35,418 bases of DNA from positions 1 through 35,418 of the forward strand of contig WHTG01000007.1 of assembly GCA_009377835.1 (NCBI GenBank), in the 5' to 3' direction. The translations under genes and the position numbers were made by a program. Source of the stretch: Nitriliruptorales bacterium (GTDB taxonomy: Bacteria > Actinomycetota > Nitriliruptoria > Euzebyales > Egibacteraceae). The notes beneath the pieces are model-generated. The model was not told the DNA's origin. It made no database searches and worked only from the letters and a program-made list of their open reading frames with translations. This document shows, piece by piece, positions 1 through 35,418 of the stretch (position 1 is its first letter; each line of letters opens with the position of its first letter).

Positions 1-1
1 C

Positions 2-2194
2 ATGACCACCATGACCACCACACAGACCGACGCCACGCGCAGGCTCGACTTCGCCGTCGAGGGCATGACCTGCGGGTCCTGCGCTGCGCGGGTCCAGAAG
101 ATCCTGTCCCGACAGGACGGTGTGGCGGTTGCCGAGGTGAACTTCGCGACGGGACGGGCTCGTGTCGAGGCCGAACCGCAGGTCGACGTGCCGGGACTGG
201 AAGCCGCGGTGGCCAGCATCGGCTACGGGCTGCACGCGCCTGCTGCTGAGGACCACACGGCTGAGGACGAGGCGGCGGCGCGACGGTCATGGTCGCGCCG
301 CGTCCTGATCGCTTGGCCGCTGAGCCTGGTCATCCTGTGGCTGTCCATGTTCGCCGGCGGCGAGGCGATGATGGACCCGCGGGTGCGGTGGACGCTGTTC
401 GCACTCACGACTCCCGTGCAGTTCTACGTGGGGTGGCCGTTCCTCCGGGAGGCAGCCAAGCGGGCACGCAAGCTGACCGCCAACATGGACACGCTGATCG
501 CGATCGGGACGCTGGCGGCGTACCTGTACTCGGTCTGGGCCCTGGTCACCGACGGGCACGAGCTGTACTTCGAGACCGCGGCGCTGGTCATCGCCTTCCT
601 GGTGCTGGGCCGCTACTTCGAGGCGCGGGCGAAGGGACGTGCTGGGGCTGCGATCCGCGCGCTGCTGGAACTGGGCGCGAAGGAGGCGCGCGTCATTCGC
701 GGCGACGAGGAGGTCATGCTCCCGATCGACCGGGTCGGCGTCGGCGATCTCCTGCGGGTGCGGCCTGGCGAGAAAATCCCCACCGACGGCGAGGTGGTGG
801 ACGGCGCCAGCGCCGTCGACGAGTCGATGCTGACCGGTGAGTCGGTGCCGGTGGAGAAGCGGCCGGGCGACCGCGTCGCCGGCGCAACCGTCAATGCCAG
901 CGGCGTCCTGACGGTCCGGGCGACCGCCGTGGGTTCGGAGACCGCGCTCGCGCAGATCGTCAGCATGGTCGAGGAGGCGCAGGCGGGGAAGGGCAACGTC
1001 CAGCGCCTCGCTGACCGGGTGTCCGCAGTCTTCGTTCCCACCGTCATAGCGATCTCGCTGCTCACCGTCGCCGGCTGGTTGGTGCTCACGGGTGACGTCT
1101 CGAGGGCGGTTCTCAGTGCGGTGGCGGTGCTGATCATCGCCTGCCCTTGCGCACTGGGCCTGGCAACGCCGACCGCCATCATGGTGGGCACGGGTCGCGG
1201 CGCGGACCTGGGCGTGCTCATCAAGTCCGTCGAGGTGCTCGAACGGACGCGCGGCATCACGACCGTCGTGTTCGACAAGACCGGGACCCTCACGCACGGC
1301 GCCATGTCGCTGGTCGACGTCGTGGTCGCCGAGGGCGTCGACGAGGACGCCCTGCTTGCGCGCGCCGCCGCCGCGGAGCGGGACAGCGAGCATCCCGTGG
1401 GCCGCGCGATCGTGGACGGCGCCGGACGACGGGGCGCTGCGCTGCCCTCCGCCACCGGTTTCTCCTCGGTGGCCGGCCACGGTGTCAGCGCCGACGTGGA
1501 CGGCTTCACGGTATGGGTGGGACGACGCAAGCTCGTCGCCGAGGCGGGACTGGTCCTCCCGGAACGGCTCGAACACGCCGCCGAGCGGATCGAAGGGAAC
1601 GGCACGACCGCGGTGTTCGCCGGATGGGATGGGGAGGTCCACGGGGTGCTGGGCGTCGCCGACACGGTCAAGGAGGACGCCCGCGAAAGCATCGACCGTC
1701 TTCACCGCATGGGGCTGCAGGTCGCGATGATCACCGGTGACAACGCCCGTACGGCCGATGCGATCGCGGGGGCGGTCGGCATCGACCGGGTGCTGGCGGA
1801 AGTGCTTCCCGCCGACAAGGTGAGCGAGGTGAAGCGGCTCCAGGGCGAGGGGCAGGTCGTCGCCATGGTCGGCGACGGCGTCAACGACGCCCCCGCGCTG
1901 GTGCAGGCAGACCTCGGTATCGCGATCGGGACGGGCACCGATGTCGCGATCGAGTCCTCGGATCTCACGCTGATGCGGGGCGACCTCGACGGCGTCGCCA
2001 CCGCGATCGCGCTGTCACGCCGCACCTACCGCACGATCGTGCAGAATCTCGTCTGGGCGTTCGGCTACAACACGGCAGCGATCCCGCTGGCCGTCGTCGG
2101 GCTGCTCAACCCGGTCATCGCCGGCGCTGCCATGGCCTTCTCGTCGGTGAGTGTGGTCACGAACTCGCTGCGACTGCGACGCTTCGGCAGGTAG
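2..2194 (+). CDS. copA: Cu(+)-exporting P1B-type ATPase
   Basis: This protein pumps monovalent copper (or silver) out of the cytoplasm using ATP. The 730-residue sequence has one N-terminal heavy-metal-associated domain with GMTCGSC (Cys24, Cys27), the TGES actuator loop (278-281), the CPC metal site in a membrane helix (381-383), the phosphorylation motif DKTGT (Asp425), the HP dipeptide of P1B ATPases (464-465) and GDGVND (624-629). The CPC triad with an N-terminal CxxC domain points to Cu(I)/Ag(I) rather than Zn/Cd. Two ATG codons, at 2 and 11, could start it; the sequence begins one base before the first, so the upstream site and any regulator cannot be seen and a longer N-terminus cannot be excluded. 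Length is normal for a one-HMA CopA. The stop codon lies inside a perfect hairpin shared with the convergent gene that follows. Confidence 0.95.
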
Positions 2195-2210
2195 GCCGCA
2201 CCTGCCGAAG
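2182..2210. terminator. Perfect hairpin between convergent genes
   Basis: An 11-bp perfect stem (2182-2192 pairing with 2200-2210, 7-nt loop) covers the copA stop codon and lies ten bases before the end of the opposing coiled-coil gene. It has no T-run on either side. Its place between two convergent ends suggests a bidirectional tail-less terminator or mRNA 3'-end stabiliser. That role is inferred; the stem itself is seen. Confidence 0.6.
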
Positions 2211-2220
2211 GCGTACACGC

Positions 2221-2604
2221 CTACCGCCGGTCGCGGGCGTCGTCGTGGTCGTGCCCGTTCGGTGTCATGTCCGGCGCGAGCTCCTGCGCCCGGTCGTGGT
2301 GCTGCTGGGCCTCCGCACGTTCCCGCTGCGCAGTGTCGAGACGCTCCTGGGCCTCCCGCTCGGCCTGTGCCGCACGCTCCTGGACTTCTGCCTGTTCCCG
2401 GCGCGCACGCGCAATCTGCTCCTCGGCGGCCGCGTGTTCCTGTTCCGCGCGGTTCGCCAGCTGCTGCGACTCGCGGATGTGGCCACGCGCCTGCTCATGC
2501 TTCTGCTCGTCCCGCTTTCGCCGCATCCTTGGCGCGACCACAGCGAGCACCAGCAGCACGAGGACGGCGATGACGATGATCGTGATGATGAGTGGTGTGT
2601 CCAT
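2221..2604 (-). CDS. Small membrane-anchored coiled-coil protein
   Basis: No family was recognised. The 127-residue product begins with one hydrophobic segment (about residues 5-24) followed by a basic stop-transfer stretch (PRMRRKR). A long Glu/Gln/Arg/Ala-rich helix (about 30-108) with heptad-like character follows. The tail is acidic and His-containing (GHDHDD near 118-122). The likely topology is N-terminus out with a cytoplasmic coiled coil, loosely like small stress-envelope proteins. The ATG start is supported by a GGAGG site at 2611-2615, six bases upstream. It converges on copA and lies downstream of, and in the same direction as, the secreted hydrolase gene, with a 65-bp gap. A metal role suggested by the His tail and by copA next door is speculation. 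Confidence 0.75.
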   Translation of the reverse strand: MDTPLIITIIVIAVLVLLVLAVVAPRMRRKRDEQKHEQARGHIRESQQLANRAEQEHAAAEEQIARARREQAEVQERAAQAEREAQERLDTAQRERAEAQQHHDRAQELAPDMTPNGHDHDDARDRR

Positions 2605-2669
2605 ATCAGGCCTCCGGTCGGGCTGTCACCCGTACCCGGCGTGTCGGGGTTTCACCCGTCCCCGCGACA

Positions 2670-4268
2670 TCACGAGATGGGCAGCACCGTCACGGCACGC
2701 AGGTCCACCGTGTACGCCCCCTGCCGAGGGACGCCGTACTGCGCGGACCCGGTGGTGATCTCCAGCTCAAGGGCGTGCCGGCGCTTCAGCTTCCAGGCGA
2801 CGCCGTGCAGGTCGAAGGTCCGCCTCACGTCGCCATGGCCCAGACGGATCGGCATCGTCTGATCATCGAGCGTGACGCGGGTGCCGTCAGGAGCCACGTC
2901 CACCAGCTCGAAGAAGACGTGCGAGGCCAGACCCCGCGCCGAGCCCGTCAGCCTGACCCGCGGTACCCCGAAGATCGTCCTGACGTTCTTGGCGCCGGGC
3001 AGGATCACAGATCGCGCGGCCGTGACGCCAAGCTCGTCAGCGGACGCGGGTGCTCCGTTGGCGGGCCCGTCCCCTCCGGTGCGGCCGGGGCCGATCAGCG
3101 CACCGGTTGTCATCGCGTTGCCGCGCACCATCTCCGTTCCCGGCAGCGGGAAGCGCCTGGCGCCGTAATAGCGGCCATTCTGCGCCTGCCACTCGACCTC
3201 TGGGCCGGTGTCCACTCCCCGCCGGCCTTTCACGTAGCGGTCCATCCAGTTGATGATCCGCAGCTGGTAGAGCGGCAGCTCGCCGCTGGGCAGACCCTTC
3301 GGATACCCGGTCGCGCCGCCGGGGTACTGACAGCCCGCAAGCGAGTGGCCGGAGCAGTACGCCATCAGCTTCACGGGCGTGCCGTTGGCGGCGATTCTGC
3401 GGTAGTTGTCGAACGCGTCCTCCAGCGGGAACAGGGTGTCGATCGACCCCTGAATGATCAGTGTCGGCGTCCTGATCCGCTGTGAACGCTGTGTCGTCGA
3501 GCGGCGGGAGAACCACCGCGTGATGCCGGAGCTCTGTTCACCCGTCGTGACGATCTGCGCGTGGCCCTCGTGGATCTGCTTTGCATACACGCCGAGCTGC
3601 GTGCCGGCCGGCGACTGCACGCCGTCGGCTGCAGCACCGGCGGCGCCGGCACCGTAGAGCAGCTCGTTCCAGCCGAGTTTCGGAACCTGGTTCGGGACGA
3701 GATCCTGCGGCAGGTCCCCCCACGAGATCTCCGGCGCGATCGCGTCCACGCGGCGATCGAGGGCGGCCGTGTTGAACTGGATGCCGGCGGCGTTGGAGCC
3801 GCCGATCCACCCGACCCGGGGGTCGCCTGGTCCGTCGCGGCGGATCTCGCGACGTGCCGCCAGGTAGTCGATGAGCGCCTTGGCGTCGCGCACCTCGAAC
3901 TGTGGCGCCGCCACGTTCGCCTCGCCGCCCGACTCGCCGAAACCACGGGAGTCCCACGTAAGGATCGCATAGCCGCGCTGCAGCAGCAGTCCCGCTGTGC
4001 CGTCGGGCGTGCGCTGGCGCGTCCCGCCCCAGCCGTGGGTCTGCAGGATGGCGGGCACCCGGTGCTTCCTCGATGCACCTGGAGGGAGCATCAGCGTCGC
4101 GACGATCGGGACCCCGTCGTCCGAGCGGACGACGATGTCGTCGATGATCCTGGGCTCCGCGGCCCGCGCCGGGACGGCCAGCAGCATCCCCGCCAGGAGT
4201 GCCACGGCGCCGATCGCGGCAAGTGCACGACGCATGCGGGGTGAGGTAGCGGGTGTGGCGGCGTACAC
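2670..4268 (-). CDS. Secreted CocE/S15-type alpha/beta hydrolase
   Basis: This is probably an exported serine hydrolase of the X-Pro dipeptidyl-peptidase/CocE group (acyl ester or peptide substrate unknown). With a GTG start the protein has 532 residues. It has a Sec signal peptide (basic MRR, hydrophobic 15-33, likely cleavage after ARA near 37). The hydrolase core contains HGWGG (79-83), the nucleophile motif GGSNAAG (Ser158), and candidate acid and base Asp277 (IQGSIDTLFP) and His308 (SGHSL). A beta-rich C-terminal part (about 400-532) resembles the XPDC jelly-roll domain. The GTG at 4268 is chosen because a GGAGGT site lies eight bases upstream; the ATG at 4235 has no comparable site and would shorten the N-region by eleven residues. 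Substrate cannot be read from sequence. It is divergent from the importer operon. Confidence 0.82.
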   Translation of the reverse strand: MYAATPATSPRMRRALAAIGAVALLAGMLLAVPARAAEPRIIDDIVVRSDDGVPIVATLMLPPGASRKHRVPAILQTHGWGGTRQRTPDGTAGLLLQRGYAILTWDSRGFGESGGEANVAAPQFEVRDAKALIDYLAARREIRRDGPGDPRVGWIGGSNAAGIQFNTAALDRRVDAIAPEISWGDLPQDLVPNQVPKLGWNELLYGAGAAGAAADGVQSPAGTQLGVYAKQIHEGHAQIVTTGEQSSGITRWFSRRSTTQRSQRIRTPTLIIQGSIDTLFPLEDAFDNYRRIAANGTPVKLMAYCSGHSLAGCQYPGGATGYPKGLPSGELPLYQLRIINWMDRYVKGRRGVDTGPEVEWQAQNGRYYGARRFPLPGTEMVRGNAMTTGALIGPGRTGGDGPANGAPASADELGVTAARSVILPGAKNVRTIFGVPRVRLTGSARGLASHVFFELVDVAPDGTRVTLDDQTMPIRLGHGDVRRTFDLHGVAWKLKRRHALELEITTGSAQYGVPRQGAYTVDLRAVTVLPIS

Positions 4269-4276
4269 GACCGGGG

Positions 4277-4282
4277 ACCTCC
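4277..4282 (-). promoter_or_regulatory. Shine-Dalgarno site deciding the hydrolase start
   Basis: The minus strand reads GGAGGT here, eight bases before the GTG at 4268. The internal ATG at 4235 has only pyrimidine-rich sequence before it. This favours the GTG as the hydrolase start. Confidence 0.6.
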
Positions 4283-4460
4283 GGGGTGGCGGAAACGTGG
4301 CGGCAGCTGCGATACGCGGAGATTCGACGCGGCACCGGCGAACTCCTGCCGTCACTCTCCCGGCGGGAGGAGTTCGCGACCTGTCGCTGAGGCCTCGCCC
4401 GTGGCGTGCCGGGCGGATATTTTTTCGACGTCTGGGCCACATGGGCGGGCGCATTCCCCG

Positions 4461-4466
4461 TAACAT
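4461..4466 (+). promoter_or_regulatory. Candidate -10 element of the importer operon
   Basis: TAACAT fits the actinobacterial TAnnnT -10 pattern and lies 38 bases before the TTG start of the first importer ATPase, predicting a leader of about 30 nt that contains its ribosome site. No convincing -35 was found at 16-18 bp. The 236 bases between this operon and the divergent hydrolase otherwise hold only an A/T-rich patch near 4419-4425. Confidence 0.35.
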
Positions 4467-4492
4467 CTGCCCCGACCAGGCCCTGAGCCGGC

Positions 4493-4498
4493 GAAAGG
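4493..4498 (+). promoter_or_regulatory. Shine-Dalgarno site for a TTG start
   Basis: GAAAGG lies six bases upstream of the TTG at 4505. No ATG or GTG in frame lies close by, so this site decides the unusual TTG start of the first importer ATPase. Confidence 0.6.
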
Positions 4499-4504
4499 CC
4501 AGGC

Positions 4505-5287
4505 TTGCTGGCGGTAAAGAACCTCGAGGTCGTGTACGACGACGTGATCCTCGTCCTGCGAGGGATCAGTATCGAGGTGCCCGAGGGGAAGATCGTGGCC
4601 CTGCTCGGAGCGAACGGCGCGGGGAAGACGACGTTGTTGCGCGCGCTGTCCGGACTTCTCGGCGTCCACGAGGGCGACATCACCAAGGGTGAAATCACCC
4701 TCGACGGGAAACCGATCCACAGGCGTTCACCCGCACAGATCGTCGGGCTGGGAATCAAGCAGGTGCTGGAGGGCCGTCGCGTGTTTGCGGAGTTCAACGT
4801 CGAGGAGAACCTGCGCGTCGGGGCCCACACCAACGCACGGGCCGCGAAGCACAACATGGAACGTGTATTCGCCCTCTTCCCCGTGCTGAAGGACCGCCGC
4901 AAGGCAACCGCGGGTTACCTGTCAGGCGGTGAGCAGCAGATGCTCGCGATGGCGCGGGCGCTGATGTCGGAGCCGCGCTACCTGCTGCTGGACGAACCGA
5001 GCCTTGGTCTCGCCCCGCTGCTGGTCCAGCAGATCCGCGATCTGATCGTCGAGATCAACCGCGCCGGAACCACCGTCCTGCTGGTCGAGCAGAACGCGAA
5101 CATGGCGTTGTCCATCGCCGAACGCGGCTACGTGATGGAGACCGGCAAGATCGTGATGGACAAACCAGCCGCCGAGTTGCTCGATGACGAGGACGTCAAG
5201 GAGTTCTACCTGGGGCTGGGTGCCGAGGGCGAGAAGTCCTTCCGCGACGTGAAGCACTACAAGCGCCGCAAACGGTGGCTGTCATGA
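4505..5287 (+). CDS. livF: Liv-type ABC importer ATP-binding protein (LivF family)
   Basis: One of two ATPases that drive a branched-chain-amino-acid-type (HAAT family) ABC importer at the inner face of the membrane. The 260-residue protein has Walker A GANGAGKTT (35-43), the signature SGGEQQ (140-145), Walker B ending in Asp163-Glu164 (LLLDEPSLG) and an H-loop position occupied by Gln in VEQNA, as is usual in LivF. A basic tail (KHYKRRKRW) follows the domain. The start is TTG with a good ribosome site. The gene opens an operon of six genes. Its last codons and stop form the first copy of a 34-bp tandem repeat that separates it from livG. The substrate need not be an amino acid, because an acyl-CoA synthetase gene sits in the operon. 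Confidence 0.92.
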   Translation: MLAVKNLEVVYDDVILVLRGISIEVPEGKIVALLGANGAGKTTLLRALSGLLGVHEGDITKGEITLDGKPIHRRSPAQIVGLGIKQVLEGRRVFAEFNVEENLRVGAHTNARAAKHNMERVFALFPVLKDRRKATAGYLSGGEQQMLAMARALMSEPRYLLLDEPSLGLAPLLVQQIRDLIVEINRAGTTVLLVEQNANMALSIAERGYVMETGKIVMDKPAAELLDDEDVKEFYLGLGAEGEKSFRDVKHYKRRKRWLS

Positions 5288-5395
5288 GCCGTCAAGCAGC
5301 CGCAAACGGTGGCTGTCATGAGCCGTCAAGCAGCCGCAAACGGTGGCTGTCATGAGCCGTCAAGCAGCCGCAGGCGGTGCGGCGTTGTCATGAGC
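5267..5395 (+). repeat. 34-bp tandem repeat, 3 perfect copies plus 1 degenerate
   Basis: Three identical 34-bp units occupy 5267-5300, 5301-5334 and 5335-5368. A diverged copy follows from 5369 and runs into the livG start, with four extra bases before its TCATGAGC. Each unit carries the end of the livF reading frame (CGCAAACGGTGGCTGTCATGAGC in 5' part, split here: CGCAAACGGTGG then CTGTCATGAGC), so each contains an ATGA stop/start overlap. Perfect identity of the three copies indicates recent expansion by slippage or unequal recombination. There are no spacers, so it is not a CRISPR array. Confidence 0.95.
5284..5393 (+). other. Chain of two ATGA-linked mini-ORFs leading to livG
   Basis: The livF stop (TGA 5285-5287) overlaps an ATG at 5284. 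That ATG opens a 23-codon frame that stops at TGA 5353-5355. This stop overlaps an ATG at 5352, which opens a 13-codon frame that stops at TGA 5391-5393 and overlaps the livG ATG at 5390. A ribosome that terminates and re-initiates at each ATGA would therefore pass from livF to livG. The ATG of the middle copy (5318) is instead in frame with livG. The frames are seen; that they are translated is inferred. Confidence 0.45.
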
Positions 5396-6268
5396 GACGC
5401 ATTCGCCGAGGCGCTGCAGGAGACGCTTGCCGAGGTCGCCCAGGACCGGCCCGTGCTGGAGTTTGACGACGTGGAGCTCAGCTTCGCGGGTGTGAAGGCG
5501 CTCGGCGGCGTCACGTTCGAGGTCCGCCCAAAGGAACTGTTCGCGATCATCGGTCCCAACGGCGCCGGCAAGACGTCGATCTTCAACGTCATTTCCGGCG
5601 TGTACCGGCCGCAGAAGGGTTCGGTGCGGTTTCTCGGGGAGCCGATCCTGGGCAAGCAGCCTCATGAAATCGCAGCTATGGGGCTGTCGCGCACGTTCCA
5701 GAACATCGAGCTGTTCGAGAACCTCACGGTGATCGACAACCTGATGCTGGGACGACATCAGCACGTGCGCTACGGCGTGTTCTCCGCGCTGGTGTACGCG
5801 GGACGTGCCAGAGGCGAAGAGGTCGTGCACCGCGGGGTGGTCGAGGACATCATCGACTTCCTGGAGATCGAGCAGTACCGGAAGTTCCCCGTGGGCCTGC
5901 TCCCCTACGGCATCCAGAAGCGGGTGGAGCTGGGACGTGCGCTGGCGCTGGAGCCCAAGCTCCTGCTCCTGGACGAACCGGTCGCCGGGATGAACCTGGA
6001 GGAGACCGAGGACATGGCGCGCTTCATCCTCGACATCCGTGACGAACTGGACATCGCCATGATCCTCGTCGAGCACGACATGGGTCTGGTGATGGACCTC
6101 GCCGACCGGGTCCTCGTGCAGGACTTCGGGCTTGCCATCGCGACAGGAGCGCCCAGCGAGATCCAGCGCAACCCAGATGTCATCCGCGCCTACCTGGGCG
6201 AGGAACACAGATCGTCCGTGGGCGTCACGGCCACCGCGCGGGACAGAGCAACCGGAGACACGCCATGA
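5390..6268 (+). CDS. livG: Liv-type ABC importer ATP-binding protein (LivG family)
   Basis: Second ATPase of the importer, pairing with LivF. With the ATG at 5390 the protein has 292 residues. Walker A is GPNGAGKTS (55-63); the signature is the LivG-type LPYGIQKR in place of LSGGQ; Walker B is LLLLDEPVAGMN; the H-loop His is in LVEHDMG. In-frame starts at 5309 (GTG) and 5318 (ATG) would add 27 or 24 residues, but those residues come from the tandem repeat and are not family-like, so 5390 is preferred. The sequence before 5390 has no strong ribosome site, which fits re-initiation from the upstream mini-ORF. The 3' end overlaps the next gene by four bases (ATGA at 6265-6268). The N-terminal 20 residues before the ATPase core are acidic and slightly longer than in typical LivG. 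Confidence 0.9.
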   Translation: MSDAFAEALQETLAEVAQDRPVLEFDDVELSFAGVKALGGVTFEVRPKELFAIIGPNGAGKTSIFNVISGVYRPQKGSVRFLGEPILGKQPHEIAAMGLSRTFQNIELFENLTVIDNLMLGRHQHVRYGVFSALVYAGRARGEEVVHRGVVEDIIDFLEIEQYRKFPVGLLPYGIQKRVELGRALALEPKLLLLDEPVAGMNLEETEDMARFILDIRDELDIAMILVEHDMGLVMDLADRVLVQDFGLAIATGAPSEIQRNPDVIRAYLGEEHRSSVGVTATARDRATGDTP

Positions 6269-8130
6269 CCACGACGCTCCAACCCCCCGCGCCTCCTGCC
6301 ACGAAGAGCGTCCCGGGCAGGATCCGTGACAGAGCGAGCCGCGCAGGCGACCGTGTCGCGTTGCGGGAGAAGGACTTCGGCATCTGGCAGGACATCACGT
6401 GGGGCCAGTACTGGGACACCATCGTGACGGTCGGTCACGGCCTGCTGGCGCTGGGCGTGAAGGTCGGAGACCGCGTCGCGATCCAGTCCGAGAACCGACC
6501 TGAGTGGCTGATCACCGACATGGCGACCGTCGCGGTGCGCGCCGTTACGATGGGGCTGTACCCGACCAACCCGGTCGCGGAGGTTCGGTACCTGCTGGAG
6601 AACTCCGACTCGACGATCCTGCTCGCCGAGGACCAGGAACAGGTCGACAAGGCACTGGCGGTTGTGGACCAGCTGCCGAGGCTCGAGAAGATCATCTACA
6701 TCGAGCCACGGGGCGTTCGCCGGCGGTACACCGACCCGCGGTTGCTGTACTGGGACGACTTCCTGGATCTCGGACGGCAGCATCGCAGCGCCGCCGACGG
6801 CGCGGTCGAGCGTTGCATGGCCGAGGCGACTCCCGACGACATCGTCGCCCTCATCTACACCTCCGGCACCACGGGGCCGCCAAAGGGCGCGATGCTCTCG
6901 GCGGCGAACGTCGAGTTCGCGATCCGGACGCTCGTCGAGGAAGGCGGGTTCACCGATCCCCCACCGACGGATACCGACGTCACGCTGTCCTACCTGCCTC
7001 TGTCGCACGTCGCCGAGCGCATCTTCACCACCTGGTTCAACGCGTCTGCGGGACAGCTGGTGCACTTCGCCGAGTCGATCGAAACGGTTCCGCAGAACCT
7101 CAAGGAGGTGCAGCCGACCATCTTCTTCGGCGTCCCGCGCATCTGGGAGAAGATCCACGCGACGGTCGAGATCCGTGTCGCCTCCGCCACCAGGTTGAAG
7201 CGCTGGAACTACCGGTTCTGGATGCGCGTCGCCTCGCGGATCGGCGAGAAAATGGTCGCCAACGGGGGTCGCCACACCGCATCGACCCGGCTGCTCTCGG
7301 CCATCGGCAACGTGTTCCTGTTCCGCGCCCTGAAGGATCGCATCGGACTGCGCAAGTGCCGGTATGCCGCGTCCGGGGCGGCACCCATCGCACCTGAGGT
7401 CCTCAAGTGGTTCATGGGGATCGGCGTGCCGATGCACGAGGTCTACGGAATGACGGAGAACACTGCCGTCGCCACCGCGAACCGCCCGGGGTCCATCAAG
7501 CTCGGGACGGTCGGCGAGCCCTATCCCACGATCGAACTGCGGATCGACGACGACACCGGCGAGATCCTCACCCGGCATCCCGGTGTGTTCCCGGGATACT
7601 GGCAGAACGACGAGGCGACGCGAAAGACGATCGACGCCGACGGGTGGCTGCACACCGGAGACGTCGGCGAGTGGGTCGACGGGACGCATGTCAAGATCAC
7701 CGACCGTCTCAAGGACATCATCATCACCGCGGGCGGCAAGAACATCTCGCCGTCGGAGATCGAGAACTCGCTCAAGACGTCGCCGTTCGTCAAGGAAGCC
7801 ATCGTCATCGGCGACCGTCGCCCGTACCTGGTGGCGCTGATCGGCATCGAACTCGACACGGTCGGCGACTGGGCGACCCGCAGGCGCATCCCCTTCACCA
7901 CCTACCGGGACCTGTCGAACAAGCCTGAGGTCGTCAAACTCGTCCAGGGCGTCGTCGAGGACACGAACACCAAGTTCGCCTCCGTCGAGACCATCAAGAA
8001 GTTCCGGATGCTCCCGAAGGAACTCGACCACGAAGACGGTGAACTGACGGCCACGCAGAAGGTCAAGCGAGCCGCGATGGCCGAGATGTTCGGCGATCTG
8101 GTCGAGGAGATGTACCGGAGCCGATCGTGA
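6265..8130 (+). CDS. Long-chain acyl-CoA synthetase (AMP-forming)
   Basis: An adenylate-forming enzyme that activates a carboxylic acid, probably a fatty or aryl acid, to its CoA thioester. The 621-residue product has the P-loop-like motif YTSGTTGPPKG (198-208), YGMTEN in the acid-binding region, GWLHTGDVGEW and the C-terminal hinge KDIIITAGGKNISPSEIE with its catalytic-lysine domain. Length and motifs match the FadD15/FACL group of actinobacteria. It overlaps livG by four bases (ATGA) and the permease gene by four bases (GTGA), so it is translated as part of the importer operon. This suggests vectorial uptake, with the imported acid trapped by CoA ligation. Chain length and whether the acid is aliphatic or aromatic cannot be told from the sequence. 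Confidence 0.92.
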   Translation: MTTTLQPPAPPATKSVPGRIRDRASRAGDRVALREKDFGIWQDITWGQYWDTIVTVGHGLLALGVKVGDRVAIQSENRPEWLITDMATVAVRAVTMGLYPTNPVAEVRYLLENSDSTILLAEDQEQVDKALAVVDQLPRLEKIIYIEPRGVRRRYTDPRLLYWDDFLDLGRQHRSAADGAVERCMAEATPDDIVALIYTSGTTGPPKGAMLSAANVEFAIRTLVEEGGFTDPPPTDTDVTLSYLPLSHVAERIFTTWFNASAGQLVHFAESIETVPQNLKEVQPTIFFGVPRIWEKIHATVEIRVASATRLKRWNYRFWMRVASRIGEKMVANGGRHTASTRLLSAIGNVFLFRALKDRIGLRKCRYAASGAAPIAPEVLKWFMGIGVPMHEVYGMTENTAVATANRPGSIKLGTVGEPYPTIELRIDDDTGEILTRHPGVFPGYWQNDEATRKTIDADGWLHTGDVGEWVDGTHVKITDRLKDIIITAGGKNISPSEIENSLKTSPFVKEAIVIGDRRPYLVALIGIELDTVGDWATRRRIPFTTYRDLSNKPEVVKLVQGVVEDTNTKFASVETIKKFRMLPKELDHEDGELTATQKVKRAAMAEMFGDLVEEMYRSRS

Positions 8131-9020
8131 CGGATTTTCTCCAGGCCCTGATCAGCGGCCTTGGTGTCGGCTCCATTTATGCCCTGCTGGCGGTCGGCTT
8201 CGTCATCATCTACAAGTCGATGCAGGTGATCAGCTTCGCGCAACCGGCGCTGCTGGTCACCGGAGCCGTCATGGTCTCGTACCTGCGGTTCGACTTCGGC
8301 CTGAACTTCTGGATCGCGCTGCCGCTGGCGATGGTGCTGACGGCGCTGCTGGCGCTGGTCATCGAGCGCCTCGCGCTGCGCCCGATGATCGGCAAGCCCG
8401 TCTTCGTCGTCGCGATCATCACGATCGGTGTCGACATCGCCGTGCGCGTCGTGGTCAACCGCTTCATCGGCCTCGGGGCGCGGCAGGTCGGAGACCCCTG
8501 GGGGCTGACGATCCGGCGGCTCGGCGCGGTGGTCGTCCAGGAGCGGTACCTGTGGATGATGCTGATCACGGCCGTCGTCGTCAGCCTGCTGTTCGCGTTC
8601 TTCAAGTACTCCCGCGTCGGACTGGCGATGCGCGCCGCCGCCTTCGACCAGGAGACTGCTCTGGCGCAGGGGATCTCCGTAGGTCAGGTATTCGCGCTCA
8701 GCTGGGCGATCGCCGGCGCGTTGGCGGCGCTGGCCGGGACGCTTGCCGGGACTCGGGCTGGGATTGACCAGCAGACGTGGGTGCTCGGGCTCAAGGCGCT
8801 TCCGGCCATCATCCTCGGCGGCCTGGACTCGGTCGGCGGCGCCGTCGTCGGAGGTCTGGCGGTGGGGGTCGTCGAGGCGATGGTGTCGCGCTACCAGGGC
8901 GCGTACTTCCCGTGGCTCGGTCAGAACTTCTCGCTGGTCTCCCCGTACGTCCTCATGCTCATCGTCTTGATGATTCGTCCCTACGGCTTGTTCGGGACGC
9001 CTGAGGTGGAGCGCGTATGA
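8127..9020 (+). CDS. livH: Liv-type ABC importer permease (LivH family)
   Basis: An integral membrane channel subunit of the importer. The 297-residue protein begins FLQALISGLGVGSIYALLAV, the typical LivH opening, and has about eight hydrophobic segments. The cytoplasmic coupling loop region MRAAAFDQETALAQGI contacts the ATPases. The C-terminal part GGLDSVGGAVVGGLAVGVVE is also characteristic. The GTG start overlaps the synthetase stop (GTGA 8127-8130), and its own end overlaps the second permease by four bases. Length agrees with the family (about 290-310). Confidence 0.93.
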   Translation: MTDFLQALISGLGVGSIYALLAVGFVIIYKSMQVISFAQPALLVTGAVMVSYLRFDFGLNFWIALPLAMVLTALLALVIERLALRPMIGKPVFVVAIITIGVDIAVRVVVNRFIGLGARQVGDPWGLTIRRLGAVVVQERYLWMMLITAVVVSLLFAFFKYSRVGLAMRAAAFDQETALAQGISVGQVFALSWAIAGALAALAGTLAGTRAGIDQQTWVLGLKALPAIILGGLDSVGGAVVGGLAVGVVEAMVSRYQGAYFPWLGQNFSLVSPYVLMLIVLMIRPYGLFGTPEVERV

Positions 9021-10162
9021 CCGGCGGCAGGACGGCGGGGTCCGCGCGACGCGGCAGGCCCGAGTTGTACACGTCGTACGAGGCCGATTCGGCGTTGCTC
9101 AATACCAGGCCGAAGCGCGTAGCGGTGCTGCTGATCGTGGCGCTGGCTGTCATCGTGCCGTTCCTGCTGACCGACAACGTCCTGTTGATCCTGGCGACGG
9201 CCTTCGTCGCGTCCATCGGTGCGATCGGGCTCAACCTGGTGACCGGGTATGCGGGCCAGGTGTCGCTGGGTCACGCGTTCTTCCTGGGCCTGGGAGCGTT
9301 CACCGGGGCAGTGCTCTCTGGTGATCCCGATGGACGGACGGTCGGGCTCGGCATGCAGTTGCTCGTCTGGCTGCCCGCTGCAGGGCTGGTTGCCGCCGCC
9401 GCGGGCCTGCTCGTCGCGCCCTTCGCCGTGAGGCTGCGTGGGTTGTACCTGGCGATCGTCACCCTGGGGCTGGTGTTTCTCGGAGAGCACCTGTTCCGCG
9501 AGATGCAATTCATCACCGGCGGGGTCGGCGTGGGACGTCCCGGACCGGTCCCCGAGCTGTTCGGATTCCGGTTCGACCAGGCCGGTGAGGTCTTGGGGGT
9601 CATGCTCACGCGCAACCAGAAGATGTACTACCTGATGTTCGTGCTGCTGCTGATCATGGCGGTCGCCGGGCGCAACATCGCCCGCAGCGCGATCGGCCGT
9701 GCCTTCGCCGCAGTTCGCGACCGCGACATCGCGGCGGAGGTCATCGGCGTGCCGCTGACCAAGTACAAGGCGCTGGCATTCACGATCTCGTCGTTCTACG
9801 CAGGGATCGCGGGGGCGCTGCTGTACACCGTGATCGGTGTGATCGAGCCGGGCTCGTTCAACCTGCTCATGAGCGTGCAGTACATCGCGATGGTGCTCAT
9901 CGGCGGGGTCGCGACGATCTCCGGTTCGATCATGGGAGCGGTCTTCATCACGCTGCTCCCCCGCATCACCCGCGAGGTCCCGAAATTCCTGCCGTTCATC
10001 AGCGGCGGCGCAACAGGGGGCGGGATTCTCAACGTGTTCCAGCTCGAAGCCATCCTCTACGGTCTGCTGATCATCGGCTTTCTCATCTTCGAGCCGCGCG
10101 GGCTGTACGGAATCTGGATTCGTACCCGGAACTATTGGAAGGGTTGGCCGTTCTCGTATTGA
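9017..10162 (+). CDS. livM: Liv-type ABC importer permease (LivM family)
   Basis: Second membrane subunit of the importer, forming the heterodimer with LivH. The 381-residue protein has a hydrophilic N-terminus of about 35 residues, then about ten hydrophobic segments. Diagnostic stretches are AIGLNLVTGYAGQVSLGHA (near 75-95) and the coupling loop FAAVRDRDIAAEVIGVPLTK, followed by GGVATISGSIMGAVF. A long loop between the last two membrane segments (LLPRITREVPKFLPFISGG) is common in LivM from actinobacteria. The ATG overlaps the livH stop (ATGA 9017-9020). The next gene follows after 33 bases with its own ribosome site, so the binding protein can be made in excess of the permease. Confidence 0.93.
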   Translation: MTGGRTAGSARRGRPELYTSYEADSALLNTRPKRVAVLLIVALAVIVPFLLTDNVLLILATAFVASIGAIGLNLVTGYAGQVSLGHAFFLGLGAFTGAVLSGDPDGRTVGLGMQLLVWLPAAGLVAAAAGLLVAPFAVRLRGLYLAIVTLGLVFLGEHLFREMQFITGGVGVGRPGPVPELFGFRFDQAGEVLGVMLTRNQKMYYLMFVLLLIMAVAGRNIARSAIGRAFAAVRDRDIAAEVIGVPLTKYKALAFTISSFYAGIAGALLYTVIGVIEPGSFNLLMSVQYIAMVLIGGVATISGSIMGAVFITLLPRITREVPKFLPFISGGATGGGILNVFQLEAILYGLLIIGFLIFEPRGLYGIWIRTRNYWKGWPFSY

Positions 10163-10195
10163 CCGTCTGGTCCTCGGACGACGAAAGGAAGCGCC

Positions 10196-11545
10196 ATGAG
10201 GAAATTTCCGCACCGGCCGCGATGGGCGGTGCTGCTTGTCGCGTTGGCACTGGTCTTGTCGGCATGCCGTGACACGGGCGGCGGAACCGCCACCGACGAC
10301 GGGACCGAGACGGCCGGCGCGACCGAAGGGGCGACGGCGGGAGGCGGTGAGGTCCAGACGGACGTCGGCGTGACGGAAGAGGCCTGTCCCAATGCGGTCA
10401 ATTCCGACAACGGCTGCATCTACCTCGGGATCATCTCGGACCTGACGGAGGGTCCGTTCGCCGCGCTGGCGGTGCCCATCACCGACGCGCAGAAGGCGTT
10501 CTGGAAGCGCGTGAACGAAGAGGGCGGCATCGGTGGCTACGACGTGGACGTCGAGTCCTACATCAAGGACAACAAGTACAACCCGGAGGTCCACAACCAG
10601 GTCTATCAGGAGATCAAGCCCGAGGTCCTCGCGCTGGCGCAGACCCTGGGGTCGCCGACCACCGCCGCGATCATCGAGGACCTCAAGGCGGAGAACATCG
10701 TCGCCGCCCCCGCGTCGTGGACGTCTGCGTGGGAGTTCGAGGAGGTGATCCTCGAATCCGGGACGAACTACTGCATCGAGTCGATGAACGCGATCGACCA
10801 TGCCCAGCGCAACATCTCCGAGGACATCTCGGTGATGGCGGTCGGCCTTCCCGGTGACTACGGCGGCGACGCGGCCAAGGGCGCGGAAGTCGCGGCTGAG
10901 GAACTCGGGCTCGACTTCAGCTCCGTCGAGACAACGCCCGGCCCCGAGAACCAGGCGGAGGCTGTGGGGCAGATCGTCCAGAACAACCCGGACATCGTGA
11001 TCCTCACCACGGCACCCACCGACGCCGCAGCAGTCATCGGCGGCGCGGCTGCCGAGGGTTACCAGGGGAAGTTCTACGGCACGAGTCCGACATGGAATCC
11101 GGCCCTGCTGGAGAGCCCCGCCGCGGATGCCATCAAGGCGCTGTACCTGCAGACGGCGCCGTGGGAGCCTTTCGGCACCGACACGCCGGGGCACGAGGCG
11201 ATGCGTGAGGCCATCGGCGACGTCGAGCCGAACGACGGATACACCTCCGGGTGGGTGTGGTCCTACCCGCTGAAGGCGGCGCTGGAAGCTGCGGCAGAGG
11301 CTGGTGACCTCACGCGTGCCGGCATCGCGCAGGCCGCAAGCGAACTGGAAACCGTCGACTACGAGGGGATGCTCCCCGAGGAGGCCGGCAGGTTCGGCGG
11401 TGATCCGAGCGAAACCGTGTATCGCGAGATCGTCGTCGCGGAGCCGGACGAGAACGAACCGACCGGCGTGAAGGTGATCGAGGAGTTCTTCGCGAGCGAC
11501 GTCGCGCAGAACTACGAGATGTCCGGTCCCTGCTTCACCGGTTGA
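10196..11545 (+). CDS. ABC importer substrate-binding lipoprotein (LivK family)
   Basis: Extracytoplasmic binding protein that gives the importer its specificity. The 449-residue precursor has a basic N-region, a hydrophobic core and a lipobox LSAC with Cys24, so it is a membrane-tethered lipoprotein. A Thr/Gly/Ala-rich linker (about 26-50) precedes a type 1 periplasmic-binding (Peripla_BP_6) fold, with IYLGIISDLTEGPFAALAVP as the first strand-helix unit, and it ends with Cys in GPCFTG. A GAAAGGAA ribosome site (10183-10190) lies five bases before the ATG. It is the last gene of the operon and is followed by a hairpin. The ligand is unknown; the embedded acyl-CoA synthetase argues for a carboxylic acid as much as for a branched-chain amino acid. 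Confidence 0.9.
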   Translation: MRKFPHRPRWAVLLVALALVLSACRDTGGGTATDDGTETAGATEGATAGGGEVQTDVGVTEEACPNAVNSDNGCIYLGIISDLTEGPFAALAVPITDAQKAFWKRVNEEGGIGGYDVDVESYIKDNKYNPEVHNQVYQEIKPEVLALAQTLGSPTTAAIIEDLKAENIVAAPASWTSAWEFEEVILESGTNYCIESMNAIDHAQRNISEDISVMAVGLPGDYGGDAAKGAEVAAEELGLDFSSVETTPGPENQAEAVGQIVQNNPDIVILTTAPTDAAAVIGGAAAEGYQGKFYGTSPTWNPALLESPAADAIKALYLQTAPWEPFGTDTPGHEAMREAIGDVEPNDGYTSGWVWSYPLKAALEAAAEAGDLTRAGIAQAASELETVDYEGMLPEEAGRFGGDPSETVYREIVVAEPDENEPTGVKVIEEFFASDVAQNYEMSGPCFTG

Positions 11546-11560
11546 TCCGGAGCGTTGCGT

Positions 11561-11590
11561 GGGGGCCGTCGGCAGTCGCGGGCGGCCCCC
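11561..11590 (+). terminator. GC-rich hairpin after the importer operon
   Basis: An 8-bp perfect stem (GGGGGCCG at 11561-11568 with CGGCCCCC at 11583-11590, 14-nt loop) starts 15 bases after the binding-protein stop. There is no T-run behind it, so it is at best a weak or tail-less terminator. The position at the operon end is the main support. Confidence 0.5.
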
Positions 11591-11612
11591 CATGACGTTC
11601 ACCGCGGTGTGC

Positions 11613-11640
11613 CGCGAATTTGGCTGTTCGCTAATTCGCG
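11613..11640. promoter_or_regulatory. Inverted repeat upstream of glgC, candidate operator
   Basis: CGCGAATT (11613-11620) and AATTCGCG (11633-11640) form perfect 8-bp arms separated by 12 bases, with arm centres 20 bp apart, about two helical turns. The right arm falls where the -35 of the candidate glgC promoter would lie. This geometry suits a dimeric regulator. No regulator gene is adjacent. Confidence 0.45.
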
Positions 11641-11655
11641 CGTGCGGCCAAGGGG

Positions 11656-11661
11656 TAGGGT
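11656..11661 (+). promoter_or_regulatory. Candidate -10 of a leaderless glgC promoter
   Basis: TAGGGT matches the actinobacterial TAnnnT pattern and lies six bases before the GTG start, so transcription would begin at or next to the start codon. The preceding AAGGGG could alternatively act as a ribosome site at a long spacing. Confidence 0.4.
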
Positions 11662-11667
11662 CGGCGT

Positions 11668-12909
11668 GTGAAGGGTCAGCCGCACGTCCTCGCGATCGTC
11701 CTCGCCGGCGGTGAGGGGAAACGGCTCGCGCCACTGACCGCGGACCGGGCGAAGCCGGCGGTGACCTTCGGCGGGAACTACCGAATCGTCGACTTCGTGC
11801 TGTCGAACCTGGTCAACGGCGGCTATCTGCGGATCGTCGTGTTGACCCAGTACAAGTCCCACAGCCTGGACCGTCACATCACGCAGACGTGGCGGATGTC
11901 GCCCTTGATCGGCAACTACGTGACGCCGGTGCCGGCACAGATGCGGCGCGGTCCCCATTGGTTCGAGGGCTCTGCCGACGCCATCTTCCAGAACCTCAAC
12001 CTGATCCACGACGAGGAACCGGACTACGTCTGCGTGTTCGGCGCGGACCACATCTACCGGATGGATCCGAGTCAGATGGTGCAGCAGCACATCGCGTCCG
12101 GCGCCGGCGTGACCGTGGCGGCCCTGCGGGCACCGCGCGCGGAAGCCGAGCGCTTCGGGGTCATCACGCCGGGAGCCGGCGGCCGGATCTCGGCCTTCGA
12201 CGAGAAGCCCGCGGATGCCGCTGGGCTGCCGGATGCGCCGGACGAGGTGTATGCGTCGATGGGCAACTACGTCTTCACGACCAAGACCCTGGTCGACGCT
12301 GTGACCACCGATGCCATGTCACAGTCGAGCAACCACGACGTCGGTGGTGACATCATCCCGATGCTGGTCGAGAGCGGCGATGCGGGTGTCTACGACTTCT
12401 CGCAGAACAAGGTCCCGGGTGCGACCGACCGTGACGCCGGTTACTGGCGCGACGTGGGGACGCTCGATGCGCTGTACGACGCCAACATGGACCTCGTGTC
12501 GATCCACCCGGTGTTCAACCTCTACAACAAGCTGTGGCCGATCTACTCGTGGAACCGGCCGGTGCCGCCGGCGAAGTTCGTGTTCGACGAAGAAGGGCGC
12601 CGCGGCCAGGCGCTGGACTCCATGGTCAGTGCCGGCGTCATCGTGTCCGGCGGCGCGGTCCGCCGCTCGGTGGTCTCCCCGGAGGTGCGGGTGCACTCCT
12701 ACGCCGAGGTCGACTCGTCGGTGATCATGGACAACGTGCGGATCGGACGCGGCGCCATCGTGCGGCGGGCGATCATCGACAAGAACGTCCAGGTGCCGGA
12801 GCAGGCGCGCATCGGCGTCGACCTCGACGCCGATCGCCACCGCTTCACCGTTTCCGACAACGGCGTCGTCGTCATCGGCAAGAACGAGAAGATCCCCCAC
12901 CCGGAGTGA
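11668..12909 (+). CDS. glgC: Glucose-1-phosphate adenylyltransferase
   Basis: Makes ADP-glucose from glucose-1-phosphate and ATP, the committed step to bacterial glycogen and, in many actinobacteria, to maltose-1-phosphate and capsular glucan. The 413-residue protein has the nucleotide-binding loop [13 protein letters not shown] with the following RAKPAV, the conserved [10 protein letters not shown], the metal/sugar motif GADHIYRMD, the substrate-binding FDEKP and MGNYVF, and a C-terminal left-handed beta-helix (about 300-400). The start is GTG. The next gene overlaps by four bases (GTGA 12906-12909), so both are translated together. Allosteric effectors cannot be predicted from sequence alone. 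Confidence 0.96.
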
Positions 12910-14102
12910 CGACCGTCGCGCTGCTGACCCGCGAGTTCCCTCCGCATGTGTATGGCGGAGCGGGGGTGCACGTGGAGCATCTGGCTGCCGCACTGGCGGA
13001 ACACGTCGAGGTGCGGGTGCACCGCTTCGCGGAGTCGGACGCGCCCCGGGCCGGGGAGACATATGGCTCGTGGGACGCACTGCGGGGCGACGCGCCGCAC
13101 CTCGCCGCCCTCCGTGTCATGTCGACCGATCTCGCCATGGCGGCGGGCGTCGACGGCACCGACGTCGCACACTCCCACACCTGGTACGCGAACTTCGCCG
13201 GGCATCTCGCGAAGCTGCTGTACGGCATCCCCCACGTGTGCACGACGCACAGCCTGGAGCCGCTGCGGCCGTGGAAGGCGGAGCAGTTGGCCGGGGGGTA
13301 CGCCCTCTCGTCCTTCTGCGAGCGCACTGCCCTGGAAGGCGCCGACCGGATCATCGCGGTGTCGGCGAGGATGCGCGACGACATCCTGCGGTGCTATCCG
13401 GCGGTCGACCCGCAGCGTGTTGCCGTCGTGCACAACGGAATCGACGTGACGACGTATGCGCCGGATCCGGCCCGGGACGTCCTCGACCGCCACCGCATCG
13501 ACCCGGACCGCCCAATGGTGGTGTTCGTCGGGCGTATCACCCGCCAGAAGGGACTCGTCCACCTGCTCGAAGCCGCGGAATTCATGGATGCCGGCGCGCA
13601 GTTGGTGCTGTGTGCCGGCGCCCCGGACACCGTCGAGATTGCCGGCGAGGTCCGGGAGCACGTGGAGCGGCTACGCGCCACGCGGGAGGGTGTGGTGTGG
13701 ATCGAGCAGCTGCTCCCCCGGCCCGAGATCGTGCAGATCCTGTCGCACGCCACCGTCTTCGTGTGCCCTTCGATCTACGAGCCGTTCGGGCTGGTGAACG
13801 TCGAGGCCATGGCCTGCGAGGCCGCCGTCGTCGCGAGCCGCACCGGGGGAATTCCCGAGATTGTGCTCCACGGAGAGACGGGCCTGCTGGTGGACGTGGA
13901 TCCCGGTGACGACCCCTACGGAACGCCGCGGCACCCCGAGCGCTTCGCCCACGCCTTGGCTGCCGCCGTCAACACCCTGGTCGCCGATCCTGACCGGGCC
14001 CGTGCCTTCGGCCGGGCGGGACGACAGCGCGTGGTGGACCACTTCAGCTGGGAGTCGATCGCGGCGCGGACCGCCGAGATCTACGCCTCGCTCGTTACCT
14101 GA
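12906..14102 (+). CDS. glgA: GT4 glycogen/maltose-1-phosphate synthase, actinobacterial GlgA type
   Basis: A retaining GT-B glycosyltransferase that uses ADP-glucose. The 398-residue protein starts at the GTG inside the glgC stop overlap. Its N-terminus has [20 protein letters not shown], the donor-site region has [10 protein letters not shown], and the [13 protein letters not shown] stretch carries the E-x7-E motif of family GT4. It belongs to the short Corynebacterium-type GlgA group, not the 480-residue GT5 enzymes. The Mycobacterium homologue, called GlgM, makes alpha-maltose-1-phosphate from ADP-glucose and glucose-1-phosphate; whether this one makes that product or extends glucan directly cannot be decided here. 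The 3' end overlaps the opposing metal-transporter gene by 22 bases. Confidence 0.9.
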
Positions 14103-15025
14103 TCGCCGGGGAGACCCGGATGCGGGTAGTCCGGCTCGATGTACATCGCGGTCGCCTCCGGGACGGCCTTGCGCACCGCCTCTTCGGCGGAGTCGATGAC
14201 CGCGACGACACCCCGGATCGCCAGCCCGTCGTCCAGCTCCACCTTCGCCGCGACCAGCAGTTCCTCCGGTCCCAGGTGTTGTGTCTTGAGGTCGATCAAC
14301 CGCCGGACCCCAGGCTGCTGCTCGATCGCGCGGCGGATCGCCGCGACGTCGGATCCTGACGCGGCCTCCCCGAGCAGCAGGCTCTGCATTTCGATCGCGA
14401 GGATGATCGCGATGATCCCGAGAAGGACGCCGATCGACAGCGTCCCATAGGCGTCCCAGTCGGGGTTCTGGGTCGACGCGGCGATGCCGACGCCGGTCAG
14501 GGCGAGGATCAGCCCGACCATGGCTCCCAGGTCCTCGAGCAGTACGACGGGTAGCTCGGGTGCCTTCGCGTGACGGATGAACTGCCACCATGTCTGCCCG
14601 TGGCGGACACGGTTCGCCTCCACGACCGCCATCCGAAACGAGAACGCCTCGAGCACGATCGCTGCGACGAGGATCCACACGGCAACACTGACCGACGCGA
14701 GCGGCTCCGGATGGGCCAGCTTGTGGACACCCTCGTACAGGGAGAACAGCGAACCGAGCGCGAACAGCACGATCGCCACGACGAACGACCACAGGTAGCG
14801 AGCCCGGCCGTAGCCGAAGGGATGTGCGACCGTCGCTGGTTTCTTCGCCCGGGCGCCGCCGAACAGCAGCAGCGCCTGGTTCCCGCTGTCGGCCAGGCTG
14901 TGGACACTCTCGGCGAGCATCGAGCTGGCGCGGGTCAGCAGGAAGCCGACGAATTTCGCCACCGCGATGCCGAGGTTCGCGAGCAGCGCCGCGACGATCG
15001 CCTTCTTGCTGCCTCCGGTAGCCAT
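14081..15025 (-). CDS. Cation diffusion facilitator family metal transporter
   Basis: A probable H+-coupled exporter of a divalent metal (Zn, Mn, Co or Fe). The 314-residue protein has six predicted membrane segments and a cytoplasmic C-terminal ferredoxin-like domain (about 215-305). Membrane helix 2 carries HSLAD in AESVHSLADSGNQ. In helix 5 the usual HxxxD is replaced by an ED pair (LLEDLGAMVG), as in the ZnT9-like branch of the family, which makes the metal hard to predict. The ATG at 15025 is chosen because the membrane domain begins directly after it and a TAGGCT element lies eight bases upstream; longer frames upstream are Arg/Gly-rich and unlike the family. It converges with glgA, overlapping by 22 bases. 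Confidence 0.88.
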   Translation of the reverse strand: MATGGSKKAIVAALLANLGIAVAKFVGFLLTRASSMLAESVHSLADSGNQALLLFGGARAKKPATVAHPFGYGRARYLWSFVVAIVLFALGSLFSLYEGVHKLAHPEPLASVSVAVWILVAAIVLEAFSFRMAVVEANRVRHGQTWWQFIRHAKAPELPVVLLEDLGAMVGLILALTGVGIAASTQNPDWDAYGTLSIGVLLGIIAIILAIEMQSLLLGEAASGSDVAAIRRAIEQQPGVRRLIDLKTQHLGPEELLVAAKVELDDGLAIRGVVAVIDSAEEAVRKAVPEATAMYIEPDYPHPGLPGDQVTSEA

Positions 15026-15033
15026 CGGGCGGC

Positions 15034-15039
15034 AGCCTA
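15034..15039 (-). promoter_or_regulatory. Candidate -10 of a leaderless CDF promoter
   Basis: The minus strand reads TAGGCT eight bases before the ATG at 15025, with no ribosome site between. It lies in the 68-bp gap behind glpD, so the transporter could have its own promoter. Confidence 0.4.
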
Positions 15040-15093
15040 ACCTCGACGCGGTGCGGACTCGCGCAGGCACCGAGATACGGTCGCCGCCGCACG

Positions 15094-16812
15094 CTATCCG
15101 TGTGCGCCCATGCGGACGTCGGATGCCCCCAGCCGCGCGGCGTCGGCGGTGAGGTCGTCCGCCTGCTGCTGTGACTCCACCTCGGCCGCCACGCGGAGGC
15201 GGTAGTGCTCCACCTCCCGCTTGATCTGCTCGTCGCCCCATCCCAGCACGCCGGCCAGCAGCTGTGCCACGGGCTCGGCTGCGGCGACGCCGCGGTCGAA
15301 CGTCTCGATCGAGACGTGGGTCCGGCGGGTCAGGACGTCGTCGATGTGCAGGGCCCCTTCGTGTGACGCCGCGTAGACGACCTCTGCGGCCAGGTAATCC
15401 TCGGCACCCGGGACCGGTGCGCGCAGCTGCGGGTCAAGCTCGATCAACTGCAGCAGTTCGACCGTCAGCGTGCCGTAGCGGCGCAGCAGGTGCTCGATCC
15501 GCGCGACGTGAAGCCCGGAGGTGGAGGCCAGGGTCCCCCGGCGGTTCCACACGGCCTGGAACCCCTGGGCGCCCGCGAGCGGCGTGACGTCGGTGCACGA
15601 CCGTGGGACGCGCGTGGCCAGCCCGTAGGAGGCCATGTCGATGGCATCGGCGGCCATCACGCGGTAGGTGGTGTACTTGCCGCCGGCCACGGTCACCAGT
15701 CCCGGGACGGCCTGCCAGACAGCGTGCTCACGTGACAGCGTGCTGGTCTCGGCGGACTCGCCGCGCAGCAGCGGGCGCAGCCCCGCGTACACGCCCTCAA
15801 CGTCGGCGTGGGTCAGCGGCTCGGCCAGCACCCTGTTGACGTGCGCCAGCAGGTAATCGATGTCGGCGCGGCTGGCAGCGGGATGCGCCTTTCCCAGCTT
15901 CCACTCCGTGTCGGTGGTGCCGATGATCCAGTGCCGCCCCCACGGGATGACGAACAGAACGCTGGTCGCGGTTCGCAGGATGACCCCGCTGTCGGCATGG
16001 ATGCGGTCGCGGGGCACGACCAGATGGACGCCCTTGCTCGCCCGTACACGAATGCGGCCACGCCCGACCAGTTGCTGGACGTCGTCGGTCCACACGCCCG
16101 TCGCGTTGACGACCTGCCGCGCGCGGACATCGAACTCCTGACCCGACTCCAGGTCGCGGACCTGAACCCCGACCACACGCTCACCCTCCCTGCGGAAGCG
16201 GACCGCACGGAGGCTGGTCGCCACGGCAGCGCCGTGCGCGGCCGCGGTGCGCGCGAGGGCCAGCGTGTACCGGGCGTCGTCCACCTGCGCGTCCCAGTAG
16301 CGCACCGCGCCGACCAGTGCGTCGCGCCGCAGTGCGGGCGCCAGAGCGAGCGCCTTTCGCCGCGACAGGTGCTGATGGCGTGGCAGGCCGCCGGCGTCCC
16401 CGCTCCCCCGTGCCAGGTTGTCGTACAGGGACAACCCGGCGCCGACGTAGAGCCGTTCCCATGCGCGATGGGTCAGCGGGTAGAGGAACGAGACCGGCTG
16501 CACAAGGTGCGGTGCCAGTCGCGTCAGCAGCAGCGCCCGTTCGCGCAGCGCCTCCCGCACCAGCGAGAAGTTCAGTTGCTCGAGGTAACGGACGCCACCG
16601 TGGATCAGCTTCGAAGACCGGCTCGACGTGCCTGCCGCGAAGTCGCGCTTCTCGAGCAACGCCACACTGAGGCCACGCGCCGCCGCGTCCAGTGCCGCCC
16701 CGCAGCCGGTCACCCCACCGCCGACCACGACGATGTCGAAAACTTCGTCGCGCATCCGCTGCACGAAGGCGGCACGGGCGGCCGGTCCCAGCGTCGTGGT
16801 GGACGCGGTCAC
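15094..16812 (-). CDS. glpD: FAD-dependent glycerol-3-phosphate dehydrogenase
   Basis: Oxidises sn-glycerol-3-phosphate to dihydroxyacetone phosphate at the membrane and passes electrons to quinone. The 572-residue protein has the FAD-binding GGGVTG (31-36) within DIVVVGGGVTGCGAALDAAA, then the GlpD signature regions GTSSRSSKLIHGGVRYLE and RALLLTRLAPHLVQP. A DAO domain fills the first two thirds and a GlpD C-terminal helical domain the rest. The GTG start lies in a four-base overlap with the decarboxylase stop (GTGA 16809-16812), so the two are translationally coupled. Longer in-frame sequence upstream is antisense-like shadow and is not used. No glpF or glpK is present. It is normal in length for the family. 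Confidence 0.93.
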   Translation of the reverse strand: MTASTTTLGPAARAAFVQRMRDEVFDIVVVGGGVTGCGAALDAAARGLSVALLEKRDFAAGTSSRSSKLIHGGVRYLEQLNFSLVREALRERALLLTRLAPHLVQPVSFLYPLTHRAWERLYVGAGLSLYDNLARGSGDAGGLPRHQHLSRRKALALAPALRRDALVGAVRYWDAQVDDARYTLALARTAAAHGAAVATSLRAVRFRREGERVVGVQVRDLESGQEFDVRARQVVNATGVWTDDVQQLVGRGRIRVRASKGVHLVVPRDRIHADSGVILRTATSVLFVIPWGRHWIIGTTDTEWKLGKAHPAASRADIDYLLAHVNRVLAEPLTHADVEGVYAGLRPLLRGESAETSTLSREHAVWQAVPGLVTVAGGKYTTYRVMAADAIDMASYGLATRVPRSCTDVTPLAGAQGFQAVWNRRGTLASTSGLHVARIEHLLRRYGTLTVELLQLIELDPQLRAPVPGAEDYLAAEVVYAASHEGALHIDDVLTRRTHVSIETFDRGVAAAEPVAQLLAGVLGWGDEQIKREVEHYRLRVAAEVESQQQADDLTADAARLGASDVRMGAHG

Positions 16813-18233
16813 GGCTCTGCCAGGACCGCCGCGGCCGAGTCGCGCAGCAGGCACCACGCCTGCTCGACGTGGCGCTGCTCGGTGTGCGTCTGGCCGATGG
16901 ACACACGAATCACGTAGCGACCGTCGAGCCGGGTGTGGGTCACGAACATGCGGCCGGTGGCGTTCGCGCGTTGCAGGACCGCTTCCGTCACTGCGTCGCC
17001 CGCGCGGTGTCGCAGGCAGACCAGGTTCAGTGGAGGGTCTACCGCCAGCTCCCAATCCGGGTCGTCCTGCACCCACTGCGCGAACTGCTGCGCCAACTCC
17101 ACGTGTCGCCGGACGTGGCGACGCAGCCCCTCCACTCCGTAGTGGCGGATCACGAACCACAGCTTCAGCGCACGGAAACGACGGCCCAGCGGGACCTGCC
17201 AGTCGCGATAATCGACGACTTCGCCGGAGACGGTCGCGTTGTTTCGCAGGTACTCGGGGAGGATCGAGAGCGCCGCGACCAGCGGCTCCCGGTCCGCCAC
17301 GTAGAAGCAGTCGCAGTCGAAATTCGTGAACATCCACTTGTGCGGGTTGAAGCAGTAGCTGTCGGCGGCTTCCACGCCGTTGTGGAGCCACCGGAACTCC
17401 GGGCACACCCCTGCGGTGCCGCTCATGGCGGCGTCGACGTGCAGCCAGGTTTCGTGGTCACGGCAGACGCGCGCGATCTCGCCCACCGGGTCGATCGCAT
17501 TGGAACCGGTGGTCCCGACCGTGGCGGTGACCATGCACGGTGTGAATCCGTCCCGCACGTCAGCGGCAACCGTGTCGTTGAGCGCACGCGGGTCCATCGC
17601 GAACGCGGCGTCGGTCTGGACGAAACGTACGGCGTCGTAGGCGAAGCCGGCGATGCGAGCGGCCTTCTCCACAGAGGAGTGCGCCTGCTCCGACGCGTAG
17701 ACGGTCATCTGCCGTGCGTCGCCCCCTCCGGTGCGGTGTCGGGCCGCCAGCAGGGCGCACAGCGTCGCGCTGGAGGCGCTGTCCTGGATGACGCCCCCGC
17801 CCGGGCCGTCCGACCGGAACCGCTCGGGCAACCCCAGCAGATCCACAACCCAATCGAGGACCCGGGTCTCGAGTTCGGTGCACGCCGGTGACGTCGACCA
17901 CAGCATCCCCTGCACACCCAGCCCGGCCGACACGAGTTCACCCAGGATGGACGGGCCGGAGGTGTTCGCCGGGAAGTAGCCGAAGAAATTGGGCGACTGC
18001 CAATGTGTCAGTCCCGGGACGACGACCTCGTCGAGGTCAGCCAGGATCCGGTCGAACGGTTCCCCCTCGTCCGGTGGCGCGGAGGGCAGGGCCGCCTGCA
18101 CCTCCCCGGGCTGGCTGCGTGAGAGCACCGGCAGCTCCTCGACGCGCTGCATATAGTCCGCGATCCAGTCGACCACGGTCCGGCCGTGCCGGCGGAACTC
18201 GTCGGCAGTCATGTGGTTGCCGGAGTTCGTCAC
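16809..18233 (-). CDS. PLP-dependent group II amino acid decarboxylase
   Basis: Probably decarboxylates an aromatic or related L-amino acid to an amine (DDC/TyrDC/TDC family). The 474-residue protein begins with the family-like ADEFRRHGRTVVDWIADYM, then PGLTHWQSPNFFGYFPAN. It has the PLP-stacking His185 (EQAHSSVEKA), the pyridine-N-binding Asp267 in HVDAA, and the Schiff-base Lys299 in NPHKWMFTNFDCDCFYV. The GTG at 18233 is chosen because a GAAGGA site lies nine bases upstream; the TTG at 18242 is too close to it and the ATG at 18212 has none. It follows the EF-G-like gene by 31 bases and overlaps glpD by four. Substrate specificity cannot be assigned safely. Confidence 0.9.
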   Translation of the reverse strand: MTNSGNHMTADEFRRHGRTVVDWIADYMQRVEELPVLSRSQPGEVQAALPSAPPDEGEPFDRILADLDEVVVPGLTHWQSPNFFGYFPANTSGPSILGELVSAGLGVQGMLWSTSPACTELETRVLDWVVDLLGLPERFRSDGPGGGVIQDSASSATLCALLAARHRTGGGDARQMTVYASEQAHSSVEKAARIAGFAYDAVRFVQTDAAFAMDPRALNDTVAADVRDGFTPCMVTATVGTTGSNAIDPVGEIARVCRDHETWLHVDAAMSGTAGVCPEFRWLHNGVEAADSYCFNPHKWMFTNFDCDCFYVADREPLVAALSILPEYLRNNATVSGEVVDYRDWQVPLGRRFRALKLWFVIRHYGVEGLRRHVRRHVELAQQFAQWVQDDPDWELAVDPPLNLVCLRHRAGDAVTEAVLQRANATGRMFVTHTRLDGRYVIRVSIGQTHTEQRHVEQAWCLLRDSAAAVLAEP

Positions 18234-18242
18234 GGCGGGCAA

Positions 18243-18248
18243 TCCTTC
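18243..18248 (-). promoter_or_regulatory. Shine-Dalgarno site deciding the decarboxylase start
   Basis: The minus strand reads GAAGGA nine bases before the GTG at 18233. It would be only one base from the in-frame TTG at 18242, which rules that codon out, and it is too far from the ATG at 18212. Confidence 0.55.
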
Positions 18249-18264
18249 GGGCGGCGCGTGCTGG

Positions 18265-20268
18265 TCAGTCCTCCTTCTGCGCTGCGGCGATCACCTGCCT
18301 GGCCACCTGCTCGGGGACTTCCTCGTGGTAGCTGTAGCGCATGACGACCGTGCCTGCCCCAGAGGTCAGCGACCGCAGTTCCCCCGTGTACGACAGGAGC
18401 TCCGCTTCCGGGACCTGCGCTCGAACGACGGTCTTGCCGGGTGCGGCCGCCTGTTCGGTGCCCATGATCCGGCCGCGCCGCGAAGACAGGTCGCCCATGA
18501 CAGTACCCGTCAGATCGTCGGGCACGGTGATCTCGATCTCCATCACCGGTTCGAGCAGCATGACGCCCGCCTGCTGTGCCGCGTCGCGGAACGCCAGCGA
18601 CCCGGCGACCTCGAACGCCACCTGCGACGAGTCGACCGAGTGGTGCTTCCCGTCGTACAGGCGGACCGAGACGTCCACCACCGGGTAGCCGGCGAGCACG
18701 CCGTGCGTCATGGCTTCGCGGATGCCCTTCTCGACGGAGGGGATGAAGGTGTTGGGGATGACGCCGCCGACGATCGCGTCGGTGAACTCGAAGCCCGTGC
18801 CACGATCCAGCGGTTGCACCTCGATCTCGCAGATGCCGTACTGCCCATGTCCGCCCGACTGCTTCACGTGCCGGCCCAGGCCGGTGGCCGATCCGCGCAG
18901 CGTCTCGCGGTACGAAAGGCGCAGCGGCACCCGCTCCACGTGCACGCTGAACTTCCGCTCCAGGCGCGCCAGCGCGACGTCCACGTGGGTCGGGCCGTAC
19001 GCCCGGAGGACGATCTGGTGGGTCTCGGCATCCCGCTCCACCCGTAGTGCCGGGTCCTCTTCGGTCAGCCGTGCCAGAGCGGTCGACAGCTTGTCCTCGT
19101 CACCCGCCGACGCCGCCTTCACGGCGACGCGGTAATACCCCTCCGGCGGCATGACCGTCTCCAGTTTCGGGTCGACGCCGCTGGTCAGCAGGTCCCCCGT
19201 ATGGACGTCGTCGAGCTTGCCGACTGCGAAGATCGCTCCGGGCGGCACGTGTTCCACGGCGGTCTGCTGTTTGCCGTGGATGGTCATCAGGTAGTGCATG
19301 CGCACGTCCGCCCCGGTGCGCGACACCTTCAGGTGGTCGTCCTGTTTCACGGTCCCCGACAAGCTGCGCATGATGTTGATGTGGCCGATGTACGGGTCCG
19401 ACAGGGTCTTGGCCACGTATGCCGCGATGCCCTCGCCGGAGACATCGGGTCCGGGGCCCTCCTCGACGATGAAGTCGGCCAGCAGCTTGACACCGATGTC
19501 CATCTGCGCCGACCCGCAGAGCACAGGGAAGAACCCGGAGCTTTGAATCCCGTGCGCGAAGCAGTCCGCGAGCTGCTTGACCTCGGGAACCTCGCCTTCC
19601 AGGTAGCGCTCGAGCAGCTCGTCGTCGTTCTCGACTATCGCTTCGATCAGGAATTCGCGATTCTGCCGAGCCTGCTCGACACGGTCGTCTGGGATCGGCC
19701 CCTTCACCCGCTTGCCGTCGACCTTGCTGACGGCGATCGAGTGGAGGAGGTCGACGACCGCGGTGAACTCGCGCTCCACACCGACCGGCATGTGCACGGG
19801 GGCGAGGGGCTTGCCGTAGCGCTCCCGCAATGTCTCGATGATCGGCTGGTAGGACGCCCGTTCCTTGTCCAGCTTGTTGAGAAACACGATCCGGGGCTTG
19901 CGCAGCTCGTCGCACGCCCGCCACAGTTCGTCGTGCTGGGCCTGCACGCCGACGCTGGCGTCGATGACGAAGACGGCGAGGTCGGCCGCGGTCAGCGCCG
20001 GATAGGCATCACCAATGGCGTCGGGCGTCCCGGGGGTGTCGATGATGTTGACCGTGTGCTCCCGCCACTCCAGCGCAGCGACCGCCATCGACAGCGAATG
20101 TTCTCGATCGATCTCCTCGGGCTCGTAGTCGAAGGTCCGCCCTCGCCCATCGGTACTCCCGCGTAGACGGAGCAGCGCCTCTGCCAGTGTGGTCTTCCCT
20201 GTGCCCCCGTGCCCGACCAGCACGACGTTGCGGATCGACGGGCGCGCGTTGGGATCAATGCCAGGCAT
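18265..20268 (-). CDS. Elongation factor G-like GTPase
   Basis: A paralogue of EF-G (similar to mycobacterial FusA2) whose cellular role is not settled. The 667-residue protein has G1 GHGGTGKTT (19-27), DTPG (77-80) and NKLD (131-134), followed by EF-G domains II-V, including GYPVVDVSVRLYDGKHHSVDSS in domain IV (split: GYPVVDVSV, then HHSVDSS) and PVMEIEITVP in domain V. It differs from housekeeping EF-G in the P-loop (usually AHIDAGKTT) and lacks the RGITI switch I sequence, having REHSLSM instead. It is slightly shorter than EF-G. The ATG at 20268 has a strong AACGGAGG site (20276-20283) seven bases upstream. No ribosomal protein genes are nearby, which also argues against it being the main EF-G. 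Confidence 0.92.
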   Translation of the reverse strand: MPGIDPNARPSIRNVVLVGHGGTGKTTLAEALLRLRGSTDGRGRTFDYEPEEIDREHSLSMAVAALEWREHTVNIIDTPGTPDAIGDAYPALTAADLAVFVIDASVGVQAQHDELWRACDELRKPRIVFLNKLDKERASYQPIIETLRERYGKPLAPVHMPVGVEREFTAVVDLLHSIAVSKVDGKRVKGPIPDDRVEQARQNREFLIEAIVENDDELLERYLEGEVPEVKQLADCFAHGIQSSGFFPVLCGSAQMDIGVKLLADFIVEEGPGPDVSGEGIAAYVAKTLSDPYIGHINIMRSLSGTVKQDDHLKVSRTGADVRMHYLMTIHGKQQTAVEHVPPGAIFAVGKLDDVHTGDLLTSGVDPKLETVMPPEGYYRVAVKAASAGDEDKLSTALARLTEEDPALRVERDAETHQIVLRAYGPTHVDVALARLERKFSVHVERVPLRLSYRETLRGSATGLGRHVKQSGGHGQYGICEIEVQPLDRGTGFEFTDAIVGGVIPNTFIPSVEKGIREAMTHGVLAGYPVVDVSVRLYDGKHHSVDSSQVAFEVAGSLAFRDAAQQAGVMLLEPVMEIEITVPDDLTGTVMGDLSSRRGRIMGTEQAAAPGKTVVRAQVPEAELLSYTGELRSLTSGAGTVVMRYSYHEEVPEQVARQVIAAAQKED

Positions 20269-20288
20269 CGCTGGGCCTCCGTTGCAAG

Positions 20289-20310
20289 GCGCCGGCACCG
20301 TCACCGGCGC
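20289..20310 (-). other. Hairpin just upstream of the EF-G-like ribosome site
   Basis: GCGCCGG (20289-20295) pairs with CCGGCGC (20304-20310) around an 8-nt loop. The stem ends five bases upstream of the AACGGAGG ribosome site. It could tune translation or belong to the tail of the preceding transcript. Function is unproven. Confidence 0.35.
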
Positions 20311-20329
20311 GGACCACGGATGCTGTCAC

Positions 20330-20360
20330 GCCGAGCGCCTGCTGCCTAGGGGCGTTCGGC
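20330..20360 (-). terminator. Imperfect hairpin after the cupredoxin/beta-helix gene
   Basis: Ten-base arms at 20330-20339 and 20351-20360 pair at nine of ten positions around an 11-nt loop, 64 bases after the stop of the preceding minus-strand gene. No T-run follows. A weak terminator is the simplest reading. Confidence 0.35.
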
Positions 20361-20423
20361 AGGAATCGGCGAACTCGCGGCAAAGCTGCCAGGTGAAGCC
20401 GGTCCCCACAGACAGACACTGGG

Positions 20424-22355
20424 TTACACGACGCCGCCGACCAGGGCGCCGATGCCCAGGAGCGCCCCGTACGCGAGGAGGCCGCCCAGCACGACCGCCA
20501 CACGGAACCAGCGCGGCATCGTGACTGCGGCGAACAGCAGGTAGGCCATCACGCCGAGGAGCGGTACCAGCAGGACAACCAGTACCCAGCCGAGTGTTGC
20601 CCCGGCCGTTGTGTCCTCCCGCCGCGCCAGGTCCCACAGCGCCAGCGCCACCCAGGCGGCGAGCAGAACACCCGGCAGCAGGTACAGGTAGATCCCGAAG
20701 AACAGGCTCCATGGGCCTGTCGCGGCGACGGGCAGTCCGGCCACGAGCAGCTCCCGGCCCCGTGGTGGGTCGTCGGGTGCGGGCGGTAGCGAAATCGCGT
20801 CGAGGTCGACCCTGGCCGCCTCGTAGACGCCGGCTGCGGGCCGGACCTCGGCTTCGGCACCACCCGGCATCTGCGGTTGCCGTGGTGGCAGCGGCCCGTC
20901 CTCGACCGGGTTGTCGGGCACCTGGCCGGTGCTGGCCTCGGCGAAACGGCCGGCATTCAACGCCAGCGTCGACAGGTTCCACCGCAGCGGCAGCCGGGGG
21001 CCTGCGCATCCCTGGAAGGCATGCAGACCCGGCGGCATCGCCGTCGCTGCACGGTTGCCCTCGAAGCAGTTCTCGGCACCCGCCGGACCCGAGAGCGCCA
21101 CGTCGGCAATACCCGATCCGCTGATCGCGTTGTCCCGCACCACGTTGCCGCTCGCGAACCAGAAGTGCTTCGACAGGTTCGGTGTCACGAGGACGCCGTG
21201 CGTCGCGCTGTTGACGATGCGGTTGCGCTCGACGCGGATGTCTTCGGCTCCGGCGAGGATGACGCCGTTGCCGAGGGCGGGCCATTCGATGCCGAGGACT
21301 GGTACGTCGGTCCGGCCGTGATCCGCCACCACGTTGCCGACGATGTCGACGTCCCGAACCGGCGGCAGCAACTCCGAGTCAAGGGTGTTCGGGGCGATGC
21401 CCGCCACATTGTGACGCCATGTCGAGTTCACGATCTGCAGCTCGCCGCCGGCGTTGGTCCCGGAGTAGCCCAGCGCGTTGTACTCCGCCACGACGCTGGC
21501 GATCACCGCTCGGCAGGGTCTGCACTGACCGATGTAGAAGCCGGCGTCGGCGGAGCCGGACGCGTAGCTGTGCTCGAACAGCCCCTCGGTCGCGTCGAAG
21601 GCGTAGATGCCGTAAACGGCGTTGTTGACGGACGTCACGTAGCTGGCGCGGTACCCGGTGACGCCGGTCCAGAACACTCCGTTCTGCACGGCGTTTCGTA
21701 CCGTCAGGTTCTCCACCGCCACGCCGTCGGCGGTGATGTTGATCCCGTTCGGTCGTTCGAACCCGCCGTCGATGACGACGTCGTTGCGGTCGGTTCCGCG
21801 CAGCACCAGCGAGGGGGTCGTGACGTCCACCTGTTCCCGGTACGTGCCGGGCCCGACCAGGACGAGATCGCCCGGGTCGGCCGCGTCGACCGCCTCCTGG
21901 ACCGTTGGATGGTCCTGCGGCACCCGGCGGGTCATGCCGCTGGCCTCGGCGACGGGTTCCAGCAGCGACTCGTCGCCTCCCGGGGAGTACTCGACGCCCC
22001 CGACCACCAGCGTCGCCGCCATCCCGTCGCCGTCGGGGGTTCCGTGGAATGTGCAGTAGAAGAGGTGCACCCCCGGCTCGTCGGAAGTCACCGTGGTCTG
22101 CGCCTCCATCGGCATCGCGATGTCTCCGAACGTGGCCTCGGTGCTGAAGGCGTGGTCGACCGCGACGGCGTTGTGAACCGCCCGCCCCGCGTTGCGGAAC
22201 GTCACTCTCCCGCCGACCGGTACCCGTGTCACGTCACGACTGAAGAAGTTGTCCATCATGTCGATCCGGGTCTCCCCTTCGGGAACACCTCCCCCGCCGA
22301 CGCCCACGCAGGCAGTCAGCAGCAATCCCGCGACAAGTGCTGCGACGACCCGCAC
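20424..22355 (-). CDS. Lipoprotein with cupredoxin, NosD-like beta-helix and membrane tail
   Basis: The 643-residue precursor has an unusual order of parts. Residues 1-16 are a lipoprotein signal with lipobox LTAC (Cys16). Residues 30-120 form a cupredoxin with a full type-1 copper set: His61, Cys101, His104 and Met112 (YCTFHGTPDGDGM). Residues 145-480 form a right-handed parallel beta-helix that opens like NosD/pectate-lyase-type repeats (TVQEAVDAADPGDLVLVGPG) with many N/G/V turns and a CRPC pair. A Pro-rich linker (490-545) leads to three hydrophobic C-terminal segments; one (GWVLVVLLVPLLGVMAYLLF) resembles the PLDc_N membrane module. Signal Cys and C-terminal helices would tether it at both ends outside the membrane. 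A role in extracytoplasmic electron transfer, copper handling or polysaccharide binding is inferred only. GTG start, probably leaderless. Confidence 0.85.
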   Translation of the reverse strand: MRVVAALVAGLLLTACVGVGGGGVPEGETRIDMMDNFFSRDVTRVPVGGRVTFRNAGRAVHNAVAVDHAFSTEATFGDIAMPMEAQTTVTSDEPGVHLFYCTFHGTPDGDGMAATLVVGGVEYSPGGDESLLEPVAEASGMTRRVPQDHPTVQEAVDAADPGDLVLVGPGTYREQVDVTTPSLVLRGTDRNDVVIDGGFERPNGINITADGVAVENLTVRNAVQNGVFWTGVTGYRASYVTSVNNAVYGIYAFDATEGLFEHSYASGSADAGFYIGQCRPCRAVIASVVAEYNALGYSGTNAGGELQIVNSTWRHNVAGIAPNTLDSELLPPVRDVDIVGNVVADHGRTDVPVLGIEWPALGNGVILAGAEDIRVERNRIVNSATHGVLVTPNLSKHFWFASGNVVRDNAISGSGIADVALSGPAGAENCFEGNRAATAMPPGLHAFQGCAGPRLPLRWNLSTLALNAGRFAEASTGQVPDNPVEDGPLPPRQPQMPGGAEAEVRPAAGVYEAARVDLDAISLPPAPDDPPRGRELLVAGLPVAATGPWSLFFGIYLYLLPGVLLAAWVALALWDLARREDTTAGATLGWVLVVLLVPLLGVMAYLLFAAVTMPRWFRVAVVLGGLLAYGALLGIGALVGGVV

Positions 22356-22362
22356 GGCACGC

Positions 22363-22368
22363 AGTCTA
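22363..22368 (-). promoter_or_regulatory. Candidate -10 of a leaderless cupredoxin/beta-helix promoter
   Basis: The minus strand reads TAGACT exactly seven bases before the GTG at 22355, and no ribosome site precedes that codon. This is the classic actinobacterial leaderless spacing. Confidence 0.45.
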
Positions 22369-22445
22369 CGGACAACGCGTTCCGTTGCCTGGTCGCTTCG
22401 TCCGGCGCCACCGTTGCAGACGAGGGAGAAAACGGGGAGGCGGCA

Positions 22446-23561
22446 TCACGCGCGCAGGCGCTCCACGACGAAGTCGACCGCGGCGGTGAGCCGCTCGACG
22501 TCGGCCGGGTCGACGGCGGGGAACACCGCGAACCGCAGTTGGTTGCGCCCCAGCTTGCGGTACGCCTCCGTGTCGAGGACGCCGTTGGCGCGCAACACCG
22601 TGGTCACCTCGTCCGCCGCGACGGAATCGTCGAGGTCGATGGTGCAGACCACCGGACTGCGCGCCGACGGATCGGTGACGAACGGCGTCGCATAGTCACT
22701 CGTCTGGGCCCACTGGTAGATGTGGTCGGCCTTGGTGGCGCACTGCTGTGAAGACCACGCCAGCCCCCCGTTGCCCAGCATCCACTCGATCTGCTCGGCC
22801 ATCAGGAACACGGTCGCGATCGCCGGCGTGTTGTACGTCTGGTCCGACCGGGAATTCTCGATGGCGATCGACAGGTCGAGCATGGCGGGAATGGACCGTC
22901 CCGACTGCTTGATCCTCGCCACCACCTCGATCGCCGGCGGTGACAGCAGTGCGACCCAGAGCCCGCCCTCGGACGCGAAGCCCTTCTGCGGGCTGAAGTA
23001 GTAGGCATCAGCCTCGCTGGGATCAAACGCCATCCCCCCCGCCGCACTCGTGGCGTCCACCGCGACCAGGGCATCGAAGGCGGGGCGAACGACGGGCATC
23101 GCGACACCGGTGGATGTCTCGGAGTGCGTCAGCGCGTACACGTCGACGTCGTCGACGGGCTTGACCGCAGGATAGCTGCCGGGTTCGGACTCCATCACGT
23201 GCGGAGGTTGCAGGAAGGGCGCTGCCGCCACCGCCTTCGCGAACTTCGAGGAGAACTCGCCGAAAACCGCATGCGCGCTGCGGTGCTCGATGAGGCTGAA
23301 GGCGGCCGCGTCCCAGAAGAGCGTCGCGCCGCCGTTGCCCAGGACGACCTCGTATCCGGCCGGGAGAGCGAAGAGCTCGCGCAGCCCCTCACGGATGCGG
23401 CGCACCTGGTCCTTGACGGCGGGCTTGCGGTGGCTGGTGCCCAGCAGATGGGGCGCGACCTCCGCCAACCGGTCGACCGCCTGCTGGCGGACCTTGGACG
23501 GGCCGGAGCCAAAGCGTCCGTCCGCGGGTCGCAGTTCGGGTGGCAGCGTGATGTCTGGCAT
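22446..23561 (-). CDS. serC: Phosphoserine aminotransferase, mycobacterial type
   Basis: Converts 3-phosphohydroxypyruvate and glutamate to 3-phosphoserine and 2-oxoglutarate in serine synthesis. The 371-residue class V aminotransferase starts PDITLPPELRPADGRFGSGP, as in the actinobacterial SerC branch, which differs from the E. coli type. It has the phosphate-binding GNGGATLFWD (75-84), the substrate Arg region HRKPAVK, Asp169 before TSAAGG and the PLP lysine Lys193 in SPQKGF. The ATG has no strong ribosome site. It is 48 bases from the divergent lysine-free protein gene and heads the minus-strand series. No other serine pathway genes are nearby. Confidence 0.94.
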   Translation of the reverse strand: MPDITLPPELRPADGRFGSGPSKVRQQAVDRLAEVAPHLLGTSHRKPAVKDQVRRIREGLRELFALPAGYEVVLGNGGATLFWDAAAFSLIEHRSAHAVFGEFSSKFAKAVAAAPFLQPPHVMESEPGSYPAVKPVDDVDVYALTHSETSTGVAMPVVRPAFDALVAVDATSAAGGMAFDPSEADAYYFSPQKGFASEGGLWVALLSPPAIEVVARIKQSGRSIPAMLDLSIAIENSRSDQTYNTPAIATVFLMAEQIEWMLGNGGLAWSSQQCATKADHIYQWAQTSDYATPFVTDPSARSPVVCTIDLDDSVAADEVTTVLRANGVLDTEAYRKLGRNQLRFAVFPAVDPADVERLTAAVDFVVERLRA

Positions 23562-23609
23562 GCGTCACACTGTGCCGCACCACGGCGGCGGCGACGAATG
23601 GAGCAGCGT

Positions 23610-24707
23610 GTGACCAACCTGATCGTCCTGGGATCGGGCCGCGCGGTGCCAGTGGAGAACTCGGCGGTCGCGGGGTATGCGGGGGCCAGAGTGTTCCGAT
23701 CGCCCGACGGGACATGGCTGCTGCCGGCGTTTCGCAACCGCGCCGTCGAGATGCGCCACCCGCTGCCCCCCGAGGAGGACGAGGACGCGTTCGCCCGGCT
23801 CATCCTCGACTGGGTCGAGGCGGTCCGGCGCCACGACTGGACGGCGTTGCGCGGTCAGACGCTGGACAACGACGCCGACTGGGTTGATCTGCGCACCGCC
23901 ATGGTGCGTGTGGGGTGGGCGCCGGCGGCCGCGCAGGCGGCGTGGGAACGATGCCGGCGCCGGCCCTACGACCGTGCCCTGCCCACCGCGGCAGGATGGG
24001 CCGCCGCGGGATGGGTCGTCCCCGCAGCACAGGAGGAGGTTGAGCCGGTCTTCGCCCAGCCGGTGCTGGAGACCCGCGGCCTGCTGCGGTGGGCGTACAT
24101 CACGCGCTGGTCGGAGCCGCCCGTGGCACCCGACACCGCCCTCCCGCCGTCGGTCGACCCGGCCGAACCAGTGTGGGCCGACGTTCTCAGCCGCCTGCGC
24201 CAGGACCACTACAGCGGCGAGTCGCTCGACGAGGCGCAGGAACTCGCGGTGGGGGTCCTCGCCGCCGTGGGGCTCGCCCCGCGCGACGAGCTGGAGGCCG
24301 AGGACGAGCCACTGCCGGACCGGCACGTCGCCCCGGCACTGACCCACGAGGCAGAGGTCGTCCGCTCCGCTGGATGGTTCCTGCTGCGCGCCGAGGCCGA
24401 CACCTGGCTCGCCTGCGGGTACGGCGAGTGTCAGCACCATTGGGCCGTCGAGGCCGAGGAGGACGCGTACGAGATGGATGAGGTGCTCGAACTGGCGGGC
24501 TACGGCGTCACGAATCCGGTAGACGCGGCGTACACCCGCCGCCGGCTGCTCACCGTTGCCTTCGGTGACGTCAACGACGTCCCCCTGGCGGGAATGGGCG
24601 ACGTGGCTGACTTCGTCGCGTTCTACACGGAATGGGTGGCGCACGGCCGGCCCGAGGACGACTTCGAGGCCGCGGCAGCCGAGCTGCGAGGGGACGATCC
24701 GGCGTGA
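23610..24707 (+). CDS. Hypothetical lysine-free, Trp-rich protein
   Basis: No family was recognised. With the GTG at 23610 (GGAG six bases upstream) the protein has 365 residues; an ATG at 23598 would add four. It contains no lysine at all, about fifteen tryptophans, and is strongly acidic. There is no signal peptide or membrane segment, so it should be cytosolic. A compact cysteine/histidine cluster, CGYGECQHHW, in the second half could bind metal. Repeated (D/G)W pairs occur through the first 150 residues. It is divergent from serC and overlaps a small possible membrane-protein gene by four bases (GTGA). Coding potential is good: neighbours on the opposite strand give only fragmentary frames and the codon third positions are GC-rich. 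Confidence 0.75.
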   Translation: MTNLIVLGSGRAVPVENSAVAGYAGARVFRSPDGTWLLPAFRNRAVEMRHPLPPEEDEDAFARLILDWVEAVRRHDWTALRGQTLDNDADWVDLRTAMVRVGWAPAAAQAAWERCRRRPYDRALPTAAGWAAAGWVVPAAQEEVEPVFAQPVLETRGLLRWAYITRWSEPPVAPDTALPPSVDPAEPVWADVLSRLRQDHYSGESLDEAQELAVGVLAAVGLAPRDELEAEDEPLPDRHVAPALTHEAEVVRSAGWFLLRAEADTWLACGYGECQHHWAVEAEEDAYEMDEVLELAGYGVTNPVDAAYTRRRLLTVAFGDVNDVPLAGMGDVADFVAFYTEWVAHGRPEDDFEAAAAELRGDDPA

Positions 24708-24931
24708 CCGCCGTGCTGTGGTGGCTGGCCGCGGCCGTCGTCGCCACGCTGACGGTCTGGGGTGTGGCGGACGCGGTGGACGATCTCGCCACCTCGCCGC
24801 TGCTCCTCGGGGTGTTACGCCTGGTTGTGGAGGGCGTGGCGGGCGCGATGGTGGCGGTCTTCTGCGTCGGCAGGGCGCGTGGGGCCGGATCTGCTGATCA
24901 TCAGACTGGCGACCGCGCCCGCGGCAGGTAG
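24704..24931 (+). CDS. Possible small membrane protein
   Basis: A 75-residue frame begins at a GTG overlapping the previous stop by four bases. It encodes two hydrophobic segments (about 3-21 and 32-55, TAVLWWLAAAVVATLTVWGV and LLLGVLRLVVEGVAGAMVAV) and a short basic tail. Translational coupling to the lysine-free protein and the hydrophobic pattern support it. Against it, its last 117 bases lie antisense to the end of the MFS gene, and no homologue is recognised. It may be real with the overlap confined to both unstructured tails. Confidence 0.4.
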   Translation: MTAVLWWLAAAVVATLTVWGVADAVDDLATSPLLLGVLRLVVEGVAGAMVAVFCVGRARGAGSADHQTGDRARGR

Positions 24932-26206
24932 GAGCGCGACGCCTGCGAGCGCCACCGGTATCGAGAAGGCGCCGCCGAGGCCGCCGACGATGGCGGAACC
25001 GACGGCGCCACCGGTGAAGAACACCAGGTTGAACAGGCCCAGGGCCACCCCCTGGACATCCTCGTCGACCAGCTCGGGGAGACCGTCGATGAGCGCAACC
25101 TGTCCGGCGGCGAAGCCGGCGACGACCGGCCCGAGCGCAATCAGCACGACGATGGGCGCCGAGTGGCCGACGGCCGCGACGAGCAGCCCGGCTGCCGAGC
25201 CCAGGGCGAGCCACGCAGCGACCCGGTAGCGTCCAAGGCGCTGGGCCGTGCCACCGACAACCCGCGACGCGATGGCTCCGAGCAGCGCCGCAGGCACCAT
25301 CGCCAGACCGATCTGCAGCGGCCGCCAGCCGTGCTCGTCGGTGAACATCAGCGGTAACGACAGCAGGGCGGCGAGATAGCCCGCCAGCAGCGTCAGTCCG
25401 GCCAGTGACGTCAGCACGACGCTGCGGTTGGCGACGACCCGCAGAGGAAGGAAGCCGTTGGGACGCCGCCGGACGTGCGCTCGGAGGGCGATTGCGCCGC
25501 CGACGAGCAGCGCGATGGAGGCAGCAAGCAGCATCGGGCCGGGTCGGGTGGCGGGCGACTGCAGGATCAGGACCAGCCCCGTCGTGAACGCCGCCACCAG
25601 CGCAGCCCCCCTGGTGTCGATGCGGCCCTCGACACGACCGCCGGCCGGTGCCAGCCGGGCAACAGGTTCCATGATGAGCAGGGCGACCGCGGGAACCGCC
25701 AGAACGAACCGCCACCCCAGCAGTTCGGCGATCACACCGCCGATGAGCGGGCCGGAGCCGGAGACGATGCTGACGACGGCCGTGAGCGCACCGAGGGCAC
25801 GACCACGAGCGACTCCCTCGAACCGTGCCGCGAGGACACCGAGCGCAAGAACCGGCACGGCGCCGGCGCCGGCGCCCTGCACCAGCCGGGCGACGACGAT
25901 CGACGGGAAGTTCGGCGCCAGCGCGGCGGCGATCGAGCCGGTCACCAGGAGCACAACGCCGATACGCAGCGGCCGGCGGAGCCCCTGCAGGTCGGCCAGC
26001 CGTCCGAACACCGCGGTGGTGATGGAGAACGACAGGGAGAACGCGGCGACGATCCAGGCAGTCCCCGGCTTGTCCAGCTGCAGCTCGGCGGCGACTTCCG
26101 GCAGTGCGACGGCGACGGCGGACGACCCGACGACGGTCAGTGCCACGAGGGTTCCGAGCAGCAGCGCGACGCGGCTGACCGACGGTTCGACGGATGGTGA
26201 GGACAC
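24815..26206 (-). CDS. MFS efflux transporter, DHA2 (14-helix) type
   Basis: A proton-driven exporter, probably of drugs or other small hydrophobic compounds. The 463-residue protein has many hydrophobic segments in the DHA2 pattern. Motif A is GRLADLQGLRRPL after the second helix, and motif C is SGSGPLIGGVIAELLGWR, typical of antiporters. The C-terminus ends in a hydrophilic tail (about 25 residues) that overlaps the opposing small gene. The GTG at 26206 is preferred because a TAGGGT element lies eight bases upstream; a TTG at 26215 is immediately next to that element. No regulator gene is adjacent. Substrate is unknown. Confidence 0.88.
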   Translation of the reverse strand: MSSPSVEPSVSRVALLLGTLVALTVVGSSAVAVALPEVAAELQLDKPGTAWIVAAFSLSFSITTAVFGRLADLQGLRRPLRIGVVLLVTGSIAAALAPNFPSIVVARLVQGAGAGAVPVLALGVLAARFEGVARGRALGALTAVVSIVSGSGPLIGGVIAELLGWRFVLAVPAVALLIMEPVARLAPAGGRVEGRIDTRGAALVAAFTTGLVLILQSPATRPGPMLLAASIALLVGGAIALRAHVRRRPNGFLPLRVVANRSVVLTSLAGLTLLAGYLAALLSLPLMFTDEHGWRPLQIGLAMVPAALLGAIASRVVGGTAQRLGRYRVAAWLALGSAAGLLVAAVGHSAPIVVLIALGPVVAGFAAGQVALIDGLPELVDEDVQGVALGLFNLVFFTGGAVGSAIVGGLGGAFSIPVALAGVALLPAAGAVASLMISRSGPTRPADAEDRHHRARHALHNQA

Positions 26207-26214
26207 GAACCACA

Positions 26215-26220
26215 ACCCTA
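26215..26220 (-). promoter_or_regulatory. Candidate -10 of a leaderless MFS promoter
   Basis: The minus strand reads TAGGGT eight bases before the GTG at 26206. The AGGG part could alternatively serve as a weak ribosome site. No -35 of consensus type is present at 16-18 bp. Confidence 0.35.
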
Positions 26221-26251
26221 GCTGCTGCTGCGTATGGGACGATCGGCGTCA

Positions 26252-26261
26252 ACCGTACGGT
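26252..26261. promoter_or_regulatory. 10-bp perfect palindrome upstream of the MFS gene
   Basis: ACCGTACGGT is a perfect palindrome in the short gap between the acyltransferase stop and the MFS start. On the minus strand it runs into TTGACG. It could be an operator for the exporter, but a single short palindrome in GC-rich DNA is weak evidence. Confidence 0.25.
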
Positions 26262-26264
26262 CCC

Positions 26265-26906
26265 TCAGGGCAGGATCTCGGCGAATCGATCGGCACGTGA
26301 TTGCCCCGACAGCTCTGCCACGGCGGTCTGAACCACCTGCGTGAAGATCCGCCGCTGTCGCGGGTCCGCCCCGGGCGCAGCCAGCGGGGCTCCGAAGCGC
26401 ACGTGCAGGACGCCGCGCCGGGGGCGCAGCAGTGCGGGCCTCTTGCCGCGGGGCCAGACGACGTCCGTCCCGACCAGCCCGACCGGAACGACCGGCACCT
26501 GTGCGGTCGCGGCCAGCCGTGCGAGGCCGCTGCGGAAGCGGAAGAGCTCGCCGGTCGGAGACCGTGTTCCTTCGGGAAAGATGCCGATCGCCGCCCCCTC
26601 CGCCAGGAGCTGGGTGATCTGCTCCAGGGCGTCGAGATCCGCGCGGCCGCGTTCGATCGGGATCATCCCGAACGCGAGATTCACCCGCCCACTGATGCCG
26701 CGGGTCAGCTCGGACTTGCCGAGGAACTGCAGCGGGCGTGGCGACCCGGCCCCGAGCAGGAAGTGGTCGAGGAACGACAGGTGGTTCGACGCGACCAACA
26801 GGCCGCCGGCCCGGGGCACCTGGGCGGTTCCACTCACCTGGGCGCGAAGCCAGCGGACGATCGGTGGCCCGAGCCAGCGGTTGCCGAGGGAGGCAGGCGC
26901 CGTCAT
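26265..26906 (-). CDS. plsC: 1-acyl-glycerol-3-phosphate acyltransferase family protein
   Basis: A membrane-associated acyltransferase that probably makes phosphatidic acid from lysophosphatidic acid and acyl-CoA. The 213-residue protein has block I NHLSFLD (His42, Asp47), a block II region with PIERGR, block III FPEGTRSPTG (110-119) and block IV VPVVPVGLVG. There is one weakly hydrophobic stretch near the N-terminus. The ATG at 26906 is supported by a TAGGAT element exactly seven bases upstream. It lies upstream of and in line with the MFS gene and is divergent from the ABC exporter pair (60-bp gap). Other lyso-lipid acceptors are possible in this family, so the symbol is by similarity only. 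Confidence 0.87.
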   Translation of the reverse strand: MTAPASLGNRWLGPPIVRWLRAQVSGTAQVPRAGGLLVASNHLSFLDHFLLGAGSPRPLQFLGKSELTRGISGRVNLAFGMIPIERGRADLDALEQITQLLAEGAAIGIFPEGTRSPTGELFRFRSGLARLAATAQVPVVPVGLVGTDVVWPRGKRPALLRPRRGVLHVRFGAPLAAPGADPRQRRIFTQVVQTAVAELSGQSRADRFAEILP

Positions 26907-26913
26907 GCATGCG

Positions 26914-26919
26914 ATCCTA
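26914..26919 (-). promoter_or_regulatory. Candidate -10 of a leaderless plsC promoter
   Basis: The minus strand reads TAGGAT, seven bases before the ATG at 26906. No ribosome site lies between, which fits a leaderless transcript. Confidence 0.45.
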
Positions 26920-26966
26920 CGCAGTGGGGCGCCTCGCACGGGCTCCCCATCGGACGAAGGGGTGCC

Positions 26967-27863
26967 GTGCCTGCAGCGATCGAGGTCGACCGCCTGACGA
27001 AGCATTACGGGGACCGCCCGGTGGTGGACGGTGTCTCCTTCACGGTCGAGGCGGGCGAGGTGCTCGCGTTGCTCGGTCCCAACGGCGCCGGCAAGACGAC
27101 AACCGTCGAGTGCGCCGTCGGCCTCCGGCATGCCGACGGCGGACGGGTGCGGGTCCTGGGAGCCGATCCGGTCCGCGAGCGCGGTGACATCGCCGAGCGG
27201 CTCGGTGTCATGTTGCAGGAAGGCGGCGCCTACCAGGCCGCAACGCCCCGCGAGATGATCGCGCTGTACGCCGCGTTCTACCCGCGATCGCTGAGCATGC
27301 GCGACACGCTGGCACTGGTGGATCTGGAGGCACGTGCCGACGCGCGATTCCGCACACTGTCTGGCGGTGAGAAGCAACGCGTCAACCTGGCCCTCGCACT
27401 GGTTGGGCGGCCGTCCGTGGTCTTCCTCGACGAACCGACGGCGGGGATGGACCCTGCGGCGCGGGGCCGCACGTGGGGCGTCATCGAACACCTGCGTGCC
27501 GAGAACGTCGCGGTGCTGTTCACGACCCACTACCTGGAGGAGGCGGAGCGGCTCGCTGACAAGGTTGCCATCATGGCCCGCGGTCGGCTGCGGGCCTGCG
27601 ACACGCCACAGCGGCTGGTTGCCGGCGAGCCGACCATCGTCGTGATTACCCGCGGCCGTGTCCCTGTCGCCGACCTGGCGGCGGCGATCGGCGCCCCGGC
27701 GACGCGCAGCGGAACGAACCGCTACGTGATCCAGGCACCCCCTGATCGCGTCGCAGCCGTCGTTGCCTGGTTCGCTGATCACGATCTGCCGATCGACGGC
27801 ATCACGACGCGTCCCACCACCCTGGAGGACGTCTTTCTCACCCTGACGGGGAGCGACCGGTGA
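26967..27863 (+). CDS. ABC exporter ATP-binding protein (DrrA-like)
   Basis: ATPase of a two-component ABC-2 exporter. The 298-residue protein has Walker A GPNGAGKTT (37-45), signature LSGGEKQRV (Ser132), and Walker B with Asp155-Glu156 in FLDEPTAGMD, and a C-terminal extension of about 80 residues ending DVFLTLTGSDR, as in drug and antibiotic-export ATPases. The GTG start has GAAGGGG four bases upstream. It overlaps the permease gene by four bases (GTGA 27860-27863). In M. tuberculosis, from memory, a similar ABC pair lies beside a ctaA-like gene (Rv1456c-Rv1458c), so the position next to ctaB/ctaA looks conserved. The exported substrate is unknown. Confidence 0.9.
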   Translation: MPAAIEVDRLTKHYGDRPVVDGVSFTVEAGEVLALLGPNGAGKTTTVECAVGLRHADGGRVRVLGADPVRERGDIAERLGVMLQEGGAYQAATPREMIALYAAFYPRSLSMRDTLALVDLEARADARFRTLSGGEKQRVNLALALVGRPSVVFLDEPTAGMDPAARGRTWGVIEHLRAENVAVLFTTHYLEEAERLADKVAIMARGRLRACDTPQRLVAGEPTIVVITRGRVPVADLAAAIGAPATRSGTNRYVIQAPPDRVAAVVAWFADHDLPIDGITTRPTTLEDVFLTLTGSDR

Positions 27864-28606
27864 GCAGGCGCCGCATCGTGGCACAGCTGCAGATGGAGCT
27901 GCGGTTGCTGCTTCGCAACGGTGAGAACCTGCTCGTGACGATCGGCATCCCTGTCGGCCTGCTCGTGTTCTTCTCGTTCGTGGACGTGCTCGGCGTCGGG
28001 CCTGATGCCGTCGACTTCCTGCTGCCCGGGATGCTGACCGTTGGGGTCATGGCCTCGGCGATGGTGAGCCTCGCGATTGCGACCGGCTTCGAGCGGTCCT
28101 ATCTGGTGCTCAAGCGGCTCGGCGCCACCCCCCTGACCCGGCTGGAACTCGTGATCGCGAAGGCCGCGGCCGTGGCAGTCGTCCTGGCGCTGCAGGTGGC
28201 GGTCCTCGTCACCGCCGCGCTGCTGCTCGGGTGGCGCATCGAGGCGATCGGCCTGGGGCGTGCGGCATTGGTGGGTGGCGCGGCGCTGGCGCTGGGTTCC
28301 GCCGCGTTCGCGGGTATCGGCCTGACGATGGCGGGTCGTCTGCGGGCTTCGAGCACGCTCGCGCTCGCCAACGGATTGTTCGTCGTCCTGCTGCTGGTCT
28401 CCGGAGTGATCTTCCCGTTGTCGTCGCTGCCCCCGCCCCTGGCCCGCGCCGCCACGGTGCTGCCGTCGGCATCGCTGGCGCAGGCGCTGCGATCCGCGTT
28501 CGCAGGTCACGGCAGCCTCGTCGCACCGATGGCGGTGGTCGCTGCGTGGGCCGTCGTCGCGCCGGTCGTGGCCGCGCGGCTGTTCCGCTGGGACGACGGT
28601 GGTTAG
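27860..28606 (+). CDS. ABC-2 type exporter permease
   Basis: Membrane partner of the preceding ATPase. The 248-residue protein has about six hydrophobic segments, beginning after a short amphipathic N-terminus (QLQMELRLLLRNGENLLVTI). The motif ATGFERSYLVLKRLGATPLT is the conserved coupling-helix region of ABC-2 permeases, and VSGVIFPLSSLPPPLARAA is the usual loop before the last helix. The GTG start overlaps the ATPase stop. Its stop codon overlaps the stop of the convergent ctaB by three to four bases, leaving no room for a terminator between the two transcription units. Confidence 0.88.
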   Translation: MSRRRIVAQLQMELRLLLRNGENLLVTIGIPVGLLVFFSFVDVLGVGPDAVDFLLPGMLTVGVMASAMVSLAIATGFERSYLVLKRLGATPLTRLELVIAKAAAVAVVLALQVAVLVTAALLLGWRIEAIGLGRAALVGGAALALGSAAFAGIGLTMAGRLRASSTLALANGLFVVLLLVSGVIFPLSSLPPPLARAATVLPSASLAQALRSAFAGHGSLVAPMAVVAAWAVVAPVVAARLFRWDDGG

Positions 28607-29508
28607 AGCAGCGGCCCACTGATTGCGGCGTCGACCGCCATGGCGGTGAACAGCAGGCCCAGGTACGTGATCGAGAAACGGAACAATCGCATGGCCATCT
28701 GCTCGCTGGTGTCCCGCAGTAGCTGCCACGCCATGAAGATGAACGTTCCGCCCAGGCCGACGGCGGCGACGAGGTACAGCAGCCCCATCTGCCCCACGGG
28801 TCCGAACATCAACGTGACGCACACCAGGAGGATCGAGTACAGCAGGATCTGTCGACCTGTCTCGGCGACGCCCCGTACGACCGGCAGCATCGGGACGCCG
28901 GCGCGGCCGTAGTCCTCCCGGTATTTGAGCGCCAGGGCCCAGAAATGGGGCGGCGTCCACGCGAACACGATTGCGAACAGCAGCAGTGCCGGCAGTCCGA
29001 CCTGCCCCGTGACGGCCGCCCAGCCGACGAGCACGGGGACGCACCCCGCGGCACCGCCGATCACGATGTTCTGCGGTGACCGGCGCTTGAGCCCCAGGGT
29101 GTAGACGAACACGTAGAACAGGATCGCCCCGGCGGCCAGCACCGCCGACAGCAGGTTCACCAATGCGACGAGCCACACAAACGACAGCACCCCGAGCGTG
29201 ACTCCGAAGCGCAGCGCGGCCGTGGGGGTCACGGCGTGGCGCGGCAGCGGCCGGTGCGACGTCCGTGCCATGAGCTCGTCGATGTCGCGGTCGAAGTAGT
29301 TGTTGATCGCGTTCGCGCTGCCAGCCGCCAGTGATCCGCCGACCAGTGTCGCAATCACAAGCCCAAGCGGAGGAACACCGCGCTGCGCGATCACCATCGT
29401 CGGCACCGTCGTGACGAGGAGCAGCTCGATGATCCGCGGCTTGGTCAACGCGACATACGCGCGAACGACGCCGGGCGCGGGGCGCCGCGCCGCGGCCACC
29501 GGTGTCAC
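28603..29508 (-). CDS. ctaB: Protoheme IX farnesyltransferase (heme O synthase)
   Basis: Transfers a farnesyl group to heme B to give heme O, the first step to heme A for aa3-type cytochrome oxidase. The 301-residue membrane protein belongs to the UbiA superfamily, with N-x3-D-x3-D formed by Asn69, Asp73 and Asp77 (NYFDRDIDELM) followed by RTSHRPLP, YTLGLKRRSPQNIVIGG in the middle, and the second Asp-rich region KYREDYGRAGVPM. About nine hydrophobic segments are present. The GTG at 29508 lies in a four-base overlap with the ctaA stop, so the two enzymes are translationally coupled and made in pathway context. Longer upstream frame is a shadow of ctaA. Confidence 0.96.
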   Translation of the reverse strand: MTPVAAARRPAPGVVRAYVALTKPRIIELLLVTTVPTMVIAQRGVPPLGLVIATLVGGSLAAGSANAINNYFDRDIDELMARTSHRPLPRHAVTPTAALRFGVTLGVLSFVWLVALVNLLSAVLAAGAILFYVFVYTLGLKRRSPQNIVIGGAAGCVPVLVGWAAVTGQVGLPALLLFAIVFAWTPPHFWALALKYREDYGRAGVPMLPVVRGVAETGRQILLYSILLVCVTLMFGPVGQMGLLYLVAAVGLGGTFIFMAWQLLRDTSEQMAMRLFRFSITYLGLLFTAMAVDAAISGPLL

Positions 29509-30473
29509 AGTGCCGCCACCGGCTGCCGCCGGCCGGGTGGAGGGGACCCGGCAGGCTCGGAAGCCGTCGCGGAAAGGGCGCGATACCCCAGCACCGTCGT
29601 CAGGCACAGAACGGCCCAGATCCAGCTGGCGACGACCAGGTGCGGAATGACCGTGACGAATGACAGGGCGCTGACGAGGTTGCCGAGGCCGATTGCGATC
29701 TGGAGCACAACGAGCCATGCGGCGATTCGGGGCAGCCGCACCGTCCACCCCGTCTGCCCGGTCCGGTGTGCCACGACGATCAGCCACATCACGGCCGCCG
29801 CGACCATGATGCCCAGCAACCGGTGCCCGAGGTTGAACGCGTGCCGGGCGCTCTCAACCGGCGCAACGCCGACCGCTCCCCACAGCGGGGCTCCCGGCCT
29901 GGAGTAGACCAGCCCGGCGGCGGTTCCCGACACGTGCCCCCCGAGCATGATCTGCAGCAGTGTGACGCCGGCAACGGCGGCGGCCGCCCGCGTGAACCGT
30001 CGGTCGGCAACGGCCCCGACCAGCGGGCCGGAGCCCGCATTCACCGCCACCACGATCAGGCAGCCGACCACGAGCATTCCCATACCGAGATGCGCGGTGA
30101 CGAGCTCTGCGCGCAGCAGATGCAAGACGACCAAAGCTCCCAGGATCGCCTGCACGACGACGGCGACGGCGGCGACCGCCGACGGCCACACGACCCATAT
30201 CCGGTGCCGGTAGCGCGCCACCGCCCACACCGCCTGGACGGCGACGAGGATACCCAGGCCGCCTGCGATGAGTCGGTGGCTGTGCTCCAACCACACGTGC
30301 AGGCCCGCTGGAGGCACGAAGTCGCCGGCCGAGAAGCAGCCCGGCCAGGTCGGACAGGCCAGACCCGAATCGGTGGCCCGCACGGCACCCCCGACGGCTA
30401 CCAGCAGCAGCGACAGTATTGCGGTCACCACAGCCAGGCGCTGGAACCGGGACACGCGCGCGAGACTTGACAC
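29505..30473 (-). CDS. ctaA: Heme A synthase
   Basis: Oxidises the C8 methyl of heme O to give heme A. The 322-residue protein has eight hydrophobic segments in two four-helix halves. The first external loop has the Cys pair of the Bacillus-type enzyme (Cys40 and Cys46 in LACPTWPGCF) and the catalytic EHSHR motif with Glu63, His64. Later histidines in HLGMGM, LGHRLLG and IPHLVVA fit the heme-ligand pattern. The GTG start has AAGAAGG (30478-30484) four bases upstream. It is the promoter-proximal gene of the ctaA-ctaB operon and is divergent from the class V aminotransferase homologue. Confidence 0.94.
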   Translation of the reverse strand: MSSLARVSRFQRLAVVTAILSLLLVAVGGAVRATDSGLACPTWPGCFSAGDFVPPAGLHVWLEHSHRLIAGGLGILVAVQAVWAVARYRHRIWVVWPSAVAAVAVVVQAILGALVVLHLLRAELVTAHLGMGMLVVGCLIVVAVNAGSGPLVGAVADRRFTRAAAAVAGVTLLQIMLGGHVSGTAAGLVYSRPGAPLWGAVGVAPVESARHAFNLGHRLLGIMVAAAVMWLIVVAHRTGQTGWTVRLPRIAAWLVVLQIAIGLGNLVSALSFVTVIPHLVVASWIWAVLCLTTVLGYRALSATASEPAGSPPPGRRQPVAAL

Positions 30474-30541
30474 ACTGCCTTCTTGATCACTCGACAGAGA
30501 GGTCTGCCGCCCGCGGAAGCGACTCGGGGCCGGCCGCGGCC

Positions 30542-30547
30542 AGTGTA
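30542..30547 (-). promoter_or_regulatory. Candidate -10 of the ctaA-ctaB operon
   Basis: The minus strand reads TACACT, 68 bases before the ctaA start codon, giving a predicted leader of about 60 nt that contains the AAGAAGG ribosome site. No good -35 is visible. A TACCGT at 30587-30592 on the plus strand may similarly serve the divergent gene. Confidence 0.35.
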
Positions 30548-30624
30548 GTGCCGCAGCCCGAAACCCCGAAGCCGGGCGGCTGTTGCTACCGTCGCGTGAC
30601 CCGACCAGAAAGACGCCATCTCAC

Positions 30625-31809
30625 ATGACCAGCTCCTTCGACCTGGCCGCGATCCGCAAACGCTTCCCCGCCCTGCAACGCACCGCCGTCGACGGGAGGC
30701 CGGTGATCCATGCCGACGCCCCAGGCGGGACCCAGGTGGTCGCGGACGTGATCGACGCGATGAGCACGTATCTGCGGACCTCCAATGCGAACACCCACGG
30801 CACGTTCGTGACCTCCCAGGAGACGGACGCCTTGGTCGCGCGGGTCCGGGGGCAGGTGGCTGCCTTCCTGGGCACCGACGCCGAGGGTGTCGTGTTCGGG
30901 CCGAACATGACGACACTGACGTGGCACTTCGCGCGCACGCTGGACGACCGCCTCGGTCCCGGCGACGAGATCGTCTGCACGCAGCTGGATCATGATGCCA
31001 ACGTCAGCCCTTGGCTTGCGCTCGCAGAGCGCACGGGTGCGACCATCCGGTGGGTCTTTCTCGATCCTGACACCGGGCGTCTGGATCTGGAGACGCTCGA
31101 GGTGGGGCCACGGACGCGGCTCGTCGCGTTCCCCCGTGCGTCCAATGCCCTGGGCACCGTGGTGGATCCGGAGCCGTTCGTCACGGCGGCGCGGACGGTT
31201 GGTGCCCTGACGTTCTGCGACGCCGTCCACGCCGCACCCCATGTCCCACTGGACCGCCACGCGCTGGGCATCGACGCCCTCGCCTGCTCCCCGTACAAGT
31301 TCTTCGGGCCTCACGCTGGCCTGCTGTGCGCGGATCCGGACCTGCTCGCGGATCTGCGGCCCGACAAGGTGCGGCCGGCACCCGACACGGGACCGGACCG
31401 CTGGCAGACCGGGACCGCCTCGTTCGAGGCGATCGCCGGCGTGGGCGCGGCCCTTGGCTACATCGACGATCTCGGGATGGAGACAATCGCAAGCCACGAA
31501 GCGACGCTGACACGTCGGTTCCTCGACGGTGTGTCGGCACTGGATCACGCGGTGGTGCACGGCCCCGCCGAGGCCGGCGGCAGGACACCTACCTTCGCCG
31601 TGACGATCCGTGACCACTCGCCGGAGCAGGTCGCGAAGATCCTCGGCGAGAAGGGCATCTTCGTCTGGTCCGGCCACTACTATGCCGTCGAGCCGATGCG
31701 CGTGCTCGGCCTGCTCGACTGGGGCGGTGCGGTGCGGATCGGCTTCGTGCACTACCACGGCAACGAAGACGTCGACCGGGTGCTGCAGGCACTGGCCGAT
31801 CTCGGGTAG
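30625..31809 (+). CDS. Class V aminotransferase, cysteine-desulfurase-like (VC1184 type)
   Basis: A PLP enzyme of unsettled function. The 394-residue protein has the class V hallmarks His123 (LDHDAN), ASNALGT (172-178), Asp199 and His202 in DAVHAAPH and the PLP lysine Lys225 in SPYKFFGPHAG. It matches the group often named cysteine desulfurase-like after VC1184. The active-site loop that reads GHHCA in SufS reads GHYYA here (350-354), so the catalytic cysteine is replaced by Tyr353 and the protein is unlikely to be a cysteine desulfurase. The ATG at 30625 has only a distant purine run upstream; a TTG at 30583 is an unlikely alternative. It is divergent from ctaA and ends three bases before a convergent small gene. 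Confidence 0.88.
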   Translation: MTSSFDLAAIRKRFPALQRTAVDGRPVIHADAPGGTQVVADVIDAMSTYLRTSNANTHGTFVTSQETDALVARVRGQVAAFLGTDAEGVVFGPNMTTLTWHFARTLDDRLGPGDEIVCTQLDHDANVSPWLALAERTGATIRWVFLDPDTGRLDLETLEVGPRTRLVAFPRASNALGTVVDPEPFVTAARTVGALTFCDAVHAAPHVPLDRHALGIDALACSPYKFFGPHAGLLCADPDLLADLRPDKVRPAPDTGPDRWQTGTASFEAIAGVGAALGYIDDLGMETIASHEATLTRRFLDGVSALDHAVVHGPAEAGGRTPTFAVTIRDHSPEQVAKILGEKGIFVWSGHYYAVEPMRVLGLLDWGGAVRIGFVHYHGNEDVDRVLQALADLG

Positions 31810-31812
31810 GCG

Positions 31813-32103
31813 TCAGCCGGTCCAGCCGAACAGCGCCTCGCCGAGCGACACGATCGCGAACCAAGCGGCGGCGGCGACGACCGGGACGATGAGAACGGCC
31901 CACGGGTTCGCCGGCCGCCACCGCCACGCCGCCACCAGCAAGCTGAGCCACACCAGGGCCAGAACCACCAGGCCCCAGGGCGGCACCAGCAGGCCGCTGG
32001 ACAGATACGGGAAGAAACCAACCAGCACGTGCAGGCCCAGCCCCACCCAATGGGCCGCCCGCCGGGTGCCGCCCTGCTCCGAGGTCGGGCTCGGTACCGC
32101 CAT
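31813..32103 (-). CDS. Small three-helix membrane protein of unknown function
   Basis: No family was recognised. The 96-residue product has a short polar N-terminus and three hydrophobic segments (about 17-40, 44-62 and 67-92) with WRWRP between the second and third. The ATG at 32103 is supported by GAAAGG at 32111-32116, seven bases upstream; the in-frame sequence further upstream would add 21 polar residues and has no comparable site. It lies between two plus-strand genes on the opposite strand, with its stop three bases from the aminotransferase stop and its start 89 bases from the divergent transketolase. Confidence 0.75.
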
Positions 32104-32181
32104 ATCGCCGCCTTTCGATGCCGGTTCTTCCCATACCGCGTCTGCGTGGCATCGTAGGGCCCGCATCGCCGTCTACGGCCC

Positions 32182-32186
32182 AGGAG
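32182..32186 (+). promoter_or_regulatory. Shine-Dalgarno site deciding the transketolase start
   Basis: AGGAG lies six bases before the GTG at 32193. An ATG at 32118 in the same frame would add 25 residues rich in Pro and Arg that do not belong to the family, so the GTG is preferred. Confidence 0.6.
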
Positions 32187-32192
32187 CCCCGA

Positions 32193-34181
32193 GTGACCGA
32201 CGATCTCGACCTGCTTGCGGTCAACACGATTCGCACACTGTCGATGGACGCGGTCCAGGCCGCGCAATCAGGGCATCCCGGCACTCCCATGGCGCTCGCG
32301 CCGCTGGCCTACACCCTGTACACGCGCCACCTGGCGCACAACCCGGCGGACCCGGGATGGCCGGACCGCGACCGGTTCGTCCTGTCCGCGGGCCACGCGT
32401 CGATGCTGCTGTACAGCGTCCTCCACCTCACGGGTTACGACCTGACGCTGGAGGACCTGCGGAATTTCCGGCAGCTGCACAGCCGCACCCCGGGGCATCC
32501 CGAGAGCTTTGTCGGGACCCCGGGCGTCGAGACGACCACCGGCCCCCTGGGGCAGGGGCTGGGCAATGCGGTCGGCATGGCGATCGCCGAGCGGTTGCTC
32601 GCCGACCGCTTCAACCGCGACGGTCACAACATCGTCGACCACCGGACCTGGGCGATCGTCAGCGACGGCGACATGATGGAGGGCGTCGCGTCGGAGGCGT
32701 CCAGCCTCGCCGGCCACCTCGGCTTGGAGCGGCTGATCGTCTGCTACGACAACAACGGCATCACCATCGACGGGCCCACTGAGCTGTCGCTGACCGGTGA
32801 GGACGTCGCCGGCCGCTACGAGGCCTACGGCTGGCGGACACTGGCGATCGAAGATCCCAATGACATCGCCGAGATCGACACCGTTCTGAAGGAGGCGGCG
32901 ACGCCCGACGGACGGCCGACATTCGTCCGCGTGCGAACGGTCATCGGTTTCGGCTCGCCCAACAAGGCGGGAACGGCGGCGGCGCACGGCGCCCCGCTCG
33001 GGACGGACGAAGTCGCCGCCACCAAGCAGGTGTTGGGATGGGAGCCCACCGACGCATTCGCGGTGCCGCCCCAGGCGCTCGAGCATGCCGATCAGCGTCC
33101 GCGCGGCGCACAGCTGCAACTGGAGTGGCAGCGCTCCTTCGAGGGCTATCGCGCAGAGTTCGGCACTCTGGCGGCCGAGTTCGAGCGCCTCATGGACGGC
33201 CGTCTCCCCGGAGACTGGGACAGGGATCTCCCGACCTTCGAGACAGGGACGAAGCAGGCGACGCGCAAGACTTCCGGTGCTGTGATCAACGCGCTGGCGC
33301 CGAAGGTTCCGGAACTGGTCGGCGGATCGGCCGACCTCGCCTCTTCGAACAACACGACCATCCGTGACGGTGGCGACATCTCACGCGGCGACTACGCAGG
33401 TCGCAACATCAACTACGGCGTCCGTGAGCACGCCATGGGCGCGATCATGAACGGGATGGTGCTGCACCGCGGCGTGAGGCCGTTCGGCGGCACCTTCATG
33501 ATCTTCACGGACTACCTGCGCCCGTCCCTGCGATTGGCGTGCCTGTCCGGTCTTCCGGTCATCTACGTCATGACTCACGACTCGATCGGACTCGGTGAAG
33601 ACGGCCCCACGCACCAACCGATCGAGCACCTCGCCGCGCTGCGCGCCATCCCCAACCTCCACGTCCTGCGGCCCGCGGACGCCCGGGAGACGGTGGGCGC
33701 CTGGCGGCACGCGGTGGGTCGCACGGACGGTCCCACGCTCCTGGCGCTGACGCGGCAGGACGTGCCGGTGCTCGACAGGACCGACGCAGGCGAGGTGGCC
33801 AGCGGGGCGTACATCGTCGTGGACGCAGACGACGACGAGGTGCCCGATGTCGTGCTCGCCGCGACAGGCTCCGAGGTCTCGGTCGCCGTGGACGCGGCAA
33901 CGGTGCTGGCGGAGCGTGACGTGACGGCGCGCGTCGTGTCGATGCCGTCCTGGGAGTTGTTCGACCAGCAGGACGAGGACTACCAGGACAGCGTCCTGCC
34001 CGCGGATGTACCGGTGCTGTCGGTCGAGGCGGCCACCACGTTCGGATGGTCCCGGTGGGCCGACGACCACATCGGCATCGACCACTTCGGAGCGTCGGCG
34101 CCCGGCGGGGTGCTGTTCGAGACGTTCGGATTCACGGCTGAGACCGTGGCGGAGGCCGCGCTGGAGCTGCTGGAGGACTGA
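32193..34181 (+). CDS. tkt: Transketolase
   Basis: Thiamine-diphosphate enzyme that moves two-carbon units between sugar phosphates in the non-oxidative pentose phosphate pathway. The 662-residue protein has catalytic His28 in SGHPGTPM, His in [10 protein letters not shown] and the TPP/metal motif SDGDMMEG (157-164) running to DNNG (186-189). The second-domain Glu region is [14 protein letters not shown] and the following loop is [16 protein letters not shown]. Length is normal. The GTG start is set by a good ribosome site. The stop is separated by one base from the transaldolase ATG, whose GGAGG site (34172-34176) lies inside this gene. Confidence 0.97.
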
Positions 34182-34182
34182 C

Positions 34183-35253
34183 ATGACCAACCCGCTGCAA
34201 CAGCTCCGCGCGCTGGGCCAGTCCGTGTGGCTGGACTCGATCACACGCTCCTACCTGGCGCGCGACGGATATCTGCCACGGCTGATCGCCGCCGGTGAAG
34301 TCGACGGACTGACGTCCAACCCCTCGATCTTCGAGAAGGCGCTGGGCAGCGATCACGCCTACGACGAGCAGCTGGCCGAACTGCATGGCCGCGATCCGCG
34401 CGACGCGTTGTGGGCGCTGATGAAGCGCGACATCTCGCAGGCGTGTGACCTGTTCCTCCCGATGTATCAAGAGTCTGGGGCGACGACGGGGTTCGTCTCC
34501 ATCGAGGTCGATCCCGCCAAGGCCTTCGACACCGAGGAGACCGTGTCGGAAGGGTTGCTGCTGTTCCGCGAGCTCGACCGGCCGAACCTGATGGTCAAAG
34601 TACCCGGCACGGAACCCGGCCTGGGCGCGATCCCGCGCCTGCTGGCGGAGGGGGTCAACGTCAACGTGACGCTGCTGTTCTCGGTGGCGCGCTACGAGAC
34701 CGTTGCCGAGGCGTACCTCGAGGGTCTTCGCAAGCGACTGGACACAGGCGGCGACGTCGCAGCCATCGCCAGCGTCGCGTCGTTCTTCGTCAGTCGTGTC
34801 GACACGAAGGTCGACGAGATCGTGGACCAGCCCGAACTGGCGACGGCGGCGGTGGCAAATGCCCGGGCGGCGTACGAGTCGTTCGAGCGGATCTTCCGCG
34901 GCCCCGGCTTCGCGGAACTGAAGGACGCCGGGGCACGGGTGCAGCGGCCACTGTGGGCGTCGACCTCCACCAAGAGCCCCCGGTACCGCGACGTCATCTA
35001 CGTGGAGGAGCTGGTTGGGCCGGACACCGTCAACACGATGCCCGAGGCGACGCTGGACGCCTTCCGCGACCACGGCGTGGTCGAGAACCGCCTGAGCGGC
35101 ACCGGCGGCGAGGCGAAGCACCAGCTGCAGCGTCTGGCCGAACAGGGCGTCGACCTGGCCCAGATCACGAAGGAACTGGAGATCGAGGGCGTGGAGAAGT
35201 TCGTCGATGCGTTCGAATCCGCCGTGGTCACGGTCGGAAAGCACGTGGGCTAG
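34183..35253 (+). CDS. tal: Transaldolase
   Basis: Transfers a three-carbon dihydroxyacetone unit between sedoheptulose-7-phosphate and glyceraldehyde-3-phosphate. The 356-residue protein is of the longer actinobacterial/cyanobacterial type. The N-terminal GLTSNPSIFEKAL region and Asp in VWLDSI are typical, and the Schiff-base lysine is Lys139 in LMVKVPGT. ASVASFFVSRVDTKVD and LWASTSTKSPRY are further family stretches. The ATG follows the tkt stop by one base, with GGAGG six bases upstream, so the pair is co-translated. The actinobacterial order tkt-tal is usually followed by zwf, opcA and pgl, which would lie beyond the window if conserved. Confidence 0.96.
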   Translation: MTNPLQQLRALGQSVWLDSITRSYLARDGYLPRLIAAGEVDGLTSNPSIFEKALGSDHAYDEQLAELHGRDPRDALWALMKRDISQACDLFLPMYQESGATTGFVSIEVDPAKAFDTEETVSEGLLLFRELDRPNLMVKVPGTEPGLGAIPRLLAEGVNVNVTLLFSVARYETVAEAYLEGLRKRLDTGGDVAAIASVASFFVSRVDTKVDEIVDQPELATAAVANARAAYESFERIFRGPGFAELKDAGARVQRPLWASTSTKSPRYRDVIYVEELVGPDTVNTMPEATLDAFRDHGVVENRLSGTGGEAKHQLQRLAEQGVDLAQITKELEIEGVEKFVDAFESAVVTVGKHVG

Positions 35254-35418
35254 CTCCACGGTGACGTGCCGTGCCTGCCGCGTCACGTCGTGACCGGCTC
35301 ACCGCATCGGCCCCCGTGAGGGTGACGCACGCGGCCTGAGCACCTACGCTTCGTGGCTGCTCATGCCGCAGTCGCTACGCATGACCGCGAAATCCCCCCG
35401 ACGCATGTGGCTTTCACG
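35254..35418 (+). other. Non-coding tail after tal with a weak inverted repeat
   Basis: These 165 bases contain GTGACG (35261-35266) and its complement CGTCAC (35281-35286), a possible short hairpin just after tal without a T-run. A frame from ATG at 35363 is open to the window end but has no ribosome site, so no gene is called. Confidence 0.3.

Follow-up and report, generated by a model that had tools for sequence, protein, structure and literature searches.

A hairpin element of a dispersed family occupies the livF-livG stop/start overlap of a Nitriliruptorales bacterium and may relay translation across it

The window, by which we mean the whole 35,418-nucleotide stretch of contig WHTG01000007.1 (Nitriliruptorales bacterium, assembly GCA_009377835.1) that was analysed, carries genes for a branched-chain amino acid ABC transporter in the order livF, livG, a gene for an AMP-binding protein, livH and livM (Table 1). 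The three junctions that follow livG are ATGA or GTGA overlaps. Between the livF stop and the livG start lies a gap of 102 nt, which is filled by a tandem array. The preliminary description of this junction reported three perfect 34-bp copies and one diverged copy, an ATGA in every copy, and a chain that leads from the livF stop through 23 and then 13 codons to livG by way of ATGA overlaps. All of this is exact to the base: the ATGA sites are at 5284, 5318, 5352 and 5390, and the diverged copy begins at 5367 and extends into livG. The 106 bases across which re-initiation was proposed to act are the distance from ATG to ATG and not the gap itself, and it was overlooked that ATG5318 lies in the livG frame, as does GTG5309, from which the frame is likewise open to 6268.

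Table 1. Features of the livF-livG junction and the neighbouring genes (positions in the window)
Feature	Position	Strand	Basis
livF, ATPase of a branched-chain amino acid ABC transporter; KHYKRRKRWLS intact at the C-terminus	4505-5287	+	stop TGA 5285-5287
Three perfect 34-bp units, GCCGCAAACGGTGGCTGTCATGAGCCGTCAAGCA	5265-5298, 5299-5332, 5333-5366	+	TRF and sequence letters
TGTCATGAGC, left copy of putative target duplication	5280-5289; also 5314-5323, 5348-5357	+	sequence letters
Mini-ORF 1 (MSRQAAANGGCHEPSSSRKRWLS), 23 codons; its ATG overlaps the stop of livF	5284-5355	+	ATG5284, stop 5353-5355
Hairpin copy, read as chimeric: 5' part element, 3' part livF tail	5285-5316	+	15.5 bits, E 0.0099
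Alternative in-frame livG reading from the ATG of the second unit, 24 extra codons	5318-6268	+	open frame 5309-6268
Second chimeric hairpin copy	5319-5350	+	15.5 bits, E 0.0099
Mini-ORF 2, 13 codons; stop 5391-5393 overlaps livG ATG5390	5352-5393	+	opened by ATG5352
Hairpin element, best-preserved copy (overlaps the previously described diverged copy)	5353-5386	+	28.9 bits, E 3.6e-7 with model R1, from which the window was excluded
TGTCATGAGC, right copy of putative target duplication, contains livG start	5386-5395	+	sequence letters
livG; similarity to LivG of G005 begins at the ATG5390 residue	5390-6268	+	comparison with relatives
AMP-binding (acyl-CoA ligase-like) protein	6265-8130	+	
livH	8127-9020	+	
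livM	9017-10162	+	

TRF reports the array at 5260-5379 with a period of 34, 3.6 copies, 96% matches and a score of 219. Among the nine TRF rows of the window it ranks first, and among 57 rows from 560 kb of the genome sixth, a rank that chance does not explain. The length of the 34-bp unit is 1 mod 3, and the unit holds a single stop across all frames, set in ATGA; consequently, a path to livG was kept in every case when copy numbers from 1 to 7 were simulated, with odd numbers giving a mini-ORF relay and even numbers a 24-codon in-frame extension of LivG. The livG codons directly after the start (5396-5445) form an imperfect 24-bp tandem repeat of their own (TRF score 63).

The insertion site is empty in relatives. 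Alignment of livF-livG junctions among relatives had been suggested as a check on the array; 20 other genomes of the taxonomic family were searched, the junction could be read in seven, and in six of these (G002, G004, G005, G010, G014 and G015) livF and livG overlap directly in a plain NTGA. In the seventh, G018, livG starts 49 nt past the livF stop, behind AGGAG. Direct overlap was also found at nine of the 12 other junctions read in the taxonomic order, and mini-ORFs of 23 and 6 codons, ending exactly at livG, lie between the two genes in G023 and G028, respectively. The relatives read have the LivF C-terminus KHYKRRKRWLS, or one or two changes nearby. G005 and G002, whose sites are empty, contain the target sequence once, as TGTCGTGAGC. 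Their TGTCGTGAGCGACGC corresponds to TGTCATGAGCGACGC at the right end of the array, which identifies the 3' end of the array as the old overlap. Two junctions have features of their own. At L006 (G028) the 6-codon mini-ORF runs from one GTGA to another, the latter preceded by a G-rich site, and the hairpin element described below is lacking; at L012 (G026) the livG start is, by eye, built of about four imperfect 15-bp repeats.

The array belongs to a family of short hairpins dispersed through the genome. TRF on the 560 kb recovered further arrays that share TCAAGCAGC...CGGTA with complementary flanks, and the pattern TCAAGCAGCN{2,9}CGGT matched 52 times in the genome, compared with 6 times for a reversed control; the 27 loci of the pattern that were inspected hold 1 to 4 pattern copies apiece. 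Spacings within the family are mostly short (32-39 bp for 50 of 54). With one genome per species sampled, a search of the class with CGGTAG matched 18 of 66 genomes, with 42 matches in the window's genome and 45 in G050, and controls gave 0 to 2 matches per genome. Across the phylum the core pattern matched 29 of 396 genomes, although 19 of these lie outside the class, where visual inspection finds a resemblance to the element only in G104, G143 and G173 and reversed controls were equally common. Family members also occur at the livF-livG junction of G023, which belongs to another taxonomic family, together with the exact mini-ORF noted above.

The exact 19-base core was further seen in 63 stretches of viral-collection contigs (L333-L395), where at least four complementary arm pairs occur at 64 of 79 sites and the upstream frame is open through the core at several; because of its presence in these contigs, the family may move between lineages. 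Plasmids gave short, weak matches (best E 2e-3), several of them in Rhodobacter relatives. Rfam returned no match over the elements, either at the gathering threshold or at E up to 1. A literature search covering titles and the beginnings of abstracts, with subscription journals largely outside it, found no recognisable description of the family and no paper containing the core strings.

The two arms of the hairpin covary. An outer stem of at least four exact pairs is present at 72 of 88 loci, the window included, compared with 8.3 when arms were re-paired between loci. Covariation was measured on alignment A1, which holds 62 of 86 extracted sites; the other 24 were removed by hand without a fixed rule, and the window's sites were deliberately excluded. 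Compensatory cells numbered 93 versus 35 in shuffles (0/500), and the covariation score was 0.359 versus 0.091 (0/500). Two of the five covariation measures did not exceed the shuffles, namely pairs changed on both sides (5 versus 4.1; 55/500) and pair types (16 versus 15.6; 278/500), and the inner helix hardly varies among the aligned sites. A covariance model found at least 72 matches at E up to 0.001 in the 3.34-Mb genome, a lower bound, as scoring covered 150 of the 4990 first-look candidates. The last copy of the array is the best match in the window (Table 1). The two 15.5-bit copies score weakly and not far above the next match, which is partial (13.4 bits). The array had earlier been taken for a multiplied end of livF. 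The 34-bp units do include livF tail, so part of that account stands, but the array belongs to the hairpin family and is matched by the model.

We therefore favour, with a probability of roughly 0.6, the reading that a short hairpin of this family inserted in an ancestral NTGA overlap of livF and livG and was multiplied by slippage, and that ribosomes are relayed across it through mini-ORFs. A single element would have entered ...GGCTGTCRTGAGCGAC and duplicated the 10-bp TGTCATGAGC, for an insert of 38 nt. The duplication would leave one ATGA to livF and another to livG, with a mini-ORF of 13 codons crossing the element from one to the other. Two units of exactly 34 bp could then have been added by slippage between two GCCGCA motifs, one in the livF tail and one in the element. 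At the ATG that overlaps its stop, a ribosome finishing livF would start again, translate the mini-ORFs in turn and reach livG through one more reinitiation. The operon probably tolerates the insertion, as opposed to using it as a designed regulator.

Judged by its sequence, the dnaK-grpE junction is a second filled/empty comparison for the element. In the window's genome (L243, G000:C132) two element copies lie between dnaK and grpE, and an ORF starts 2 nt after the dnaK stop and ends in the ATGA of grpE. GrpE was located in 14 of 19 relatives, and in none of these 14 was a core found within 450 nt before it (272 nt in one); in the 12 where the end of dnaK was read, grpE starts -1 to 12 nt past the stop in ten and 62 and 71 nt past it in two. 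Two generalizations of this history were considered and not adopted. One was target duplication as a general rule: long flanking direct repeats occur at a minority of single-copy loci, and some of these are undetected array copies; repeats of at least 8 bases were present at 18 of 84 loci versus 1.6 when re-paired, but many of the top rows are missed array copies. The other, that the arms derive from the target, was hinted at by L227 and not borne out at dnaK-grpE.

The form of the relay recurs at other loci of the family. For this survey 35 of the 88 loci were kept, those with short flanks (6 loci), weak coding scores or no co-directed neighbours being excluded; at all 35 the element lies between co-directed genes with an upstream stop nearby, and at 20 a start overlaps that stop. 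A strict path, in which every start lies on a stop, reaches the downstream gene at 14 of these 20 junctions, the window's included, and one- or two-base deletions inside the insert leave 1.9 or 3.0 such paths. Mini-ORFs run across the element at 12 of the 20, and at two more (L316 and L322) there is in-frame reading only, from a start before the element; the path at L315 begins with TTG. Under a loose rule that admits starts within 12 nt of the stop, a path exists at 21 of 35 loci versus 13.2 and 16.9 in the deletion controls, and so only the strict rule discriminates. The binomial tail for the relay at a one-in-three frame chance is 9e-4. The counts overstate the strength of the result, since the 14 loci are partly one subfamily with a fixed length and a shared frame and are thus not independent. 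They come from G027 (5), G023 (4), G000 (3), and G021 and G013 (1 each); the relay is absent from both testable loci of G050. In the viral-collection contigs a relay path was present at four of five overlapping-start loci (controls 1.0 and 1.9), three of them having only the downstream gene's own overlap past an in-frame insertion, and we set this weak case aside.

In E. coli gene pairs, a spacing of +38 nt (almost) abolishes reinitiation (PMC10666635), and on that basis a 102-nt gap should uncouple livG from livF in the absence of a relay. A review also cites studies in which coupling persisted undiminished up to +25 nt, together with a model based on RNA unfolding (PMC12548453). Coupling of livG to livF by the array is plausible.

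How far livG depends on such a relay turns on its own ribosome site. It had been held to lack a strong one, which is doubtful: the last array copy contains AGGCGGTG, one mismatch from AGGAGGTG, at -18 to -11, ending 10 nt before ATG5390. With what we take to be the anti-SD tail, the predicted energy for ATG5390 is -9.4 kcal/mol, close to that for livM (-10.1) and stronger than for the other three array ATGs (-6.2); the strongest tenth of random 20-mers starts at -7.5. The site is thus plausible, though imperfect and badly spaced. Independent initiation of livG at ATG5390 (or ATG5318), with the mini-ORFs as a harmless by-product of target duplication, is accordingly a serious candidate to which we give less than even odds. 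The spaced livG start of G018 and the failure of the loose rule to rise much above its control also suit it, against which stand the long spacing of the site and the strict path preserved at 14 of 20 loci. The proposal of a re-initiation relay thus keeps its architecture, which is present in the window and recurs in strict form, and loses some of its force to the putative ribosome site and to the probable origin of the array as a hairpin insertion. It is also conceivable, though we think it unlikely, that the element works as an RNA, a hairpin bound by protein or the source of a mini-peptide, its placement by start codons reflecting that role. The covarying arms and invariant core are what such a role would leave, as is the orientation of the element with the genes at 28 of the 35 co-directed loci and 13 of the 14 relay loci; among the 39 loci listed, 11 have ATGA exactly 10 nt past the core end. 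Most of the twelve mini-ORF relays read the core in one frame (SSS...), and selection might conceivably keep the peptide, although the window uses two frames. Orientation is reversed at seven loci, the relay at L227 uses the element's other strand, and the patchy occurrence among genomes of the class and the lack of an Rfam match further weigh against a role of this kind.

Two further explanations of the array were weighed. Local tandem duplication alone, taking in the livF tail and the overlap, with CGTCAAGCA as a relic of livF GACGTCAAGCACTACAAG after an 8-nt deletion, accounts for the livF tail sequence in the 34-bp units, whose order and letters fit the tails of relatives, in which GTCAAGCA is common. 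This simple duplication lost its standing once the core was found at many other loci, the livF-livG junction of G023 among them, and the model derived from those loci recognizes the last copy; we regard it as improbable. An assembly artefact is less probable still: the genome is a draft in 318 contigs and several family arrays lie at contig ends, so that copy numbers may be wrong, but the family forms arrays of different period and sequence elsewhere in this genome and in others, and the last copy here is unlike the rest.

Beyond the window, we tentatively entertain, short of an even chance, a broader proposal in which the family is an undescribed mobile hairpin with an invariant core and site-specific complementary arms that spreads by inserting in stop/start overlaps and duplicating them, its body thereby becoming an operon-sparing relay of mini-ORFs. 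The family also suggests how repeats could settle in compact operons and leave them intact. Its junctions, some empty and some filled, form a natural set for testing reinitiation across repeated overlaps, and bear on the question of whether ribosomes scan after termination or can only step to a start that overlaps the stop.

Known systems share parts of this arrangement. As in termination-reinitiation, NTGA overlaps are present at three other junctions of the operon and, ancestrally, between livF and livG, but the livF/livG overlap now occurs in repeated form, with mini-ORFs spanning the array. REP elements, which RAYT (Y1) transposases mobilize, carry GTAG, and the family resembles them in being made of short dispersed hairpins with GTAG near the core end; unlike in REP/RAYT systems, its arms vary by locus. 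We rejected a RAYT as mobilizer, as Y1_Tnp had no match in the eight genomes searched, while 5 of 14 control genomes were positive.

The closest likeness is to the mycobacterial interspersed repetitive units (MIRUs). The preliminary description knew of no described system of this kind, yet the review describes MIRUs with the same logic, as apparently mobile repeats that insert at start codons and contain an internal ORF coupled at -4 nt (PMC12548453). At rnc-fpg1, a MIRU-VNTR locus, the expanded junction measures 279-358 bp, compared with 1 to 20 bp in most of the relatives listed (M. leprae has 54), and the MIRU unit size is given as 40-100 bp (PMC2734929). The senX3-regX3 MIRUs are described from M. 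leprae and the M. tuberculosis complex only, with promoter activity reported in the repeat region (PMC4213456); promoter activity in the livF-livG array is a further possibility. Like MIRUs, the hairpin family is dispersed and tandem, lies between genes, and is inserted at stop/start overlaps with an internal ORF that, here as read from the letters, would be coupled (12 of 20 loci, plus the two in-frame cases). In contrast to MIRUs, its periods are mostly 32-39 bp, outside 40-100 bp, and it has an invariant core with locus-specific complementary arms and is found in another lineage. Coupling through an inserted repeat has therefore been described in kind, and a covarying hairpin family that does so appears to be new within the literature searched. 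The feature in the window works like a MIRU but is not classed as one, being set apart by its unit size and by the lineage from which MIRUs are described.

Follow-up and report, generated by a model that had tools for sequence, protein, structure and literature searches.

The window, which is the whole stretch of 35,418 nucleotides from a Nitriliruptorales bacterium that was analysed, encodes a predicted lipoprotein in which a cupredoxin domain, a right-handed beta-helix and a tail of three transmembrane (TM) helices are joined in a single chain. With middling confidence, we propose that this protein transfers electrons outside the cytoplasm as a membrane-tethered module. It would be the cupredoxin version of the TIGR03805/TIGR03806 pair, in which a beta-helix protein is partnered by a diheme cytochrome. 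A function in copper assembly is considered distinctly less probable, because the carrier that accompanies the helix across clades is either heme or copper. No paper describing the cupredoxin-helix-tail architecture was found in the open-access literature, and we found no report that assigns a function to the TIGR03805 beta-helix or to the diheme cytochrome that partners it.

Table 1. Features of the cupredoxin-beta-helix gene; positions are those of the window.
Feature	Position	Strand	Evidence
Whole gene: cupredoxin, beta-helix and three-TM tail lipoprotein, 643 aa, GTG start	20424..22355	(-)	Frame open from GTG at 22355 down to stop at 20424; full-length orthologs, 41-65% identity
Signal peptide, residues 1-16; lipobox LTAC with Cys16	22308..22355	(-)	LLLTAC after hydrophobic signal (L13-T-A-C16); similar motif in 21/27 orthologs
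Cupredoxin domain (residues ~28-122)	21990..22274	(-)	Ortholog profile hits plastocyanin/amicyanin at 1e-13 to 1e-10
Putative type-1 Cu ligand His61	22173..22175	(-)	Invariant 27/27, aligned with plastocyanin ligand
Putative type-1 Cu ligand Cys101	22053..22055	(-)	Invariant 27/27
Putative type-1 Cu ligand His104	22044..22046	(-)	Invariant 27/27
Putative type-1 Cu ligand Met112	22020..22022	(-)	Invariant 27/27; His-Met loop 7, family 6-11
Right-handed beta-helix (residues ~144-455), TIGR03805-like	20991..21926	(-)	Beta_helix 6e-9; TIGR03805 5.8e-22, below cut-off; 23-residue conservation period
Conserved helix CxxC (C278, C281)	21513..21524	(-)	Invariant in 27; >90% across a wider set of 38 homologs
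C-terminal anchor, three TM helices (residues ~548-643)	20427..20714	(-)	Hydropathy; helices in model
PLDc_N match (residues 569-608)	20532..20651	(-)	E=1e-8; 35.1 bits, cut-off 23.3

The original prediction had named a lipobox, a complete set of type-1 copper ligands, a long beta-helix and three C-terminal membrane segments with a PLDc_N-like tail, and all of these were recovered (Table 1). In the corresponding domain searches, Beta_helix and PLDc_N exceeded their cut-offs, and Cupredoxin_1 stayed below its own. The same architecture is present across the phylum, where 27 full-length orthologs with 41-65% identity were aligned. A proline-rich linker connects the beta-helix to the tail, in which three hydrophobic segments are centred near residues 557-568, 590-605 and 625-634; a low-confidence structure model places helices at 548-580, 583-612 and 615-642. 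Since no phospholipase domain follows the PLDc_N match in the 643-amino acid chain, a membrane anchor is the best interpretation of the tail. The gene is flanked by an aminotransferase class V (serC-like) gene and a gene for a 679-amino acid EF-G-like GTPase (18265-20304), which lies 120 bases downstream on the same strand and is not a conserved neighbour in relatives. No redox neighbour of the window's own gene was found, and no cytochrome gene adjoins it as in the TIGR03805/TIGR03806 pairing; a cupredoxin is fused to the helix instead.

With the window sequence alone, the Pfam models Cupredoxin_1 (15.1 vs. 27 bits) and Copper-bind (13.4 vs. 21.2 bits) remain sub-threshold; the close relatives L066 and L067_4 exceed the Copper-bind cut-off. 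A profile built from the 27 orthologs matches plastocyanin (2.5e-13) and amicyanin (about 1e-11). In these alignments, the His, Cys, His and Met residues coincide with the known ligands, and H61, C101, H104 and M112 are invariant in all 27, at identities to the window protein down to 41%. The four ligands thus occur in the same order and alignment as in plastocyanin and amicyanin; however, the His-to-Met loop, which comprises four residues in plastocyanin, is longer and variable in the window family (6-11), and the domain is fused to a beta-helix. AlphaFold reached a pLDDT of 34.7 for the full-length protein with a three-sequence alignment and 48.3 for the cupredoxin alone, and the predicted geometry of the copper site rests on profile alignment and ligand conservation. 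Judged from these sequence features, the cupredoxin probably binds a type-1 copper; such sites normally serve electron transfer.

The Pfam model Beta_helix covers residues 203-320 above its cut-off. Among the more specific models, TIGR03805 (beta_helix_1) matches residues 152-395 with 78.2 bits, below the 141.5 bits required for membership, and the NosD models are also below cut-off, TIGR04247 with 48.8 against 300 bits and PF05048 with 18 against 23.6 bits. The helix is hence closer to TIGR03805 than to NosD, and the analogy to NosD drawn in the original prediction is weak. Both proteins share an extracytoplasmic right-handed beta-helix and a copper context; however, the window protein carries its own type-1 domain and a membrane anchor, and its genome is without NosZ. 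The original prediction had noted the lack of a nos gene in the window; in this genome, which is 93.9% complete, no NosZ over the cut-off of the model was found, whereas the same search was positive in eight of 80 genomes; a role in NosZ assembly in this organism was rejected on these grounds. NosZ is not associated with the helix family either (6/55 carriers vs. 2/25 others). Conservation along the helix has a period of 23 residues (p 0.001), and the invariant residues D254, Q277, N301 and N323 occupy, by sequence register, equivalent or nearly equivalent positions in consecutive coils. According to this alignment-based register, a single face of the helix may be conserved to bind a ligand or partner. 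The CxxC motif at residues 278-281 may form a disulfide or a metal site.

The genomic context of TIGR03805 was sampled in three named records, from Ruegeria, Novosphingobium and Hymenobacter. The Ruegeria protein ends in a cytochrome-c-like domain with a CxxCH motif, which matches Cytochrome_CBB3 slightly below the cut-off (1.2e-5), and its gene lies downstream of those for a diheme cytochrome, a CCP_MauG peroxidase and a TPR protein. In Novosphingobium, the TIGR03805 gene (385 bits) is followed by one for TIGR03806, an SO2930-family diheme cytochrome, and the Hymenobacter member has no cytochrome neighbour. The window protein resembles TIGR03805/TIGR03806, its best-matching helix family, in that the helix is adjacent or fused to an extracytoplasmic one-electron carrier, but this carrier is a cupredoxin rather than a cytochrome, the chain includes a three-TM anchor and the score falls short of the family cut-off (78 vs. 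141.5 bits). What the clades have in common is not copper itself but a carrier of single electrons, which may be heme or copper; this speaks for electron transfer rather than copper assembly.

Neighbours of relatives were determined with a crude gene caller on fetched loci, followed by clustering and a tblastn check. Among 56 related helix proteins, a cupredoxin is fused in 31 and nearby in 12, a multicopper oxidase (MCO) of one of three kinds is encoded within 5 kb of 24, and a DUF1996 neighbour accompanies 12, all in one clade; these counts include close relatives, and some neighbours are hidden by contig ends, the contigs being partly draft. On the tree of the 56 proteins, MCO state changed at least four times and DUF1996 state at least once. 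Redox-type genes cluster close to the helix gene: they fill 26 of the 104 places at a distance of one gene (11 of them DUF1996), 15 of 93 at two genes and 2 of 88 at three, and they are almost lacking at four to eight genes, with a single place beyond the third. The order in the main clade is cupredoxin-helix-tail gene, a separate copy of the tail of around 100 amino acids and a two-domain MCO, with short gaps or overlaps between the genes. This MCO has a Tat-signal match and a type-1 motif in its N-terminal domain and is therefore of type C (naming of types B and C according to PMC13151041). The tail copy, a three-TM PLDc_N-like gene, lies between the helix gene and the MCO at L022, L025-L033, L037, L038 and L043; it often abuts or overlaps the MCO and may be the oxidase's own anchor. 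In G227, the cupredoxin is encoded by its own gene upstream of a helix-tail gene, and the MCO follows downstream. A distant group is linked to the other two-domain kind, type B, with the type-1 motif in the C-terminal domain (L087, L092 and L096; L088 by tblastn), and one of its members has a cupredoxin-type MCO near the helix gene (L094, E=8e-10). The physiological roles of two-domain MCOs are described as poorly understood (PMC13151041). Given the MCO neighbours and the cytochrome partners in Proteobacteria, the relatives point to the electron-transfer half of the copper or electron-transfer device that had been predicted, more than to copper assembly.

In a further clade, a separate cupredoxin and a helix protein without fused domains are combined with a DUF1996 protein. 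This linkage was observed at L021, L077, L079, L081-L084, L086, L089 and L093, usually with the separate cupredoxin nearby. Conserved His motifs suggest a metal site in the DUF1996 protein, for which no solved relative was found. In a fungus, DUF1996 has been tied to stress by oxidants and metal ions, whereas no connection with Cu2+ sensitivity was seen (PMC4738358). Because of this missing link to Cu2+ sensitivity, the lack of a solved relative and the restriction to one clade, no copper role is claimed for the DUF1996 neighbour.

The window protein forms a clade with L024, L063 and L064 (support 98), which is nested in the MCO-linked group; at 1e-20, a type-C MCO is absent from all four genomes. 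The simplest reading is that the window's lineage lost the oxidase and kept the cupredoxin-helix protein. Matches to Cu-oxidase_2 in the window's genome come from one gene only, a cupredoxin-MCO fusion on contig C66 (G000:C66:430-1767, L105). It is the only MCO gene found in this genome, carries its own N-terminal cupredoxin and is a possible partner. No Cu-oxidase_2 match was found in G118 (100% complete) and G192, though the full-length protein is present in both. In the phylum sample, a type-C MCO is encoded in 13 of 45 helix-bearing genomes and in 29 of the 351 genomes without the helix protein (odds ratio 4.5, p 2e-4, kinship not corrected), so that 29 of the 42 genomes with this oxidase are without the helix protein. 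The helix protein and the type-C MCO are associated, and neither needs the other. A strict role in MCO maturation is disfavoured, since each occurs without the other; as the neighbouring oxidase appears to have been lost from the window's clade and the protein persists in some genomes without an MCO, it is probably not simply that oxidase's assembly factor.

Matches at 1e-30 or better were obtained in 45 of 396 genomes of the phylum. Within the window's own family (21 genomes), a match at 1e-40 was obtained in the window's genome alone, and the nearest kin belong to another family of the same order and to a more remote family of the phylum; horizontal transfer is therefore likely. No relative was found in the viral contigs searched, and a contig search with a single query sequence returned solely an Acidimicrobiales MAG with two helix paralogs. 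Judged from this MAG and from relatives in Streptomyces, the phylum is Actinomycetota. Helix homologs with 44-48% identity are present on haloarchaeal megaplasmids (L117:6899-8104 and L116:6896-8085), which suggests transfer between domains; the Haladaptatus homolog has RNNPFH in place of CxxC. Plasmid pSCL4 of Streptomyces clavuligerus also encodes a helix homolog (L118:4633-7233), for which no gene is listed and which is divergent from an open reading frame resembling, by eye, a secreted DyP-type peroxidase.

In the proposed electron-transfer module, the protein would be attached to the membrane at both ends, through an N-terminal lipid predicted from the lipobox and through the three C-terminal TM helices. 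The beta-helix, as a relative of TIGR03805, would dock to a partner or substrate or act upon it, and the fused cupredoxin would pass one electron at a time via its type-1 copper. In many relatives, the two-domain MCO encoded directly downstream is the likely acceptor, which would hand the electrons to O2; in the window's lineage, another acceptor would be needed, perhaps the single cupredoxin-MCO of the genome or a respiratory oxidase. More tentatively, and at a lower probability than the module as such, the protein might be part of an undescribed redox system, in which an anchored cupredoxin-beta-helix oxidoreductase takes electrons from a helix-bound extracellular substrate and delivers them to the co-encoded two-domain MCO or another terminal acceptor, parallel to the cytochrome version of Proteobacteria.

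The main rival is a copper delivery or assembly factor, which would capture copper outside the membrane and load MCOs or other cuproenzymes in a NosD-like manner. We regard it as rather unlikely: type-1 sites bind copper tightly and usually function in electron transport, the type-C MCO mostly does without the helix protein, the helix protein is present in genomes without a detected MCO and heme proteins are the partners of more remote members of the family. The strong linkage to several MCO kinds, the Tat-signal match of the main linked MCO and the conserved CxxC would all fit copper delivery, as would the distant similarity to NosD (3.7e-13), which is, however, sub-cut-off and occurs in a genome without NosZ.

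Still less probable is a surface scaffold or carbohydrate binder, whose helix would bind an extracellular polymer and whose cupredoxin would only sense or tolerate copper or oxidants. Pectin-lyase-like folds often bind sugars, and both the conserved face suggested by the 23-residue period and the missing redox neighbour of the window's gene are consistent with such a function, but it would leave the invariant copper ligands, the repeated linkage to oxidases and the fused or adjacent electron carriers unexplained. That the protein donates electrons to a nitrogen-oxide or nitrite-reductase-type enzyme, with the linked MCO as a relative of copper nitrite reductase (CuNIR), appears very unlikely. 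Matches of the linked MCO to TIGR02376 (1.4e-25) and to CuNIR structures (1e-48 to 1e-25) would fit this reading, but its 90 bits are far under the CuNIR cut-off of 296, and by eye it keeps four HxH motifs, as would be expected for a trinuclear centre that reduces oxygen. The CuNIR-like chain of PDB 9cck also speaks for such a donor, as its core resembles the linked MCO (2e-48) and is fused to a C-terminal domain resembling the window cupredoxin; in contrast to the window protein, no beta-helix and no anchor were found in the matched chain.

Taken together, the replacement of a cytochrome by a cupredoxin and the linkage to three MCO kinds in different lineages provide a concrete hint that the helix has a redox role, and blue-copper constructs from the window family would offer a means to test it. 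The finding may in addition be relevant to what two-domain MCOs do (PMC13151041).
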